DNA of 64,000 bases from Kineothrix sp. MB12-C1. Lineage in GTDB: Bacteria > Bacillota > Clostridia > Lachnospirales > Lachnospiraceae. Below the pieces are notes generated by a model, which worked only from the letters and a program-made list of their open reading frames with translations, was not told the DNA's origin and made no database searches. Position numbers and translations under genes: made by a program. Shown piece after piece: positions 1-64,000 of this stretch. Position 1 is the first letter of the stretch; each line of letters opens with the position of its first letter. The DNA lies in the NCBI RefSeq assembly GCF_030863805.1, contig NZ_CP132957.1:1922001-1986000 (forward strand), written 5' to 3'.

Positions 1-30
1 GCAAAAATTAATTCGCTGCCTGAAGAAGAA

Positions 31-507
31 TTACACCCTGAATCCGCGGTCAATGTTTTGATCGGCTAGATTCTCATTTAAATTGTTTTTACCGTATGTT
101 AAACCCGCATATACGGTCTGTACATTTTCCATAACTGGTCCGGACGTATCCATTTCATCGAGCTGCACATAGGCTCCATGAAGACCGTTGATCACCTTTT
201 CAATGTGACCTAACGGCTCCGCGATATTCCGGACCTCTGCTTTGGCCAATTCTCTGTTCACATATAAGTAAAGCTGCAAGAAATTCATTGCAAGGCTCTG
301 TTCAAAATTAAGAGAAGCCAGCAACTCGTTGACACATCCTCTCGCTTTGCGTATGGCACCTCTAAATTCCATTCTATCTTCCTTATTATGTGCTTCCTTT
401 GCTTCCTCCACGTAAGCCAATACCATTTCATATAAAATCGTAATGAGCTGCGTCTTATTCGCTTGTGTGATCCTCAAGGTATATTCTTGTTTCCGTTCCT
501 TTGTCAT
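31..507 (-). CDS. fliS: FliS-like flagellar protein (flagellin chaperone)
   Basis: 158 aa, helical and acidic, slightly longer than typical FliS (about 125-135 aa). The stretch LITILYEMVLAYVEEAKEA followed by a second helix ending NELLASLNFE and a third with LYLYVNRELAKAEV matches the FliS pattern (LLxMLYDGAI, INELxxTLDxE, LYxYMxxRLxxAN). FliS caps the C-terminus of flagellin in the cytoplasm until export. It is the last visible gene of the flagellin operon, 14 nt downstream of the flagellin stop. The tail after residue 120 is not recognisable FliS. The function is inferred from motif and context. The 30 nt to its left, up to the window edge, hold nothing I can call. Confidence 0.72.
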   Translation of the reverse strand: MTKERKQEYTLRITQANKTQLITILYEMVLAYVEEAKEAHNKEDRMEFRGAIRKARGCVNELLASLNFEQSLAMNFLQLYLYVNRELAKAEVRNIAEPLGHIEKVINGLHGAYVQLDEMDTSGPVMENVQTVYAGLTYGKNNLNENLADQNIDRGFRV

Positions 508-521
508 GAACCATCCTCTCC

Positions 522-1694
522 TTATTGCAGAAGCTGCAGTACCTGTGCAGGCCTTTCATTCGCTTGCGCCAACATGGACATGCTCGCCTGAGAAATTACT
601 TGAATCGTCGTATATTCCGTCATTTCTTCCGCCATATCCACATCCATAATTCTGGAATAGGCAGCAGTTACATTTTCACTCGTAATGTCCAGACTGCTAA
701 TACTATGCTCTAAACGATTCTGGTATGCACCGAGACGGCTTCTTGCGCTGGAAATATATTTAATCGCACCGTTTACACTATCAATTGCTTTCGAAGCACC
801 ATCTACATTACCTATACTCAAATCTTTAAGACCCATTTCTTCCAAGGCTATCGTAGGAATGCGGATATCCAATGTCTGTCCCTCATTCGCACCGACCTGC
901 ATGGTCATCGCTCCGATGCCTGTCATATCCAGTTCCAGGTCATCCGTACTGGTAAAATCTACTACACCCGGTATCGTTGCTGTAGACGGTGCCACAACCT
1001 TTATATTAACTTCAAAAGTCGGATCTCCCGCACTGGTAATTTTAATAATATTTCCTATCACTTCGGTTACCTTAGCATCCGTAGGAAATGCCGGCGTTCC
1101 CGAATGATCCGCAACAAAGTTCGTAATGAGATTAGGTGCCAGAGGATCGAACACTACGTTTCCTTCACTATCAAATTCAACTTCTAAATCTGTAATCAAA
1201 TAAACCCCAGGAGTTACACTATCGGAATAATAACCCACTTTTACACCGTCAACATTCGCATAGCCCTTCAAGTCGAAATTACCATTGAGAAGCGGCTGTC
1301 CATTGAACTGTGTATCATTAGCAATTCTCGTAATTTCTTCTTTCAACTGAATGATTTCTTCTTCGATCGTTGCTCTATCCACATCGCTCATCGTTCCTGT
1401 GCTAGCCTTAACAGCGAGCTCATTCATCCTCTGTAAGATATCGTGAACCTCAGCGAGCGCACCGTCGGCTGTCTCAATAACGGAAATAGCATCACTACTG
1501 TTCTGAGAAGCAACGCCGATTCCCTTTATCTGGGCATTCATCTTTTTTCCCATAGCCATTCCAGCCGGGTTGTCCTTCGCTTCCACAACCTTTAATCCGG
1601 AGGACAATCTTTGCAAAGATTGAGAAAGCCTATTATCATTTCTCGTCAATGCATTATTGGCAATCATAGCCGGAGTATTATAACAAATTTTCAT
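522..1694 (-). CDS. hag: Flagellin
   Basis: 390 aa filament protein. The conserved N-terminal D0/D1 region is clear (NDNRLSQSLQRLSSGLKV near residue 20, then DNPAGMAMGKKM), and so is the C-terminal region (SARSRLGAYQNRLEHSISSLD, then ENVTAAYSRIMDVDMAEEM and a final QASMSMLAQAN). The middle (about residues 150-290) is the variable exposed domain. The start MKICYN follows an AAGGG site 8 nt upstream. The preceding gene stops 2 nt before this start, so the two are almost certainly cotranscribed. It is exported by the flagellar type III system; FliS, encoded just downstream, is its expected chaperone. Confidence 0.96.
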   Translation of the reverse strand: MKICYNTPAMIANNALTRNDNRLSQSLQRLSSGLKVVEAKDNPAGMAMGKKMNAQIKGIGVASQNSSDAISVIETADGALAEVHDILQRMNELAVKASTGTMSDVDRATIEEEIIQLKEEITRIANDTQFNGQPLLNGNFDLKGYANVDGVKVGYYSDSVTPGVYLITDLEVEFDSEGNVVFDPLAPNLITNFVADHSGTPAFPTDAKVTEVIGNIIKITSAGDPTFEVNIKVVAPSTATIPGVVDFTSTDDLELDMTGIGAMTMQVGANEGQTLDIRIPTIALEEMGLKDLSIGNVDGASKAIDSVNGAIKYISSARSRLGAYQNRLEHSISSLDITSENVTAAYSRIMDVDMAEEMTEYTTIQVISQASMSMLAQANERPAQVLQLLQ

Positions 1695-1696
1695 AA

Positions 1697-4600
1697 TTAG
1701 AACCCTTCACCTTTCTGTATATAGCCGATAAATATCTTAGCCGTATCGTATAACTTCTTCGTGGGCACTTCTTGTCCCTTATTATTTTCTTCCGAGATAC
1801 CCTTTTCTCTCTTCCATTCCTCTGCCCGAACGGCTTCCGTCAAATCTATTTCCTGATGATAGATATAATTTAAGCTGCTTATGCTAATTCCGGATTGCCC
1901 TAATGCTTCCTCAAACTGCTTCCTAGATTGACTGAGCACTTGAAGGCCTTCCCTATGGTCGCATATTACGTATCCGGACATTTGATAACCCACCAAGCCT
2001 TCCATTTCTTCCGGCTGCCTCGTAATATGGAATCTGGCTGCTGCCTTTCCATACGTTTCTGTCTGCATAGTAGCCGTCACACTTCCACCGGCATCCGCAT
2101 CATGGATTATTCTTAAATTAATGGAAGTTATTTCCCCATCAATATTTACAGGCACTTCATAGTTCTCTTCCTTTGCCAGATTGCGCACAAGGGATACTTG
2201 CTTATACATATTGCTTATTTCCCTTATATCTACTGAATTTATGTTCATTACTTCTGCCGCATCCCGGCCATGGGAAACTTCTTCTAAAATATCGTTAAAT
2301 ACTTCTCCCAGCTTGTGGTAAGCTTTACCTGCCGAAGCTTCATCTGTCATGTTCTCATGCAGATTGTGAATAGCTTCTTCCAAGTTCTCCTCTTCCTGAC
2401 TTCCCTCTGCAAGCTCTCTCATCCTGCCTGCCAACTTGCCGCGTTCCTTCATTAAAAGCCCGGATGCCAACAGATTGTTGGCGGTAACCGGCTGATCGAA
2501 CTCCAAAAGCGCCTTTACCACGGCATCTTCTGCCCTCATCGCTTCTCGCATTGTGCCGATTTGCTCTCTTTGATACTCCTTGGCAAATGCTAAGTCCTCT
2601 GCTTGTTCCCGAAGCATCGATGCTATCTTCTCCAGGTTCATATCCCCGGATATCATTTCCGGTGATAACTTCCCGCTTTCTAAATGATCGAAGATATCGG
2701 CCGAAAGTTTACGATAATAACTGTCAATTTGCTCCGAGATACTTTTATTCTTCGATACAGAAGATACCCCTCCGAAGAAATCATCCACTCTCCTATCCAT
2801 TCCATGCTTCTTATTACTCCTCATGGCGGATAGAAGATTTCCTACCGTTGGCTCCATGCCTTGATGAATCAGTGTTCCTATGGCCGCCCCATCTGTCTTA
2901 TCCAATTGACGAAATAAACGGTAGATACCAATATAGGCCTCTTTCTCTTGTGCTGTAATGGCATTCGATTTTTCTAACTTATAGAGGAATTCACTATATT
3001 TTTCTATGCTCTTTTCCGGTTCCTGCTCCTTGCCGGAGAAGTAATTCTCCAACTCCTCTATGCTCATAATAAGCGGATTCTTCCCATCACGAATCATCTC
3101 CAATACCGATCCGGGTGTCATCTTTTCTACTGCGCGCTTTATCGTAAGATCGTTCTCTTTTACTGCTACTATATTCTCCTCGGAAATTTCCATCTGATTA
3201 TAACCGAGAATACGAACTGCCCGTCTGTTCTCATCGGAGACATCCAGATTCATACTGCGCAAAATATCATCCACATTGCGGAATGCTTTCTGTATAGAAT
3301 CTCCCATATCCGAACGGGGAGCAGTCATAAGTGTTTCATAGCTTTCCCCTGCCTTTTCGTAACTGCTTCTTAGTATGTTTCCTTCTGCATGCACTCTTTC
3401 CAGATTAATACTATCCGTACCATCTATCCGAATAAGATGAGTGATCCTTCCTGCCAACGCTGCTGGCATATGCGGAATCTCCCGCACCTTTGCCAAAGTG
3501 TCTTCATATACTTTCGCACGTTCAGATATTTCTCCCGTGCTGTTTCCCCCGAATAAAACTTCCTGTCTATGCTGTTCCGATGACTTCAGCGCATCTACTA
3601 ATTGTGTAAGTTCTGCTGTATCGATAGCGAATCCTCTGCGTATTAAGTATAGATTCGCCTGTACCGTCATCTGCAGACGCACCTCTTCCAGCTGTCTTCT
3701 TCCTGAAAGATTGACTTGTACCGCCTCTGACTTATCTTTATCCAAATCCAAAATACCTGCATCAATCTGAAGCTGTGCTGCTTTGAGATTGCGGATATTT
3801 AATATCTTACCTTCCTGAACCGTCAGGTCTACTGCCTCTTCACTAATCGAAGCCACATCTTCTATATAGCCGATGGTCTTTTCCATATCGGTTCTGCCAT
3901 CCGCCAAGTTCGCACAACCTGCCCCTCTACCATTAGCAATTGCCGCTGCCGCTGCTTTTAATGCATCCTCTAACGTACGAGGGAGCTCCAAGTCGTTCAA
4001 CCCATGGAATGTCTGTAAGGATTCTTCCGTCAAAGGGACACCCTTTTCTATCAGCCATTTCGCATCGGCGAATGTCTCCTCTGATACTTCCAGACCTGCA
4101 TTCTCAATGACCTTCTCTATCTGAGGTGCAAGTTGCTGCCAGTCATAAGTATCTGCCTTCTTCGCATAATAACCGGCGGCGTCTTGATAATAACCCTTGC
4201 CTTGTTTTCCCGCATCTGCTGCGGTACTATACTGTGCTTTATACAAGTTATCGACGGTAGTCTCCATATGGTTACGGACCATATACTTCTTAACACCATC
4301 ATTCAAATCGTCTATTTGAATTGCTCTCTTACAAGCTTTTAGCACATCCTCCACATTTTCTTTTGTGATGGGTATGTCATATTCTCCGAATTGTTTCACC
4401 AGCTCATTAGCAAATGCCGCACTTCCTGTAATGCGAGTAAGAGTCTCCACATCCAAATCATCCGTATATCCGGCAATATGCTTACCACCCTTAGCAAGAG
4501 CTGCTTTTATTTCATCAACAATCGTAACAACCGTCTCTATCTCCGTATTCCCCGGATGATAGCCTTCTTCCTGCAGTCTGGCGAAATCTTCCCCGGACAT

Positions 4601-4849
4601 AGTATTAGACATTACGGCCATATAGTTTTTCTGCGTGGCAACGTCAATTTGCCCCGCTTCCTGCATAACGTCTTCTGCGGTCTTTCCCTGACCATCATAA
4701 GCAGTGTTATCCATAACTGTGCCAGAAATGTCTAATGCAAATACTCCCTTGTTTCCTGTCTCTTCCACGCGGGAGCCGCTATTTGAAGTTGTTACCCTGT
4801 CTACATTGGAATGGGTCTTAATCCCATTATTATCAAAATTAATATTCAT
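1697..4849 (-). CDS. Large flagellar-operon protein with FliK-like C-terminus
   Basis: 1050 aa with no signal peptide or membrane segment. Long helical repeats of about 60-70 residues recur, each with a motif of the type 'hxITxENVEDVLKA' (for example near residues 155, 255, 530 and 560), so the body looks like a tandem helical array. The last 170 residues contain an INLRIIHDADAGGSVTATMQ strand pattern and later ALGQSGISISSLNY, resembling the C-terminal substrate-switch domain of FliK hook-length proteins. It is the first gene of the flagellin operon, 2 nt upstream of hag, with an AGGATGG site before ATG. I infer a hook-length, export or filament-assembly role; I recall related proteins annotated only as a DUF (possibly DUF6240), so the function is unproven. 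Confidence 0.6.
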   Translation of the reverse strand: MNINFDNNGIKTHSNVDRVTTSNSGSRVEETGNKGVFALDISGTVMDNTAYDGQGKTAEDVMQEAGQIDVATQKNYMAVMSNTMSGEDFARLQEEGYHPGNTEIETVVTIVDEIKAALAKGGKHIAGYTDDLDVETLTRITGSAAFANELVKQFGEYDIPITKENVEDVLKACKRAIQIDDLNDGVKKYMVRNHMETTVDNLYKAQYSTAADAGKQGKGYYQDAAGYYAKKADTYDWQQLAPQIEKVIENAGLEVSEETFADAKWLIEKGVPLTEESLQTFHGLNDLELPRTLEDALKAAAAAIANGRGAGCANLADGRTDMEKTIGYIEDVASISEEAVDLTVQEGKILNIRNLKAAQLQIDAGILDLDKDKSEAVQVNLSGRRQLEEVRLQMTVQANLYLIRRGFAIDTAELTQLVDALKSSEQHRQEVLFGGNSTGEISERAKVYEDTLAKVREIPHMPAALAGRITHLIRIDGTDSINLERVHAEGNILRSSYEKAGESYETLMTAPRSDMGDSIQKAFRNVDDILRSMNLDVSDENRRAVRILGYNQMEISEENIVAVKENDLTIKRAVEKMTPGSVLEMIRDGKNPLIMSIEELENYFSGKEQEPEKSIEKYSEFLYKLEKSNAITAQEKEAYIGIYRLFRQLDKTDGAAIGTLIHQGMEPTVGNLLSAMRSNKKHGMDRRVDDFFGGVSSVSKNKSISEQIDSYYRKLSADIFDHLESGKLSPEMISGDMNLEKIASMLREQAEDLAFAKEYQREQIGTMREAMRAEDAVVKALLEFDQPVTANNLLASGLLMKERGKLAGRMRELAEGSQEEENLEEAIHNLHENMTDEASAGKAYHKLGEVFNDILEEVSHGRDAAEVMNINSVDIREISNMYKQVSLVRNLAKEENYEVPVNIDGEITSINLRIIHDADAGGSVTATMQTETYGKAAARFHITRQPEEMEGLVGYQMSGYVICDHREGLQVLSQSRKQFEEALGQSGISISSLNYIYHQEIDLTEAVRAEEWKREKGISEENNKGQEVPTKKLYDTAKIFIGYIQKGEGF

Positions 4850-4888
4850 ATCTATATTCCATCCTGTATGTAGAGTAAAGGTATAAAA

Positions 4889-4925
4889 AAGGATGAATGT
4901 ATCTTCTGCTTACATTCATCCTTTA
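4889..4925 (-). terminator. Rho-independent terminator of glgB
   Basis: A 14-bp perfect stem (4889-4902 and 4912-4925) with a 9-nt loop is followed on the minus strand by a T-rich run. It lies between the glgB stop and the start of the large flagellar-operon gene. Confidence 0.85.
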
Positions 4926-4952
4926 TTTCGGCATAAACTTCTATTTTCTTAA
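4926..4952 (-). promoter_or_regulatory. Putative sigma-28 (SigD/FliA) promoter of the flagellin operon
   Basis: On the minus strand TAAG, 15 nt, then GCCGAAAT closely fits the sigma-28 consensus (TAAA-N15-GCCGATAA). The -10 element abuts the terminator stem, so the start point would fall inside the 5' arm of the glgB hairpin. RNA starting there would lack part of that arm and should escape termination. Confidence 0.6.
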
Positions 4953-4986
4953 CCTTTCGTTCCATAAACCATAAAGATATTACCTC

Positions 4987-6912
4987 TTAGAACACAAATA
5001 CCGCTACCCCATACGCAGGTAAATCGAAGGTAATGCTAAAATCTTTGTAATTGACCTTTTCCTTGATAGCTGTCAGTTCTTCCGGAATCTCACTGCCGCT
5101 TCCTCCGAATATTACTTCATCGCTATTCAACACAAGTTTATATTTTTTCTTTTCCGGCACACCGACCTTATAGTCTTCGCGCATTACCGGTGTCATATTT
5201 AGTACAAATAACAGGTTATTCTTACCATTTTCTGCTCTTCTGACGAAGCTATACGTACTTCTTTCCGCATCATCCGCATTCAGCCATTCGAAGCCTGCCC
5301 AGGAATTATCGATTTCATATAGGCACGGATACTTATTATATAGCTTTAACAGCTTCTTCACATATTCGTGCATTCCCTTATTATTAGGTTCTTTAAGCAG
5401 ATGCCAATCCAGCTCTCTTTCCTCACTCCACTCTCTTTCCTGAGCAAAATCCTGTCCCATAAAAAGAAGCTTTTTTCCGGAATGACCGAACATATAGGCA
5501 TATCCCACTCGCAGGTTCGCATATTTATCCGAAGAATATCCGGGCATCTTATTTACCATGGAGCATTTCAAATGTACTACCTCATCGTGAGAAAGGGGTA
5601 AAATATAATTCTCAGATTCATTATAACTCATCGCAAAAGTCATAGCATAATGGTTGTTCTTACGAAAAAGCGGATCCAACTTCATATATTCACAGAAATC
5701 ATGCATCCATCCCATATTCCATTTGAAACTAAAACCAAGTCCATCCTCTTCTACCTTGCCGGTTACCATAGGCCATGCTGTAGATTCCTCAGCGATCGTA
5801 AGAAATCCGGGGTAAGTACCGAGTATTACGGAATTCATATGTTTAAAGAATTCGATAGCTTCCAGATTCTTGTTTCCGCCGTATTTATTGGCAACCCATT
5901 GCCCTGCTTCCTTCCCATAATCCAGATATAACATGGACGCTACTGCATCCACACGAATACCATCCACATGGAATTCTTTCAACCAGAATAACGCATTTGC
6001 AATAAGAAAATTCTTCACTTCTGTCTTACCGTAATTGAAGATTTTCGTTCCCCAGTCAGGATGCTCTCCCAGACGCTTATCGGGGTGTTCGAAGATACAT
6101 TGTCCATCAAACTCTGCCAAACCGTGCTCATCCGTTGCAAAATGTGCCGGTACCCAATCTAAAATTACACCAATCTCGTGCTCATGCAGCTTATTCATTA
6201 AATACATAAAGTCCTTAGGCTCTCCATAACGAGAAGTAGGAGCATAATAACCCGTCACCTGATATCCCCAGGATCCATCATAAGGATATTCCGCAATACC
6301 CATAAGCTCCACATGGGTGTACTTCATTTCTTTTAAGTATTCAACAATTCTATCCGCAAATTCTCTATAATTATAAAACCCATCCGGGGTATTTTGATGC
6401 TTCATCCATGAACCGATATGGCACTCGTAAATCGCAAGGGGCTCCTTATTATAATCCTTATCCTTTCTTGCTTTCATCCAGCTATCGTCTGTCCACTGGA
6501 ATCCTGATAAATCTGTTGTTTTAGACGCATTCCCCGGTCGAAACTCTGCATAATTGGCAAAGGGGTCCGCTTTATAAAGCTTTCTTCCATCCGGTGTCCT
6601 AATTAAAAACTTATATAATTCATTGACTTCCACGCCCGGAATGAACAATGCATGAATGCCGCCGGGCCCCAGCCTTTTCATCTCATGTTCTTCTTCATTC
6701 CAATCATTAAAGGATCCTATGACATGTACACTCTGCGCATTGGGAGCCCATACTCCGAAAAACATTCCTTTTTCCCCATCTTCCACCGAAGGATGTGCGC
6801 CTAGCTTCTTGTAAATATCGTAGTGCGTTCCTTCCGCGAAAAGATATTGATCCGCTTCAGAAATAAAGACTTCCTCTTCTATTACTTGTAACTTCTTTTT
6901 TACCGCTGCCAT
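4987..6912 (-). CDS. glgB: 1,4-alpha-glucan branching enzyme
   Basis: 641 aa from ATG 6912 (AAAGGA about 9 nt upstream; an in-frame ATG at 6921 is too close to it). It transfers alpha-1,4 glucan segments to make alpha-1,6 branches in glycogen. An N-terminal CBM48-like domain (GVWAPNAQSVHVIGSFNDW near residue 50) precedes a GH13 barrel with the nucleophile in DGIRVDAVASM, the acid/base in LTIAEESTAWP and the transition-state Asp in LPLSHDEVVH. The C-terminal beta domain ends AYGVAVFVF. Length is normal for the family. It lies 19 nt downstream of the TPR/AAA-like gene and ends in the hairpin at 4889-4925. No other glycogen gene is in the window. Confidence 0.97.
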   Translation of the reverse strand: MAAVKKKLQVIEEEVFISEADQYLFAEGTHYDIYKKLGAHPSVEDGEKGMFFGVWAPNAQSVHVIGSFNDWNEEEHEMKRLGPGGIHALFIPGVEVNELYKFLIRTPDGRKLYKADPFANYAEFRPGNASKTTDLSGFQWTDDSWMKARKDKDYNKEPLAIYECHIGSWMKHQNTPDGFYNYREFADRIVEYLKEMKYTHVELMGIAEYPYDGSWGYQVTGYYAPTSRYGEPKDFMYLMNKLHEHEIGVILDWVPAHFATDEHGLAEFDGQCIFEHPDKRLGEHPDWGTKIFNYGKTEVKNFLIANALFWLKEFHVDGIRVDAVASMLYLDYGKEAGQWVANKYGGNKNLEAIEFFKHMNSVILGTYPGFLTIAEESTAWPMVTGKVEEDGLGFSFKWNMGWMHDFCEYMKLDPLFRKNNHYAMTFAMSYNESENYILPLSHDEVVHLKCSMVNKMPGYSSDKYANLRVGYAYMFGHSGKKLLFMGQDFAQEREWSEERELDWHLLKEPNNKGMHEYVKKLLKLYNKYPCLYEIDNSWAGFEWLNADDAERSTYSFVRRAENGKNNLLFVLNMTPVMREDYKVGVPEKKKYKLVLNSDEVIFGGSGSEIPEELTAIKEKVNYKDFSITFDLPAYGVAVFVF

Positions 6913-6931
6913 AGACAACATATCCTTTCAT

Positions 6932-9709
6932 TTAATAGTGCATGAAATCTTTTTCCCTAAGAATAATCATATCCTCTTCATCATATCGTTTGCCCATTAA
7001 AATATCGCATAAATGTCCCAGATTCTTCTTGTCCGCAAAGTAAATGGCATCATCTACCAGCTCCTTCACCTCAGCAATGGTCACTTCATGATCGCTCGTC
7101 TGCATATCCGCAATTCTTGTATGCAGAGCGAGAATTCCCAACTCATCGATAGAATACTCAAGTTCTTGCGCATATTGCTTCGCATATTCAACAAGCGCAT
7201 GGTCGTTAAGCGCTTCGATATCCACTCTTGCATTGAAGCACTCTAATAATATGTGATTCTTTTTCAGGAAAATGTTCATTTCATCTTTCCTGCCCTCCAT
7301 GATTATGAGAAGGCCGCTACTTTCCTGAGATAAGACTTCCTTTAAGTCCGTTGCCGTACTGCTCGACATTTCTGTTGCACGCTCAATAATAAGAGCACCA
7401 TCTTTTAAATGAGATAACGTGTCTTTTACATTTTTCTTTCTTAAGGTAGCCCCTGAAATCTTAGCTACCTTACCGGAAAAGTTGCTATCTGACATCTGCA
7501 TGATACGAACAAGCGACTTGGCAAGTTCCAGAGTTCCCGTGCCTTCTTCTCCTGTAACAATGACGTTATCTGTAAAAGGATCCATGCTCATAGTATCGAC
7601 CGCATGAATAATCTGCTCTTTTGACTTCCTATTATATGTAAATCTTCCGAATAACTCTTTCTCTTCTTCAGACATAGGACGAAGTCTGTTGGCATCCTCT
7701 ACCATATCCACCAGCTTTTCTGCCGAAGGTGCTGTAACCTCCGACAATACCGTCTCTAAGTCTATTACTGCATCTACCGCTTCCCCATCCTTAGCTGCCG
7801 GTACTTCTTCCATAAATTCCATCGGTAATTCCTCAGGAACTTCTACAGGCTGTACTGCCTCCGCTACAGGTAACCCAACAGAGGGCAATTCCGCTTCCAT
7901 AACGGCCGGCTGCGCCTCTTCCTGTATAGGCACTTCAGTAATAGGCTGCTGAGTCGATGGCGCCGATGTTACTGTCGGTATCTCCGGCTGCTGCATAGTT
8001 GGCTGCATAGATGCTGCCACATTCGATATATGTGAAGCTGCGAACGCTTCAGGGCTTACGACTCTCTGGCCGCCTTCCTTCAAAATAGCTTCCACAACTG
8101 CTTTTTCTAATTGTTCCAATAAACCTTTCTTCGTAGCCTCATCGAACTCGGAGAACATATTCCCGGTATGCTGCTGTACACGCTTGCGCACTTCCTCGCT
8201 GCGCTTTTCCTGATTCTCCCTCTTCATGCGCTCCCACTCGGCCATAACATCGGTAATATTCATCTGTCCGGTGATCTGCTTCTCAATCTGGCTCTCCTCC
8301 GATACTGCCAGGCTAATCTGACCATCGTATTCCTGTGAAAGCATCTGTTCGAATCCTGACGGCTTCGCTTCTGCGGACCGAAGGCGCTGGGAAGGCATCG
8401 TTATTGCACTCACCGGCGGAGGCGTAACGGATACCGGAGCCGGAATGGGTGCTTTAGGTGCCGTATATCCCGTAACATGAGGAGTTGGTGCTACGGTCGG
8501 GTAGATAATCCTTCTTCCCGGATGAATCTCCTTCGTATCCCCTGAAGGAACATCCGCCTCTTTGTTATCCTCAAAAAATACCTCTTCCACTGCTGACTGC
8601 GCTTCCCCGGATCCAAGTTGAACGATATCCGGCTGCGCCGATGAAGACGGAGTTATTTGCGGCAATACTTCCGGTATATTATGTATATTCTGAATATCCG
8701 GTACTGGCTGACTCGGTACTTCCCGTTCCTCTTGGATATTAGGAGCACCTGCCGCAAATGGCTCATTCGGCACTTCTTGTATTCCCTGAATATCAGAAAT
8801 AGTTTCCACGGGCTCTTGCATGTTATTATCCTGTACATCTTCGCCCAGAAGCTCTTTCATGCTTTCCGCCAGTTCTTTCTGGAGGTTTATCGTATTATAT
8901 TGACCTACATCCACTGTCTTTACGCGGAATTCTTCTTCCTGTTCCTGCGGCATGGTATATTCTGAAAAACTTGTAACTTTAGCGTTGCCTTCCTGCTGCC
9001 CGGACAATTCTTCCTGCTGTTGTTCGGGTTCTACTCCGGCATCCACCATTTCTTTTTCTCTTTTAAGCAAAAGATACCGATCCTGCTGGTCCGGAGTCAA
9101 CGGCTGGTGAAGCTGTTTTAATTCTAATGCCTTTATAATGTAACGTCCCTCTCCGAACCAGAGGACCATCTCGTCACATTCTTCCACACATTTCGTCTCA
9201 AGGCCTACGCGATGATACAGATAAGCGAGCTCATACGCCCACTTTTCCCGATAATCCCGCTTCTTGAACTCCTCGAGTACGGCAATCCGCTCCTCCAAAC
9301 TCACGTCCTGCGCCTCGTAGAGTTTGTATTGCAAAATATATCTTCCCGTATCCTTAGGCGCAATCTGTACAAATTCCTTGTAATATTCAATAGCCTGTAC
9401 AAATTCCCCCATTTTTATCGATAGTTCACATAGAGAATAAACAATAAGACGACCGCCCGGATGGCGCTCGTATGCCATTAATAAAATATCTTTGCTTTCC
9501 TGAAATCTGCGATTGATCTTATATAAGTCGCTGATGGTGCAGAGCATCATAACACTTCTCACTCTACGCCAATCAATTGTATCCGCAATTGTTACCGCTT
9601 CTACGAACTCCCCTTCTGCAATCAGCGCCTTTATTTCCTCTGACCGGACTTTATATTCGTACTTATCCAAGGTACTCACCTCATAAATTTTTGATTTTTC
9701 CACTGTCAT
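6932..9709 (-). CDS. TPR protein with degenerate AAA+ domain
   Basis: 925 aa from ATG 9709 (AGGA 7 nt upstream). Residues about 20-215 are TPR-like helical hairpins. Residues about 215-650 are long, Pro/Glu/Gln-rich and low complexity. Residues about 690-925 resemble the CbbX/SpoVK type of AAA+ ATPase. The nucleotide site looks dead: the expected Walker A GxxGxGKT reads GEEGTGTLE (Lys and Thr lost) and the expected Walker B hhhhDE reads ALIIERAT. No signal peptide or membrane segment. Probably cotranscribed with glgB from the promoter at 9774-9802. A scaffold role is an inference from the repeats and lost catalytic residues; the true function is unknown. Confidence 0.65.
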
Positions 9710-9773
9710 AGACAATTCCTGCCAAAGGCAGTCTTGTCAAAATACTGCATAATACCCCTATTTTCACTTTCTA

Positions 9774-9802
9774 AGTTTACCATAGGACATAATCAATGTC
9801 AA
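9774..9802 (-). promoter_or_regulatory. Sigma-A-type promoter for the TPR/AAA gene and glgB
   Basis: On the minus strand TTGACA (9797-9802), a 17-nt spacer, then TAAACT (9774-9779), about 65 nt upstream of the start codon. Confidence 0.6.
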
Positions 9803-9820
9803 AAAAATATCAGGAATTAT

Positions 9821-10693
9821 TTAAGTATTCTCAGGTGATAATAACAGATTACTCAGCCGGGCGAATTGTTCCAAAGTAAGAGCTTCTCCGCGAATGGTTA
9901 GAGGCAGTTCCATCGCTCCTAAAGCCTTGATGATATCTTCCTTCTGTGCTTTTACTTCTTGGGCATTCGTAAGACCATTCACCAATGTCTTACGCCTCTG
10001 ATTAAAGGAAGCCCGTATTAACGAAAACATATGTTTTACATCATTAGCTTCCACCGGAGGATTCTCATATCTCGTCAGCTTGATAACTGTACTTCCTACA
10101 TTGGGCTTTGGCATGAAACATGTAGGAGGTACTTGAATCATAACCTCCGGCTTCGCATAATACTGCACCGCCAAAGACAGGGCGCCATAATCCTTCGTTC
10201 CCGGGCCGACCTGCATGCGGTCCGCCACTTCCTTCTGCACCATAATCGTAATGCTTTCAAGCGGTACACCGCTTTCAAACAATCCCATAATAATGGGTGT
10301 CGTAATATAATAGGGAAGATTGGCTACTACCTTTATCGGTTTATTCTCATTTTTCTCTTCTACAATATGGTTAATATCCACCTTTAGGATATCCTTATTG
10401 ATTACTGTTACATTCTCATAAGGGGATAAGGTATCCTCAAGAATGGGAATCAGCGCTTTATCGATTTCTACCGCTATTACCTGCCTCGCATTCTCCGCCA
10501 AATACTGCGTCATCGTTCCGATTCCGGGACCGATTTCCAATACGCAGTCTTCTTTTGTAATACCGGAAGATGCAATAATCTTCTCTAATATATGAGTATC
10601 AATTAAGAAATTCTGTCCGAATTTTTTCTGAAAGTTAAAATTATATTTTTTCAGAACTTCTATTGTATTGCTGGGGGTTCCTAGAGTAGCCAT
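9821..10693 (-). CDS. rsmA: 16S rRNA dimethyladenosine transferase (RsmA/KsgA)
   Basis: 290 aa from ATG 10693, with GGAG 7 nt upstream (the ATG at 10699 touches the SD). It dimethylates two adjacent adenines near the 3' end of 16S rRNA during small-subunit maturation, using SAM. Visible motifs are KKFGQNFLID at the N-terminus, SAM motif EIGPGIGTMTQ near residue 55, and the catalytic NLPYYITTPI near residue 125. The C-terminal helical domain contains RASFNQRRKTL. Length is standard. TatD is encoded 39 nt upstream on the same strand, a common clostridial arrangement. Confidence 0.98.
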   Translation of the reverse strand: MATLGTPSNTIEVLKKYNFNFQKKFGQNFLIDTHILEKIIASSGITKEDCVLEIGPGIGTMTQYLAENARQVIAVEIDKALIPILEDTLSPYENVTVINKDILKVDINHIVEEKNENKPIKVVANLPYYITTPIIMGLFESGVPLESITIMVQKEVADRMQVGPGTKDYGALSLAVQYYAKPEVMIQVPPTCFMPKPNVGSTVIKLTRYENPPVEANDVKHMFSLIRASFNQRRKTLVNGLTNAQEVKAQKEDIIKALGAMELPLTIRGEALTLEQFARLSNLLLSPENT

Positions 10694-10732
10694 TTTCATT
10701 CTCCGTCATCATTAATATGTTTTCATCTGCTT

Positions 10733-11497
10733 TTATATGCAAAACAGTCTCTTTGCATTCTCCGTTGTAATTGCCACCACTTCTTCCTGCGACATTCCTT
10801 TAATCTCTGCAATCTGTGCGGCGATAAGCGGAAGATTCAGAGAACTGTTTCTTTTCCCCCGATAGGGCATGGGGGCCAGATAAGGACTGTCCGTCTCAAG
10901 AAGTATCTTTTCAATCGGAATATATTCCACCGCTTCTTTTAATTTCTTCGCATTATTGAAGGTGATAACACCGCCTATTCCAAAAGAAAAGTCCATAGTA
11001 AGAAATTCTCTCGCTGTTTCCTTCGTATAAGAATAGCAATGAACTACTCCGCCTATTTCCTCCGCCCGCTCCGCTCTCATCATATCCACGGTATCTTTCG
11101 CAGCATCTCTGGAATGAATTACCACCGGCAGCTTCACCTCTCTTGCCATTTGAAGCTGCCTGGTAAACCACTTTTTCTGTATCTTTCTGTCCGGCTCATC
11201 CCAATAGTAATCCAACCCTATTTCCCCTACGGCAACTATTTTAGGTAGGCTGCATTGCTCCTTCATCCAGGTGAATTTTTCCTCGTCCAGCTCTTCTGTA
11301 TCGGAAGGATGAACTCCTACCGCCCCATAAATAAACGGATACTTCTCCGTCAAGGTAATAGTGTTCTTAGTGGTTGCAATGCTGGCTCCTATATTTATTA
11401 CATATTCTATTCCCTTTTCCTGCAAACTACTAAGAAGCTCGCCGCGATCCTCGTTAAACGCATCATCATCATAATGCGCGTGACTTTCAAATATCAT
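10733..11497 (-). CDS. tatD: TatD-family metal-dependent deoxyribonuclease
   Basis: 254 aa TIM-barrel metallohydrolase. Metal-ligand motifs are in order: ESHAHYDD at the N-terminus (HAH in place of HxH), VGEIGLDYYWD near residue 92, VVIHSRDA near 125, GGVVHCYS near 150 and LLETDSPYLAPMP near 200. SD AGGAAA precedes the ATG. The family is credited with 3'-5' DNase activity in DNA repair and turnover; some members act on D-aminoacyl substrates, so the physiological role is less certain than the fold. Downstream is rsmA. Confidence 0.94.
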   Translation of the reverse strand: MIFESHAHYDDDAFNEDRGELLSSLQEKGIEYVINIGASIATTKNTITLTEKYPFIYGAVGVHPSDTEELDEEKFTWMKEQCSLPKIVAVGEIGLDYYWDEPDRKIQKKWFTRQLQMAREVKLPVVIHSRDAAKDTVDMMRAERAEEIGGVVHCYSYTKETAREFLTMDFSFGIGGVITFNNAKKLKEAVEYIPIEKILLETDSPYLAPMPYRGKRNSSLNLPLIAAQIAEIKGMSQEEVVAITTENAKRLFCI

Positions 11498-11580
11498 TTA
11501 CGTTTTCCTGCCTTTATTTCCCAACCTTTTTTACATTTTTAAGCATTTTTTATATTATCAAAAATTTTTCAAAAAAATGC

Positions 11581-11609
11581 TTGCAAACTAAAAGACATTA
11601 TACTATAAT
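11581..11609 (+). promoter_or_regulatory. Promoter of the tRNA-Lys gene
   Basis: TTGCAA (11581-11586), a 17-nt spacer, then a perfect TATAAT (11604-11609), ending 43 nt before the tRNA. Confidence 0.65.
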
Positions 11610-11652
11610 AACACTTGCGTTGTAAACGTGACATAAATAATATTTTTACTTT

Positions 11653-11725
11653 GCGTTGCTAGCTCAGTTGGTAGAGCACCTGACTCTTAATCAGGGTGTC
11701 CAGGGTTCGAGCCCCTGGCGACGCA
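11653..11725 (+). tRNA. tRNA-Lys (anticodon CTT)
   Basis: A complete 73-nt cloverleaf. The acceptor stem GCGTTGC pairs with GCGACGC, the anticodon stem CCTGA/TCAGG encloses loop CTCTTAA with anticodon CTT at 11686-11688, and the T-arm CAGGG-TTCGAGC-CCCTG is perfect. Discriminator base is A; the CCA end is not encoded. It has its own promoter and terminator, so it looks monocistronic. Confidence 0.98.
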
Positions 11726-11729
11726 CTTT

Positions 11730-11775
11730 AGGTACTGGTTTTGTGACATTGAGTCATGGGGTCGGTACTTTTTTT
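11730..11775 (+). terminator. Terminator of tRNA-Lys, rich in G-U pairs
   Basis: The arms 11730-11747 and 11753-11770 pair over all 18 positions if G-U wobbles are allowed, with a 5-nt loop. T7 follows (11769-11775). The opposite strand cannot form the wobble pairs, so it should work in one direction only. Confidence 0.75.
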
Positions 11776-11871
11776 ATTCTTAATCTCAAATAACCTATTT
11801 ATCTGCATTAATCTTTACCTTTTCACTTTACAGTACTTTTGATTCCTGATAAGTTTATTTTAACTCTCATT

Positions 11872-11901
11872 TTGGTGCATGAAAAGAGAGGATTCTATAA
11901 T
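11872..11901 (+). promoter_or_regulatory. Promoter of the AraC/GyrI regulator
   Basis: TTGGTG (11872-11877), an 18-nt spacer, then TATAAT (11896-11901), 37 nt before the chosen start codon. Confidence 0.5.
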
Positions 11902-11938
11902 AGAGATAAGATAAACTAAAAATATGGAGAGCAAAAAG

Positions 11939-12790
11939 ATGGAATGGATAGAACGACTGAACAGCGCTATAAATTATATAGAAGAACATTTAACAACCGA
12001 TATCGATTATGATGAGCTTGCAAGGATAGCCTGCTGCTCCACCTATCATTTTCAGAGAATGTTCTCCTATATGGCCGGAGTACCTCTTTCTGAATATATC
12101 CGCAGAAGACGGATGTCATTAGCCGCAGCAGATTTGCAGGATAGTGAAAAGAAGATTATCGATATTGCCCTGAAATACGGCTATGATTCGCCTACCGCAT
12201 TTAACCGTGCATTTCAAAATCTTCACGGCATCGCTCCTTCTCAGGCCAAAAAAGAAGGTATCAGTTTAAAAGCCTATCCTCCCATCAGCTTCAAAATAAC
12301 GATTAAAGGAGAGACTGAAATGAATTACAGAATTGAAAAGAAAGATGCATTTAAAATTATAGGTATATCGGAGGTGCTCCATCAAGATATTGAAGAGAAC
12401 TTCGCAGTGGTTCCGCAAATGTGGCAGAAAGCAACGGTAAACGGTACAATACCCAGACTCGCTTCCCTTATGAATTCGCAGCCTATGGGTATATTAGGAG
12501 TCAGCGCTTGCAACGATCTCATGCAATGGAGATATTATATCGCGGTTGCCAGCACCCTGTCTGCACCGGAAGGCTTCGAGGAATATACGGTGCCTGCCGC
12601 AACATGGGCCATCTTTAACGGAGAGGGACAGTCCTTGTCCATTCAAGAATTAGAAAAGAGAATTGTTACGGAATGGCTTCCTTCTTCGGGATATGAATAT
12701 GGTAATGCGCCGGATATAGAGGTCTATCTCTCCCCCGACCCGGAAAATACCAAGTATGAAGTCTGGATACCCGTTATAAGAAAGAAATAG
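11939..12790 (+). CDS. AraC-family regulator with GyrI-like effector domain
   Basis: 283 aa from ATG 11939, preceded by GGAG 9 nt upstream (an ATG at 11924 has no SD). Residues about 1-100 hold the two helix-turn-helix units of an AraC/XylS domain (ARIACCSTYHFQRMFSYMAGVPLSEYIRRRRMSLAA, then DIALKYGYDSPTAFNRAFQNLHGIAPSQAK). Residues about 125-280 are a GyrI/SOUL-like small-molecule-binding domain (FKIIGISEVL to EVWIPVIRKK). This order (DNA binding first) is that of Rob/SoxS-related multidrug sensors. The regulated genes are not evident; the gene stands alone and faces the NYN gene 7 nt away. Confidence 0.9.
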   Translation: MEWIERLNSAINYIEEHLTTDIDYDELARIACCSTYHFQRMFSYMAGVPLSEYIRRRRMSLAAADLQDSEKKIIDIALKYGYDSPTAFNRAFQNLHGIAPSQAKKEGISLKAYPPISFKITIKGETEMNYRIEKKDAFKIIGISEVLHQDIEENFAVVPQMWQKATVNGTIPRLASLMNSQPMGILGVSACNDLMQWRYYIAVASTLSAPEGFEEYTVPAATWAIFNGEGQSLSIQELEKRIVTEWLPSSGYEYGNAPDIEVYLSPDPENTKYEVWIPVIRKK

Positions 12791-12797
12791 ATTACGG

Positions 12798-13595
12798 TTA
12801 CTTTTTCATTCGGAACCGGACGATATTCTTCTCCTGTTCACAGTCCAGAATATTCAGCGAATTAACAAAGGAGCTGAATTTGGAATGTCCGAAGTTGCGC
12901 ACATCGAAGTCAGGGAAGCGCTTACCGAGCTGATTACGAAGTTCAGAAGAGTGAATCCACTCATCATCGTCAGAACCTTCTTCCACCAAAGAAATGATTG
13001 CCTTTTTCACCATGGCTAAATCGGTCTGCGGTCTCAGCTCTTCCCTGTCTTTCTTCGCCTCATTTCCCTTCCCCGCCTTCTTCAGGCGTACCGTTCTCGA
13101 CGCTGCCTTAATAACGATATTTTCTTCTTTCTTAGAAACATGTTCCTCTTCCTGTTCTTTAGAAAGCAGAATATCGAGATACTTAAATTGATTACATGCG
13201 GAGATAAAAGGCTTCGGAGTCTTGCTTTCTCCCATACCTACTACATACATCCCTGATTCACGCAGACGCATCGCAAGTCTGGTGAAGTCGCTGTCCGAAG
13301 AAACGATGCAAAATCCCCCTACCGTACCGGAATATAAAATGTCCATCGCATCGATAATCATCGCTGAATCAGTTGCATTCTTCCCCGTAGTATAGCTATA
13401 TTGCTGAATCGGCGAAATCGAATTGTCCAGCAGGACATTCTTCCACGATACGAGCCTCGTATTCGTCCAATCCCCATAAATACGCTTATAAGTTGCCACC
13501 CCATTTTTCGCTGTTTCATCCAGAATAATCTTCACATATTTATCCGAAATATTATCCGCATCTATAAGTACTGCAAGCTTTAGTTCCTTATCCAT
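12798..13595 (-). CDS. NYN-domain protein with C-terminal OST-HTH/LOTUS domain
   Basis: 265 aa. Residues about 6-150 are a NYN (PIN-like) nuclease domain with the acidic residues expected for metal binding: VLIDADN at the N-terminus, TDSAMIIDAMD near residue 70 and VSSDSDFTRLA near 97. A charged linker (150-195) leads to a LOTUS/OST-HTH RNA-binding domain (MVKKAIISLVEEG to FSSFVNSLNILDCEQ). Bacterial members are suspected RNA-processing enzymes; the substrate is unknown. Single gene, convergent with the AraC/GyrI gene. Confidence 0.88.
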   Translation of the reverse strand: MDKELKLAVLIDADNISDKYVKIILDETAKNGVATYKRIYGDWTNTRLVSWKNVLLDNSISPIQQYSYTTGKNATDSAMIIDAMDILYSGTVGGFCIVSSDSDFTRLAMRLRESGMYVVGMGESKTPKPFISACNQFKYLDILLSKEQEEEHVSKKEENIVIKAASRTVRLKKAGKGNEAKKDREELRPQTDLAMVKKAIISLVEEGSDDDEWIHSSELRNQLGKRFPDFDVRNFGHSKFSSFVNSLNILDCEQEKNIVRFRMKK

Positions 13596-13664
13596 AAAAT
13601 TCCATACCTTTCCTCAAGTTCATTTCCAATTTTAAACATTAAAATTATAATTAACCAAATTTTA

Positions 13665-14495
13665 TCACACTTTTCCGTAAATATCATAATAAAATGCATA
13701 TTGCTGTAAAATTCCTGCATAACCTTCATATCGGTCAAAAGGAAAGCCTTCCGGATAATTCTCCGAAAGCACCGCCTGAATATGCGTATCGATAGGAAAT
13801 GCTTCTACATGGTATAATCCAAATAAACAGATGCATTCCGCTACCTTGACACCAACCCCCGACAGCTTCATTAATTCAACCTTAGCCTCTTCATAACTCA
13901 TATCCATAAGTCCGGCAAGATTCACCTCATTCTCAACGATCATTCTTGCAGTTTTTAATATGTAACGGCTCCTATAGCCGAGATTGCAGTTTTGTAATTC
14001 TTCAAGGGTCACCCCCGCAAGCCTCTTTGCCGTCGGAAATGCGTAATACCTTTCTCCGCGGAAGTTATATCTCTCTTCTCCGAAGCTTTCGCAGAGAGAC
14101 TCTACACACTTCTTAATGCGGGGAATATTATTTTGCTGTGATATAATGAAGCTGATAATTATTTCGAAAATCTCTTGCCGCAAAATACGGATACCGCTTC
14201 CATATTCCACCGCCCGCTTCATATATTTATCCTCTTTATCCACAGTTTCACATATTTTCTCATAATCTCTTCCACAATCGAAGTAGTTTACCCACAATTC
14301 ATCCCACTCCTCCTGTGTACAAGAGAAAAAAATACTATCTTCCGTATGTTCTATCTCCAGATAATTGCCATAGGCAATCAGTGTGTATCTATTATCTTCG
14401 CCCACCGCCTTATTCATTCGAAAACATTGTCCCGATTTGCTTATCTTCTCCAAATCGAAATCCTTCATTTGTATCTTAAACATATTAATAATCAT
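13665..14495 (-). CDS. ogg: 8-oxoguanine DNA glycosylase (OGG1-like)
   Basis: 276 aa. It excises 8-oxoguanine and nicks the abasic site. The OGG-N-like domain is at residues 1-110 (SGQCFRMNK is the usual SGQxFRW-type motif) and the HhH-GPD domain follows: IISFIISQQNNIPRIKK near 115, then LSGVGVKVAECICLFGL with the hairpin, and the catalytic Asp in AFPIDTHIQ. The lysine in LSGVGVKVAE is the expected Schiff-base nucleophile. It is the last gene of an operon with the tocopherol-cyclase-like and FAD-Rieske genes. The start among the first two ATGs is uncertain. Confidence 0.92.
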   Translation of the reverse strand: MIINMFKIQMKDFDLEKISKSGQCFRMNKAVGEDNRYTLIAYGNYLEIEHTEDSIFFSCTQEEWDELWVNYFDCGRDYEKICETVDKEDKYMKRAVEYGSGIRILRQEIFEIIISFIISQQNNIPRIKKCVESLCESFGEERYNFRGERYYAFPTAKRLAGVTLEELQNCNLGYRSRYILKTARMIVENEVNLAGLMDMSYEEAKVELMKLSGVGVKVAECICLFGLYHVEAFPIDTHIQAVLSENYPEGFPFDRYEGYAGILQQYAFYYDIYGKV

Positions 14496-14511
14496 ACCTT
14501 TCTATAGCCTT

Positions 14512-15435
14512 TTAACTAACGTATTCATAGCTCGCCCTATGGCTGACAAAATCAAATATAATCTTCCCTGAATCCATAAATCGATATCGAACTGTACAGG
14601 TAATCGTTTCCTTAATCCTTCTGCTCATACTGCCGTATTCCGGTGCGTATAACAGAAGTCCCTCTATATAGGAAGTTCCGGGTTTCTTCTTCTCTCTATC
14701 TAACAGGCTTCTATATACTTCCAGGCGATATCTTCCCTGCTTAATGATTAGCTCATTTTCTGTATTCTTTATAATTCGTGCCCCCAGATAAGTCGCAAGG
14801 CGGTATTCTATTCCTCCATACCAAATAGCACAGATACAACCTGCAAAGGAGAAGAGACCAAAAGGAATGTGGGCGGCACAGGCTACAAGGGAAGAATCCT
14901 TCTTTCCTGTCCAATCGCCGCATTGCGTCCATGTATAATCTCTGGGAAAAGAGCTGCCGAAATCCTTTTCTATATACCCTGTCCCACCTGAAAAGTCATA
15001 CACTTTGCCATTTATAGTGAGCATCCCGCTAATGCCATGAATCATACTCAAGATCCCATGGCTGCACTGCATAAAGGGCAGAAAACGGAAAGGCCCCATA
15101 ATATCCGAATATAATTCGGTAAAAGGCTGATACCGTAAGACTCCCGTTATCTCTACCGCTTCATTCTTCAACGCCACCCTAATACCCTTATCAGAGAATA
15201 TATTACTACCTATTTTAACATAAAAATGTCGTTTTGCGGCGTAGAATTCTTTTCCCTTAAATGGGAAATTCCAGGTTCCTTCCTTTGTTACCACCTGTAT
15301 GGATGCCGCCCGTTCTCCACGATTGCTTACATGGAATGCCGGGATAAAAGCAATGGAAATATCCTCTTTCTGATGCTTCATATACCAGCCCTCGAAATAA
15401 GCGCTCCTACGATGAGAGCCACGAAAGTTATTCAT
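14512..15435 (-). CDS. Tocopherol-cyclase-like protein
   Basis: 307 aa, no signal peptide. SAYFEGWYMKHQ near residue 12, FSGGTGYIEKDFGSSFPRDYTWTQ near 140 and the later GGIEYRLATYLGARI follow the pattern of the tocopherol cyclase family (lipocalin-like), which is widespread in anaerobes that make no tocopherol, so the substrate is unknown. Its ATG overlaps the last 8 nt of the FAD-Rieske gene, implying translational coupling, and the OGG gene follows 16 nt after its stop. The context suggests a redox or lipid modification step. Confidence 0.78.
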   Translation of the reverse strand: MNNFRGSHRRSAYFEGWYMKHQKEDISIAFIPAFHVSNRGERAASIQVVTKEGTWNFPFKGKEFYAAKRHFYVKIGSNIFSDKGIRVALKNEAVEITGVLRYQPFTELYSDIMGPFRFLPFMQCSHGILSMIHGISGMLTINGKVYDFSGGTGYIEKDFGSSFPRDYTWTQCGDWTGKKDSSLVACAAHIPFGLFSFAGCICAIWYGGIEYRLATYLGARIIKNTENELIIKQGRYRLEVYRSLLDREKKKPGTSYIEGLLLYAPEYGSMSRRIKETITCTVRYRFMDSGKIIFDFVSHRASYEYVS

Positions 15436-16771
15436 TCTTCAAATCCTCCTGCGCCGGATTATCGATAATCTTACCGTCAAAAGCAAAGCGGGAACCGTGA
15501 CACGGACAATCCCAGCTCATTTCGTCCGGATTCCATTCCAGGGCACATCCCATATGGGTACATTTCGGTGTTGTCGAAAATATCCCTTTGCTTAACCCCT
15601 TGGCGGACTGAATGCCTTCTTCTGCCAAATTGACTGCGGAGGCCTGCAATCGGAATCTTTGCGGTCCAAATACCTCTTCATATGGGCTCTGCCCTTTTAC
15701 GATAAGGTCACTGATCATCATAGCCGATACCATCGCACTCGTCATTCCCCATTTCTGGAATCCGGTAGCAACAAACCAATTTTCCGCTGTAGATGCGAAT
15801 TGTCCAATATAAGGAATACCATCGATAGGCATACAATCTTGTGCCGAGAAACGCGTGACTTCCCTGGATTCCGGAAACCATTTCTCCGCCGCCAGAGATA
15901 GCTTCTGATAGCTTCCACCTCCTGTATTCTCCCCTGTTCTATGGCCCCCTCCGCCTAACAATAGATAATCACCGCTCTTTCGAAACGAAAGCCCTTCCTT
16001 ATCGATCCCATAATAAATGTGATCCATCTGTTTTGTATTCTTCAGTACCACCACATAGCTGCGCTCTTGATGCATCCTCAGAAAATAATAACCGGGCACA
16101 TTAATAAAAGGGTAATGACTTGCAAATACTACTTTTTTTGCCCGGATAATACCTTTATTGGTAATAATTCTATTTTCCTCTTCTTCCTTTTCCACCGTAA
16201 GTACTTTGGTATCTTCATATATTGTAAGATCTTCTGCTATTCTTCCCAGGAATAAAAGAGGATGAAATACCGCCTGATCATAAAACTTAAGCGCCTTTAT
16301 CACCTCAAAAGGAAGTTCCGCTTTCGTCGTTAACTCCGCACATATCCCAAGGCGTTTTGCTGCCTCCTCTTCTTTCTGTAACAAATCTGTGTCTTCCAGA
16401 GAGTAAAGATAAGACTGGCATTCCCTGAACTCACATTCTATTCTATTCTCTTCCACCAGGCTGCGATATTCCGCAATAGCCTGACGGTTCGCCTGAGCAT
16501 ATAGCTTCGCGTTCTCCTCTCCGATTTCCTCTATCAGTCTATGATAAACCAGCCCATGCTGTAAGGTGATTTTGGCAGTTGTATTTTTCGTTTGCCCGCT
16601 CCCTATTCTTGCCGCTTCCAATACTACAGACTGTACTCCTTTATTCTTCAGATAAAAGGCAATGAGCAGACCTGCTATTCCTCCACCAATCACTGCCACA
16701 TCGACTGTCATATCCTCTTTCAGCGCTTCCCTCTTCGGAATATCTGCTGTCATCGTCCATATTGAATCCAT
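15428..16771 (-). CDS. FAD-dependent oxidoreductase with C-terminal Rieske [2Fe-2S] domain
   Basis: 447 aa. An N-terminal DAO-type fold carries the dinucleotide motif VAVIGGGIAGLLIAFYL near residue 26 and a second FAD contact near GQFASTAENWFVATGFQKWGM. The last 60 residues are a Rieske domain with cluster ligands in CTHMGC and CPCHGSRF. Such enzymes move electrons between a flavin-bound substrate and an iron-sulfur carrier; the substrate is unknown. SD GGAAAGGG precedes the ATG. First gene of the three-gene operon. Confidence 0.92.
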   Translation of the reverse strand: MDSIWTMTADIPKREALKEDMTVDVAVIGGGIAGLLIAFYLKNKGVQSVVLEAARIGSGQTKNTTAKITLQHGLVYHRLIEEIGEENAKLYAQANRQAIAEYRSLVEENRIECEFRECQSYLYSLEDTDLLQKEEEAAKRLGICAELTTKAELPFEVIKALKFYDQAVFHPLLFLGRIAEDLTIYEDTKVLTVEKEEEENRIITNKGIIRAKKVVFASHYPFINVPGYYFLRMHQERSYVVVLKNTKQMDHIYYGIDKEGLSFRKSGDYLLLGGGGHRTGENTGGGSYQKLSLAAEKWFPESREVTRFSAQDCMPIDGIPYIGQFASTAENWFVATGFQKWGMTSAMVSAMMISDLIVKGQSPYEEVFGPQRFRLQASAVNLAEEGIQSAKGLSKGIFSTTPKCTHMGCALEWNPDEMSWDCPCHGSRFAFDGKIIDNPAQEDLKNE

Positions 16772-16881
16772 CTTTACGCCCTTTCCCTACCTACCATTAA
16801 TCTATAGCATGCGTAATAAGTATTCACATATTTTCGTATATTTAAACAATACTACGATTGCAGAACCTTTCCTAATTACAT

Positions 16882-16915
16882 GAAAAAGGACTCTCTATAA
16901 CAGAAAGTCCCTTTC
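16882..16915 (-). terminator. Terminator after the XRE regulator
   Basis: A stem of about 11 bp with small irregularities (16882-16892 with 16904-16915), immediately downstream of the XRE stop on the minus strand. It also lies upstream of the FAD-Rieske operon. Confidence 0.55.
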
Positions 16916-16919
16916 ATCC

Positions 16920-17210
16920 CTATTTCCCTTTTTTTCGGAGTGACTCTGTCAGCATGACTAATATTTCTATATCATGTTCAGAAAGCTCCGTCACATCCAA
17001 GTATCTCCCCTTTTGTATTCCGAGAAGATAATCAGTGCTAACTTTAAAAATGCCGGCTATTTTTATCAGCACTTCGTACGAAGGATATCTTGTTCCAGCT
17101 TCATATGAACATATTGCGCTGGTCGCCAATCCCAGCCTTTCCGCTAGCATTTTCTGCGTCATATTTTTTTCTTTTCTTAGCTGTCGTAGCCTCACCCCAA
17201 ATTTAATCAC
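16920..17210 (-). CDS. XRE-family transcriptional regulator
   Basis: 96 aa from GTG 17210 (MIKFGVRLRQLRKEK), chosen because GAGGGGG lies 5 nt upstream; a longer GTG start at 17228 has no SD. The helix-turn-helix is MTQKMLAERLGLATSAICSYEAGTRYPSYEVLIKIAGIFKVSTDYLLG, a textbook XRE domain. The C-terminal 30 residues (EHDIEILVMLTESLR) probably dimerise. It is divergent from the diguanylate cyclase gene, which it may control together with itself. Confidence 0.9.
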   Translation of the reverse strand: MIKFGVRLRQLRKEKNMTQKMLAERLGLATSAICSYEAGTRYPSYEVLIKIAGIFKVSTDYLLGIQKGRYLDVTELSEHDIEILVMLTESLRKKGK

Positions 17211-17255
17211 TAGCACCCCCTCTTTCACGTATAGTGTATCTTTTATTAATTCCGT

Positions 17256-17354
17256 TTTGGTAAAACTTTATTTACAATTTGTGAACTTTTAGTTGAAAAA
17301 ACGGTATTATTGGAGTAGAATAGTATTTAATTCATAAATATTGATTTTACCAAA
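17256..17354. promoter_or_regulatory. Spaced inverted repeat in the XRE/GGDEF divergent region
   Basis: TTTGGTAAAA at 17256-17265 and its exact reverse complement at 17345-17354, 79 nt apart. They could be two operator half-sites for the XRE protein. The 176-nt gap holds nothing else clear. Confidence 0.35.
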
Positions 17355-17386
17355 GAAAAGCTTCTAAGAATTAGGGGAATTAACCA

Positions 17387-18349
17387 ATGAATTATACACT
17401 ATGTGAAATTACTCGCAAACTATGTGAAAATTACTTTTTACATCCGGCGAGGGGTAATGAAAGCATGAATCAATATTCAGATGATAACTTAATATTTATT
17501 GGTACGGGGAAACATCAGATCTTCACTTCCCGCACTGCCTTTGAGGAAGTTTGGAAAAATTATGATACCGCTATCTCTTTCGATATCTTAAGTGAATGGT
17601 ATGAGTGCCGGCAACTTTCCGAATATATTTATCTCGTTTATGGGTGCCTGTGGGTGAAAGAAGAAGAAAACAGCCAAAAAGAAATTCTTATAGAAATGGA
17701 CACCCGTATTAGTATTATTTATGAAGTAAACGATAAGGGCTATAAGATTCTTCATATCCATCATTCCGTACCATATGCGGAACAAGGCAGTAATGAACAT
17801 TATCCAAAAACCCTTTCTGAAAAAGCCAATTTTATGATTGACATGCTCAAGCAAAAGGTGGAGCAGGATTCTATGACAGGGCTTCTCAATCGCAATGCTT
17901 TTGAACAACACATTACAAAATGTATCAAATCCAACCCTGTTGGAATCTTTTATATGATAGATATCGATAACTTCAAGCAAATTAACGATACTTACGGTCA
18001 TGTGAAAGGAGATACCGTTATTAAAGACTTTGCAAATCTACTATCTCAGATCTTCAACACCAATGCTTACATCAGCCGTCTGGGAGGAGATGAATTCGCA
18101 GTCTTTGAACCGGAATTATCAGAAGAAAGTATAATAACTCATAAGGCACAAAGCATTATTAATGGCTTCTCTTCTCTCTCTTCCAAGTATGGGGACAAAC
18201 TGATTCTGAGTTGTTCTATCGGTATTTCTTTTATTAATGACATCGATTGCAGCTTCAAGCATCTATATCGTAATGCAGATGAAGGTCTTTACCTTTCCAA
18301 AAAGAATCGTGGCGGGAGCTACCATGTAAATAAAAATGAGGATATATAA
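17387..18349 (+). CDS. Diguanylate cyclase (GGDEF) with N-terminal SnoaL/NTF2-like domain
   Basis: 320 aa, soluble. Residues about 15-130 look like a SnoaL/NTF2-like fold (an RTAFEEVWKNYDTA helix, then strands DMRTRISIIYEV-like), a probable ligand sensor. Residues about 155-318 are a GGDEF domain with DSMTGLLNRNAFE, the metal-binding FYMIDIDNFKQINDTYGH and the signature LGGDEFAVF intact, so it should make cyclic di-GMP. No RxxD inhibitory site is evident five residues before GGDEF. SD AGGGGAA precedes ATG. It could set the motile/sessile state, relevant with the flagellin locus and chemoreceptors nearby. Confidence 0.92.
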   Translation: MNYTLCEITRKLCENYFLHPARGNESMNQYSDDNLIFIGTGKHQIFTSRTAFEEVWKNYDTAISFDILSEWYECRQLSEYIYLVYGCLWVKEEENSQKEILIEMDTRISIIYEVNDKGYKILHIHHSVPYAEQGSNEHYPKTLSEKANFMIDMLKQKVEQDSMTGLLNRNAFEQHITKCIKSNPVGIFYMIDIDNFKQINDTYGHVKGDTVIKDFANLLSQIFNTNAYISRLGGDEFAVFEPELSEESIITHKAQSIINGFSSLSSKYGDKLILSCSIGISFINDIDCSFKHLYRNADEGLYLSKKNRGGSYHVNKNEDI

Positions 18350-18374
18350 TGCATATCATTATATATCCTCATTT
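18334..18374 (+). terminator. Terminator overlapping the GGDEF stop codon
   Basis: Perfect 17-bp arms (18334-18350 and 18358-18374) with a 7-nt loop; the TAA stop (18347-18349) lies in the 5' arm. A T-rich stretch follows. Confidence 0.75.
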
Positions 18375-18446
18375 CTATTTATATAACTCGCACAGGTATG
18401 CTCACCACTTGTGCCTCGAATGGCTGAAAACATTTTTCTTTCAACC

Positions 18447-18863
18447 TTATTTACATTCTTTGCAATATCCATACAATTCCAACTTATGACCGGTAATCGT
18501 GAAGTTATCGCTTCCTGTCTCTATCTTCGCATGTTCGAAAGGGCACTGTTTAAGCGGTATCAGCTTATGGCATTGCAAACATATTGCATAATGCCTATGT
18601 GCCCCATAGTTCCACTCGTAATATGCCATATCACCGGTTATTAGCGTTGACTTCGTCACATAGCCCTTTTCTTCAAAGGCTCCCAATGCCCGATATACCG
18701 TCGATATCGCATAGTTTGCCTTTTCATTCGTCTGCATTAGGCGGTGATAGATATCCACTGCACTGATAGGCATTGTCTCCTCCGATAAAATCTTAAAAAT
18801 TTCTTCCCGCTGTTTCGTCTTCTTAATCTCACAGGGAAATACCGGTTCTCCATGTTCTTTCAT
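18447..18863 (-). CDS. Fur-family metalloregulator
   Basis: 138 aa. A winged-helix domain (TKQREEIFKILSE, then ISAVDIYHRLMQ and NYAISTVYRALGAFEEKGYV) precedes the dimerisation domain with HRHYAICLQCHKLIPLKQCPFEH and a final GHKLELYGYCKECK. The CxxC pairs (CLQC, CKEC) are the structural zinc site of Zur/Fur/PerR proteins; the sensory metal cannot be told from sequence. SD GGAGGCGG precedes ATG. It is encoded 31 nt downstream of a heavy-metal exporter gene and probably represses both genes at the palindrome 19793-19836. Confidence 0.92.
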   Translation of the reverse strand: MKEHGEPVFPCEIKKTKQREEIFKILSEETMPISAVDIYHRLMQTNEKANYAISTVYRALGAFEEKGYVTKSTLITGDMAYYEWNYGAHRHYAICLQCHKLIPLKQCPFEHAKIETGSDNFTITGHKLELYGYCKECK

Positions 18864-18894
18864 CTTTTCTATCCGCCTCCTTTCTGCTGACGTA

Positions 18895-19755
18895 TCAAAT
18901 ACCTAAAAGGTCAATTATTATGCCTGACAGTACACCGATTCCGTAAAGCAATGCCGTGATCTTTAAGTTTTCTTTCAGGTTGTCATTGACCCGGAACAAA
19001 ACCAGAAGTCCCACTCCTGTTCCTGCCAGCAATCCTGCCATCATAGAACCGAGCCCCATCATTCCTTTCAAGTAAAGCTGCGTAATAACGATAGAGGATG
19101 CACAGTTAGGTATTAAGCCTACCAAGCCGGCTATCATCTGTCCCAAAACCGGTTTATTGAGAATTAGTTGGGAAAGGAAATCCTCACCTACGAAATGTAT
19201 CACCATATTCAATACAAAAGAAATAACGAGTATAAAGAAAAAGATATTAAGGCTATGGCGCAGCGCTGATTTTAAAATGCCTTCTTCACAGTGACAATTC
19301 TCATTCTCACAAATATGACCGATGTCCATATGGCCGTCTTCTTCCTTATGGGCGTGCACCCTTTTCTTCCTGGCAAACAAATCAATCAGGAAGCCGACTA
19401 TAATACCTATCACTATCTTCATTCCCACTAGCTTCAAAATGACGGAAATGTGAACTTGCTCCGAGATAAGGATAGGGAGCATCTCATCGGAGGTAGATAA
19501 AAAGATAGCAATGAGCGTACCGAGTGTAATAATTCTTCCGGCATACAGATTAGAGGCTGCTGCCGAGAAGCCGCATTGGGGAAATGCTCCCAGGATACCT
19601 CCCGGAACGGGCCCAAAGTATCCCGACCGTTCTATTGCTACCTTTGTCTTTTCCCCCATCTTATGCTCCATATACTCCATAGCCAAATAGGTCAAAAATA
19701 AGAACGGGAATAATTTTATAGAATCTATCAGAGTGTCCATAATGATATCTAACAT
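18895..19755 (-). CDS. Putative 10-TM heavy-metal exporter (ArsP_2/DUF2899-like)
   Basis: 286 aa from ATG 19755 (MLDIIMDTLIDS), with GGCAGGG 8 nt upstream; an upstream ATG at 19803 would read through the operator. About eight to ten membrane segments in two halves. Motifs GILGAFPQCGFSAAASNLYAGRIITLGTLIAIFLSTSDEM and, in the second half, GLIPNCASSIVITQLYLKG are related, indicating an internal duplication. A cytoplasmic loop rich in His, Cys and Glu (HAHKEEDGHMDIGHICENENCHCEE) could bind metal. The family is named a putative heavy-metal or manganese exporter. Co-operonic with a Fur-type regulator. Confidence 0.82.
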   Translation of the reverse strand: MLDIIMDTLIDSIKLFPFLFLTYLAMEYMEHKMGEKTKVAIERSGYFGPVPGGILGAFPQCGFSAAASNLYAGRIITLGTLIAIFLSTSDEMLPILISEQVHISVILKLVGMKIVIGIIVGFLIDLFARKKRVHAHKEEDGHMDIGHICENENCHCEEGILKSALRHSLNIFFFILVISFVLNMVIHFVGEDFLSQLILNKPVLGQMIAGLVGLIPNCASSIVITQLYLKGMMGLGSMMAGLLAGTGVGLLVLFRVNDNLKENLKITALLYGIGVLSGIIIDLLGI

Positions 19756-19792
19756 GAAAATAACCCTGCCTCTCTTACAATATCGATGAAAA

Positions 19793-19836
19793 TATAGTTG
19801 CAAACGAATAGCAATTGCAATTCATTTGCAACTATA
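19793..19836. promoter_or_regulatory. Long palindromic Fur-type operator of the exporter operon
   Basis: Arms 19793-19809 and 19820-19836 are 17-bp inverted repeats with one mismatch around a 10-nt centre that itself contains GCAATTGC. Each outer half holds TTGCAAA, as expected for two adjacent Fur-family dimers. A -35 TTGACA (minus strand, 19856-19861) with a likely -10 at TAATAT lies such that the operator covers the -10 and start point. Confidence 0.72.
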
Positions 19837-19936
19837 TTAACACATGCATGCCATTTGTCAACTATTTTTTATATTCCCTTATCTCCATTTCTCCATTCCA
19901 ATAAGAGCAGGCGGCATCTTCCATTATGCAATAACA

Positions 19937-20479
19937 TTATATCATTCCTTGTAAAAAGTCACCGACTGAAAATATGATCTGATCCCATTCCAATACCAAA
20001 AGAACTAATATAGAAGGTATCATCCATAGAAAAGGTCTGATGTAAAATATTCCTCTTTTACTTTTAGCATCTTCTCTCGCTTCCTCCTGTAAACCTATGC
20101 ATTCCTGATCCCACCAAGATCCTTTATGGTAAATTTCTGAGAGAATACACGTTACGCTGAATAATAAAAGAATGCCTTCATATAATTTCAAAACAGACGA
20201 TAACTCCAGCCTATAAAGAAGAAGTGCAAATAATGGACATAACAAATACCAAACTTTTATAGAATTGACATACTTAAGAATATCTTTGTTATGTTCCGGC
20301 GCTTCCTTTAATGAGCTGATATGAATATCCGATTTCATTTTCTGATAAATATCATTGCAATTTTCACACTGCTCCAAATGATGCTCTATAAATCCACTGA
20401 CCGGCTCTTCCGTTAAGTTATCTACATATATTGGCATCAGCTCTTCGACAATAGCACATTCCATATCTTCCTTCTTCAT
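19937..20479 (-). CDS. Anti-sigma factor, zinc-finger (zf-HC2) type
   Basis: 180 aa. The N-terminal 45 residues carry the zinc-binding HxxxCxxC motif (IEHHLEQCENCNDIY) of RsiW/ChrR-like anti-sigma factors. Two membrane segments follow around residues 70-110 (VWYLLCPLFALLLY and LYEGILLLFSVTCILSEIY), then a cytoplasmic stretch and a final hydrophobic segment (FLWMIPSILVLLVLEW). Its ATG overlaps the sigma gene's TGA (ATGA), so the two are translationally coupled. It should hold the sigma factor at the membrane until a signal arrives; the signal is unknown. Confidence 0.85.
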   Translation of the reverse strand: MKKEDMECAIVEELMPIYVDNLTEEPVSGFIEHHLEQCENCNDIYQKMKSDIHISSLKEAPEHNKDILKYVNSIKVWYLLCPLFALLLYRLELSSVLKLYEGILLLFSVTCILSEIYHKGSWWDQECIGLQEEAREDAKSKRGIFYIRPFLWMIPSILVLLVLEWDQIIFSVGDFLQGMI

Positions 20480-20988
20480 TTCGTTTTCTCCCCTCCATAT
20501 TCATCCAATACACTTATTAAGTTCTTCTTCGTCCTGAAGAATGTAACACGGCACCACGTATCGGATCTGTTGATAATATTCCCTATTTCCATAAATGACT
20601 TTTCTTCTATCAAACGTAATATTAACAAACTTCTTACAGGCTCCTCACATGATTGTATAAAGCCCATTACAATGTCTACAGCTTCTCTATTTAATATTTT
20701 CTCTTCTATATTATTATTTGCACATATGATAGAAACATCTAAATTCTCAATATGTATTATCTTCCTCTTCCTATTTAAATAATTAATACATTCGTTATGA
20801 GCGATAGAAAATATCCATGTTTTAATGTGGCTATCTCCCCGAAAGCAATCTTTTCCCCTCATTACTTTTATAAATACGTTCTGCAGTATATCTTCCGTAT
20901 CATGATTATTAAAAGTCATAAAATAAATATATCTGTATAAATCCTTATAATAATTTTTGTATAAGGCCCCCACATCTTCTATGAGCAA
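20476..20988 (-). CDS. ECF-family RNA polymerase sigma factor
   Basis: 170 aa from a TTG start with AGAAGGTGA just upstream. Region 2 is seen in YKDLYRYIYFMTFNNHDTEDILQNVFIKVMRG and region 4 in RSLLILRLIEEKSFMEIGNIINRSDTWCRVTFFRTKKNL, with no region 3, as in ECF sigma factors. Partner anti-sigma follows with a 4-nt overlap. The 208 nt upstream (20989-21196) contain the ABC-operon terminator and an AT-rich stretch in which I see no clear ECF-type autoregulatory promoter. Confidence 0.92.
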   Translation of the reverse strand: MLIEDVGALYKNYYKDLYRYIYFMTFNNHDTEDILQNVFIKVMRGKDCFRGDSHIKTWIFSIAHNECINYLNRKRKIIHIENLDVSIICANNNIEEKILNREAVDIVMGFIQSCEEPVRSLLILRLIEEKSFMEIGNIINRSDTWCRVTFFRTKKNLISVLDEYGGEKTK

Positions 20989-21165
20989 ATTCTATCACCT
21001 TCTTTAACTTAAAAGTTTTTTTCTATTTCATCGACGAAAGCCGTTCTATCTCTTTTTACTAATTATTACTTTATCATTCTTTATTATAATAGACAAATAA
21101 TCTGTCTGATTTGTTACACTTTCTAAAATTATTTTTCTCTTTTTATTTTCCTATAGAAAAAAATC

Positions 21166-21188
21166 CTCCGGCCCTATAAGAACCGGAG
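21166..21188 (-). terminator. Terminator of the LytTR-DUF3021-ABC operon
   Basis: CTCCGG/CCGGAG stem (21166-21171 and 21183-21188), followed on the minus strand by GATTTTTTT. Confidence 0.75.
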
Positions 21189-21196
21189 AACTTTTA

Positions 21197-21904
21197 TTAA
21201 TCTTCCATACGATTATATCGGAAAACAATAATGAATGTAATTAAGAAAAGAAGAAAGTTTAGCGAAACTACCAGCACCGTTTCCCAAGTCAGGTGATAAC
21301 TGGAGGAATTCTGTATAAAATTCCCTATTTGCTGCCCATAAATGTATTTCGAAACCTTTCCTATCTTCTCGTTAAAATAAGCAATCATTGGGAGGAAAGA
21401 AATTACCATACTGATAGGAACTGCAATTGCATTGGCGCTCATTGAATTCTTAGCAAATCCTCCGATAGCAAGGCCTAACACTATGGAGCATATACAGCCG
21501 ATACTCATGCATAGCATAAACTCTGCCCCGGTCTTCACATTATAATTGCCCATTGTAAGGTAGCTGCTTCCCGTGAGCATAGTGCAGAAGAATACGAAGC
21601 CACCGATACTCGCCAGATATTCCACAGGGCGTATTCCTGACATTATCAATACCCGAAGCGTATTCTTTTCTTTTTCCTCTGATATTATGGAAGCCGTTAC
21701 TACTACCGGTGTAAATACTGCATGCATAGTTGCGAAAATCGATATAAAGAAATCAGTCTCTCCCAGCTGCTGTCCCACAGATGTTGTCAGAACAAGTGCT
21801 ACCAAGGGATACACGAAGAAGAGCACTAACACTTGTGTATTTTTCAAAATATCCTTACATTGCTTTGAGAAAACTGCCCCTATATGTGATATACGAATAT
21901 TCAT
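21197..21904 (-). CDS. ABC-2-type transporter permease
   Basis: 235 aa with six predicted membrane segments (VLVLFFVYPLVALVL near residue 25, VVVTASIISEEKEKNTLRVL near 70, then segments near 105, 135, 170 and 210). The EEKEKNTLRVLIMSGIRP loop after the second segment is typical of ABC-2 exporters. It starts 4 nt inside the ATPase gene (ATGA overlap), so the two form one transporter. The substrate could be a peptide, lipid or drug; sequence does not decide. Last gene of the LytTR-led operon. Confidence 0.88.
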   Translation of the reverse strand: MNIRISHIGAVFSKQCKDILKNTQVLVLFFVYPLVALVLTTSVGQQLGETDFFISIFATMHAVFTPVVVTASIISEEKEKNTLRVLIMSGIRPVEYLASIGGFVFFCTMLTGSSYLTMGNYNVKTGAEFMLCMSIGCICSIVLGLAIGGFAKNSMSANAIAVPISMVISFLPMIAYFNEKIGKVSKYIYGQQIGNFIQNSSSYHLTWETVLVVSLNFLLFLITFIIVFRYNRMED

Positions 21905-22749
21905 TCCTCCAGCCCCCTTCCTGTTAACCTGAGAAATACTTGTTCCAGATCCGGTTCAGAGGAATGGATCGAGACTATATCACCCTGACGAAACATCTGC
22001 TCTATTTTTCCTGCACTTTCAGGGCTGTTTATTATATTTATCATCTGATTATTTTTCATAAATATCCTGATCTGGTTCTCCGAATTATATCTCCTGCACA
22101 ATTCTTCCGGTTCCCCGTATTCTATAATATTTCCCTCATGTAAAAGGGCAATGTTATCACACATCTTCGCCGCTTCTTCCATATTATGAGTCGTTAAAAA
22201 GATAGTCGTTCCCTCTTCCCTCAATCGGAATAAAAGTTCATGAATTGTCTTAGTCGTCGCAGGATCAAGGCCGCTCGTAGGTTCGTCCAGGAATAAAAGC
22301 TTCGGCCTATGCAGGATGGATCTGGCCAATATCAGCCTTTGACGCATCCCCTTCGACAGCTTGCCCGCTGATGTCTTCTTCTCACCGCCTAACCCAACCG
22401 CCGTAAGAACTTCTTTTATCCTTCTCTTATCTATTTTATAAATAGAAGAAAATAACTTCAAATTATCATAGCAGCTTAATCGTTCATAAATGCCGCTGTT
22501 GTCCATTACCATCCCTATTTCTCTGTAGCTGTTCTCCTTTAACCTTTCACTGTTCTCCCCGAACACATACGCTTTTCCCGCAGACGCCGGAAGCTGCCCG
22601 GTCAGTATCTTAATGAGGGTCGTCTTCCCCGCCCCCGAAGGTCCCAGCAGGCCAAATATCTCCTGCTTCTCTACATCTAAATTAACAGAAATTAAAACCT
22701 TCTTTTCACCAAAGCACTTATCAATATTTTCAAGTTTTATCACTTTCAT
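21901..22749 (-). CDS. ABC transporter ATP-binding protein
   Basis: 282 aa. Walker A GLLGPSGAGKTTLIK near residue 35, Q-loop region REIGMVMDNSGIY, signature LSKGMRQRLILARS near 135, Walker B LLFLDEPTSGLDP near 155 and the switch His in TTHNMEEAAKM are all intact. The C-terminal 70 residues are an extra domain seen in DrrA/CcmA-type exporters. Pairs with the permease at 21197-21904. The operon also holds DUF3021 and LytTR genes, a combination of sensor and exporter common in Firmicutes. Confidence 0.93.
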   Translation of the reverse strand: MKVIKLENIDKCFGEKKVLISVNLDVEKQEIFGLLGPSGAGKTTLIKILTGQLPASAGKAYVFGENSERLKENSYREIGMVMDNSGIYERLSCYDNLKLFSSIYKIDKRRIKEVLTAVGLGGEKKTSAGKLSKGMRQRLILARSILHRPKLLFLDEPTSGLDPATTKTIHELLFRLREEGTTIFLTTHNMEEAAKMCDNIALLHEGNIIEYGEPEELCRRYNSENQIRIFMKNNQMINIINSPESAGKIEQMFRQGDIVSIHSSEPDLEQVFLRLTGRGLEE

Positions 22750-22755
22750 ATTATT

Positions 22756-23262
22756 TCATCTCTTCTTTCCCGATATCTCACTTTTTTGCCGCTTCTTATA
22801 TTCCTCCAACCGTTGCTCATATATTTTACTTTCCCACTTTGTTTTTATTACCATAACTGCGGTACTAGCTCCGAAGCAAATGCTAAAGGATAGGAAGAAG
22901 CCCAACCACCCCTGCCACGAATATGCCGGAAACCATCCGAAATATAAAATGAACACTATCATCAATGCCGTCACACAAAGCAACATAAGAATGGTACGCA
23001 TCAAGTAGGATAAACTGCCGAAATATTTTTCCTTGTAAAAGATTCTCTCGATGGCAGAAATACAGACAGAGGATAATAGAAGCTCCGATAAAGTACGAAA
23101 AGCAATTCCTTGATTCCCCAGCCTAAATAATGTGGAAAACCTCATATCTTCCTCCCCTATCGTCAGGGCAATTCCCATAATCACTAATATCGTTATGCCA
23201 AATATAATAAATGTCTGTGCGATAAAACCAGACCGATTCATAATATTATCTTTCCTTTCCAT
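22756..23262 (-). CDS. DUF3021-family membrane protein
   Basis: 168 aa with four membrane segments (FIAQTFIIFGITILVIMGIAL near residue 15, then near 55, 90 and 120) and a charged C-terminal helix (WESKIYEQRLEEYKKRQK). DUF3021 proteins are almost always encoded next to a LytTR regulator, as here (gap 43 nt), and such membrane partners restrain their LytTR protein in related systems. The ABC ATPase gene follows 6 nt downstream. Start at 23262 has SD AAGGAG 9 nt upstream. Confidence 0.85.
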   Translation of the reverse strand: MERKDNIMNRSGFIAQTFIIFGITILVIMGIALTIGEEDMRFSTLFRLGNQGIAFRTLSELLLSSVCISAIERIFYKEKYFGSLSYLMRTILMLLCVTALMIVFILYFGWFPAYSWQGWLGFFLSFSICFGASTAVMVIKTKWESKIYEQRLEEYKKRQKSEISGKKR

Positions 23263-23305
23263 TTCACATGCTCCTTCCTATATCCCCGTTATTCTTTCGC
23301 ACTCT

Positions 23306-23746
23306 TTAGACAATATCCAGCTTTTCCTTTATCGTTACCGCATACTGTCTGGATACCATAAGTTTCTCCCCATTATTCATCGTCACCAGTATCCTCCCAT
23401 TGAAATCTGACTTAAGTGCTTTTATTTCATTGAAGTTAATTAAGACAGACTTGCCTGCACGAAAGAACCCCGCGGTATCGAGCTGCTCTTCCAGCTCATA
23501 CAATCTTAAGGGTGTCTCATACACTTCATTTTCTGTGTATAAAAAGGTCTTTTTATCCACAGTATCAATATAGAAGATTTTAGCAGCATCCAGCAGGTAG
23601 GTCTGATCACCCTTTATGCCCGTCAGCTTCTTGTCGTATACGCGCAGCATTGTAATGATCCTCATAATTTCTTCATCCACTTTCTTACAGTTGATGATAA
23701 CTTCCACATCCTCCTGTTCCGGCACTTCGTTTATCCGTATTTTCAA
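23306..23746 (-). CDS. LytTR-family DNA-binding regulator
   Basis: 146 aa from TTG 23746 (MKIRINEVPEQEDVEV), chosen because AGGAGGT lies 5 nt upstream; the longer ATG frame from 23794 has no SD and runs through a repeat. The N-terminal 45 residues (VEVIINCKKVDEEIMRIITML) are the usual partner domain of one-component LytTR proteins, and residues about 50-146 are a LytTR domain (YLLDAAKIFYIDTVDKKTFLYT, then FFRAGKSVLINFNEIKAL, NGRILVTMNNGEKLMVSRQY). No receiver domain. It probably drives its own operon. Confidence 0.92.
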   Translation of the reverse strand: MKIRINEVPEQEDVEVIINCKKVDEEIMRIITMLRVYDKKLTGIKGDQTYLLDAAKIFYIDTVDKKTFLYTENEVYETPLRLYELEEQLDTAGFFRAGKSVLINFNEIKALKSDFNGRILVTMNNGEKLMVSRQYAVTIKEKLDIV

Positions 23747-23772
23747 TGGGCACCTCCTGCTTCGTAATGTAC

Positions 23773-23885
23773 AACCTTTTGACCCCGGCATCATGATATA
23801 AAAGTATAATATTTTGCAATATTATACTGCACCAAACAACGTGAGTGTGCATAAAACATACCTGGTCGCTTGCGGCCAAGGTATC
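23773..23885 (-). repeat. Composite intergenic repeat upstream of the LytTR gene
   Basis: On the minus strand, 23833-23885 is a ~50-nt block also found at about 47004-47056 (most positions identical). It is followed by an inverted repeat GTATAATATT/AATATTATAC with a 4-nt loop and by a block ending GGGGTCAAAAGGT, shared with 42037-42075. Function unknown; it lies between the LytTR start and the XRE promoter region. Confidence 0.7.
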
Positions 23886-24057
23886 GATACTTTATATATC
23901 TACTATATGAAGTTTAAGTCTGTATTTCAATTATATTTTTCTATGTTGCAGAAATTAATTACTAAGGTGTCGGGTAGACCGCGCAAGGAATATTAGTAAG
24001 GCAGACCAGCATTTTTCATATATAAGTAGTACATATAAAGCAAAATGTAAAATGCGC

Positions 24058-24109
24058 TTGACATATTATGTAAAGCGAACTATACTATAAATGTAAAGCA
24101 AACTATACT
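24058..24109 (+). promoter_or_regulatory. Promoter with two direct-repeat operators for the XRE/membrane operon
   Basis: TTGACA (24058-24063), a 17-nt spacer, then TATACT (24081-24086). An 18-nt sequence TGTAAAGCGAACTATACT at 24069-24086 is repeated with one change at 24092-24109, a 23-nt period. The first copy covers the spacer and -10, the second the start point, so a bound repressor would block the promoter. Confidence 0.72.
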
Positions 24110-24129
24110 TCAAGAAAGGAAGGGGTTTT

Positions 24130-24339
24130 TTGCAAAATAAAATACAAGAAATGAGGAAGACCTACAAAGTAACTCAAAGCGAATTAGCGGACGCCGTAGA
24201 TGTGACGAGACAGACTATTATCTCTTTGGAAAGCGGCAAATATAATGCTTCTCTCGTTCTCGCTCACAAAATCGCACAATATTTTAATGTATCTATTGAA
24301 GAAATGTTTATTTTTGATAAGGAGGATGAAAACCTATGA
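24130..24339 (+). CDS. Small XRE-family regulator
   Basis: 69 aa from a TTG start with AAGGAAGGGG 6 nt upstream. It is almost wholly a helix-turn-helix (MRKTYKVTQSELADAVDVTRQTIISLESGKYNASLVLAHKIAQYFNVSIEEMFIF), the type that partners small membrane proteins in Firmicutes. The membrane-protein gene overlaps its stop by 4 nt. The two direct repeats in its promoter are its likely operators. Confidence 0.92.
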   Translation: MQNKIQEMRKTYKVTQSELADAVDVTRQTIISLESGKYNASLVLAHKIAQYFNVSIEEMFIFDKEDENL

Positions 24340-24821
24340 TATGTTTACTTAATCTATCTGATAAGAATGTAAAGACGAATGAAGAATTTTCCAAAGTCCT
24401 GAAGAAGAGAATCCGTATTTTCTATTGGCTGATTGCCCTCGGTGCTATCACTTTGTCCGTTGCCTTATGTAATGAGTTTTTCTGGCGCATCGGCGAGAAT
24501 TCATGGCTGGATGGGCTGTATACAGGATTGGGTACGGGTATTATTATCATCGCTGTTAAAAAGATAATGAATTATAAAAAAGTCTTAAAAGATGAAGGTC
24601 TCTTAAAAAAAGAGCGCCTGAAAACACAGGATGAACGTAACCAAATCATTGCCGGTAAGGCTATGCAATCAGCCACGTTTACTGTTTTACTTCTCTCTTA
24701 CGCAGTTTTGCTAATTGCCGGGTTTTTCAGCCGTACTATTTTCTACTGTTTTTGGTGGGTCGTTACTATTTATTGCCTGGCTTACTTAATCTTCAACAAA
24801 TACTATAATAGAAAAATATAA
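24336..24821 (+). CDS. Small multi-pass membrane protein paired with XRE regulator
   Basis: 161 aa with four membrane segments (FYWLIALGAITLSVALCNEF near residue 30, LGTGIIIIAVKKI near 65, TFTVLLLSYAVLLIAGF near 115 and FYCFWWVVTIYCLAYLIF near 140). The loop LKTQDERNQIIAGKA is typical of small uncharacterised membrane proteins found next to XRE regulators. ATG overlaps the regulator's TGA, so expression is coupled. Function unknown. Confidence 0.8.
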   Translation: MICLLNLSDKNVKTNEEFSKVLKKRIRIFYWLIALGAITLSVALCNEFFWRIGENSWLDGLYTGLGTGIIIIAVKKIMNYKKVLKDEGLLKKERLKTQDERNQIIAGKAMQSATFTVLLLSYAVLLIAGFFSRTIFYCFWWVVTIYCLAYLIFNKYYNRKI

Positions 24822-24822
24822 A

Positions 24823-24849
24823 GTAACTGCGAGGGTACTGAACAATTAC
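24823..24849 (+). repeat. 27-nt intergenic repeat, copy 1
   Basis: GTAACTGCGAGGGTACTGAA and following CAATTAC, just after the membrane-protein gene. Related copies lie at 46409-46435 (reverse), 29914-29943 and 32975-33003. All sit in gaps behind genes. Confidence 0.6.
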
Positions 24850-24863
24850 AATATAAAAATTTT

Positions 24864-24901
24864 AGAGGTTCCTTGATGCCATGGCATTCAAAGGAACCTC
24901 T
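24864..24901. terminator. Bidirectional terminator
   Basis: 11-bp perfect stem (24864-24874 with 24891-24901) between convergent genes, with T-rich flanks on both strands. Confidence 0.8.
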
Positions 24902-24910
24902 TACTTTTTC

Positions 24911-25132
24911 TTAGAAAAAATCTGATCCGTCCAAAAGACTTCTAAATGCTCCGTCATCCCCTTCCGCTAACGAATTAACGATTCGGTCCATTTCTCTTTT
25001 CGACTTTACTTTCTTACTTCTTGCTATTGTCTGTTCCTTCTCTGCCTCAGTCATCTTCGCGAACCTATCCATCGCTCCCTGATTCATAGCAAGAGATAGT
25101 CCAAGACCTATTGGAAGCTGCTGATTATCCAT
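24911..25132 (-). CDS. Small hypothetical protein
   Basis: 73 aa from ATG 25132, with AAAGGGGG about 8 nt upstream (a longer frame to 25177 has no SD). A hydrophobic N-terminal patch (LPIGLGLSLAMNQGAM) is followed by a charged helix (EKEQTIARSKKVKSKREMDRIVNSLAEGD). I recall similar short proteins in related anaerobes but know no function. Single gene; the 164 nt up to the next gene (25133-25296) show nothing I can name. Confidence 0.7.
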   Translation of the reverse strand: MDNQQLPIGLGLSLAMNQGAMDRFAKMTEAEKEQTIARSKKVKSKREMDRIVNSLAEGDDGAFRSLLDGSDFF

Positions 25133-25296
25133 ATTTTTGCCCCCTTTCAAATACATTTTAATCACTCTTATCACCATGCCTTTTCAAGTCTCACGACTTT
25201 CGACATAAGTTCATATTTAGTATTTGAAAAGGAAAGTCTTAGTAATCATCCTCTTTCTTCCACCATTGCTATTTTTCGGCAAAAGACTGCAAAAAT

Positions 25297-25674
25297 CTAT
25301 TTTTTGTGAAAGGCCTCGTGCTCTCTTTTCAATTCCTCGAATAGCTCTACCGCATTCCAAAATTGATTCGTCGGCGTAAGAACCGCCTTATAATTAACTC
25401 TTGGCAGCTTATGCTTACGAAATCCCATAAGAACGCTATCTACCTGCTCTCCTGTCATTCCGGCGAAAATCATCATTTCTCCGTCTAATTCTTCTCCCTC
25501 ATACTTATTCTCAGAAGGCTCGATACCTTCTGCCCCGGCATGGAAACCAATGGGATCTAAATAGTCCTCCTTCGCAATTTCCTTTATTGCCAAATGTTGA
25601 ACTAATAACATTCTTTTTAATTGCTCTTTGCGAGACTTGTCCTGAAAGTTATATAACAGTATACTTGCTTTCAT
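25297..25674 (-). CDS. DUF3783-family protein
   Basis: 125 aa, soluble. It starts with SILLYNF and ends with NYKAVLTPTNQFWNAVELFEELKREHEAFH, the pattern of DUF3783 proteins, in which the conserved block LPRVNYKAVLTPTNxxW occurs. Function unknown. It has a weak SD (CAGGG) before the ATG. Nothing in its surroundings points to a pathway. Confidence 0.72.
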   Translation of the reverse strand: MKASILLYNFQDKSRKEQLKRMLLVQHLAIKEIAKEDYLDPIGFHAGAEGIEPSENKYEGEELDGEMMIFAGMTGEQVDSVLMGFRKHKLPRVNYKAVLTPTNQFWNAVELFEELKREHEAFHKK

Positions 25675-25904
25675 TTTTATACCCTGATCCTTTCGACTTT
25701 TCTTCCTCTAACGCATATGATAAAGAACATTATGTGAACTTTATAAATAATTAAAGCTTTTTCAATATTTCAAATTGTGATTTATAAAAAAAAGTGTATA
25801 ATGATAACAAATATCACCACTTACATAAATTTTAAAACTTTTTGATGAAAAATTCACACATTTGTATTATACTAGGCTGTAACCCTATCTCTAGGAGGAG
25901 AATT

Positions 25905-26567
25905 ATGTCTGATTTTACGATTTTAGCTGTTAACACATTTTCTGCATATATAGGAGCTATTCCTTTGCTTATTATACTCCAAATATTTTTTTGGAAGTAT
26001 AAGCTACCCAAGCGTCATCAGTTTGGGCTCTATATCTATTCCCTTGCTATCTGCGTAATTTTAATGGCAACGGATACACCATCCCTATATCAGCTCAATT
26101 TTTACCCGGCATTTAACCTAATTCCTTTTTATAACTTTACCTATACACTGGAACATTATATTCAGAGTTTTCTGGTATTCATCCCTATCGGATTACTGCT
26201 CCCCACCTTATGGAAGCAATTTCAGCCGGCGAAAGAGACGATCACCTATGCTGTTATCTTTTCCATTCTCATTGAGGTATCACAGATATTCTGCCTTGCC
26301 ACTACGGCAACAACAGATATTACCGATATCATTATGAATGTCCTGGGAGCACTAACGGGATATTTTATCTTCCTTCAAGTGAAAGATATGCGCTTTATGG
26401 GGCGTATGTGCTTAGATGCGAACGATAGGCTTCATCAGAACCTGGCACGATGGGAAGTTTATATTTACTTTTTCACACCGTGGTCCATCACATTCCTTTT
26501 GGCTCCCTTTATTTCCAATGCCATCTGGGATTTCTTATGGGAAGCAGTGATAGGTATCCCTATGTAA
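25905..26567 (+). CDS. VanZ-family membrane protein
   Basis: 220 aa from ATG 25905 with AGGAGGAG 5 nt upstream (an in-frame ATG at 25842 has no SD). Five membrane segments. The VanZ signature is LNFYPAFNLIPFYN then HYIQSFLVFIPIGLLLPTLWK, and EVSQIFCLATTATTDITDIIMNVLGALTGY. VanZ gives low-level teicoplanin resistance in enterococci; most family members are uncharacterised. Standalone gene, convergent with the next gene 9 nt away. Confidence 0.88.
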   Translation: MSDFTILAVNTFSAYIGAIPLLIILQIFFWKYKLPKRHQFGLYIYSLAICVILMATDTPSLYQLNFYPAFNLIPFYNFTYTLEHYIQSFLVFIPIGLLLPTLWKQFQPAKETITYAVIFSILIEVSQIFCLATTATTDITDIIMNVLGALTGYFIFLQVKDMRFMGRMCLDANDRLHQNLARWEVYIYFFTPWSITFLLAPFISNAIWDFLWEAVIGIPM

Positions 26568-26576
26568 TTACCTTTA

Positions 26577-27941
26577 TCAATGATTAATTACCTCGTTAAT
26601 GCAGCTTGCTGCCTTTACTGCGCCGAGGTGATTCACATTGGCGTAATCGGCGAAGCAGCAATCCGGAAGTTCCACCTGCAGCATATCCACAACTTCTGCT
26701 TCATATTTTTGGCATAGCTCCTTCACGAATGCAGTCAGCTCCTCATAGTAAGACTGCTGCATATGCTCTTTATACCATTTTGTATATGGCGGAAGGAAGA
26801 AGATTACTTTGATTCCCTTCCCCTGACAAAAACGGGCATATCCTTCGAGCAACACCTTATTTTCCAATACAATATCCATAAAAGGCCTATTGTATAATTC
26901 ACTGATTTCTCTCTGATTCATACTCAGCATCTCTTTCGGGCATGTTGCTTCATCGAAAATATCCATTCCTTCTTCGTTCTCAGCCTTCGCACCTTTCTCA
27001 AAGACTTCATACCATCTATCCATATCCGCTTCATCAAAATACTGCATAATCTTCTGCTCCTCAGATTCATATAAATCAATAAAATGATCTGCATCCTCGC
27101 AGTTATGCATTGTTTTCACAATGGGATAATAAGCAAGGCAGCGTCTCCATTCTACCTTAGACTTAGAAGCATCGTACCGAAGCGAATATGGAGCCAAACC
27201 GACAATCGCATATTTAATATTCGGCAGTACCTCAAGCGCATGACAGAACATTTCGAAATCATAGAAAATATCCTGTGCTGTGTTCGCCAGCGAGATCGAC
27301 TTCGTATGCAGTAGTTTACTGCTTATCGCATTTCTAACATTGGTGCCCCCGGTTATGATGCACTTTACCTTCTCATCACGCTTCCTTTTGAAATCCATAT
27401 ATACTTCATAAAAGGAGGGATAAACCACATATTTATACTTTAAGTAATCCCATACCTTAATCATTTTCTCTTTTGATTCTATCGCAGGAAGATCATATAT
27501 TTTCAGCGGCTCATCGCAAAGTATGTACAAATCATATTCATTCATATATGCAGGATGCAATGCATGCCAATCGAATACACAATAGTTCTTCCTTAGTTTC
27601 TCTTTGATATCTTCTGCCAGCCAATTATCACCGTAAATGACACATTTCAGGCCCCTCAGACTACGATTGATACTCAATATCTCCTTTAAAATTCTATGAT
27701 ATCCGCAAATGCATTCTTCGTTGATAGCCTCTTGTCCTAACTCATGAAAAAAAGCCTCTATTACAGCCTTAAGCTGCTTCTTACGGGAATCAGTAAGGTG
27801 AATAAGTCCTCCGGCGTAAGACGCTATTTTCTTCAACTCCTTAGAACGAATATCTCTTCCTAAGTTAATATTTAAAACCATAGTGAGCGCAGAATCCAAC
27901 GCCGATAAATTAAACTCTGACGATAATTTTATACCTTCCAT
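26577..27941 (-). CDS. SGNH-hydrolase-like protein with cofactor-like N-terminal domain
   Basis: 454 aa from ATG 27941 with GGAAGG 7 nt upstream. Residues about 95-185 (LKCVIYGDNWLAEDIKEKL to WDYLKYKYV) look like a Rossmann-type half. Residues about 195-455 resemble SGNH/DltD-type acyl hydrolases: block I IITGGTNVRNAISS, a middle IVGLAPYSLRYDASKS and a final FADYANVNHLGAVKAASCINEVI with the candidate catalytic His. The usual block-I Ser is replaced by Thr, so activity is uncertain. No signal peptide. I infer sugar or cell-surface acyl modification; the family is not securely known to me. Confidence 0.5.
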   Translation of the reverse strand: MEGIKLSSEFNLSALDSALTMVLNINLGRDIRSKELKKIASYAGGLIHLTDSRKKQLKAVIEAFFHELGQEAINEECICGYHRILKEILSINRSLRGLKCVIYGDNWLAEDIKEKLRKNYCVFDWHALHPAYMNEYDLYILCDEPLKIYDLPAIESKEKMIKVWDYLKYKYVVYPSFYEVYMDFKRKRDEKVKCIITGGTNVRNAISSKLLHTKSISLANTAQDIFYDFEMFCHALEVLPNIKYAIVGLAPYSLRYDASKSKVEWRRCLAYYPIVKTMHNCEDADHFIDLYESEEQKIMQYFDEADMDRWYEVFEKGAKAENEEGMDIFDEATCPKEMLSMNQREISELYNRPFMDIVLENKVLLEGYARFCQGKGIKVIFFLPPYTKWYKEHMQQSYYEELTAFVKELCQKYEAEVVDMLQVELPDCCFADYANVNHLGAVKAASCINEVINH

Positions 27942-28060
27942 TTCAGTGCCTTCCGTTTCTTCTCTTACTATATTCCTATTCATTCTTATAGTCTATCATA
28001 GACCTTATAAGCTTTCAATGTTAACCGAATTTCACATTCATGTCTTCTATAAAAATGGAA

Positions 28061-28125
28061 AAATCCGATTACCAAATTATTGACCGTTTAACTAATTTGT
28101 TGTCAATAATCCTGCAATCGGATTT
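28061..28125 (-). terminator. Nested-hairpin terminator downstream of xylB
   Basis: AAATCCGATT (28061-28070) pairs with AATCGGATTT (28116-28125); within it ATTATTGAC and GTCAATAAT form a second stem. It lies just past the xylB stop. Confidence 0.65.
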
Positions 28126-28149
28126 ATCATTTATAGTAAATACGCAATA

Positions 28150-29631
28150 TTAGTTCATGAAAGCTTCATTCTGCTTGTAAAGCTTCCCGTATTTCTCGTA
28201 TAGCTCACGATATATCTTCGCATTCTCCCTATTGGGTTCATATACCTTATCCCTGAAGCTTACGAAGCGTTCACATGCTTCCTCGACACTTTGAAATATT
28301 CCGGTTCCCACACCGGCCATGATACATGCACCCAGGCAAGCCTGTTCACCTACTTCACATACCGTTACCCTTTTCTCAAAGATATCAGCCTGTATCTGAA
28401 GCCATTCATCACTGGAGGCTCCTCCGCCGGAAGCAATAATAGTATCCCCGCTTATTCCCAGCTCATCAAAAATTGTCAGAGAATCTTTTAAGCTAAAGGT
28501 AACACCTTCTAATACCGACCTGACAAAGTATTTCCGGTCGTGGGATAATGTAATACCGAAGAACATTCCTTTCGCAGAAGGATTCATGTGAGGTGTTCTC
28601 TCACCTGTCAGATAGGGAAGGTATATAAGCCCCTTACTCCCCGCTTCCGCCTCTCCTGCCATTTTACTGAGTTCTTTGAAGTTTTCTACTTCTAATACCT
28701 TATTTTTCAGCCAGTTTAACGACATACCGCTGCAAAGTGTTGCCCCCATTATCGTGTAACCCTTTTGAATTCCGTGGCAAAATGTATGGGTACGTAGCTC
28801 CTTATCGTATATCGGTTTATCTATGTAAGTAGATATCTGGCCTCCTGTTCCAATATTGGAAATAATGGTACCCGGACGAAAGCACCCGTTTCCTATGCTC
28901 TGTGCCGGCTGATCACCTGCACCATATACTACAGGTATCCCTTCTTTTAAGCCGGTTTCTTCCGCGCACTGCTTCGTTACATATCCGGCAATTTCATCCG
29001 CTTCGTTACATTCCGGAAAAATATCTCTGGGAAATCCGAATCGATCGATCATATCCCATGCCCATTCTCTCTTCGGCGTATTGAAAATAGCAGTAGAGGA
29101 GGCATCCGACATCTCCGTACCGATATTCCCGGTTATTTTCATTCGAATATAATCCTTAGGTAACATTACATGTCCTATTTTCTCGAATATCTCTTTTTCA
29201 TTTTCCTTTACCCATAGAAGAGAAGGAAAAGCGAAACCTGTAAATACACGGTTGCAAAAAACTGTCCCCATCTCTTCTGTGCTCATATTCTGCTGTATGA
29301 GAGAAAGTTCCTCACGAGAACGTTGGTCCAGCCACAATATTGCAGGACGTAATGGTTTTCCTTCTTTATCGGTAAGTACCAGACCGTGCATCTGCCCGGA
29401 AAAGCCTATCGCTGCAATTCGTGCGAAGCTGTCCGGATACTTATCTTTTAACCTGTTAAGTATAGCCTTAGCCGCATTCCACCATACTTCCGGCGACTGC
29501 TCCGCATAGTTCATTTGCGGAATATCCACCTCATACTTTTGCGTCTCGACTGCCGTCTCCTTATTCTCACAATCAAGAAGCATTGCTTTCACACTGGAGG
29601 TACCAAGATCAATTCCTAATATTACTGACAT
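28150..29631 (-). CDS. xylB: Xylulokinase
   Basis: 493 aa from ATG 29631, with AAAGGAAG 4 nt upstream. FGGY kinase that phosphorylates D-xylulose to D-xylulose 5-phosphate. Phosphate-1 motif LGIDLGTSSVKAMLLD, GHVMLPKDYIRMKITG, VVYGAGDQPAQSIGNG and FGGY-type C-terminal ASGGGASSDEWLQIQADIF (ATP-binding) are in place. WLDQRSREE and CNEADEIAG fit the xylulokinase branch. D-lyxose isomerase (35729-36409) makes its substrate, but that gene is 6 kb away. An RbsC-like permease relic lies just upstream, suggesting a lost transporter operon. Confidence 0.95.
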   Translation of the reverse strand: MSVILGIDLGTSSVKAMLLDCENKETAVETQKYEVDIPQMNYAEQSPEVWWNAAKAILNRLKDKYPDSFARIAAIGFSGQMHGLVLTDKEGKPLRPAILWLDQRSREELSLIQQNMSTEEMGTVFCNRVFTGFAFPSLLWVKENEKEIFEKIGHVMLPKDYIRMKITGNIGTEMSDASSTAIFNTPKREWAWDMIDRFGFPRDIFPECNEADEIAGYVTKQCAEETGLKEGIPVVYGAGDQPAQSIGNGCFRPGTIISNIGTGGQISTYIDKPIYDKELRTHTFCHGIQKGYTIMGATLCSGMSLNWLKNKVLEVENFKELSKMAGEAEAGSKGLIYLPYLTGERTPHMNPSAKGMFFGITLSHDRKYFVRSVLEGVTFSLKDSLTIFDELGISGDTIIASGGGASSDEWLQIQADIFEKRVTVCEVGEQACLGACIMAGVGTGIFQSVEEACERFVSFRDKVYEPNRENAKIYRELYEKYGKLYKQNEAFMN

Positions 29632-29650
29632 AACGCTTCCTTTCTGTTTC

Positions 29651-29794
29651 TCACTCTCTCTGCTTTTTAATATAGCCAACAAACATGGCTGTCGTCCTCG
29701 TTCCACCGAGCACTACCGCGGAAATGACATCCATCTTTGTACCTTCACCTACATTAAACTGTGCGGAAAAGGTTCTCGCAGAACTTAGAATACC
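29651..29794 (-). pseudogene. Relic of an RbsC-type sugar permease gene
   Basis: In one frame the minus strand reads GILSSARTFSAQFNVGEGTKMDVISAVVLGGT, matching the conserved RbsC stretch GxxLxSRxxSAQPNAGxGYELDVIAAVVLGGTS, then drifts into unrelated residues and a TGA at 29651. About 48 codons; a stop precedes the fragment. It ends 20 nt before the xylB start. No start or SD. Confidence 0.6.
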
Positions 29795-29913
29795 TCAAAA
29801 TATTCTACCACTTCCAATAAAGATAAACAACTCACCATCTACGAGGGCTGTTGTTGAATTCGTATAGATACGGGTGAATTCTCTACTTAATATTCATCAT
29901 AGCTAATAGCACA

Positions 29914-29943
29914 GTAAATGGGTAGACCTATTGAACAGTTTCC
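29914..29943 (+). repeat. 27-nt-family intergenic repeat, copy 2
   Basis: GTAAATG, seven nt, then CCTATTGAACAGTTTCC, related to the copies at 24823, 32975 and 46409. Confidence 0.5.
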
Positions 29944-29961
29944 AAATTTCTATAAATCCAA

Positions 29962-29993
29962 AAATGGAATCTGCAATATTGCAGATTCCATTT
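29962..29993 (-). terminator. Terminator of the AgrD-like gene
   Basis: Perfect 16-bp inverted repeat (29962-29977 with 29978-29993, essentially no unpaired loop beyond the turn) followed on the minus strand by TTTTT. It lies 43 nt past the stop of the small gene. Confidence 0.82.
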
Positions 29994-30036
29994 ATCTCAA
30001 CCCCTAACATGAAAAAGACTCTTGTCTTTTTGCCTA

Positions 30037-30198
30037 TTATTTATCTATTTCCTTATTCAAAAACTCTTGTCTTACACTTTCCGGCATTTTTACTTCGTGA
30101 GCTAAAAGTGGTACACTCTTTCCAACCGTGTTCTTTGCCGTGTTACATGCTAAATCCATAATCTTGTTTGCTATTACCTTTTCTGTTCTTTCTTTCAT
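30037..30198 (-). CDS. AgrD-like cyclic-lactone autoinducer precursor (candidate)
   Basis: 53 aa from ATG 30198 (SD AAAGGGG 8 nt upstream; an in-frame ATG at 30204 is possible). An N-terminal amphipathic helix (KVIANKIMDLACNTAKNTV) precedes GKSVPLLAHEVKMPESVRQE. The tail resembles AgrD tails (DEVEVPKEL in staphylococci, hEPKxPexL in clostridia); the ring residue would be Ser28 rather than Cys, giving a lactone. It lies divergently next to AgrC- and AgrA-like genes, with its own terminator. No AgrB processing protease gene is in the window, which weakens the call or implies an unlinked processor. Confidence 0.5.
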   Translation of the reverse strand: MKERTEKVIANKIMDLACNTAKNTVGKSVPLLAHEVKMPESVRQEFLNKEIDK

Positions 30199-30431
30199 GC
30201 TCATAACCCCTTTCTCAGTTGTATACAAGGTATCTTAGTATCTGTGATATATTATAATTCATTTTCAAAGTTATGGTGCAATTTGGTAACAAACGTCCTG
30301 TTTTTTGCGTTTTACGTCGTATTTTCCGTTTTCTAGTAATATGTCTTTACTGAATTATATGAAAATGATATGATGAATACATTAAAATCTATTGAATTTA
30401 TAAAGATTTTATCATTTAGGGGGAATATTTT

Positions 30432-31775
30432 ATGAACGTTAATCTGTCATTTATTCTAATCTCATTGCTTAATTCATTGGTATTTGTAGCCGCGATGACT
30501 AACCTCCTTATAGTTCCCCTCCGTCTAATTAATAAAGTATTTATCTATTTCTACATTTTATTATGTCAACTTTTTTTCGGACCACAGTTGGGACAAAATA
30601 TTATTATCTTTACAATCGGCGGGGCCCTTCTCATTATTGCTGCTTCCAATAAGCATTATATTATCAACCCTCTCTTTGCTTTGTCAGGATATTTACTTTC
30701 CATATTTATAAATTATATATTAATTGCTTTTTTAAACCTATTTCAATTTACAGTTGCTGATTTATATTCACGAGATTCTTATCTTTTTACCTTTGTAATT
30801 ATTTATTCAATCATCACATGTATTATTTCGTTTTTTTTAGGAAAATATTTAAGACTCCTATATACGGAGCAAAAAGTGATATTTTCTAAGGAAATGCTGC
30901 TTCTGCTTGCCGCGGAGATTGCCATTTGTGCATTTGTTTTCACCTACAATATCATTCAGGGAGAACGAGAAGGATATCCTGCAAAGGTGATTTACTTTAA
31001 TACAATACTTTTTAGCGCTTTCTTTATTATTACCTTAATTATTTTTCTCTTCTCCCTTCGCATTATGTATAAGAATCAGAAACTGCAATCTCTCAATCAG
31101 GAAAAGCAAGCTCTGGAAGAATATATGGAGAAAATTGAAGATTTATACCAGGATATGCGAATCTTTAAACATGATTATATTAACCTTCTCTCCACCATGC
31201 AGTATTGTATAGATAATGATGATATCCATAACTTGAAGATTCTATTCAGAACTAAGATTCTTCCCAGCAGTAAGCAGCTTACGAACAAAGATGCCACCAT
31301 TGGCAAGTTAAGTAATATTAGAATTCTGGAATTGAAGGGTATTTTATATGCCAAGCTAATTTCCGCTATGAATCAACAATTAGATATTACTTTGGAAATT
31401 CAGGAGGAAATTAACTCTATATCCATGGATATGCTCGATTTATCCAGAATCATAGGTATCTTCATGGATAATGCTATAGAGGCAGCCAGAATATCCGAGG
31501 ATAAGAATCTAGTCGTCCTTGTTATTAATAGCGAGGAATCCATAACTATCGTAATATCGAACTCCACTCCCGATATAAATATCGATCTGGATAATATTTA
31601 TAAGAAAGATATAACATCTAAAAAAGGCCATACCGGCCTTGGACTTTACAGCGTAAGAAAAATATTGAACAAATACAATAATATAATACATTCTACGAAT
31701 TATAACTATCATATTTTTACACAGACACTAGAGATATGTACACAATACGATATGAGAGAGGTAACTTCGAGTTGA
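30432..31775 (+). CDS. AgrC-like sensor histidine kinase (GHKL)
   Basis: 447 aa from ATG 30432 with TTAGGGGGAA upstream. About seven N-terminal membrane segments (residues 5-215) precede a cytoplasmic kinase: the H-box IFKHDYINLLSTMQYCI near residue 252, the N-box IIGIFMDNAIEAARI near 340 and the G-box KKGHTGLGLYSVRKIL near 400. This is the layout of AgrC/ComD-type peptide-pheromone sensors, with no separate extracytoplasmic domain. The response regulator gene overlaps its stop. The 203-nt upstream gap (30229-30431) contains two CGTTTT boxes about 19 nt apart (30308 and 30327) that could be LytTR sites, but this is weak. Confidence 0.9.
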   Translation: MNVNLSFILISLLNSLVFVAAMTNLLIVPLRLINKVFIYFYILLCQLFFGPQLGQNIIIFTIGGALLIIAASNKHYIINPLFALSGYLLSIFINYILIAFLNLFQFTVADLYSRDSYLFTFVIIYSIITCIISFFLGKYLRLLYTEQKVIFSKEMLLLLAAEIAICAFVFTYNIIQGEREGYPAKVIYFNTILFSAFFIITLIIFLFSLRIMYKNQKLQSLNQEKQALEEYMEKIEDLYQDMRIFKHDYINLLSTMQYCIDNDDIHNLKILFRTKILPSSKQLTNKDATIGKLSNIRILELKGILYAKLISAMNQQLDITLEIQEEINSISMDMLDLSRIIGIFMDNAIEAARISEDKNLVVLVINSEESITIVISNSTPDINIDLDNIYKKDITSKKGHTGLGLYSVRKILNKYNNIIHSTNYNYHIFTQTLEICTQYDMREVTSS

Positions 31776-32530
31776 TTCCCATTTACTTATGCGAAGATGA
31801 TAAATTACAGTTAGAAAATTGGGGGAAATTAATTAATAACGCTATCCTTATCCATGAATGGGATATGGGAATAAAGGCTGCCGCTGACAGTCCTGATAAA
31901 TTTCTGAAATTAATAAATAAAACTAAGCCTGAGAATGCCGTTTATTTCCTGGACATCGATTTAAAGAGCCATATGAACGGAATCGAACTCGCTGTGGAAA
32001 TCAGAAAATATGATCCGAGAAGCTTTATTATCTTTATTACCACACACGATGAAATGGCTGTTCATACCTTTAAATATAAGGTAGAACCGCTTGGCTTCAT
32101 TATAAAAGATTCCCCCGATTTCAGAGACCAAATAGCAGACTGCCTGCAAAATGTTTACGAAAAATATCAAGTGCCTAAGAATCCTGTAACGGATGTACTT
32201 ACCATCCGTATGGAATGCAAGCTGTTGATCATACCTTATGATGAAATTTATTACATTGAACCATCCGCCCAATCTCACCGGATACGGCTGCACAAGCAAT
32301 ATGAAATACTGGAATTCTCATCTTCTCTGACCGAAATCAAGTCTAAACTCGATTATCGGTTTATGACATGTCACAAATCTTACATTGTGAACTGTCATCA
32401 TATTTCCAGAGTCGATAAGAAGAATTATACCGTTTATTTTAATAATGGTAAGAAATGCTCCTGTTCTGTACGGCTATGCAATCAATTATGCAAAAAGTTG
32501 GATGAATTAACGGCACTTAACTCCTTTTAA
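31772..32530 (+). CDS. AgrA-like LytTR response regulator
   Basis: 252 aa from TTG 31772 (MIPIYLCEDD), overlapping the kinase stop as TTGA; the longer ATG frame from 31736 is inside the kinase and less likely. Receiver domain residues 1-125: acidic pair CEDD, phospho-acceptor Asp in FLDIDL, TTHDE and the K-like switch region. Residues about 150-250 are a LytTR DNA-binding domain (ECKLLIIPYDEIYYIEPSAQSHRIRLH, then FMTCHKSYIVNCHHISRV and NGKKCSCSVR). Its 3' end overlaps the convergent gene by 14 nt. Confidence 0.92.
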   Translation: MIPIYLCEDDKLQLENWGKLINNAILIHEWDMGIKAAADSPDKFLKLINKTKPENAVYFLDIDLKSHMNGIELAVEIRKYDPRSFIIFITTHDEMAVHTFKYKVEPLGFIIKDSPDFRDQIADCLQNVYEKYQVPKNPVTDVLTIRMECKLLIIPYDEIYYIEPSAQSHRIRLHKQYEILEFSSSLTEIKSKLDYRFMTCHKSYIVNCHHISRVDKKNYTVYFNNGKKCSCSVRLCNQLCKKLDELTALNSF

Positions 32531-32921
32531 CAAATTCCGTGCTACACTTCGGACACCGGACCGCAATTTTACCTTTGCCCTTTGGGATTCTAATTTTCTG
32601 CTTGCAATTAGGACACTTATAAATATGATGTGTCCTACTTTGATTCAGCTTATTTTTTTGCAATGCAAGAAACTTACGAATCCCTTCCGTATGCCTTAGA
32701 AAAAATTGATTTTCTGCATAACGTTTCGTGTAATTTCTAGAAAGTATGCGAAAATAGGAATAAATCAGTACAGCTATAGCTACTCCAAATAAGATATTTC
32801 CTTTTGTAAAAATAGAAATTACCATAATTATCATGGTACTCGCTAATAGAAATCTGTTCAAGGAATCAGGACCGTACACACCGTATCTCCCCTGCATAAA
32901 ACGTATTAATTTTTCTTTCAC
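32517..32921 (-). CDS. Membrane protein with C-terminal zinc ribbon
   Basis: 134 aa from GTG 32921 (SD GGAG 8 nt upstream). Two membrane segments (LLASTMIIMVISIFTKGNILFGVAIAVLIYSYF, residues about 25-60) and a C-terminal zinc ribbon (YKCPNCKQKIRIPKGKGKIAVRCPKCSTEF) of the zinc-ribbon-plus-membrane type. Function unknown. Convergent with the AgrA-like gene, whose last 14 nt it shares. Confidence 0.75.
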   Translation of the reverse strand: MKEKLIRFMQGRYGVYGPDSLNRFLLASTMIIMVISIFTKGNILFGVAIAVLIYSYFRILSRNYTKRYAENQFFLRHTEGIRKFLALQKNKLNQSRTHHIYKCPNCKQKIRIPKGKGKIAVRCPKCSTEFVKRS

Positions 32922-32974
32922 AATCGTTACTCCCATCTATAAACACTGTACTTTTTATTCTTACGGTCCCCACA

Positions 32975-33003
32975 GTAAATGCGCGGCCTGTTGAATAGTT
33001 ACT
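32975..33003 (+). repeat. 27-nt-family intergenic repeat, copy 3
   Basis: GTAAATGCGCGGCCTGTTGA then ATAGTTACT, in the 183-nt gap upstream of the zinc-ribbon gene. Nothing else is visible in this gap. Confidence 0.5.
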
Positions 33004-33104
33004 ACTATTCATTATTAAAGATTATGCACCAAAATACAATAAAAGGATTCACAAATTTCCATTAAAAAAGGCTAAACCTATTCTGTTTTTTAATTTCTTT
33101 ATCT

Positions 33105-33887
33105 TCAGAACGGAAGCTGGCTGATTCCGAGCGCACAAGATATCAAGTATAAAAGCAGGATATGTGCAGGATAAAATGCATAGAAGAGCCATTTGATATT
33201 CCATCCTCTCTGTCCATTATATCTACTAATCGGAATCACTGCAAAAAAGGCAGTAATCTCTGCCAAAGACATTACAGTTAGCGTGGCGCATCCCATTACC
33301 GCCGACAGAGTCTTCTTATTACGGAAATAATACATAACCGCTATGGTAAGTACACCGAAAGCACTATAATCGGTATTCATAAACTCTGCCGCTGCCATTC
33401 CTGCAGCCAGAATCAAGAGATGTAACAGCACACTGAGAGCTTTGTGCAGATTCTGTTTCTCTTCTATCAACCGGAAGCCCATCATCACAAGCAGACCTGC
33501 CAGCAACGTAAAAAATACATTCTGGTATCCCGTGTAGATGAATTTCCCACTAAATGCCAAGTTAAAAGGTATCTCCGAAATAAGTGCAAATAAAAATAAT
33601 CTTCCCGCATACTTTTTCATATTACGGGTATGCATGAATCCCTCTATTAATAGAAAGCAAAAAATCGGAAATCCAATTCTTCCTATAAGGCGAAACACCG
33701 TATCGACTCCATAAAGCATTGCATTTTGTTCCATGGACGCCAGCATAGCATCCACATCCCCCATCATTCCTGCTCCTCGATTCATCATTTCCTTTTCCAA
33801 TATAACTGCACCTATATGATCGATGAACATAGCAATAATTGCAATTAACTTAATCGTACTCCCGGTAATACCCTTCTTTTCTACCAT
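33105..33887 (-). CDS. TraX-family acetylase-like membrane protein
   Basis: 260 aa from ATG 33887 with GGGGAG 8 nt upstream. About eight membrane segments. ITGSTIKLIAIIAMFIDHIGAVIL at the N-terminus, GRIGFPIFCFLLIEGFMHTRNMKKY near residue 90 and EIPFNLAFSG near 120 are the TraX pattern. The family is named for an F-pilin N-acetylase but most members in Firmicutes are chromosomal with unknown substrate. Encoded just upstream of the IS, whose left end is 134 nt away. Confidence 0.85.
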   Translation of the reverse strand: MVEKKGITGSTIKLIAIIAMFIDHIGAVILEKEMMNRGAGMMGDVDAMLASMEQNAMLYGVDTVFRLIGRIGFPIFCFLLIEGFMHTRNMKKYAGRLFLFALISEIPFNLAFSGKFIYTGYQNVFFTLLAGLLVMMGFRLIEEKQNLHKALSVLLHLLILAAGMAAAEFMNTDYSAFGVLTIAVMYYFRNKKTLSAVMGCATLTVMSLAEITAFFAVIPISRYNGQRGWNIKWLFYAFYPAHILLLYLISCALGISQLPF

Positions 33888-34011
33888 ACTGTCTACTCCC
33901 CATGCTTTTTGCAAAGACACGCCCATCCTGTTTGCCGACAGGGTGGGCACTCCTTTTCCTTATTGTTTCACTTTTATTTTAGCATTTTTCCTCCGGGATT
34001 ACAAACCCTTA

Positions 34012-34020
34012 TTCTATCTG
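34012..34020. repeat. Left 9-bp target-site duplication of the IS
   Basis: TTCTATCTG abutting the left IS end; the identical copy is at 35692-35700. Confidence 0.9.
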
Positions 34021-35691
34021 GATAGCGTAAATTTACTGTAGGATTTAATTGGGTAGAGAATCCCCTTGATGTGTTTTAGATTTAACCTCTTTTCACAATA
34101 TACCTACTTTCTATTCTTTTTACAATCCCCAAATGTGGTTTTTAAAATAAGCTATCTTTTTCACTTCTGGAAAGGGAATGCTATGAGTTATCCTTTCTAC
34201 ATAGCGTTGTTCCTCTGTCAGTCGCTTGCTTTCCGATCGAAACATCTCGCTGCTTAAATAGATTCTTTCTTCTGTACCCACTGCCATGGGCAACTCCTGC
34301 TTTTGCATTCTCACCAACTCCAACATATTTCCTTTGTTTGCTTTATAAATCCTTAGCTTTGCCATTTGGTGAACTCCATGCTTACTCCACCCTAATGGTC
34401 TGGAACTCATCCTGTCTGCGTAGATATGGCTCACATGTCCTTCTGCACTGCATCCCACTTGTGTTTCTTTATTTCTCAAACCCTGCATGATCCCATCCCA
34501 ATGCCCTAGGATATAAGCCATACTACTTTCTACCTTTTTCCTTTGTGCTTCGTTTTCTGTTATATTCAGGATTTTTTCAAAGGTCTCGGATGCCATCCAT
34601 TTCGCTCTCTTGTGTATGGCACCATACAGTTCACTTCTTGCATCCTCTGACGAATCCATTAAATGCGAAGTTGCTGCTGTGATATATTTCTGCATATGGA
34701 ATTTATCCAGTACGAAGGTTGATCCGGCTATAAATTTACGTCCGCTTTTTATCCAGGCTGCACCATCTCCATTAATATAAATCTGTTTTATGGCATCCAT
34801 GTCATAGGTGGCGCTGATATACTCATAAATCTCTCGCCAGAACTGTTCTACTCCTTTGCTTCCCTCATATATGCCCCCAAAGTACTTCGGATTGATCAGC
34901 TTAAACCTTTCGCTTTTAGGCGCTTCTGATTCCGCACCTTCATATACATAGGCTATTTTAGGCATACTGGTGTTGCTTCGAGGTTTCGTGATATCTCCCT
35001 TTTTCTCGAGATACTGCAATGACACATGATCTTCATCTGCATCAATATAAAGATAGGAAACCTGTTTTTTATTCTCTATTTTTTCTGGTTTTGTATGAAA
35101 TTTCAGATCATGTATCTTATTTTTTACTGTCTGTTTGCTGACTTTTTCGGAAAGACTGGCTCTGATTCCTCCTTTGCGATAGCTACTGTCGACCGCTTCC
35201 TCAAGCATCTGCGCCTGTGCATCTTCTGTCATCCTTACATGGCTTTCTAATCCCATGATCCGATCTAGCAGATATTCACAGGCTCCAGTCTTCTTGTTCT
35301 TAAACAGTGTCTTGCAATATCTCACAGTTCCAAGGCTGGTAATCAGGGATGTTTCATCTCGTCTGCTTATGACCCAGTTTCTCCTTCTGTATCCGCTGTT
35401 TCTCAGTTCTTCATCCATACTTTCAAAAGTCTCCGCAATCATGTCCAGTCCTAACTGTACTACACTATCTGTAATTCCATAGATAAACTCTGCTTGTTGT
35501 TGAGGATCTTTCAAAAACTTTTCCAGAACTCCTGTTAAATTTTTTGCCCCATTTTCTTCAAACTGTTGTATACTTTTAATCATAGAGAGCACCTTCCTTT
35601 GTGTCCGATTTTTTCTTAGTCGTTAAAATCATAACACAAAGAGGCGTTCTCTTTTTATTCAATTAATATCCTACAAAAACTTTACGCTAGC
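34021..35691 (-). mobile_element. Complete ISLre2-family insertion sequence
   Basis: 1671 bp bounded by terminal inverted repeats: the left end GATAGCGTAAATTTACTGTA and the right end (reverse complement) GCTAGCGTAAAGTTTTTGTA agree at 20 of the first 24 positions. Flanked by perfect 9-bp duplications TTCTATCTG (34012-34020, 35692-35700). Contains one full-length transposase gene. Inserted 28 nt after the D-lyxose isomerase stop. Confidence 0.93.
34120..35583 (-). CDS. ISLre2-family transposase
   Basis: 487 aa from ATG 35583, with AAGGAAGG 8 nt upstream (GTG at 35592 is less likely). The protein reads as an ISLre2 (UPF0236-like) transposase: YRRRNWVISRRDETSLITSLGTVRYCKTLFKNKKTG, then LYIDADEDHVSLQ, IYINGDGAAWIKSGRKFIAGSTFVLDKFHMQKYI (DDE-type acidic residues in these two blocks) and a final GCSAEGHVSHIYADRMSSRPLGWS. 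Full length for the family, with no stop or shift, so the element may still be active. Confidence 0.93.
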   Translation of the reverse strand: MIKSIQQFEENGAKNLTGVLEKFLKDPQQQAEFIYGITDSVVQLGLDMIAETFESMDEELRNSGYRRRNWVISRRDETSLITSLGTVRYCKTLFKNKKTGACEYLLDRIMGLESHVRMTEDAQAQMLEEAVDSSYRKGGIRASLSEKVSKQTVKNKIHDLKFHTKPEKIENKKQVSYLYIDADEDHVSLQYLEKKGDITKPRSNTSMPKIAYVYEGAESEAPKSERFKLINPKYFGGIYEGSKGVEQFWREIYEYISATYDMDAIKQIYINGDGAAWIKSGRKFIAGSTFVLDKFHMQKYITAATSHLMDSSEDARSELYGAIHKRAKWMASETFEKILNITENEAQRKKVESSMAYILGHWDGIMQGLRNKETQVGCSAEGHVSHIYADRMSSRPLGWSKHGVHQMAKLRIYKANKGNMLELVRMQKQELPMAVGTEERIYLSSEMFRSESKRLTEEQRYVERITHSIPFPEVKKIAYFKNHIWGL

Positions 35692-35700
35692 TTCTATCTG
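35692..35700. repeat. Right 9-bp target-site duplication of the IS
   Basis: TTCTATCTG, identical to 34012-34020. Confidence 0.9.
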
Positions 35701-35728
35701 CACCGCTAACCTTAAGCTATGATTTTTA

Positions 35729-36409
35729 TTATTTTGCCTTCGGATATTCAGTACAAAGAAGTCTGTAAGGCGGCTCATCCTCTTCAATAGTCGGAAATCT
35801 TCCCATTTCCTCATAGAAACGGTTATCTGTAGTATCATCGTTACACATGGATACTTCTCCGATAAGAACATCTCCTGTACCTTCTTTAACATCGAAATCA
35901 TGGTATTGATGGGGCCATAAAGTAATGCTTTCTCCGGGCTTAAGCTCTACTCCTGTTCCCGCTTTAACATAATAAGATCTTCCATCGGAGTTCACCAATA
36001 CATCGCTATCGTCAAAGGTACCATCTCCTTTGTCATTATATACATGTATCACTAAAGTTCCTCCTCCCCGATTAATAATATCTTCGCTTTTTGTCCAATG
36101 AAAATGCATCGGAGAATGCTGTCCCTCTTTTAGCATCAATAACTTCTCGGCATACACCTTTTTATATTTCTCATTTCTTTGGTTTCCATTTCTCAAGGTG
36201 ATTAAAGCAAATCCCAGCTCTTCCCAGTTTCCCAACCCATAATCCGTAATATCCCAACCTAGCATATTGTCTCTGATTTCATCGTACTCTTCCCCTTTAT
36301 CTTCCCATTCTTCCGGTGTCCAATTGCAAAAGGGCGGGAGTTTGAAACCATGCTCTGCAATCAACGCCTCCATATATCTGATACTTTTATTAATTTCCGA
36401 TCTCTTCAT
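35729..36409 (-). CDS. D-lyxose ketol-isomerase
   Basis: 226 aa. It interconverts D-lyxose and D-xylulose (often also D-mannose and D-fructose). Cupin-fold residues are clear: SPMHFHWTKSEDIINRGGG provides metal-binding His, His and Glu, and WPHQYHDF the fourth ligand. NWTPEEW and LGWDITDYGLGNWEELGFAL near the N-terminus are family hallmarks. Last gene of the sugar series, 17 nt after the chemoreceptor stop. Its product, D-xylulose, is the substrate of XylB. Confidence 0.93.
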   Translation of the reverse strand: MKRSEINKSIRYMEALIAEHGFKLPPFCNWTPEEWEDKGEEYDEIRDNMLGWDITDYGLGNWEELGFALITLRNGNQRNEKYKKVYAEKLLMLKEGQHSPMHFHWTKSEDIINRGGGTLVIHVYNDKGDGTFDDSDVLVNSDGRSYYVKAGTGVELKPGESITLWPHQYHDFDVKEGTGDVLIGEVSMCNDDTTDNRFYEEMGRFPTIEEDEPPYRLLCTEYPKAK

Positions 36410-36425
36410 CTTCTTTGTCCTCCAT

Positions 36426-38123
36426 TCAGTGAAAATATGATATGTTATTAGTGAGCTCTTGAGAAAGTCTGAATATTTCTTTTGTCAATCCGACCATCTG
36501 ATTGACTGAATCGGTTGCATGAATAGATATTTCCAGTGTATTTTCTGAATAAATGGAATTCTTATCCGATTCTTCCAGCAGAAGTCCCATATGGTTGCCG
36601 AGATACTCTTTTGTACTATTTATCTGGGAAATATCACTCGCCAGGGCTTTTACATTTTGTGATAAAACTGTGATATTTTCTTCCAGGTTATCAAAAATAG
36701 TCTTCGTGTTGTTCACACCCCTTACCTGCTCTTCCATGGCATAGTTCACATCTCCCATCACCTGTACCGAAGTCCCTGTTTCTTTAAGCAGATTCGTAAC
36801 AATTTGCTCTATCTTTTTTGCTGATATAGTGGACTGATCCGCTAAAGATTTAATCTGTCCCGCCACGACTGCGAATCCCTTGCCCAATTCGCCTGCTCTT
36901 GCCGCTTCTATGCTCGCATTTAACGACAATAGATTCGTTTCTTCCGAAATATTAGTAATTAATGTTGTCGCTTCTTTAATCTCTTGAGCCGAACGATTCG
37001 TAACATTTGTTTGCTTGGAGATAGTATTTATATAACCCATGGAATTCCTCGTTATATCTTCCAATTCACTCAAAATTACCCTCGTTTCTTTTCCCAAATC
37101 AAAATTTCTTTCCGACATTTTCCTAATTACCTCTATGCTTTGCAACGACCTATCGATATATTGATTCATAGTATGCATATTCTCATCTACACTTTTCATC
37201 GTTTCTGCCTGTATATTGGCAGATTTCCGGATATTCTGACTGGAAGAGAGCATTTCATTGGCCGTATGCTTCGTTACATCGGAAATTCCCTGCATTTCAT
37301 CGGATACCTTATGTAAAATATTTGCTTTCTCTTTAATCGAGGATATCACTTCCTTCAATTTCTCCTGCAACCGCTGCGTATCGTTGGACAAATCTCCTAT
37401 TTCATCTTTTCTATTCCCTATAAGAGCTGTCTTCATTTCCAGCTCTCCTTTAGATAATCCATTCAGGCAGTCTCTGGCTTTTGTCAGATTCTTTAATGTA
37501 GATCTTACAAATAGAATAGAAATAAAACAGAAAATAGCGAGAATCGCTGTCAGCATTCCTATATTCGTATAGATAGTCGTGCGCATAAGAACCTGCATAC
37601 GTTCCATATCGCGTACCGCTATTAAAGTGCCCGCGGCCGCCCCTGATTCCGGCTGCATAATCGGTATCGCATATGCATGATATTGTCTTCCTTCAATGTC
37701 GACTTTCTCTGCAAATATTTCTTCCCCATTCTCGTTGACCCGGGCAGTTATTTGATCTATATTTACAAAATGAGCAAGCCTGTTTTCTTCTTTATCTTTC
37801 ATAGACGTAACAATCGGCTCATCTCCAAAATAAAATATAATATCTATCCCCGTTTTTTCTTTTAAGCTATCCAACAAAACGCCTGAATCCGAAACATTAA
37901 AGTTCATTCCCCTCCAGACATTCCCGTCTTCTTTCAAGGCATAATCTCCGTATCCTTGTGTACTATAGAGATTAGATGCGGAAATTGCGACCATTCTTAA
38001 GCCTTCCTCAATCTCCTGATATAAACCTTTGGAAAATTGCATCTGGCTGATAAGCAGTGAAAATATACTGGTAATTACTATCGGTGCTATAGATAATGTT
38101 AAAATTTTCCCTCGCATTTTCAT
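36426..38123 (-). CDS. Methyl-accepting chemotaxis protein
   Basis: 565 aa. A membrane segment near residue 10, a periplasmic-type single-Cache-like domain (residues 30-185: SNLYSTQGYGDYA to GAAAGTLIAVRDMER), a second segment near 190-210, a HAMP linker (LKNLTKARDCLNGLSKGELEMKT) and the signalling tail with hairpin tip [40 protein letters not shown]. Encoded between the sugar-binding lipoprotein and the isomerase, so I infer chemotaxis to the same sugar, perhaps through the binding protein. Confidence 0.93.
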   Translation of the reverse strand: MKMRGKILTLSIAPIVITSIFSLLISQMQFSKGLYQEIEEGLRMVAISASNLYSTQGYGDYALKEDGNVWRGMNFNVSDSGVLLDSLKEKTGIDIIFYFGDEPIVTSMKDKEENRLAHFVNIDQITARVNENGEEIFAEKVDIEGRQYHAYAIPIMQPESGAAAGTLIAVRDMERMQVLMRTTIYTNIGMLTAILAIFCFISILFVRSTLKNLTKARDCLNGLSKGELEMKTALIGNRKDEIGDLSNDTQRLQEKLKEVISSIKEKANILHKVSDEMQGISDVTKHTANEMLSSSQNIRKSANIQAETMKSVDENMHTMNQYIDRSLQSIEVIRKMSERNFDLGKETRVILSELEDITRNSMGYINTISKQTNVTNRSAQEIKEATTLITNISEETNLLSLNASIEAARAGELGKGFAVVAGQIKSLADQSTISAKKIEQIVTNLLKETGTSVQVMGDVNYAMEEQVRGVNNTKTIFDNLEENITVLSQNVKALASDISQINSTKEYLGNHMGLLLEESDKNSIYSENTLEISIHATDSVNQMVGLTKEIFRLSQELTNNISYFH

Positions 38124-38154
38124 TCGAACGTCATCCTTTATTATCTGATTGAAA

Positions 38155-38186
38155 ATACGGGTTATCCCCTATGAGATAACCCGTAT
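38155..38186 (-). terminator. Terminator between the sugar-binding protein and chemoreceptor genes
   Basis: Perfect 12-bp stem (38155-38166 with 38175-38186) and TTTT on the minus strand, 35 nt past the lipoprotein stop. It would reduce, not necessarily abolish, transcription into the chemoreceptor and isomerase genes. Confidence 0.78.
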
Positions 38187-38220
38187 CCATTTTACCTTGC
38201 TTTGTCTCTACTTCAAATAT

Positions 38221-39225
38221 TTATAAACCGTCCTTCGTAATAACAGAAACTCCTGTATCTGTAACCTTTCCGCCGAAGCTTTCTCCTCCCAATACTGCTA
38301 CTGCTGCCTTCAGACCTTCATATCCCATTACGTCCGGGTTCTGAGCCATAGTCGCCAATAAGTAACCGTTTTTGATTAAAGATAAAATAGTATCTGATTT
38401 ATCGAAGCCTACGCCTACTACATCATCGCCTGCTTCCTGAATGGCATTGCCGACTCCGGTAGTAGAACCTTCATTCGCTCCGAAGATTCCTACGCATCCA
38501 CTTGTAATGTAGTTTGCCGCAATGTCTTTCGATTTCGCCGCATCACCTTCACTATACTGCGTTTCGAGAAGTTCGAAATCAGTTCCTTCAAAAGCGGAAC
38601 GGAAACCAGTCTCGCGCGCTACGCAGGATGCTGTAGCAGCATTTACATTGACAATACCGATTTTACCGGAGGTTACTCCTTTATCCGTGAATGCCTTTAA
38701 CATCTCTTCCCCTGCTGTTTTGCCGGCTGCCTGATTGTCTGTGGCAAACGTTACTTCACCTTCGAAATCTGCTGCCGAATCCACATAAATAATCTTTACT
38801 CCTGCCGCCACTGCTTCTTCTAATGCTGCCGTAACCGCATCCGGTCCATTTGCTGCCAGAAGAATTGCATTTGCATTATCCGCTACTGCATTGTTAATAC
38901 ATTCTATCTGTTTCGCATCATCCTTCACATCGGGAGCAAGCCACTTGTATTCCACATTCGGAAAATCCTTCACAGCTTCTTTACATCCCGTATCCACGTT
39001 TACCCAATGCTGATCCATCTGGTCCATCGTAATCAAATAAACTTTATAAGTTTCTGCTGATGTATCTTCTGCTACTTCCTCCTTCGCAGGTGCCTCTGCA
39101 ACCTCTTCCTTTGCCGGTGCCGTACTTGTCTCTGCCGCAGGTGCCGCATCCTTACTTCCGCAGCCCGCCAACATGGATACTGCAAGAACAGCACTTAACA
39201 ATACGCTACATAATTTTCTCTTCAT
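38221..39225 (-). CDS. Sugar ABC transporter substrate-binding lipoprotein (RbsB-like)
   Basis: 334 aa with a lipoprotein signal (LAVSMLAGCGSKD, lipobox LAGC). The mature protein begins with a linker in which APAKEEVAE occurs twice, then a type I periplasmic-binding fold (YKVYLITMDQMDQHWVNVDTGCKEAV to TGVSVITKDGL) with GANEGSTTGVGNAI and GFDKSDTILSLI blocks of the ribose/galactose-binding family. Ligand: probably a pentose such as D-lyxose or a relative, inferred from the downstream isomerase. Confidence 0.9.
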   Translation of the reverse strand: MKRKLCSVLLSAVLAVSMLAGCGSKDAAPAAETSTAPAKEEVAEAPAKEEVAEDTSAETYKVYLITMDQMDQHWVNVDTGCKEAVKDFPNVEYKWLAPDVKDDAKQIECINNAVADNANAILLAANGPDAVTAALEEAVAAGVKIIYVDSAADFEGEVTFATDNQAAGKTAGEEMLKAFTDKGVTSGKIGIVNVNAATASCVARETGFRSAFEGTDFELLETQYSEGDAAKSKDIAANYITSGCVGIFGANEGSTTGVGNAIQEAGDDVVGVGFDKSDTILSLIKNGYLLATMAQNPDVMGYEGLKAAVAVLGGESFGGKVTDTGVSVITKDGL

Positions 39226-39276
39226 TTAAAATCCTCCCTTATGGAATATTTGGTTTGTATGATAAAGCGATCGCTT

Positions 39277-40275
39277 TTATCCCTTTTTATTTTTTCTCGG
39301 CTTTCCTGTTCTCACAACCACATCGAGCAATACCGAGACAACAACGATAATACCAATTACTATGTTCCTAATAGCTACCGGTGCTCCTGCGAATTGCAGT
39401 CCGTTCTGAAGAACTCCCCAGATTGCCGCGCCAATAACCGTACCCAGCAATATTCCCTGCCCTCCTAAAGTACTTACACCTCCGATAACAGATGCCGCTA
39501 CCGCGTACATTTCATACATATTTCCCGCATCCATCGTACCCATTCCTGAAGTGGCACAAATAATAAGGCCTACTACACTGGCGCAAAATGCACTTACAAT
39601 ATATGCCTTCGTTGTAGTTCCAACGATGCTTACCCCTGACAGCTTAGAAGCTTCCACATTACTGCCGATGGCATAGACATGCCGTCCTGTACGGGTCTTG
39701 CTAAGCAAGAAGTTGAAAATAAGCCACAAAATTATGGATATCCAGATGGTATTATACAGGCCTAAAGTTTTTCCGTAGTAGAAAAAGTCACGAAAGCCTT
39801 TTGCCGCATCGCCAATAGAATCTGTATTATAGTTATTGTTTACTATTTGAGCGATACCTCTCGCTATCGTCATCGTGCCGAGTGTGGCAATAAAAGGCGG
39901 CAACTTACATTTCGCGACCAACTGTCCGTTGACAACGCCTACTATAAGACAGCATAAAATCGTTATGATAACAGCAATCCATGGATTGATGCCTTTTGTC
40001 ATCAGGGTAGCCGAGATCATACAACTCATTCCCACTACGGAACCGATAGAAAGATCTATATTCCCCGTAATCAGCACATAGGACTGTCCGATACCGATTA
40101 GGATAATCGGTGCTATCTGCCTTAATAGATTTCCTATATTTTTAGATGAGGCAAAGGTCGGATTCAAGATGCCGAATACGATACATAATATAATTAAACC
40201 GACTGTTACCGTTAATACTTGCCCCATCCCCCTTACCGCTATTATCCTTTTCATAAAATTCTGCCTGTTTTCCAT
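39277..40275 (-). CDS. Sugar ABC transporter permease (RbsC-like)
   Basis: 332 aa with about ten membrane segments. RbsC-type blocks are SSKNIGNLLRQIAPIILIGIGQSYVLITGNIDLSIGSVVGMS near residue 43, FIATLGTMTIARGIAQI near 130 and YEMYAVAASVIGGVSTLGGQGILLGTVIGAAIWGVLQNGL near 255. SD GGAGAA before ATG. Encoded between the ATPase and binding-protein genes with short gaps. Forms a homodimeric channel with the RbsA-like ATPase. Confidence 0.94.
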   Translation of the reverse strand: MENRQNFMKRIIAVRGMGQVLTVTVGLIILCIVFGILNPTFASSKNIGNLLRQIAPIILIGIGQSYVLITGNIDLSIGSVVGMSCMISATLMTKGINPWIAVIITILCCLIVGVVNGQLVAKCKLPPFIATLGTMTIARGIAQIVNNNYNTDSIGDAAKGFRDFFYYGKTLGLYNTIWISIILWLIFNFLLSKTRTGRHVYAIGSNVEASKLSGVSIVGTTTKAYIVSAFCASVVGLIICATSGMGTMDAGNMYEMYAVAASVIGGVSTLGGQGILLGTVIGAAIWGVLQNGLQFAGAPVAIRNIVIGIIVVVSVLLDVVVRTGKPRKNKKG

Positions 40276-40299
40276 CTTTACAGTTATTCTCCTTTCACA

Positions 40300-41811
40300 T
40301 TATGCTCGCGCTGCAACCTTTTTCTCAAAGCTGGTTGCATATTTCAGGATAGCGTCTTGGGTTGCGTCTTCTGTATTTATTTCTCCCGTTACCTTGCCAT
40401 CACACATTATAATGATTCTATCGGAAATTCCCATAACCTCAGGCATTTCTGATGAAACAAATAATACTCCGATCCCCTGCTTTTTTAACTCATTCATCAA
40501 GTTGTAAATCTCTACTTTGGCAGCTACGTCAATTCCCCTCGTAGGCTCATCGAAAATAACTACTCTTGAATTTCTGGCAAGCCATTTTCCTACAACGACT
40601 TTCTGCTGGTTGCCTCCCGATAGGCTTCCTGCATTTATTTCTGTATTAGGAGTTTTTATCCTTAAGTCATTGACCGCTTTCATTGTCATGGCTTTTTCTT
40701 TTTTCCGGTTTACGATTCCCAGCTTATCGCATAAAATGTCCAGATTAGGAAGGGAAATGTTCTCTTTTATACTCAGCTTCGTACATAATCCATCCTTTTT
40801 CCTATCTTCCGGAGCAAGAACAATGCCTGCTTTAATCGCATCCATCGGCTTATGAATTACAACCGTTTTACCATCCAGGATAATTTCTCCCGATTCTTTT
40901 ACATCCACTCCGAAGATTGCCCTCGTTGTCTCTGTTCTTCCGGCCCCCATCAAACCTGCAATTCCTACGATTTCCCCTTCATACAAGTCGAAGCTTACAT
41001 CTCTTACCATCTTCCCTGCATTAAGATTTTTTACTTCGAATATCTTTTTCCCCCGTTCACAAACTACTCTCGGGAACTTCTCTTTAATTTCACGCCCTAC
41101 CATATTGGCTATTATTTCTTCCAGATTCGTATCCGCGAAATCCATACTCGTTATGTACTGCCCATCCCTTAGAATGGTAACTCTATCCACAATATGCCGG
41201 AGTTCCTCAAGCCTATGTGAAATATATACGATGGCACATCCTTCCGCTTTCAATTGCTTGATAATACGGAATAAATCATCAATTTCCTTGGATGTAAGGG
41301 CACTTGTCGGCTCATCCATAATCAATATCTTAGCATCCGTGGAGAGCGCTTTCGCTATTTCCACCATCTGCTGCTTTGATACCGCAAGATCTCCCACTAC
41401 GGTATCGGGTGAGATATCCATATTCAACTTATCCAATATGCTTTTAGCTTGTTTCTCCATTTCCCTATCGGAAAGAATACCGGATTTTGTTTTCTCTCTT
41501 CCTAAGAAGATATTTTCTGCCACCGTTAAATGAGAGCACATATTTAATTCCTGATGTATAATGGCAACTCCGAGTTCCTGAGCTCTTTTGGGAGACATAT
41601 CATGCACTTCCTCCCCTCGAATCCTTATGGTTCCTGAATCCTTTTCATAGACACCGCTTAAGATTTTCATAAGGGTAGATTTACCGGCTCCGTTTTCTCC
41701 AAGAAGTGCCAGTACTTCCCCTTCCTTCAAGTTGAAGTTGACATTATCCAGAGCCAATACACCCGGGAAACATTTACTTACTCCGTCTATTTCAACGATA
41801 TATTCTCCCAT
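40300..41811 (-). CDS. Sugar ABC transporter ATP-binding protein (RbsA-like)
   Basis: 503 aa with two ABC domains. Domain 1: Walker A LLGENGAGKSTLMKIL, Walker B ILIMDEPTSALT. Domain 2: IVGIAGLMGAGRTETTRAI, signature GSLSGGNQQKVVVGKWLARN, Walker B VVIFDEPTRGIDV. The second Walker A lacks the usual GKST, as in all RbsA-type proteins. It drives uptake through the RbsC-like permease. The 360-nt gap upstream is unusually structured. Confidence 0.95.
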   Translation of the reverse strand: MGEYIVEIDGVSKCFPGVLALDNVNFNLKEGEVLALLGENGAGKSTLMKILSGVYEKDSGTIRIRGEEVHDMSPKRAQELGVAIIHQELNMCSHLTVAENIFLGREKTKSGILSDREMEKQAKSILDKLNMDISPDTVVGDLAVSKQQMVEIAKALSTDAKILIMDEPTSALTSKEIDDLFRIIKQLKAEGCAIVYISHRLEELRHIVDRVTILRDGQYITSMDFADTNLEEIIANMVGREIKEKFPRVVCERGKKIFEVKNLNAGKMVRDVSFDLYEGEIVGIAGLMGAGRTETTRAIFGVDVKESGEIILDGKTVVIHKPMDAIKAGIVLAPEDRKKDGLCTKLSIKENISLPNLDILCDKLGIVNRKKEKAMTMKAVNDLRIKTPNTEINAGSLSGGNQQKVVVGKWLARNSRVVIFDEPTRGIDVAAKVEIYNLMNELKKQGIGVLFVSSEMPEVMGISDRIIIMCDGKVTGEINTEDATQDAILKYATSFEKKVAARA

Positions 41812-42171
41812 TTATTCCACCTTCCTTCGCAATCTATATGCGACGTTCTTATATTGGGGTCAAAAGGTATTTTGCCCCCAATGATACCTACGGATTGCTA
41901 CGCACTTTGTGCTCTCACAATCCCAACCCTAACTTAAGTTAGGGTACAACATTCGAAATCCGCCCTATTCGGGCTACTTTCTCATGTTTTGCGGGTCCCA
42001 AAGTCATATTTTTTCATGCAAGCATGAAACACATGACCTTTTGACCCTGGTATCATGTTATAAAAAGTATAACACCCGCTACAAATTGGTTGTAGGGGTG
42101 TTTCTTTGGAATAAGGGGGGTATTCTTTTGTTCTTGTTACAGTTCACAGCTTCACCATGAACTGTAACTTT
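41812..42171. other. Structured 360-nt gap upstream of the RbsA-like gene
   Basis: No gene. It holds a hairpin at 41853-41882 (ATTGGGG/CCCCAAT arms with a G-A mismatch), a perfect 20-bp palindrome at 41926-41945 (ACCCTAACTTAAGTTAGGGT), a hairpin at 42012-42029, a stem (42136-42146 with 42158-42168) just after the upstream gene, and the repeat at 41853-42075. It could be an untranslated leader or a mobile repeat. Confidence 0.7.
41853..42075. repeat. ~220-bp repeat with nested terminal inverted repeats
   Basis: GGGTCAAAAGGT at its left end and ACCTTTTGACCC at its right, plus an inner ATGATACC and outer GGTATCAT, are inverted repeats. The right end also recurs (reverse orientation) at 23773-23806 in front of the LytTR gene, including TATAAAA(A)GTATAA. 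Confidence 0.6.
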
Positions 42172-43620
42172 TTATATACTTATCTTAATACTGCCAAAGG
42201 CATCCGGAAGATACTCTTCCTTTACCATTCCGTCTTCCATCAACAATAGCTTGTCCGCTACAAACAAGGAGTCCGAAATGGTGAAGGTTAGGATAACAAC
42301 GGAAATTCCTTTTCTCTTAAGCGTTCTGATCAAATGAATGATATGCCTTCTTACGTACATATCGGCATTAGTAAATGGCTGAACGATAAAAACCACTTTA
42401 GGATTAAGTAAATGTATGCGGTAGTAAACGATATTATAAAGAGATTTCTTATCCAGAGCCTTAATATCGGTTACATATACTTCCTCACCCAGTTCCTTCA
42501 CGTATTCTCTCTGAATACTTCTTTTTACATTCTCCGATATTCTTACATGAGGGGTTTTAAAGTCTAACAGAAAGCTCAGATTGTCAATATAGCTCATATC
42601 ATAAAACAACATCGTTTCGATAGCCTGTTCTCCGATAATACCAAAGTTGGCCTTACTTTTCTTTCTAAGGTTCTTCTTATCTATCACTTCTCTATTCAAC
42701 TCTATGGAACCGCTCTCCAATTCCTTTTCACCGCAGATACAAGAAATGATATCCTGCTGAGACTTTTTGCTCTTATCGTACAATACTACGCATTCTCCCG
42801 GGCGCACACCGAAAGACAGATGCCTCAAGTTCTCTGTGGAAATATTATGAAAATAAATATTTCCTCTGTTCTCTTCCAGTATCTTCTTATCCTTATCCTC
42901 AAAGGAAATCGTATAAGGGATCACGTTTTCTTCCTTCATATCTTTCTTATCAAAGACCTTTATGATCTTCCCGTCTTCCATAAAAGCTGCTCTATGACAG
43001 AAAGGGAAGACCTCCTCATGGTGGTTGCCGAAGTATAAAACGGTATATCCTCTATGTGCCACCTTAACGAGTAGATTCTTGAAGTTCTCCAAATCCCTTG
43101 TGCTCAGAACATTGCTGATATCATCCACTATAATTAACTTAGTTCCTTGAATAATAGCCTTCAGCACTTCGACAATACACCGTTCATATTCTGTCAATTC
43201 CTTACCGAATGCCCTCGGATTCACCTTAACCTCTATCTCCTGCAACAAGAGCATGAGCTGATTAGCCAGAACCTTTTTACTGATACAGTATTTTTTGAAT
43301 CCTTTTCTAAGCACGAAGATATTATCCGTCACCGTAAGATTATCTACCAATCTACTGTTTTGCCCCAATAAATACACCTTATTCTGGCTCTCTTCTGTAT
43401 GGCGGTAGCTATTGACCTGAAGACCGGAAAAGTAAATCCTTCCAAACTTGATCGGTGTGTTTCTGAGAATTAATTGTATGAGCCTTTCCTTCCCATGCTC
43501 ATTAATTCCTATTAATCCAAAGATCTCTCCCTGGAAAATATGCAAGTTAAAGTTATCCAGATTAGTCATATCATTTCCTTCTGTAATGACATTTTCCATG
43601 CGCAAAACTTCTTTCTTCAC
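42172..43620 (-). CDS. Degenerate RbsA-type tandem ABC ATPase, probably regulatory
   Basis: 482 aa from GTG 43620 (SD GGAAGGG, ATG at 43641 also possible). Laid out as a tandem ABC ATPase (EVLRMENVITEG onward; second half from YFHNISTENLRHLSFGVRPGECVVL). The first Walker A reads GINEHGKERLI (Ser/Thr of GKST lost) and its Walker B LIIVDDISN. In the second half Walker A reads YDKSKKSQQDII and Walker B VVFIVQPFTN, and no LSGGQ is recognisable in either. ATP hydrolysis is therefore unlikely. Encoded 43 nt after a YesM kinase and upstream of an intact RbsA, so I infer a signalling or transporter-docking role. Confidence 0.72.
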   Translation of the reverse strand: MKKEVLRMENVITEGNDMTNLDNFNLHIFQGEIFGLIGINEHGKERLIQLILRNTPIKFGRIYFSGLQVNSYRHTEESQNKVYLLGQNSRLVDNLTVTDNIFVLRKGFKKYCISKKVLANQLMLLLQEIEVKVNPRAFGKELTEYERCIVEVLKAIIQGTKLIIVDDISNVLSTRDLENFKNLLVKVAHRGYTVLYFGNHHEEVFPFCHRAAFMEDGKIIKVFDKKDMKEENVIPYTISFEDKDKKILEENRGNIYFHNISTENLRHLSFGVRPGECVVLYDKSKKSQQDIISCICGEKELESGSIELNREVIDKKNLRKKSKANFGIIGEQAIETMLFYDMSYIDNLSFLLDFKTPHVRISENVKRSIQREYVKELGEEVYVTDIKALDKKSLYNIVYYRIHLLNPKVVFIVQPFTNADMYVRRHIIHLIRTLKRKGISVVILTFTISDSLFVADKLLLMEDGMVKEEYLPDAFGSIKISI

Positions 43621-43663
43621 CGCTAGACACACCCTTCCCATAACCTGAAATCTTCAAGTACAG

Positions 43664-44698
43664 CTATCCCTGCTCTGTAATTACCGGCAATGTAATTTCT
43701 ACATCCGTTCCGACACCCTTTGTACTATAAATATATACACCGTACTCTTCTCCGAATAATAGCTTAATTCGATTATTTACATTAATAATGGCAATGCCGC
43801 CCTTTTTCTCCCGCTTCGTTTCCACTAGATCTTCCATGGAATTTGTAAGTAGCTTATTATTCAATTCCTCCAAGATTTCACCCGGTATCCCCATTCCATC
43901 ATCCGATATTCGGATAATCAAACGATCATAAGTACAGTCTATACGAATCCTCAGATTCCCTTTTCCTATCTTAGGTTCTATTCCGTGGTAAATGGAATTC
44001 TCCACAATCGGCTGTAATACCAGCTTGGGAAGAAAAAGATTCAAAGCGGATAAATCATCTTCTTCCTCGTCATATTCTATGCTAAAACTTAGCTTATCTC
44101 CGAACCTGTACTGCTGAATAATGTAATAGTTCTCTATATTCGAGAGTTCATCTTCCAATGTCACCAACTTATCCACATTCGATATCGTATATCGGAAAAA
44201 TGTAGCAAGTGCCTCCGTCATGGATGCCACCCCGTCCATTCCGCTGCAAAGAGCCTCGCTTCGGATGCTCTCCAAAGTATTATATAGAAAATGAGGATTA
44301 ATTTGATTCTGAAGCGCAAGGTACTGAGCCTGCTTCTTAGAGATATTTAAAACCTCCGTTCTGTTCAGGCCTTCTCCAAGCATACGCAATGCCTTATTGA
44401 CATTGGGGCTGATATTCACACTTTCCTCAAGCAGATTATGTACTAAATATCCTTCCATATATAGTTTAATCATTTTATCAATTTGTTTATATTTTCTATA
44501 CACTAATAGATAGCCTGAGTAAGCAAGGAAAGCCTGTATCACCAGACAAAGGATAAAAATGATACGGAATCCCTCCACCCGAAACGCTATGACCAGCATG
44601 GCACCTGCAACCAGCACATGAAATACAGATAATAAAAAAAACCAAAGTTTTATATTCTCGATCAGATACTTCTTATCTCTATTCACAATAATAATCAC
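43664..44698 (-). CDS. YesM-type sensor histidine kinase
   Basis: 344 aa. Two membrane segments (residues about 15-36 and 44-64) joined by only about seven residues, so there is no extracytoplasmic sensor domain. The kinase has the His_kinase motif LQNQINPHFLYNTLESIRSEA (phospho-acceptor His), LVLQPIVENSIYHGIEPK (N-box), ISDDGMGIP and KGGIAIINVNNRIKLLFG. Start among clustered GTG codons is uncertain. Between its partner regulator (26 nt) and the degenerate ATPase gene (43 nt). Confidence 0.93.
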   Translation of the reverse strand: MIIIVNRDKKYLIENIKLWFFLLSVFHVLVAGAMLVIAFRVEGFRIIFILCLVIQAFLAYSGYLLVYRKYKQIDKMIKLYMEGYLVHNLLEESVNISPNVNKALRMLGEGLNRTEVLNISKKQAQYLALQNQINPHFLYNTLESIRSEALCSGMDGVASMTEALATFFRYTISNVDKLVTLEDELSNIENYYIIQQYRFGDKLSFSIEYDEEEDDLSALNLFLPKLVLQPIVENSIYHGIEPKIGKGNLRIRIDCTYDRLIIRISDDGMGIPGEILEELNNKLLTNSMEDLVETKREKKGGIAIINVNNRIKLLFGEEYGVYIYSTKGVGTDVEITLPVITEQG

Positions 44699-44724
44699 AC
44701 CTTTTTTACACTATTTTTCATGGG

Positions 44725-46335
44725 TCATGAATATATTTTTCTATATTCGTTCGGTTTCAAGTTCGTATATTTCGCAAAACTTTTTGTAAAATGCTTATTA
44801 TCGCTATATCCTACTTCCTCACAAATAGCTGCAACACTTAAGTTGGTATCTTTCAGAAATTCCTTTGCCTTTTCCATACGAAGCTCTGTTAAATATTCGG
44901 AAAAGGTCTTCCCCGTTTCTTTCTTGAACAATGAGCTGAAGTAAGTCGCATTAAATCCCACATAATCACTTACAATCTCCAGGGATACTGCTTCCTTGAA
45001 ATTCTCTCTCATATACTGCTTGGCATCTCTGATAGGTTTATTATCCTCCTGCTGCTTCTCCTCTATCGATCTTCTGAACGATATAATAATTATGCGGGTC
45101 AAATAAGAGAAAATATCTTCCACAGTTCCTATATTCTCGATATCCTCACTGAATCTTTCAAAAAGGCCTTCGGCATCTTTTATCATGAACTTATTCTGCT
45201 TCATCGTAAATAAATAAAGATTCATCGCCTCTTTGGCCATCTGAATGATTTCATGACCTGTCGTATTCTCTTTATTCTTCAACGATGTCTGTAAATAGCG
45301 AATTGCATTTACAAGTAAAGGCTCACTCAACTTTTCCAACGAATCTATCATCTGTTTATTAAAGTCATAGAACAACTGACTATCCGCTACTTCATTCAGA
45401 GATACGTTCTCCCCTTCAATGACCTTGTTGATACCGAGAATAAGTCTTTGTTCGATCGCCCAGGATGCTGTCTTTAAAGAAATGGCAAGTTCGGATATGT
45501 GCTCTTTTGCAATTCCTACTCCTAATGTAATTCTAAGGTTTTCTAAAATATCCTTTTGCAAAAGTAATTCATCCAAAGTGGTTTTTAACTTTTTACGAAT
45601 AATTCTTTTGCTTTCGCTGCCATAGTTAATCATCACGTAACACATACTTCTATCAAAAATACATTCTATTTCATAACATTCATCGGATAGCCTTTTATTT
45701 ACCGCTTGTAGTACCTTATCTTGAATATATGTAATATTACTTTGTAAGGAATCGCTGATTCCATCTATCTTAATTAAAATAATCTGAAAGAATCCCTGCT
45801 TAAACTTATAGTGGTATTCTTTATTGATGATTTCATTTGTTATTTCATCTTTTCTTTTTTCTTTTCGGAATAATACCTCCGTAAAAAAAGCGGATCTTAA
45901 TTTATCCACACTATTTTTAACTGTTATACGATTCTGCTCTTCCGTAGAAAGACGTTCCTTCTTTTCTAAATATGCTGCTTTGATTCTGATCAGTGTATCT
46001 GTCATTTCCGTTTTTTTAATCGGTTTTAACAGATATTCTTTTACCCCGTAGCGAATAGCATTCTGCGCATATTCAAAGTGCCTGTATCCGCTGATAATTA
46101 TAATATCGATATCATCATAGATTTCTCTGGCTCTTCTTATCATTTCCAGCCCGTCATATCCCGGCATCCTAATATCTGTGATAACAATATCAGGATGATA
46201 CTTGCGAATCGCTTCCAGCGCTTCTATTCCATTATGAACAATGGCTTCCACTTGCATATCCAATTGTCCCCAATCTACTAATCTATAAATTAATTGGCAG
46301 ATCTTATCTTCATCATCGGCAATAATAACTTTCAT
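44725..46335 (-). CDS. YesN-type response regulator, AraC output domain
   Basis: 536 aa from ATG 46335 (MKVIIADDEDKICQ), AAGG 8 nt upstream. Receiver residues 1-120: IIADDED, phospho-acceptor in DIVITDIRMPGYDGLE, then the switch Lys in KEYLLKPIKK. Residues 130-430 are a helical linker. The C-terminal 100 residues are an AraC domain (AVSLEIVSDYVGFNATYFSSLFKKETGKTFSEYLTELRMEKAKEFL and VAAICEEVGYSDNKHFTKSFAKYTNLKPNEYRK). It is the first gene of the series and likely activates the transporter genes. Confidence 0.94.
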   Translation of the reverse strand: MKVIIADDEDKICQLIYRLVDWGQLDMQVEAIVHNGIEALEAIRKYHPDIVITDIRMPGYDGLEMIRRAREIYDDIDIIIISGYRHFEYAQNAIRYGVKEYLLKPIKKTEMTDTLIRIKAAYLEKKERLSTEEQNRITVKNSVDKLRSAFFTEVLFRKEKRKDEITNEIINKEYHYKFKQGFFQIILIKIDGISDSLQSNITYIQDKVLQAVNKRLSDECYEIECIFDRSMCYVMINYGSESKRIIRKKLKTTLDELLLQKDILENLRITLGVGIAKEHISELAISLKTASWAIEQRLILGINKVIEGENVSLNEVADSQLFYDFNKQMIDSLEKLSEPLLVNAIRYLQTSLKNKENTTGHEIIQMAKEAMNLYLFTMKQNKFMIKDAEGLFERFSEDIENIGTVEDIFSYLTRIIIISFRRSIEEKQQEDNKPIRDAKQYMRENFKEAVSLEIVSDYVGFNATYFSSLFKKETGKTFSEYLTELRMEKAKEFLKDTNLSVAAICEEVGYSDNKHFTKSFAKYTNLKPNEYRKIYS

Positions 46336-46408
46336 TTTAATACCTTGCCTTTCCACATATGTCTCACATATTCATTACTCGTCACTACACTACATTATAA
46401 AGTATATC

Positions 46409-46435
46409 ATAACTGTTCAGTGCCTTCACAGTTAC
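46409..46435 (-). repeat. 27-nt-family intergenic repeat, copy 4
   Basis: Reverse complement of the copy at 24823-24849 with most positions identical. It lies in the 266-nt gap upstream of the YesN gene, in which I see no other clear element besides the terminator at 46542-46571. Confidence 0.6.
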
Positions 46436-46541
46436 AATTTATCTTACTACAAGATTTAATAAATTTCCAGAAATAGAAGTATAGGGCTTATCGACAAAAG
46501 TCTGCTTCGTTCACTCTCGCGGCTAAAAACTTTGACAGCAC

Positions 46542-46571
46542 AAAAGCCGGAAGCTTACACTTCCGGCCTTT
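46542..46571 (-). terminator. Terminator downstream of the DUF1284 gene
   Basis: 12-bp stem AAAAGCCGGAAG/CTTCCGGCCTTT (46542-46553 with 46560-46571) with a 6-nt loop, 31 nt past the DUF1284 stop. Confidence 0.72.
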
Positions 46572-46601
46572 GTACCGTCTCGAATCTATAATCAACGAGT
46601 A

Positions 46602-46979
46602 TTATGAATTTCTATGACAGATATTACTCCACTCACAATCACCGCAAATTTCTTTTCTCCTTCCGGCTCCGATAATATTTTCTTCTACCAATCTTTCGAA
46701 CTGCTTCCATTCCATTTCTCTGCCCGCTTCCAGACCGCATAGATGGAGCACCTGACTATCATATCGAAGTACCTTCTCTTCACTTTCACAGTATTTCTCT
46801 TTATTGTGAGGGCAGGCACTGCATATCTCGTCCATTCTTTCAAGTAGCCTAACCATGGGATTTTTATCAAGCACCCCTTTTATTTCTGCCATATGCTTTA
46901 CGAATCCATTGCTATAGCCCTTCCCCTCGAAGAAGGCAAGGCACATCCCGTGATGCGCCCGTATTTTATATATGTTCAT
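46602..46979 (-). CDS. DUF1284-family cysteine-rich protein
   Basis: 125 aa from ATG 46979 (MNIYKIRAHHGMC); AAGG lies 5 nt upstream. The frame runs further to 47039, but that part is a dispersed repeat and not protein. IRAHHGMCLAFFEGKGYSNGFV and later CSACPHNKEKYCES, CGLEAG and CGDCEWSNICHRN are conserved. The cysteine pattern suggests a metal or iron-sulfur site. Function unknown. It is 27 nt from the bioY stop measured to the extended frame, 86 nt to the true start, and is likely cotranscribed from the bioY promoter. Confidence 0.85.
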   Translation of the reverse strand: MNIYKIRAHHGMCLAFFEGKGYSNGFVKHMAEIKGVLDKNPMVRLLERMDEICSACPHNKEKYCESEEKVLRYDSQVLHLCGLEAGREMEWKQFERLVEENIIGAGRRKEICGDCEWSNICHRNS

Positions 46980-47003
46980 CATACCCTTATTCCTCATTAT
47001 ATC

Positions 47004-47056
47004 TTGTCCGCAAGCGGCCACGGTATGTTTTTTGCACACTCGCTTTGCTCGGCGCA
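47004..47056 (+). repeat. ~50-nt dispersed repeat, second copy
   Basis: TTGTCCGCAAGCGGCCACGG and following ~32 nt, in the DUF1284/bioY gap. Inverted copy at 23833-23885, differing at roughly one position in six. Confidence 0.7.
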
Positions 47057-47065
47057 GTTATAATT

Positions 47066-47623
47066 TTATATGGACTCAATTACCTTATATAACCGTTTGC
47101 TCAACAAAGATGCTAAGCTCAGTTTTATAATATCGGGAATAATAAATGGAATAACACACCAGCTAAGAACCGTTCCCAATCCAATCGGGCCTGAATTCCT
47201 CGCATATACTATCATAAACCATGCAGTACCAAACGCATAGCAGGCTATTAACCCTAGCACCATGGAAATAATTAATACCCAAGACTTTCTGCCGAATAAC
47301 TTCTCCATGCCCCACATAATTAATGCCGTAAACAAGAACCCAATAATATACCCCCCTGTGTTACCGATGAGGGCTCCAACACCTGCAGAGAATCCGGCAA
47401 ATACCGGAACTCCAATAACTCCTAACAAAATATAAACGAGAACTGCTAAAGTACCTCTCTTTCCTCCGAGTACACCTACTGCAAGAAAGACTGCAAAGGT
47501 CTGCAAAGTAAAGGGTACCATAGTGGGAATGGATATCCACGAACAAATCGCGATCAATACTGCAAACACTGCTATGTATACCATTTGATAAGTTTTATTC
47601 TTCGTTGCTCCTACTGCTTCCAT
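47066..47623 (-). CDS. bioY: Biotin transporter BioY (ECF S component)
   Basis: 185 aa, six membrane segments. AVLIAICSWISIPTMVPFTLQTFAVFLAVGVLGGKRGTLAVLVYILLGVIGVPVFAGFSAG is the BioY signature, followed by TGGYIIGFLFTALIMWG. It binds biotin and works with an EcfAT energising module encoded elsewhere, or alone. SD GGGAG precedes the ATG. Regulated by the BirA-type operator at 47714-47744. Confidence 0.97.
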   Translation of the reverse strand: MEAVGATKNKTYQMVYIAVFAVLIAICSWISIPTMVPFTLQTFAVFLAVGVLGGKRGTLAVLVYILLGVIGVPVFAGFSAGVGALIGNTGGYIIGFLFTALIMWGMEKLFGRKSWVLIISMVLGLIACYAFGTAWFMIVYARNSGPIGLGTVLSWCVIPFIIPDIIKLSLASLLSKRLYKVIESI

Positions 47624-47691
47624 TATTGGCTCCCATCTGCATGCTTTAGCACGCGAACAAATTTAGAACTTTATTTCCCGGACTCGAAGAA

Positions 47692-47720
47692 ATTATATCA
47701 TTGAGATTTTCAATTGTCAA
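47692..47720 (-). promoter_or_regulatory. Promoter of bioY
   Basis: On the minus strand TTGACA (47715-47720), a 17-nt spacer, then TATAAT (47692-47697), both perfect. It is 69 nt upstream of the start codon. Confidence 0.85.
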
Positions 47721-47744
47721 CTATTATAAATTTTAAGTTAACAA
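47714..47744. promoter_or_regulatory. BirA-type biotin operator over the bioY -35
   Basis: TTGTCAAC (47714-47721), 15 nt, then GTTAACAA (47737-47744): the dyad with 14-16-nt spacing used by BirA repressor proteins of Firmicutes. It overlaps the -35 box, so holo-BirA would block RNA polymerase when biotin is plentiful. Confidence 0.82.
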
Positions 47745-47780
47745 TCCTTTCGTACGCGTAGTCCGCATCCTGCACGGAGC

Positions 47781-47860
47781 GTTTTATTCTATAAGGATTG
47801 GTTCTATAGGATTAGTACTTTTATGCCTTAGTGCAGCAAGGTTTTCCTATAGAATAAAAC
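47781..47860. repeat. 80-bp element with 15-bp inverted ends
   Basis: GTTTTATTCTATAAGG (47781-47796) and CCTATAGAATAAAAC (47846-47860) are inverted repeats with one gap. The centre also has GGTTCTATAGGATTAG. It lies in the gap between bioY and the flavin reductase; its right end touches the terminator at 47858-47907. Confidence 0.5.
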
Positions 47861-47907
47861 AGCCCGCGATAAAGAGCTATTATTCTCTGCCTTTATCGCG
47901 GGCTGTT
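47858..47907. terminator. Strong terminator upstream of bioY region
   Basis: Perfect 17-bp stem (47858-47874 with 47891-47907), 16-nt loop, GC-rich; it ends the flavin reductase gene on the minus strand. With the other elements listed it fills most of the 311-nt gap 47624-47934; the rest shows nothing. Confidence 0.82.
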
Positions 47908-47934
47908 ATTATATTAATCGCTATGTAACTGTTC

Positions 47935-48588
47935 TTATTCTTCCACGCGGGTGAATCTATCATCTCCCACACTGCAAACAGGACAACGGAAGTCCTCCGG
48001 CAACGGATCGCCTTCGTACACATAACCGCATACTTGGCACACATATTTCACCTTGCTTTCGCTAACCTTTACGGGTTCTTCCTTTGTCTCCTGTAAATAA
48101 GTAGGAGCATTTTTAGGGCTTTTCCCTTTGATTACATTATGATAATAGCTATATGTCATCGCCTGAGCAGATGGGTCATATACCTCTCCATCGAGTACTT
48201 CCCCAAGAAATACTGTATGCGTTTCCGTTTCCATCTTATCGATTACCTTACATACTACATAACCACATGTAGACTTCACTACAGGAACTCCCTGTACAAT
48301 TTCATAGTTTACTTCGTCAAACTTGTCCACGTCTTTTCCTGAACAGAAACCGAATCTGCCGATTAAGCCGGAATCCGAATCCTCAGCAAGAATAGAAAAT
48401 GTGAAGTTGCCGTTCTTATCAATACACTCATTCGTATAATTGTCATGATTAATGCTTATCGCTACTGTTGGCGGGTTGGATGTAATCTGCATAATGCTAT
48501 TAGCAATACAACCTGTAGGACGCTCTCCATCCATCGTTGAAACAACATATACCCCATAAGACATATCTCTGAAAACATTAAAATCCAT
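47935..48588 (-). CDS. Flavin reductase fused to rubredoxin
   Basis: 217 aa from ATG 48588 (GAGGGAA 6 nt upstream). Residues 1-160 are a flavin-binding split-barrel domain (MSYGVYVVSTMDGERPTGCIANSIMQITSNPPTVAISIN). Residues about 172-217 are a rubredoxin with both iron-binding pairs (VCQVCGYVYEGDPLPEDFRCPVCSVGDDRF). The fusion of flavoredoxin with rubredoxin is typical of strict anaerobes and feeds electrons for oxygen or peroxide detoxification. Expressed as a single gene with its own terminator. Confidence 0.95.
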   Translation of the reverse strand: MDFNVFRDMSYGVYVVSTMDGERPTGCIANSIMQITSNPPTVAISINHDNYTNECIDKNGNFTFSILAEDSDSGLIGRFGFCSGKDVDKFDEVNYEIVQGVPVVKSTCGYVVCKVIDKMETETHTVFLGEVLDGEVYDPSAQAMTYSYYHNVIKGKSPKNAPTYLQETKEEPVKVSESKVKYVCQVCGYVYEGDPLPEDFRCPVCSVGDDRFTRVEE

Positions 48589-48631
48589 ATCTAATTCCCT
48601 CACTTTTGTAAATTATCGTAATACAGAATAC

Positions 48632-48853
48632 CTAAGCAATTCTTTTTTCTAAATCTTCAATACGCTTTTCTAATTGATCTATTTTCTTAATCAGGATAGA
48701 TACTGATTCTCGCTCTAACTTACAAGTATTTATCTCATTATGCATAATTTCAAGTGTGTCTTCTATTTTATCAAAACGTCTTTCTATTTTATCTTGCATT
48801 CGGTCAAGTTCACCAATAGTGGCATTAAATAATTCTTTCGTTTCTTTGTCCAT
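48632..48853 (-). CDS. Short coiled-coil protein
   Basis: 73 aa from ATG 48853, with AAGGGGGG about 8 nt upstream (the frame open to 48889 lacks an SD). Entirely helical heptads (KELFNATIGELDRMQDKIERRFDKIEDTLEIM, then VSILIKKIDQLEKRIEDLEKRI), so it should form a coiled coil, dimer or more. Function unknown; may be a phage or mobile element leftover, or a scaffold. Encoded 43 nt upstream of the flavin reductase on the same strand and perhaps cotranscribed. Confidence 0.72.
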   Translation of the reverse strand: MDKETKELFNATIGELDRMQDKIERRFDKIEDTLEIMHNEINTCKLERESVSILIKKIDQLEKRIEDLEKRIA

Positions 48854-48938
48854 ATCTATGCCCCCCTTGTGTGGGTATAAGTATAACATATTCTGAGTAT
48901 GAAGTCTATTCGATCACCTGCAAAATATCCACAGTATT

Positions 48939-49607
48939 CTACCGCTTTATAGTAATGGTAAATCTATTCTTTTCATAGGCGATAAGTCCTTCTTTCTGTA
49001 GCTTGCTTAGCTCCTTGGAGAGAGCACTTCTATCCACAGAAAGATAATCTGCCATCTGCTGTCTGTCAAAAGGAATAATGAACTGGGCACTATGTGCCTT
49101 TCTGGATTGTTCCGATAAATAGGAAAGAATCTTCTCTCTTGTACTTCTTTGTGTCATATGGCCCATTTTGGATGTCAACATAAGATTCTTACCGGCAAGT
49201 ACATCGAGGAGATTCCGAATCAGAATATGGTGAAATCTTTCTTCTGCCTTATGCATCCCTGTAACCTTATAAATATTAAGAAAAAGTACCTCTGATTTCT
49301 CAGCGGCAATTACATCCACACCTAGTTCCTCCGAATGAAGGCATGCATAAGTTTCCGCAAATATTTCTCCCGGTCCTATCTTTGTCAGAATATTTCTATT
49401 TCCCCAAAAATCTTCTTTTACGATATGAGCATTGCCCCGAAGCACAATCCCCAACAGATCTACATGTTCCCCCATCCGAAAAATAAATTCTTCCTTTTCA
49501 TATGTTTCCACATAGGCCCCTAGCGCATGGAACATTTCTTCAATTTCATTCTCCTCAATTCCTGTAAAGAGGGGATTTTCTTTAACTATCTTGCTATATC
49601 CCTTCAT
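48939..49607 (-). CDS. Crp/Fnr-family transcriptional regulator
   Basis: 222 aa from ATG 49607; a GTG at 49628 with no better SD is the alternative. N-terminal cyclic-nucleotide-binding-like domain (FTGIEENEIEEMFHALGAYVETYEKEEFIFRMGEHVDLLGIVLRGNAHI) and C-terminal winged HTH (STREKILSYLSEQSRKAHSAQFIIPFDRQQMADYLSVDRSALSKELSKLQKEGLIAY). No N-terminal Fe-S cysteines, so it is not a classical FNR. It is divergent from a ferredoxin gene and likely controls it through a palindrome at 49710-49723. Confidence 0.93.
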   Translation of the reverse strand: MKGYSKIVKENPLFTGIEENEIEEMFHALGAYVETYEKEEFIFRMGEHVDLLGIVLRGNAHIVKEDFWGNRNILTKIGPGEIFAETYACLHSEELGVDVIAAEKSEVLFLNIYKVTGMHKAEERFHHILIRNLLDVLAGKNLMLTSKMGHMTQRSTREKILSYLSEQSRKAHSAQFIIPFDRQQMADYLSVDRSALSKELSKLQKEGLIAYEKNRFTITIKR

Positions 49608-49709
49608 CGTATCTCTATACCTTTCCACCGTAGGGAATCTATCATTTTTATCTTTTATTCCTGATTTTTATTTCTTATTTTTATTCTTCTATTTTTATCT
49701 CTTATTTTC

Positions 49710-49723
49710 GTTGTAAAAACAAC
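49710..49723. promoter_or_regulatory. Candidate Crp/Fnr operator
   Basis: GTTGT-AAAA-ACAAC, a perfect 5-4-5 dyad of the FNR type (TTGAT-N4-ATCAA), 103 nt from the regulator start and 106 nt from the ferredoxin start. A -10-like TATAAT follows at 49747-49752 toward the ferredoxin gene. T-rich repeats lie between 49629 and 49700. Confidence 0.5.
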
Positions 49724-49828
49724 ATACTTATTTTTTATATTTTACTATAATCTTTTCATAAGAACAAGATTTCTATTTATTTTGACGACAAATAAATTAT
49801 TAGTTATGAATGAAAGGACGATTCAACA

Positions 49829-50545
49829 ATGAAAAGAACAATTATAAAAATTGATGCGGATAAATGTAACGGATGCGGAGCTTGTATATCAGCATGTCAT
49901 GAGGATGCAATTATAATGGTAGATGGAAAAGCTACTTTATTACGCGATGATTATTGCGACGGTCTTGGCAACTGCCTTCCTGCCTGCCCTACGGATGCGA
50001 TCAGCTTCGAAGAACGTGAGGCCGCACCTTTCGATGAAGAAGCGGTGAAACGTAATCAGGCGCTGAAAGCCGCACAGAATTCTATGCCTTCCGGATGCCC
50101 CGGCACACGTACAAGAATGATTGAAAGAACATCTGTTAATAAGGAAGTAGAAGCAAGCACTCACAAATCTGAGGATATCGGCAGCGAATTAATGCAATGG
50201 CCTGTTCAGATTCAGTTAGTGCCTATCAATGCACCTTACTTTGATAATGCCAATCTTTTGATTGCTGCAGATTGTACTGCATTTGCTTACGGCAATTTTC
50301 ACCGTGAATTCATTAAAAATCATGTTACTGTTATCGGCTGCCCTAAGTTGGATATGATAGATTATAGTGAAAAGTTAACGGAAATCATTAGAAATAATAA
50401 TATTAAAAGCGTTAAGATTATACGTATGGAAGTTCCCTGTTGCGGCGGAATCGAAGCTGCTGCTAAGCAAGCGCTTCAGGCCAGCGGGAAATTTATTCCT
50501 TGGCAGGTAGTGACCGTAGGAACTGACGGAGAATTACTTGCATAA
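49829..50545 (+). CDS. 4Fe-4S ferredoxin-domain protein
   Basis: 238 aa. The first 65 residues are a 2[4Fe-4S] ferredoxin with CNGCGACISACHEDA and the second cluster's CDGLGNCLPACPTDAI. Residues 115-238 (LMQWPVQIQLVPINAPYFDNANLLIAADCTAFAYGNFHREFIK to WQVVTVGTDGELLA) contain DCTAFAYG and VPCCGGIEAAAKQAL, matching uncharacterised iron-sulfur proteins found with anaerobic redox regulators. SD AAAGGA. Next to a divergent Crp/Fnr regulator, so likely part of a nitrosative or oxygen response. Confidence 0.88.
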   Translation: MKRTIIKIDADKCNGCGACISACHEDAIIMVDGKATLLRDDYCDGLGNCLPACPTDAISFEEREAAPFDEEAVKRNQALKAAQNSMPSGCPGTRTRMIERTSVNKEVEASTHKSEDIGSELMQWPVQIQLVPINAPYFDNANLLIAADCTAFAYGNFHREFIKNHVTVIGCPKLDMIDYSEKLTEIIRNNNIKSVKIIRMEVPCCGGIEAAAKQALQASGKFIPWQVVTVGTDGELLA

Positions 50546-50559
50546 TCATAAAAAGGGTT

Positions 50560-50601
50560 GGGAGGTCTTACCGGATATCGTCGGTAAGGCCTCCCTTTTT
50601 T
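50560..50601 (+). terminator. Terminator of the ferredoxin gene
   Basis: 14-bp stem with one wobble (50560-50573 with 50582-50595) followed by TTTTTTT. Confidence 0.85.
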
Positions 50602-50608
50602 ATAATGA

Positions 50609-50650
50609 AATATTCAGTTAACTAATCAGGCAATTAGCTAACTGAATATT
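50609..50650 (-). terminator. Second hairpin, terminator of the AraC gene
   Basis: 18-bp inverted repeat with one mismatch (50609-50626 with 50633-50650), 35 nt past the AraC stop. T-run on the minus strand is weak. Confidence 0.5.
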
Positions 50651-50684
50651 ACTATAGCGCAGATATTCACTTTAAAATATATTA

Positions 50685-51656
50685 TTAACGACAATTATTA
50701 TCATTATTCTGCCATTTTTGTCTATACTCGGCTGGAGTACATCCAAAATTTTCCCGGAAAATCTTCCCAAAATAGCTACTGCTTCCAAGGCCGCAAGCAT
50801 TACTTATAAAAGTGATGGATTCCCTGCCATTAGCCAATAAATGACATGCTATCTGTAGCCTATAGTTATTTAGATATTCTACCGGAGTTATTCGCATATG
50901 CTCTTTAAAAGACCGATAACATTCCCTCTCACTGATAAACGCTGCCCGGGCAATTTCTTCCACCGCTAGTTTCTGATCATAGTGCTCGTGAATGTAATTT
51001 ATCATTGTTTTTAACTTTTCATTTACCTTTCCATTTACTTTCTTCTCTTGAGGAAGCGTCTGCGCTATTTGCAAAAGATGATACCATATGCCGGAAAGTG
51101 TTTCATTTAATTTAATTTCGTATGCGAAATCTTCCTTATTCACTTTAAAAGAATTTCTTATTTTTTCTAAGATCTCTTCATGCTGTCCCTCATAAAATCC
51201 AAGGATTTCAATCGATGGAGACGTAATAAAAGGACGAATATATTTCTGCTCTGCCAAACTTCCCGGCCTTCCTCCAATTAAAGCAGGATCAAAGATATGA
51301 AGTTTTTGAATCGTACTTTTCTCGTTCACCGGCTGCCTTGTCATATGAAGAACATTGGAATTAATGATTCCACCGCTTCTTTCAGGAAAGATTACTTTAC
51401 CTTGAGGCGTATAATATTCCAGACTTCCTTTTTCAATGTAGAATAATTCTACCTCCTTATGCCAATGCCACGATGTATACGTTATCGTATATTTACTGAA
51501 TTCAACATAAGAAGCAAGGTATGGGAAGTCAAATGTCACTCCCGGAAGCACCTCTTCTTTACTCTCCTTTATCAATTGCAATCCATCAAAAACTCGCAAA
51601 ATATCCTTCTCCTTTTCTCCTTGATAGGGGGATATTACATAAGTGGCAAAAGGCAT
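50685..51656 (-). CDS. AraC-family regulator with N-terminal cupin-like domain
   Basis: 323 aa. Residues 40-190 form a cupin-like sensor (YTITYTSWHWHKEVELFYIEKGSLEYYTPQGKVIFPERSGGIINSNVLHM). The last 100 residues are an AraC domain (KLAVEEIARAAFISERECYRSFKEHMRITPVEYLNNYRLQIACHLLAN and SITFISNACGLGSSSYFGKIFRENFGCTPAEYRQKW). Regulators of this layout sense sugars or related ligands. The SD (GGAG) is very close to the ATG, so the start is uncertain. Divergent from the LysM gene across 42 nt. Confidence 0.9.
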   Translation of the reverse strand: MPFATYVISPYQGEKEKDILRVFDGLQLIKESKEEVLPGVTFDFPYLASYVEFSKYTITYTSWHWHKEVELFYIEKGSLEYYTPQGKVIFPERSGGIINSNVLHMTRQPVNEKSTIQKLHIFDPALIGGRPGSLAEQKYIRPFITSPSIEILGFYEGQHEEILEKIRNSFKVNKEDFAYEIKLNETLSGIWYHLLQIAQTLPQEKKVNGKVNEKLKTMINYIHEHYDQKLAVEEIARAAFISERECYRSFKEHMRITPVEYLNNYRLQIACHLLANGRESITFISNACGLGSSSYFGKIFRENFGCTPAEYRQKWQNNDNNCR

Positions 51657-51698
51657 CTCCAGGCATATAGTATTAATAAATAAAAAAGAGGTAATATC

Positions 51699-52451
51699 AT
51701 GAATCGCCCCTCAAAAATACAATATGTTATTAACCAAAATGATAATTTATATCAACTTTCCCGTTACTATCAAACGACCGTACCGGAGATTCTCACTTTA
51801 AATCCAAATATCGATCCCTATGATCTTCAAGCCGGAAGTTCTATTACCATCTGCCCAGGTGATCAATTCGTAAGCACTTCCTGCGATTCTAATCCTCCTG
51901 CATGTCCCAATCCCATCATACAACGTAATCTATACAGCAGCATGCTCCAGGCATGGCTTCAACATGCATATTGGACACGCCTGCTTCTTGTCAGCACTAC
52001 TAATACATTAGATGATGAGGGCGATACGATGTCACGAGCTTTACGAAATCCCGCGGATATCACTAAGGTTTTCACTACCTACTATTCACCGGCTACCGTT
52101 AACATAATCGAACAACTTCTCGCCGAACATATGAGGATAGAAAGTGAATTAATCACTGCAATGCGCGATGACCAGTCAGCGGAATCCGAAGCATTAAGTA
52201 AAAGATGGCATCAAAATGCTGACCAAATGGCTGAGACCTTCAGCAACATCAATCCTTTTTATAATACAGAAGATGTGCGCGATATGATTTACGAACACCT
52301 GAGACTAAGCATTCATGAGATAGAAATGCATCTATCGAACGACTATGAGGCCAGTATCGAAGCCTTCACTGAGGTAGAACAGTCAATTATTAAAATATCC
52401 CATTATTTTTCTTCCGGTATTATAAGTCAATTTCCCCAGAAATTTATGTAG
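51699..52451 (+). CDS. LysM-domain protein with four-helix C-terminus
   Basis: 250 aa with no signal peptide. Residues about 7-52 are one LysM module (IQYVINQNDNLYQLSRYYQTTVPEILTLNPNIDPYDLQAGSSITIC). Residues 75-240 are four long helices (LQAWLQHAYWTRLLLVSTTNT, FTTYYSPATVNIIEQLLAEHMRIESELITAMR, ESEALSKRWHQNADQMAETFSNINPF and a last MIYEHLRLSIHEIEMHL). Spore- or cell-wall-linked proteins have this plan in clostridia; here the absence of a signal peptide fits a spore-coat-like location. SD GAGGTAA. Confidence 0.8.
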   Translation: MNRPSKIQYVINQNDNLYQLSRYYQTTVPEILTLNPNIDPYDLQAGSSITICPGDQFVSTSCDSNPPACPNPIIQRNLYSSMLQAWLQHAYWTRLLLVSTTNTLDDEGDTMSRALRNPADITKVFTTYYSPATVNIIEQLLAEHMRIESELITAMRDDQSAESEALSKRWHQNADQMAETFSNINPFYNTEDVRDMIYEHLRLSIHEIEMHLSNDYEASIEAFTEVEQSIIKISHYFSSGIISQFPQKFM

Positions 52452-52469
52452 CCTTTACCTGTTTTTTTC

Positions 52470-52511
52470 GGACTATCGCTCCTACAGGCTCAATCTGCGG
52501 TTCGATAGTCC
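52470..52511 (+). terminator. Terminator between LysM and exonuclease genes
   Basis: 9-bp perfect stem (52470-52478 with 52503-52511) plus ATTTTATT, between convergent genes. Confidence 0.65.
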
Positions 52512-52514
52512 ATT

Positions 52515-53450
52515 TTATTCCTTAGAAATATTTTTCTTCGTACGCTCTTTTTTCTCTTTTATCTCGACCATTTCACTTTCAGGTATCAGTTTTATTGTTT
52601 TTACCGCATATAGCTTTTCATTTTCTGCCTTTCTAATTCGAACCTTCGCTTTTACATATCCATGATTATTACATAGACCAATGCTGTAATAATGTTTTCC
52701 GTTAGGAGAAAACCACTTAATCTTACGCTTAATATTTTTTCGGCAAAGATAGCATTTTGTGCTCATGATCTCCCTATCCTCAAGTATGTCCTGCTTGCTG
52801 TCGAACTCTCTGGAGATATACTTCGCATAATTATCGAATATTTCAAACACTTCTTCTTTTTTACTCTTGGGCAACGAAAAAACATCGAAAGAAATATTCT
52901 TAAACACCCACATTTCTATACATGTCAGAACCTTGGCCGTATAGCACGCATCGCTGAACGCCCTATGAAAGGGAATATCCTTCTTTATGTCAAGAAAATC
53001 TATGGCATATTCCAAGGTTCTGCGAGACTTCTTATCCTCAAATGCAATACTGAACAGCTTCTGTATATCATAAAATTTGAAGGGCCGGTCCGAAAGAGGA
53101 GGTATCTTATAATACCTCATATTCCGCTGCAACTCTGTCAAGTCCAAAGGACCCCAAGTGCAAAACATAAAATCGCTGCCGCACCAGGACAAAAATTCCT
53201 CTGCCACCTCTTTAAACAACTTTTCCCCTTGAAGCTGTTCTATCCGTAGATGTATCAACTTCTTCGTAATATGATGCATTTCCCGATAAATCTGAGGTTT
53301 TATTAATCGGTTGAATTCACCAATTATTTCGAACTCCTCATTCAACTTCAATGCACCAATTTCTATAATTTCAAAAGGAACTTCCTTTATTTCCTTTTCC
53401 TTACCTGTATTGCTCTGGTTCCACTCCAAATCAAACACTATATAATTCAT
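52515..53450 (-). CDS. DEDDh 3'-5' exonuclease (EXOIII/KapD-like)
   Basis: 311 aa. Exonuclease residues are in order: YIVFDLEWNQ (Asp, Glu), FCTWGPLDLTELQRNMRYY (Asp) and FHRAFSDACYTAKVL (His, Asp). Residues 200-310 form a basic C-terminal tail with a CYLCRKNIKRKIKWFSPN CxxC motif, and a lysine-rich end. Similar proteins (KapD-like) act on RNA or DNA ends; the sporulation inhibitor KapD is related. Standalone gene. Confidence 0.9.
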   Translation of the reverse strand: MNYIVFDLEWNQSNTGKEKEIKEVPFEIIEIGALKLNEEFEIIGEFNRLIKPQIYREMHHITKKLIHLRIEQLQGEKLFKEVAEEFLSWCGSDFMFCTWGPLDLTELQRNMRYYKIPPLSDRPFKFYDIQKLFSIAFEDKKSRRTLEYAIDFLDIKKDIPFHRAFSDACYTAKVLTCIEMWVFKNISFDVFSLPKSKKEEVFEIFDNYAKYISREFDSKQDILEDREIMSTKCYLCRKNIKRKIKWFSPNGKHYYSIGLCNNHGYVKAKVRIRKAENEKLYAVKTIKLIPESEMVEIKEKKERTKKNISKE

Positions 53451-53569
53451 GTAAGATACCTTCCCTCTATAGAAGAGTTTATCCTTAAGCCATCTTTTTT
53501 ATTTTGAATTCTTTTCTTATAAATGTCAAGAAATATACGACTTCAAGCCTTTATTCCGGTTCCAAATGA

Positions 53570-54148
53570 CTATGCTCCCATATGGATAATATTTCCACCC
53601 ATGAACTTCGCTTCATTATCCTCATGAGTTACAAAAATCACCGTTTTACCGGCACTTTTTTCGAGAGTATACTCCATCATCTCTCTCTTATTATCTTCAT
53701 CCAACCCTTTAAAAGGCTCATCCAGAATCAAAATATCATAAGATGCCATAAGTGCCCGGACAAGTGCAACCCTTCGGCGCATTCCGCCGGATAATTCTCT
53801 CACCGGCTGCATCCTGCTTTCCCGAAGTCCCACCTTGCATAGCTCTTCTTCCATCTTACTTACGGATATCCCGCGGCCACATACGAGGCGAATATTAGAT
53901 ATAGGGCTTAGATTCTCACAAAGTCTATCCTCTTGAAACACCATACTAACTCGTTTCTGCCCTATTCCTTCCACCTCTCCTTCATCAGCAGACTCAAGTC
54001 TCGCAAGAATTCTAAGGAGAGTCGTTTTTCCCACACCTGAAGGTCCCATAATAGAGGTGATTCTCCCCTCCTCTATCTTCGCGCAAAGATGGTGAAGAAC
54101 CTGATTTTTCCCATATCTCTTCGATAAATTATTTATAATGATATCCAT
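53570..54148 (-). CDS. ABC transporter ATP-binding protein (NitT/TauT type)
   Basis: 192 aa, short for the family. Walker A SIMGPSGVGKTTLLRIL, Q-loop VSMVFQEDRLCENL, signature VRELSGGMRRRVALVRAL and Walker B ILILDEPFKGLDE are intact; switch His in VTHEDNEA. SD GGGAG precedes the ATG. Third gene of the transporter operon, separated from the permease by a 177-nt gap holding a repeat. Confidence 0.93.
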   Translation of the reverse strand: MDIIINNLSKRYGKNQVLHHLCAKIEEGRITSIMGPSGVGKTTLLRILARLESADEGEVEGIGQKRVSMVFQEDRLCENLSPISNIRLVCGRGISVSKMEEELCKVGLRESRMQPVRELSGGMRRRVALVRALMASYDILILDEPFKGLDEDNKREMMEYTLEKSAGKTVIFVTHEDNEAKFMGGNIIHMGA

Positions 54149-54203
54149 TGTCTATAACTCCCTTACGTTTTCAACAGCCTTCCATTCTTTTCACTAGCTT
54201 ATC

Positions 54204-54344
54204 GTTACCATTCAGCCTACGGCTTCCTAGTAACAATTCATGCACAGAAATACTGCTCCACAGTATTTCGCGCTTGCAAAACTCGGGTTTTCTGTAACCT
54301 TCGCTAACAAAAACACCTCGCGATGCTAATGGTTGAATAGTAAC
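54204..54344. repeat. 141-bp repeat-like element with terminal inverted repeats
   Basis: GTTACCATTCAGCC (54204-54217) and, inverted, GGTTGAATAGTAAC (54331-54344). Between them, AAATACTG...CAGTATTT forms a short hairpin. Its right end provides the last codons of the permease gene (54326). GTTAC(T/C)ATTCA also occurs at the ends of the 27-nt-family repeats. Confidence 0.55.
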
Positions 54345-55123
54345 AACTTATCCACAAAAAATAGGAATAACTTCTCAAAACTGACACTCAATATGATAAT
54401 AGTTAAGGTCCATGCGAATAAATCCGGAGTCTGCAAATATATCTTAGCCTCATATAGCTTCTCTCCAATGGAACCTTTCGGAATCCCAATAACTTCCGCT
54501 GCCACTCCTGCCTTCCAGCAAAGTCCAAGGGACAAAGAGGCTGCCGTTCTAAAATACGGCATGAGCTGAGGTATATAAAGGTATCGAAGACGTTTACGTC
54601 GAGACACTTGGAAAACCTGTGCCATTTCCAAAAGTTGTCCGTCCATCTGTCCTATTCCTTCCAGAATATTCTTATAGATAATCGGCAATACCATAAGAAA
54701 TGAAATGACCACTGCAAGATTGCGGGAAGGCACCCAGATTAAAATGAGAATAATAAAAGAAGCCACAGGTATTGTCGTCATAACAACGATCAGAGGCTGT
54801 ACCAGCTCCCTGATAACCCGGCTAAAGAAACTGATACCGGACAGAAAAGTTCCGACACACAATGCCAAAAGAAATCCTCCGATAATCCGTAAAAAGGAAA
54901 AGGCGATGGAACTCCAGAATTCTGAAACCGTCATAAGCTGCAGCAGGCGCAGCAATACAACAACAGGAGATACCAAGAGTACCTCCTGCCCAATGAAACG
55001 GGCCCCTATCTCCCATACGGTAAGCCATAGAAGAACTGCCCATATTTTTGTTGTTTTCTCATTCGGTTTATCTCCTGTAATAAAAATCATCCTCCGGAAC
55101 CGCTCCTCCCACAGCCTTTTCAT
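54326..55123 (-). CDS. ABC transporter permease (NitT/TauT type)
   Basis: 265 aa, six membrane segments, starting at ATG 55123 inside the last 56 nt of the binding-protein gene; an internal ATG at 55090 is the alternative. EMAQVFQVSRRKRLRYLYIPQLMPYFRTAASLSLGLCWKAGVAAEVIG is the typical cytoplasmic EAA loop (here QLLEMAQ...). The last six residues LLLFNH are encoded by the end of a repeat. Membrane partner of the ATPase 53570-54148. Confidence 0.9.
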   Translation of the reverse strand: MKRLWEERFRRMIFITGDKPNEKTTKIWAVLLWLTVWEIGARFIGQEVLLVSPVVVLLRLLQLMTVSEFWSSIAFSFLRIIGGFLLALCVGTFLSGISFFSRVIRELVQPLIVVMTTIPVASFIILILIWVPSRNLAVVISFLMVLPIIYKNILEGIGQMDGQLLEMAQVFQVSRRKRLRYLYIPQLMPYFRTAASLSLGLCWKAGVAAEVIGIPKGSIGEKLYEAKIYLQTPDLFAWTLTIIILSVSFEKLFLFFVDKLLLFNH

Positions 55124-56177
55124 TTTGTTCCATCAATACATTCAGATAGCCTGATAACTGCTCCTGCATTTCAGTACCTTCTATAAAGGTAATATTACAA
55201 TAGGGAAGGGCCTTGCTTGCTACTGCTGCCGGAACAATATCGAACTTTTCAATAAGGGCGGCTGCATCCTCTATATTCCCATTTACATAGGATACGGATT
55301 CCTTATAAGAATCCAGAAAGGCATTTACCGCATCCGGATATTCCTTCGCGAACTCAGTTCTTACAATAATGACTCCCGTGAGCAATGCGCTAGAATCCCC
55401 GTCCTCTGTCTGCACTTTATCCCATTCTTGATTTAGATCCAAAGCAATTCTTATCTTATCATTCTTTGCCTGTGCAGTTGTAACGAAAGGCTGGGGAAGC
55501 AAAGCGATCTCACTTTCCTGTGAAGACGCAGTAAGAGCCGCCACGCACTCCGTATGCTCAGACTTCCATTCGATAGTTACATCCTTTTCAGGGTCAATTC
55601 CGTTCTCCATGAGAATATAATTGAGCGCATATTCAGGAGTAGCTCCTTTTCCGCTGGCATATATCGTCCTCCCCGTTAGGTCACCGACCGAATGAACAGT
55701 GTTGCCTGTATCCACAATGTAAAGCACTCCCAATGTATTAATTGCAAGGACTTGCACTTGTTTCTGCGTATTATTATAAAGTACCGAAGCTAAGTTTGCC
55801 GGAACTGCTGCAATATCCACCTCTCCCTGAACAAGTTTCGGCATTACCTCGTCCACAGAAGCAACGATGGAAAAGTCATAATTATTGCTGTTCACACTTC
55901 CGCCTTCCGCTTCATCCATCAGCTTTACTAAGCCCATCGCTGTCGGCCCTTTCAAAGCCATCACACGAATATCTGTTAGCGCTTCTTCTTTATCCATCAA
56001 GTCCTGGGAATGCTCTTCGGAGAGACTTTCCAACTCCGCCTCTTCTGCAATGTTCTCCTCTGAAAGAATATTTTCAGTCTGCGCGTTGCTTTCCTGAGAA
56101 CTTCCCTGATTACCACAGCCAGCTATAAATAATAGAATTAAGGTTAGGCTGGTTATTAACATGAGTGCTTTCTTCAT
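55068..56177 (-). CDS. ABC transporter substrate-binding lipoprotein
   Basis: 369 aa with lipoprotein signal (LILLFIAGCGNQ, lipobox IAGC). Residues about 25-70 are an acidic linker; residues 72-355 are a type II binding fold like NMT1/SsuA proteins (VMALKGPTAMGLVKLMDEAE, VDIAAVPANLASVLYNNT, GKGATPEYALNYILMENGIDPEKDVTIEW, EIALLPQPFVTTAQAKNDKI). Substrate unknown; the family includes thiamine precursor, sulfonate and nitrate uptake. First gene of the operon with overlapping permease. Confidence 0.9.
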   Translation of the reverse strand: MKKALMLITSLTLILLFIAGCGNQGSSQESNAQTENILSEENIAEEAELESLSEEHSQDLMDKEEALTDIRVMALKGPTAMGLVKLMDEAEGGSVNSNNYDFSIVASVDEVMPKLVQGEVDIAAVPANLASVLYNNTQKQVQVLAINTLGVLYIVDTGNTVHSVGDLTGRTIYASGKGATPEYALNYILMENGIDPEKDVTIEWKSEHTECVAALTASSQESEIALLPQPFVTTAQAKNDKIRIALDLNQEWDKVQTEDGDSSALLTGVIIVRTEFAKEYPDAVNAFLDSYKESVSYVNGNIEDAAALIEKFDIVPAAVASKALPYCNITFIEGTEMQEQLSGYLNVLMEQNEKAVGGAVPEDDFYYRR

Positions 56178-56190
56178 AATATTTCTCCTC

Positions 56191-57513
56191 TTAATGTTTT
56201 ATAATTTTATGTTCACCTTTCATATACTGTACCGCAATTCTATTCTCTGGCTTGCAGTCGCATAGATAAATAACAGCCAAAAAGAACCATTCCGCCGGTT
56301 TCATCAGGAAATAAATAAGATCGGCGGTATATGGAGACTTTATATGCTTTGCAATGGGATAGCCATATTTATCATACACCCCTCGTATCAATGCATGCAA
56401 ACGCGGTGTCTTTTCTTCCAGAATCTGCTCGAATGCATTTGCAATACAAAGCTGCCTGTTGACGATAACTTCATTCCCATGCCTTATTCCGAGGCGCAGC
56501 GGTTTTACTATCTTTTTATGCCCGCCAGCCGCCACAGTACATAGGTAATGTTGATCATACATAATATTCTGAGGTGCTATGCGCTGAGAGAAATTCCAAT
56601 CCGCTGTTTCTGTCCACGCCTTAATAACGCTATCCGGCTGCTGACCGAATAACATCATAATCAAAATAATGACCCCAAGAAGAGGAATTGTGAACAGTAA
56701 TCCTACGAGCGGCCAATTGGCTGAATTCATTAACCATGAATAAAAGCGAGAAAGTAAAGGGCTTTGGGGAAAATGGTTTTCTTTTATGGGCAAATTGGAT
56801 TCCATTTCCAAATCGGGCTGGTGAATCTTTCGCCATTCCTTTATCACATCCTTTATCGTTTTTAAAATTATAACGATAAAATTAGCCGGTAGTATGCACA
56901 ATACCAATATGTTGAAATCGCTGCCCCAAAGCTGTACTATCCAGAGAATACATCCTACAGCGCCCAGGTACATAGCAGCGATGCCAAGAACGGCCAGCAA
57001 GGGAGATATCTTCTCCAGCGATTTATAACGGAGGAGAAAATATCCAAGTAACGCAATGATAACTATAGCGCATATGGTCGGCATTGTTCCTGTATGAATG
57101 GGCGTATGTAATTGACTATTGTATAGTTGCTGCTGCCAATCCTCCAATACAATATTCGAAAATTCGGTGAGTAAATATAAAAAAGAATATACTGTCCCCA
57201 GGAAAATAATCAAAAGCTCTATCTTCTTATCACTTCTCAAAGCCTTCTCCGACGGGTTTTTAATAAATAATGAAATTAGATTCATAAGCGTTAGAACCGG
57301 AGGTAAGACGATAAATAATGTAAACAGAATGAAGCCCCAGAAAAATCCGTATATATCATCTATCCTTAAGCCACTATGCCACACTTCTTCTATAAGTACG
57401 AAGATTCCCATAACAAAAATAATCAAGGAACTTACGATCAAGCTCAAAGCTATCGGCCGCTTTTCATAAAATAATATTATTTTACCGAATATCTTTTTTA
57501 CCTTATCCTTCAT
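56191..57513 (-). CDS. DUF6688-like membrane protein
   Basis: 440 aa. Eight hydrophobic segments between residues 18 and 305, then a C-terminal soluble part from residue 305 (NIMYDQHYLCTVAAGGHKKIVKPLRLGIRHGNEVIVNRQLCIANAFEQILEEKTPRLHALIRGVYDKYGYPIAKHI). I recognise this last block from an uncharacterised family (DUF6688, from memory). No catalytic motif is obvious. It is 13 nt upstream of the binding lipoprotein gene, so it may be in the same operon. Function unknown. Confidence 0.7.
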   Translation of the reverse strand: MKDKVKKIFGKIILFYEKRPIALSLIVSSLIIFVMGIFVLIEEVWHSGLRIDDIYGFFWGFILFTLFIVLPPVLTLMNLISLFIKNPSEKALRSDKKIELLIIFLGTVYSFLYLLTEFSNIVLEDWQQQLYNSQLHTPIHTGTMPTICAIVIIALLGYFLLRYKSLEKISPLLAVLGIAAMYLGAVGCILWIVQLWGSDFNILVLCILPANFIVIILKTIKDVIKEWRKIHQPDLEMESNLPIKENHFPQSPLLSRFYSWLMNSANWPLVGLLFTIPLLGVIILIMMLFGQQPDSVIKAWTETADWNFSQRIAPQNIMYDQHYLCTVAAGGHKKIVKPLRLGIRHGNEVIVNRQLCIANAFEQILEEKTPRLHALIRGVYDKYGYPIAKHIKSPYTADLIYFLMKPAEWFFLAVIYLCDCKPENRIAVQYMKGEHKIIKH

Positions 57514-57580
57514 CTTTTCCTACCCCTTTTTACGCTCTTTTCTGTCTTTCAATATACCATATAACAGGTCTTTGTGAAAC

Positions 57581-57856
57581 TCACACTTTAAATAATTTTA
57601 CCCCATACGAAGGGACGGCATTTACGAGCACTGTTCCTTCTAACTTCAGAATCTCCTCATTCCAAAGTTCTTTTGCATAAGTCCCCTCTATATTTTCACA
57701 CATAAACTGCTCTACATCTGTTATATTACAACTTATCTCCTGTATTTCGTTACTTAAGTTGAATATTTTCCCATAACAATGGGATTTACCGTCCACATCA
57801 TGTTCATAAGAAGCTGCTCGATGAACATAGGTATAAATAAATTCTTTAAAGTTATT
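57581..57856 (-). pseudogene. C-terminal fragment of a glycoside hydrolase, fused to integrase relic
   Basis: The last 90 codons of a 199-codon frame read like the C-terminal beta-sandwich of an alpha-galactosidase-type enzyme (NLSNEIQEISCNITDVEQFMCENIEGTYAKELWNEEILKLEGTVLVNAVPSYGVKLFKV). No start codon of its own; it joins in frame to integrase sequence at about 57856. I infer a deletion or recombination at the element edge. Confidence 0.65.
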
Positions 57857-58420
57857 TTTCCCTCCGTATATCATTTCATCACGATACTTTTCATAAACCT
57901 TGTCGCTTTCCATAAAGGACAACAGTTTTGCTTCCTGTTCTGGGGTTAAAGCAATCTTAGGTTCTGTATCATCTTCCAGAACATCACTCAATTTAAAGTC
58001 GAAAGGGTTCTTTCTGATACACCATTCTTTAGCGTCTGACTGCTTGACCGTATCAATGCTTCTAGCACCGAGGGGGTCTTTTTTCAGAATGTCCATAAGA
58101 TACTTGCGTCCCTTTTCCGTATTGCGTTTGATGTTCTTTCTGTGGCTGTTCTTCTTCGCATAAAGCTGGCAGACCGTCATTTTCTTTCCAACTGTGTCAA
58201 TACCGTCATTAAGGTCTTTTTGTATCGACTGTTCCTTTTCTCGGAGTGATATATCCTCACGTTTCCCTGCTGGGGTTTTATCCGTTGGAACAAGTTTCCA
58301 AGCATACTCAAACTTCGGCTCTCCAAGTGCGTTTATATATTTGTAGGCGTATCTTCCGTCTTTTCTCTGGCTCTCTCCAGTCCTTAAAATTCGTCCTTTG
58401 CTATCACGTCTTTTTTACAT
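57857..58420 (-). pseudogene. int: Tn916/Tn1549-family integrase relic
   Basis: From ATG 58420 the second codon is TAA, after which KRRDSKGRILRTGESQRKDGRYAYKY and MTVCQLYAKKNSH onward clearly match Tn916-type integrase. A block of about 32 residues (the stretch after DAKEW in Tn916 Int) is missing in frame, and the catalytic C-terminal half is absent, replaced by glycosidase sequence. Non-functional. Open reading frame from 58180 is a remnant, not a real start. Confidence 0.88.
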
Positions 58421-58497
58421 GATGTTAAGCTCCTTTCAAAGTAGAAAGAGCCTTGATACGACTACCTATATTATACCATACTTCAGTCTCATTTTCA

Positions 58498-58701
58498 CTA
58501 AATAACGTCCAAAGTATCAACGATTTTTTCAAACTGTTTCCGCTTAATCTGCACACGGTTTCCATTCATAATGACCCATCCAGAATTGATATTTTCCTCT
58601 GCCAACTTACGCAGTTTCTTCTCCCCGATACGGAAGTATTTTGACGCTTCCTCAATCGTCAGCGTGTATCTTTCCCAAATTGGCACATCAGTATTGTTCA
58701 T
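58498..58701 (-). CDS. xis: Excisionase (Tn916-type Xis)
   Basis: 67 aa and intact. [63 protein letters not shown] is a close match to Tn916 Xis. Normally it directs the integrase to excise the element; here the integrase is broken, so it has no partner in place. SD AGGAGGTGG precedes the ATG. Confidence 0.93.
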
Positions 58702-58718
58702 AGTGTACCACCTCCTTT

Positions 58719-58940
58719 ATGTGCTTTTTCAGAAGCAGACAGACGGCTTTGGAAACGGTTGCTGACAAAATAGGTGTCACTCCGCAACACGTCAGCAATA
58801 TAGAAACTGGTAATTCTAGCGTCAGCCTAACGACACTTGTTGCGATTGCTAATCTGCTGAAAGTGTCGGCTGATGAATTGTTATGTGACACTATCTTGAT
58901 TGCAATGATTATGAAATACGGGTATTGGTTGATGTATTGA
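58719..58940 (+). pseudogene. Fragment of an XRE regulator
   Basis: The frame encodes TALETVADKIGVTPQHVSNIETGNSSVSLTTLVAIANLLKVSADELLCDT, most of an XRE helix-turn-helix, but the usual N-terminal residues are missing and the C-terminus turns into unrelated residues. No SD precedes the ATG. Probably a regulator of the decayed element. Confidence 0.7.
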
Positions 58941-59004
58941 AAGCGACCAAGGCTTCCATGCGAACCGTAAAACTCTTTGAAACTACTATAAATGAAAATG
59001 AATA

Positions 59005-59053
59005 AAACCGTAGTCTGTATAGATCACACGAGTGTGAAGTACAGCTACGGTTT
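59005..59053. terminator. Bidirectional terminator near the Cys-rich ORF
   Basis: Stem AAACCGTAG-CTGT with ACAG-CTACGGTTT (59005-59018 with 59041-59053, one bulge), T-rich on both strands. It overlaps the 3' end of the Cys-rich ORF. Confidence 0.7.
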
Positions 59054-59383
59054 TTCTTCATTGAATTTGTAACCTACACCCCAGACTGTAAGAATGTACT
59101 TTGGACTTTGTGGGTCTGGTTCTATTTTCATTCTTAGCTTTCGTATAAAACCTGTTAAGTTCTTAGCGTCTGATAATACCCATTTTTCAGTGTTCATTCT
59201 TGGTACCTTTTTTCGCCTGTTCTTACGTTCCTTTCTGGCTTCTTTTCGTTCTTTTTTTGCTTCAATGCGTTCGCAGGCTGGAAAAGACTGGTGTTTGGAA
59301 AGTTGGTGATGTTCTCGGCAAGCGTCACAATTTCCATGTCTTTTACATTTTGTTCTTTTACAAGGGCAATCTTTATTCTCCAT
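59045..59383 (-). CDS. Cys-rich protein fused to a truncated OmpR-type response regulator tail
   Basis: 112 aa from ATG 59383 with GGAGG 7 nt upstream. Residues 1-45 are Cys-rich (CPCKRTKCKRHGNCDACREHH), as in small metal-binding proteins of unknown role. The middle is a Lys/Arg-rich helix. The last 37 residues (FIRKLRMKIEPDPQSPKYILTVWGVGYKFNEE) are the C-terminal end of a VanR/OmpR-type DNA-binding domain with the rest lost. I infer an in-frame fusion produced by deletion; whether it is expressed as such is unknown. Confidence 0.6.
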   Translation of the reverse strand: MENKDCPCKRTKCKRHGNCDACREHHQLSKHQSFPACERIEAKKERKEARKERKNRRKKVPRMNTEKWVLSDAKNLTGFIRKLRMKIEPDPQSPKYILTVWGVGYKFNEEKP

Positions 59384-59402
59384 ATGTTTCCTCCAATGGT
59401 TA

Positions 59403-59828
59403 TTAACTTCGACACACATTGATACACTTCACAATACCAACAACAATCAGAATTACCGGCACGATTAAAGTAACAAAAAAGCAGGGAAGAAAGACAGTAA
59501 AAGATATTCCTTGTGCCGAGAGTAAAATGATAGTAAGTGGTGCAATGATTAAAAGTGCAGAGCCACCTGAAATTGCATAAACCCATTTTACTATGCTCTC
59601 TAACTTTTCCTGCTCAATTTTTTTATGACGCAATATACCCAATATTCCACTTGAAAGAAGTAATAGGGACGCAATAGATATACAACACATCAAAATGGTT
59701 ACATAAACAGGATAGTCGTATCCCTGTGCCCTCAATAAAATCAATGATAAAATACCAAATGAAACAGAAAGAATACTAATAATTATTTTTATGATAGTTA
59801 CCATGTGAATTTTTCCGTTTGTTTTCAT
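59403..59828 (-). CDS. Four-TM membrane protein of the TetR operon
   Basis: 141 aa with four membrane segments (IIKIIISILSVSFGILSLILL, YVTILMCCISIASLLLLSSGILGIL, WVYAISGGSALLIIAPLTIILL and VFLPCFFVTLIVPVILIVVGIVK). Its start overlaps the TetR stop by 4 nt (ATGA). Function unknown. In such pairs the membrane protein is often controlled by the TetR protein. Confidence 0.82.
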   Translation of the reverse strand: MKTNGKIHMVTIIKIIISILSVSFGILSLILLRAQGYDYPVYVTILMCCISIASLLLLSSGILGILRHKKIEQEKLESIVKWVYAISGGSALLIIAPLTIILLSAQGISFTVFLPCFFVTLIVPVILIVVGIVKCINVCRS

Positions 59829-60457
59829 TTTCCACCTCCTTTTAAATTCTGGGCGTTTAGCAGCAGGCTAATGTCTATGTTTAATGTGTTGGCGATTGCT
59901 TGTGGTAGATATTCCAAATTATGTGCTATGTTTTCTCTTGTCATACTATTTCCATGATTGAGTGCTCCTAAAGAACCACCAATAATATAATTGGCATAAA
60001 AGTCCGCATTTTCAAGGACTAAAATCCCGTCTTTTATACCTTGTTTCAAAACAGACGCAAGCAACGGAGCTAACATTGAAGTCATTTGTCTAGTCAACTT
60101 ATTCAAGACAATTTCATTAGAAGCAGTAAAGAAAGCTTCCATACCAATTGTTTGTGAGGACATTTGTCTTATTACATCTAAAATGCCAACCAATTTTTCG
60201 CTAAATGTACTATTAGGATTATCCAGTAAGAAAATTATCTTTTGCACGTATAATGCCGCCCATTTTTCAACAAGCACATTTAGAATTTCCTCCTTGCTTT
60301 GGTAGCAACGATAAAACATTCCCGTTGCCCCATTTGCTGCTTGCATAATATCAGCAACAGAAGTTTCTTCAAAACCTTTTGACATAAACAGATTTTGTGC
60401 TGCATTTAAAATTTCATTTTTCCATTGTTCGGGTGGTTTCTTTACAGGTCGTGCCAT
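59825..60457 (-). CDS. TetR-family regulator
   Basis: 210 aa. N-terminal HTH (WKNEILNAAQNLFMSKGFEETSVADIMQAANGATGMFYRCYQSKEEILNVLVEKW) and a helical ligand domain. Complete and probably functional, although set in a decayed mobile element. Promoter at 60506-60534. Its operator may be the TGAAT-CGT-ATTCA dyad at 60487-60499, next to the -10. Confidence 0.93.
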   Translation of the reverse strand: MARPVKKPPEQWKNEILNAAQNLFMSKGFEETSVADIMQAANGATGMFYRCYQSKEEILNVLVEKWAALYVQKIIFLLDNPNSTFSEKLVGILDVIRQMSSQTIGMEAFFTASNEIVLNKLTRQMTSMLAPLLASVLKQGIKDGILVLENADFYANYIIGGSLGALNHGNSMTRENIAHNLEYLPQAIANTLNIDISLLLNAQNLKGGGK

Positions 60458-60486
60458 TTTTATTTTCTTTCTTTAAGAATGATTAT

Positions 60487-60534
60487 TGAATCGTATTCAT
60501 TAACTATTATATACGCATTTTTGCATTGTGTCAA
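60487..60534 (-). promoter_or_regulatory. Promoter and probable operator of the TetR operon
   Basis: On the minus strand TTGACA (60529-60534), a 17-nt spacer and TATAAT (60506-60511), a perfect sigma-A promoter. TGAATCGTATTCA (60487-60499) just downstream is a 5-3-5 dyad and a likely TetR site. Confidence 0.78.
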
Positions 60535-60598
60535 TGTACGCTTATAAATTTGGGCTGTAATAAAATGAGTCAAATAGAATATCCTATATTATGAGTAA

Positions 60599-60636
60599 AA
60601 GGCTTGCAAATCATATCCTAATATGGAGCAAGCCTT
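60599..60636 (-). terminator. Hairpin after the TcpC fragment
   Basis: AAGGCTTGC (60599-60607) pairs with GCAAGCCTT (60628-60636), 8 nt past the TcpC stop. Confidence 0.6.
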
Positions 60637-60644
60637 AGTCTACT

Positions 60645-61245
60645 TTAACCTACAATCTTCCAGTTTCCGTCTTTATGAAGCACAAGCACAAACTGTGAAA
60701 TCTGTGTTGCTTTTGTCTGATTATCAAGGAATTTTACAGCAACACTCACTTTTACATTTTCCCCGTCCTGTGAGAATATCGGGTTTATCAATTCTGAATA
60801 CAGGTAATCGCCGTTTATCGGTTCAATGACATTCCCAACCACATAGTAGGCAAGCTCCTTCTCTGTGGCTGTCGGGTAGAGCTTAAAGAATGTTTCAAGA
60901 AACGCCGTAGCGTCCTGTATGGTTTCAACGTCCACCGTTCCGTCTGCTTCCTTTGCCTTTGGCTCATAGCTTGACTTCTTGTGTTCTGGGGCAAGGGTCG
61001 GGTTCTTTATGATTACCATATTTCCGTTTGTGTCCACATGGACAGCCACGTTATAGGTAGCACTAACCGTTTTCGTCTGGTCGCCCTCCTTTATCTGCTG
61101 ATCTACTTCGTAGGTAGCAGTAAACTCGTTCTCCCCAGACTGTGCTACATTCCATATCTGCACGTCACTGACCGTTGAGCTGGTCGGTATATCCGTCCGT
61201 ATGGTGTCTACATTCAAGTCTTGCATTTCCTTTGGCTTGCATATA
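60645..61245 (-). pseudogene. tcpC: Truncated TcpC-like conjugation protein
   Basis: The frame ending at 60645 reads SGENEFTATYEVDQQIKEGDQTKTVSATYNVAVHVDTNGN and later TATEKELAYYVVGNVIEPINGDYLYSELINPIFSQDGENVKVSVAVKFLDNQTKATQISQFVLVLHKDGNWKIVG, the C-terminal half of a TcpC/Orf13-type membrane protein of Tn916-like elements. The N-terminal membrane half is gone and the 5' end joins SpaA-type sequence at about 61245. Confidence 0.82.
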
Positions 61246-61869
61246 TGCACCCTCTAGCAAGTAACCTGTGGGAGCTTTGGTTTCTTCCACCGTTATCGTC
61301 CCTAAAGGCAGACAGTTGATACCGTTTTGTGTGTAGAAGCTGTCCCCAGACACTTTGTACTTGTCAGCTAAACGGGTAACATAGTGAACCGTACCGTCGC
61401 TGTCTTTTTCAGCAAGTGTCTGTGTTGTCCACGTTCTTGTAGGGTTGGCTGGAAGATTATCCTTGTTGTAGTAACCGTCATAATACTTCCACGTAAATTC
61501 TGCACCAGCAAGGGAAGCGTTCCCCTGTGCATTGGCTTTTCCTGTTTCCAAGTCAATCTTGAAAAGCTCAAGCAAGGTTTCTGTGACCTTTGGCGTGTCA
61601 CTCACTTTCAAAGTTGCAGTTTTGCCAGCTTCTACAGCCAGCGGATATACCTTTTTGTCCAGCTTAAAGCCAGCAGGAGCTTGCTGTTCCTTGATAAATA
61701 CTGTGCCAGCCTTTACTTCTATGGCTTCGGTATTCCTGTTACTATTAGCCGTAAGGGTGGCAATAACATTCTGGCAGTTCTTATCAGAATAGGCACCGTA
61801 GACCGCCCCAGCAAGGGAATACACGTCACTGCCATTCGTAACGCTGGTATTGGAGGAAACTTTCTGGAA
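61246..61869 (-). pseudogene. SpaA-type isopeptide surface protein fragment
   Basis: In one frame, KFQKVSSNTSVTNGSDVYSLAGAVYGAYSDKNCQN, then IKEQQAPAGFKLDKKVYPLAVEAGKTATLKVSDTPK and LLELFKIDLETGKANAQGNASLAGAEFTWKYY and TITVEETKAPTGYLLEG are tandem Cna-B/SpaA-like domains with the typical E-box (VEETKAP). No signal peptide or LPxTG anchor remains. The 3' end is cut at the TcpC joint. Such proteins are cargo of Tn1549-like elements. Confidence 0.8.
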
Positions 61870-62283
61870 CTTTGCCCGACATTCAGTTTCGCCCAGAACT
61901 GCCCTATATCCTGCCCGTTGCCAGTGTAGATATAACCGCCACATTCATAGCGTCCTTTATTTGCTTTCACAGAAGCCTTTGCACCAGCGTAGACTTCATC
62001 TTATACCGCCTTTGATATTTCATCATAGGAAGCACGGACATTATCACAGTTCCAGCCCAGATGAACACTTAACCTCTGCCATACAACACACTGCTCCAAT
62101 AAGTAAAACTGTTTGTAATTCAGTCCTGTATGGTAAGCTAAAGCGATTGTTATCACACCTGCATAGCAGGTGGTTTATTAAAAGATTGCTATACAAATAG
62201 AAAAGGAACGCTGAAATTTGTGCGTTCCGTAGTCTATATGCTTTATTTAATTTTGATGTTTCAATACTGATGTGCTGTACCAT
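61870..62283. other. Unassigned left part of the decayed element
   Basis: Minus-strand frames contain KANKGRYECGGYIYTGNGQDIGQFW (61970-61890) in one frame and an 80-codon stretch at 62044-62283 without recognisable similarity, interrupted by stops in between. I believe this is degraded element sequence but cannot name the gene. Confidence 0.4.
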
Positions 62284-62587
62284 ATCTTTGCATATCCTAG
62301 AATATCAGCGTATCAAGGCTCATTCGTCAGTAGTAAATAAGTAGTAAAATGAATGGTTGCAATCCTTTGATAGTGCGATAGATATAGTGTTTTAGGGGAT
62401 AATCAAAATTTTACTGTGTTTTTTATATAAAATGCTAACATATCTATTAAAATTATGATACAATGCACATAAAGGAAATCAAGCTATCTAACACTCAGCT
62501 TGATTTCCTTTATCTGATAACATCGTTATACTTATGAAAAAAAGAGCGGGAATACGACTCTAAACTACGGAAGGGGAATACATTATA
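62284..62587. other. 304-nt gap between the decayed element and the chemoreceptor gene
   Basis: AT-rich and without a gene. It includes the hairpin at 62471-62511 and a weak TACAAT -10-like sequence near 62457. I saw no clear -35 and no recognisable riboswitch. Confidence 0.5.
62471..62511 (+). terminator. Perfect 14-bp hairpin in the chemoreceptor leader
   Basis: AAAGGAAATCAAGC (62471-62484) and its reverse complement (62498-62511) with a 13-nt loop, 76 nt before the start codon. Either the end of an upstream transcript or a leader stem. Confidence 0.5.
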
Positions 62588-64000
62588 ATGAACAAATTAA
62601 AAAATCTCACTATTGGTAAAAAATTGAGGGCTGGATTTAGTATCGTTCTCGCCCTAATGATACTATCTTCTCTGCTTTCCTTAATCAGTATTACTACTAT
62701 TGGAAATCAAGTGGAACTATACGGACAATATACAGTACCAAACAATACATATCTTACTAATATACGAGTAAATATGCAGAATGTTCTTTTCAATCTACTG
62801 GAAGCTATTACAGAAGAAGATCCCGGCTACGTCAAAGCGGCTCTTGATGATGCGGATGTGAAAGCGAAAATAGTTGCTGAGAATTTGGAAGCATTTAAAA
62901 GTAATAGACGTGATAACTCCGATGCGGAAGAACTTGAACGCCTTACCATTGCTATCAGTGACTCAGCCGCAATCAGAAAACAAATTGTAGAACTTACCCT
63001 CACTGATTCAAAAGAAGACCGGGGTAAAGCTCTCAGAATGTTTTGGGATGAATATAGACCAACACTGAACGTTGCAATAGATATTCTTAACGAATACGAT
63101 GTCATAGCAAATGAACAGGCTACAAAGCAAAATTCAACCTCTGCCTTTATTATGAATATTTCATGGTTTATACTGTTAGGCTGTGGTATTGCCTCTATTG
63201 TACTTACCATTTTTGTTATTAAAACAACAACAAGGTCTATCTTGAATCCTGTTGATGAAATTATGAAATTATACGAAGAAGTTGCCAAAGGTAATATGAA
63301 CGCAGAAATCAAATATGAAAGTTCCGATGAAATGGGGCAATTGGCAAAACTTATTCAGAAAAGTAATGAGATGATGAGTGATATTCTCAAGGATGTATCC
63401 GAAAAGTTTAACCGAATTGCTGATGGAGACTTAAGTGTCACGGTGGATATGGAATATCCCGGCGACTTTAAGATACTTAAGGAAACAATAAGCAATACGG
63501 TATCTACTTTAAATCAGACAATGCATATTATCAATGCGACTGCGGAGCAAGTCAGCGAAGGCTCCGACCAAGTCTCAGATGCGGCGCAGTCATTAGCTGC
63601 TGGTTCTACACAACAAGCCGCTTCCATACAGGAATTAAGCGATTCTATCGAAAAAATCTCGCATCAAAGTTCAGAAAACCTTGCTATTATCGATACGGTA
63701 TCGAATTCAGTTAAGCAAACAAGTAATGCGGTTAACGATGGAAATGCTCAAATGATGCAGCTCACAAATGCGATGGAAAATATCGGTTCCTCTTCCAACC
63801 AAATTGCTGATATTACAAGGGCCATTGAAAGTATTGCATCTCAGACCAATCTTCTCGCTCTAAATGCTGCAATTGAAGCTGCTCGTGCCGGAGATGCAGG
63901 AAAAGGATTCGCTGTTGTGGCTGAGGAAGTACGCGATCTCGCCGCTAAATCAGCGGAGGCCGCCCAACAGACCGGCGAACTTATCGAAGCTTCTGTCAGC
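62588..64000 (+). CDS. Methyl-accepting chemotaxis protein, partial at right edge
   Basis: 471 codons from ATG 62588 (AAGGGG 11 nt upstream) run off the window. A membrane segment ([21 protein letters not shown]), a helical 4HB_MCP-like sensor (residues 30-185), a second segment ([19 protein letters not shown]), a HAMP region and the signalling domain with [42 protein letters not shown]. Intact so far. A second chemoreceptor in the window, of a different sensor type from the one at 36426. Confidence 0.95.

Follow-up and report, generated by a model that had tools for sequence, protein, structure and literature searches.

A degenerate RbsA-type ATPase paired with a sensorless YesM-type kinase: a putative importer-derived co-sensor in Clostridia

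Many Clostridia appear to possess a sugar-responsive switch that relies on a catalytically dead importer ATPase instead of a sensor of its own. The protein, designated PseA, was studied in a 64,000-nucleotide stretch of DNA from Kineothrix sp. MB12-C1 (NZ_CP132957.1, positions 1,922,001 to 1,986,000), referred to as the window. Its best reading is that of a kinase co-sensor which, we infer, relays the state of the importer: a dedicated, non-catalytic, RbsA-derived partner of a YesM-type kinase that would bind the kinase, dock on RbsC or the importer and let sugar act, through the kinase and YesN, on the rbsA operon. This is held to be probable, with moderate confidence, because the catalytic motifs are lost, the protein is under purifying selection, its pairing with short kinases is near-obligate, the two proteins co-diverge and one fusion of them exists. 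Nutrient sensing by kinases without a sensing domain is little understood beyond the antimicrobial-peptide (Bce) case, and sensing by a dead ATPase would be a new wiring of nutrient uptake to gene control. The pseA genes are expected to be annotated as sugar-transporter ATPases, under which label a signalling role would stay hidden.

Results and Discussion

Organization of the locus

The genes lie on the minus strand in the order yesN, yesM, pseA, rbsA, rbsC, rbsB, MCP gene and lyxose isomerase gene (Table 1). The coordinates and the order yesN-yesM-pseA-rbsA agree with an earlier, sequence-only reading of this DNA, and the intact RbsA that it placed downstream of pseA is indeed there, with both GENGAGKS and LSGGN. 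The kinase (PF06580 and HATPase_c) adjoins a regulator with a receiver and an AraC-type domain, as in YesM/YesN (LytS-like) systems. The lyxose isomerase gene in the apparent operon hints at the nature of the sugar. Beside the operon, a 490-aa UPF0236 family protein is encoded (34120-35592, minus strand; PF06782, 223.7 bits), a family linked to mobile elements. The Clostridiales-1 RNA between the predicted -10 element and rbsA, an entry in a table of PMC2864571, has 15 above-cut-off copies in the window's genome and hence looks like a dispersed element.

Table 1. Features of the pseA locus (window coordinates).
Feature	Position	Strand	Evidence
YesN-type response regulator (receiver + AraC-type DNA-binding domain)	44725..46356	-	Pfam Response_reg, HTH_18, HTH_AraC
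Sensorless YesM-type histidine kinase, 344 aa	43664..44698	-	Pfam His_kinase 90 bits, HATPase_c 42 bits; hydropathy
pseA, degenerate RbsA-like tandem ABC protein	42172..43641	-	NCBIfam and Pfam matches, motif alignment
Operator-like direct repeat, AAAGAANNNCCCC twice, 21-bp period; predicted YesN site	42095..42128	-	Conservation across loci
TATACT, predicted -10 element, 23 nt past the second repeat	42066..42071	-	Position and conservation
Clostridiales-1 RNA (Rfam RF01699)	41882-42055	-	96.4 bits, cut-off 48
Intact RbsA importer ATPase	40300..41811	-	GENGAGKS and LSGGN; 594 bits to PRK10762 RbsA (cut-off 745, not reached)
RbsC-type permease, 332 aa	39277..40275	-	Pfam BPD_transp_2 140 bits
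RbsB-type sugar-binding protein	38221..39225	-	Pfam Peripla_BP_4 158 bits
Methyl-accepting chemotaxis protein (MCP), apparently same operon	36426..38123	-	Pfam MCPsignal, sCache_3_3
D-lyxose isomerase, apparently same operon	35729..36409	-	Pfam Lyx_isomer 336 bits

PseA is an RbsA homologue with degenerate catalytic sites

PseA matches the RbsA-type NCBIfam models over nearly its full length (residues 10-479 align to positions 3-489 of PRK13549), which bears out the RbsA-like tandem-ABC layout proposed for it; the best score, 133.8 bits, stays far below the curated family cut-off of 699. The protein probably starts at the GTG at 43620, giving 482 aa, since its homologues begin there (MK-E-I-L-R) and GGGAAGGG precedes this codon.

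Aligned with 24 intact RbsA proteins, PseA shows GINEHGKE, VDD and, in domain 2, LDKK in the place of GENGAGKS, MDE and LSGG. Its first Walker A retains the Gly-Lys and lacks the Ser/Thr; its first Walker B (LIIVDD) retains the Asp, the Glu being changed to Asp. Neither domain retains its signature region, and the second also lacks its Walker A and the Asp-Glu of its Walker B. The claim that both Walker A/B sets and both signatures had disappeared therefore stands for the latter elements and fails for the Gly-Lys and the Asp of the first domain. The 24 intact RbsA themselves mostly carry GxxGxGRT as their second Walker A, and their first signature likewise departs from LSGG; hence, PseA has to be compared with RbsA and not with a textbook ATPase. 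All 11 RbsA-like paralogues fetched from the window's genome retain the first Walker A. A phmmer search with PseA picked up many single ABC domains; among PDB chains, searches with the window RbsA (at 1e-40) and with profile A3 (at 1e-20) gave no match.

Distribution, selection and new conserved residues

Of 200 genomes of the family, 17, its own included, contain a match to PseA at E <= 1e-40. From the named genomes scanned, 80 loci were retained; 74 of them hold a pseA relative with an identity of >=30%, and L181-L186, which turned out to be ordinary RbsA, were dropped. The carriers include Kineothrix alysoides (84%), Ruminiclostridium cellobioparum, Anaerocolumna, Caproiciproducens, Robinsoniella and Tepidanaerobacter. 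In the phylum, pseA is present in 6 of 397 other genomes, a seventh match (L264, E 1e-42) having been removed as ordinary RbsA. An order-wide search with profile A1 at 1e-60 returned mostly ordinary RbsA, and only five new places above 420 bits were used. No pseA relative was found in a scan of viral contigs.

Within the alignment of the family, the first Walker A is intact in 17 of 164 rows, so nucleotide binding may persist in some members, and the Ser-Gly-Gly of domain 2 is present in one of 164 (L252); counts of 164 exclude a mislabelled ordinary RbsA (L252_225), which counts of 165 include. Two residues near the N-terminus are new: E11 (158/163) and R14 (150/163) hardly vary, and RbsA usually has others at these positions. 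When the pseudo set is scanned in windows of 12 residues, conservation is highest in a core strand (NFNLKEGEVLAL in RbsA), in LTV-DN-F past the first Q-loop, at the N-terminus and in MSY-DN-F past the second Q-loop; all of these but the core strand stand at clearly lower ranks in RbsA. The stretches past the Q-loops contact the coupling helices of the permease in importers; taken whole, they reach conservation percentiles of only 0.82 and 0.66 in the pseudo set. In a quick, unrooted tree, 40 pseudo rows and 22 RbsA rows are split by one branch (support 100), and the pseudo rows closest to RbsA are L252, which keeps all motifs, L267 and L254/L257.

Between the window and K. alysoides, the dN/dS of pseA is 0.048 (kinase 0.046, RbsA 0.027), for a dS of 1.8 that is near saturation; two closer pairs, at 0.064 and 0.026, agree in outcome. 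These ratios show purifying selection on a fold that appears to have given up its active sites. The loss of catalytic motifs would also be expected of a decaying rbsA duplicate; with dN/dS of 0.03-0.06 in three pairs, reading frames that stay open over their full length in several families of the phylum, and new near-invariant residues, such a pseudogene is ruled out for practical purposes.

Pairing with short kinases

By hydropathy, the window kinase is predicted to cross the membrane twice (helices at residues 20-38 and 46-64), with a loop of about 7 residues in between, in line with the earlier description of two membrane helices and no extracytoplasmic domain. This is the architecture of intramembrane-sensing kinases, and the median loop of 92 two-helix kinases is 9 residues.

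The gene immediately upstream of pseA, on the same strand, is yesM in 70 of the 74 named loci; the median gap is -4, for which the first possible start codons were used, biasing it towards overlap. The exceptions are L107 and L108 (order pseA, MCP, YesN, YesM), L146 (contig end) and L121. The pseA homologue of L121 (8001-9455, on a MAG contig) has no kinase within 8 kb and lies downstream of a 921-aa frame that, by eye, resembles isoleucyl-tRNA synthetase. Interrupted reading frames are seen in some deposited sequences (L041/L109 kinase, L108 rbsA, L165 pseA).

The sequence-only reading had suggested a search for conserved pairs of degenerate RbsA and YesM genes. Across 113 kinase loci, 31 reached via pseA and 82 via a kinase search, a full-length degenerate RbsA is the gene next to the kinase in 102. 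A fragment adjoins the kinase in three others (L233, at a contig end; L344, split; L354, truncated), and in L352 the full-length partner stands further downstream. The partner is upstream in the operon in L247 and L347 (half-size in L244), and a half-size partner precedes yesN in L238 and L340. Intact homologues at this position, which would have spoken against the proposal, do exist, but are rare: L252 is the single case in the 113 loci. The weakest partner assignment is L348, at 82 bits to the profile.

When short kinases (<420 aa) were picked by their similarity to the kinase and by no other criterion, an RbsA-like partner was present at 80 of 80 loci, degenerate at 79: 70 full-length and next to the kinase, three adjoining fragments, six elsewhere and one intact neighbour. 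This count excludes L265 (a fusion), L266 and L267, the first and last of which are in the 113-locus table, L266 being left out of both; for L266, a 604-aa kinase from the same search, no partner was found. Among the best 30 kinase matches, a degenerate RbsA-like gene lies within 1.5 kb of 9/9 kinases of <=409 aa versus 0/21 of >=444 aa; the nine include the window's own kinase and several first found via pseA, and two of the 21 long loci touch a contig end. Chance neighbourhood is ruled out by the kinase-first survey and this long-kinase control, and the doubt that the association might be missing in other genomes is contradicted by the named loci and the short kinases alike.

On a quick tree built from 52 short-group and 24 long kinases, two changes of label are required. 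L267, a 565-aa kinase with an external loop of about 218 residues and a degenerate partner, groups with the short kinases; loss of the sensor is therefore not strictly tied to the partner, and L267 is a possible intermediate state. Its kinase gene (4882-6579) is followed by that of an RbsA-like protein with a Walker A and without LSGG.

Co-divergence

Averaged over pairs of the 56 four-gene loci, identity is 0.42 in PseA, 0.43 in YesN, 0.50 in the kinase and 0.73 in RbsA. The divergence of PseA follows that of the kinase (r 0.93), also given RbsA (partial r 0.85, above the 0.75 of kinase and YesN), with a permutation p of 0.001 and a partial r of 0.84 once thinned to 41 loci; co-inheritance accounts for part of this. 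These values bear on an alternative in which PseA acts on the importer, where, as an inactive subunit, it would compete with RbsA for RbsC and so modulate uptake. The RbsA ancestry and the importer genes nearby in 102/113 loci suit such a role, but divergence tracks the kinase and not RbsA, and the kinase fusion, the pairing seen from the kinase side and the loci without RbsA fit it badly, so that it is judged improbable. With the two-way gene pairing, the co-divergence, one fusion and the contrast with long kinases, the link between pseudo-ATPase and kinase that had been proposed is upheld, and a partnership of the two proteins is well supported on these genomic grounds.

Variants of the module and the link to the importer

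In L265, a single 616-aa frame comprises the kinase and a region that matches positions 2-225 of the 483 of the pseudo profile (97 bits), i.e., domain 1; the half-size proteins of L238, L340 and L244 match domain 1 as well.

No helix was predicted for the kinases of 8 out of 108 loci, five incomplete or odd loci (L041, L056, L240, L265, L233) having been dropped from this comparison. An RbsC gene without RbsA is present in 6/8 of these, against a dedicated RbsC in 7/93 two-helix kinases, the label of dedicated RbsC (15 loci) having been assigned by eye once the table had been seen. L244, L247 and L347 carry RbsC with a binding-protein gene, and L249, L268 and L327 RbsC alone; no dedicated RbsC was found in L232 and L345. 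Fisher's test gives p 3e-5 with relatedness ignored; on the tree, three changes are required to account for the helix-less state, and two of the three helix-less lineages carry a dedicated RbsC. By eye, the L244 binding protein has an apparent N-terminal membrane anchor.

In these loci, the kinase could be tethered to the membrane by the permease, with the pseudo-ATPase as the link between them. A tentative extension, to which we give somewhat less than an even chance, is that binding protein, RbsC and pseudo-ATPase form a non-transporting receptor of the kinase, the permease replacing the lost anchor in L244, L247, L249, L268, L327 and L347; the window would then be a mixed system, sharing RbsC and RbsB with a working importer.

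An extra RbsC-like permease gene was noticed between the pseudo-ATPase and a complete importer in L231 (8067-8993; divergent, BPD_transp_2 74 bits), L336, L355 and L372. Double-length RbsB-type proteins with two Peripla_BP_4 stretches are encoded in L051 (2508-4382), L155 (3190-5223) and similar loci, their genes adjoining the module in a subset of Lachnospiraceae.

An RbsC or RbsA gene is present in 102 of the 113 loci. The link of PseA to the importer is thus supported by the neighbourhood, by the loci with RbsC and without RbsA and by the conserved operator-like element before rbsA. PseA might instead be a cytoplasmic ligand or energy sensor of the kinase, holding a sugar, a sugar phosphate or a nucleotide in the old ATP site, the importer genes being a mere regulated target. 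No importer gene is associated with it as closely as the kinase is, RbsC and RbsA genes were not seen in 11/113 loci (some at contig ends), and the first Walker A survives as Gly-Lys in the window copy and intact in the 17 rows mentioned above. The old ATP site is, however, not conserved (Lys of the first Walker A in 78/165 rows, Ser/Thr in 37/165), the A-loop aromatic found in 40/40 RbsA is replaced in most pseudo rows, and the loci with RbsC and without RbsA are left unexplained. This alternative is considered rather unlikely, at about one chance in a handful.

Operator-like element before rbsA

The paired repeats and the hexamer (Table 1) occupy the gap between pseA and rbsA. The repeat is kept at >=15 of 20 letters in 43 of 51 loci, which 1.8% of Markov shuffles reach, a control that is not independent, as the consensus was derived from the window and from relatives later scored. 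A -10-like hexamer lies 22-24 nt downstream of the repeat in 39/51 loci, and both elements are found in 36/51. Within the window's genome, 42095-42128 alone matches perfectly, and one other place has three mismatches; the reversed control pattern has two matches. Similar repeats were seen by eye in some other subfamilies. The element fits an activation of rbsA-rbsC-rbsB-mcp-isomerase by YesN, of which it would be the predicted binding site.

Proposed mechanism

The co-sensor reading can be put as a succession of steps. An ancestral importer ATPase of the RbsA type would have given up its active sites while selection kept the fold. PseA would bind the kinase via its first ATPase domain, a contact placed there because this domain is the one kept in the fusion and the half-size variants, and would dock on the RbsC permease or the importer complex. 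The arrival of sugar would then change the activity of the kinase through the docked PseA; phosphorylated YesN would bind the paired repeats before rbsA and switch on rbsA-rbsC-rbsB-mcp-lyxose isomerase. Direct tests could build on several features of the family: the natural contrast (80/80 short kinases versus 0/21 long ones), the fusion, the variants of half size or without an anchor, and the operator predicted before rbsA.

Comparison with known systems

Among transporter co-sensors, the nearest known analogue is probably UhpC-UhpB, with its transporter-like sensor. PseA resembles RbsA in its two-domain layout and full-length homology, but differs from it by the absence of the catalytic motifs and of the A-loop aromatic and by the new E-x-x-R residues near the N-terminus. 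No description of a degenerate RbsA/YesM pair was found among the literature matches listed, in which subscription journals are thinly covered.

In the co-sensing systems Pst-PhoU-PhoR and DctA/DcuB-DcuS, as outlined in a review (PMC6978683), the state of the transporter reaches the kinase by protein contact. Their partners are working transporters, whereas PseA is a dedicated dead paralogue. The binding-protein three-component systems of Clostridia, CuaD-CuaS-CuaR and XylFII-LytS, resemble the pseA module in that a transport-related protein, a kinase and a regulator govern a sugar importer; as they are described in PMC10384115, however, the binding protein meets the large external domain of a 627-aa kinase. 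The window kinase has no such domain by hydropathy: its loop counts about 7 residues, and its partner is cytoplasmic.

In Bce-type modules (BceAB-BceS-BceR), as outlined in PMC10314905, the kinase depends on co-encoded ABC proteins for its signal. The likeness lies in a kinase without a dedicated sensing domain and in the co-encoded ABC proteins, the output of Bce raising transporter expression. The ATPase of the Bce system, BceA, is however functional, and BceAB deals with antimicrobial peptides; that of the pseA module is a dead, importer-derived tandem protein, its kinase partner is of the YesM type and its neighbours are sugar-importer genes. Where Bce modules pair a functional ATPase with a permease carrying a large external domain, the window has the degenerate RbsA and a BPD_transp_2 permease of 332 aa. 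The pseA module would be a new form of transporter-coupled two-component system.
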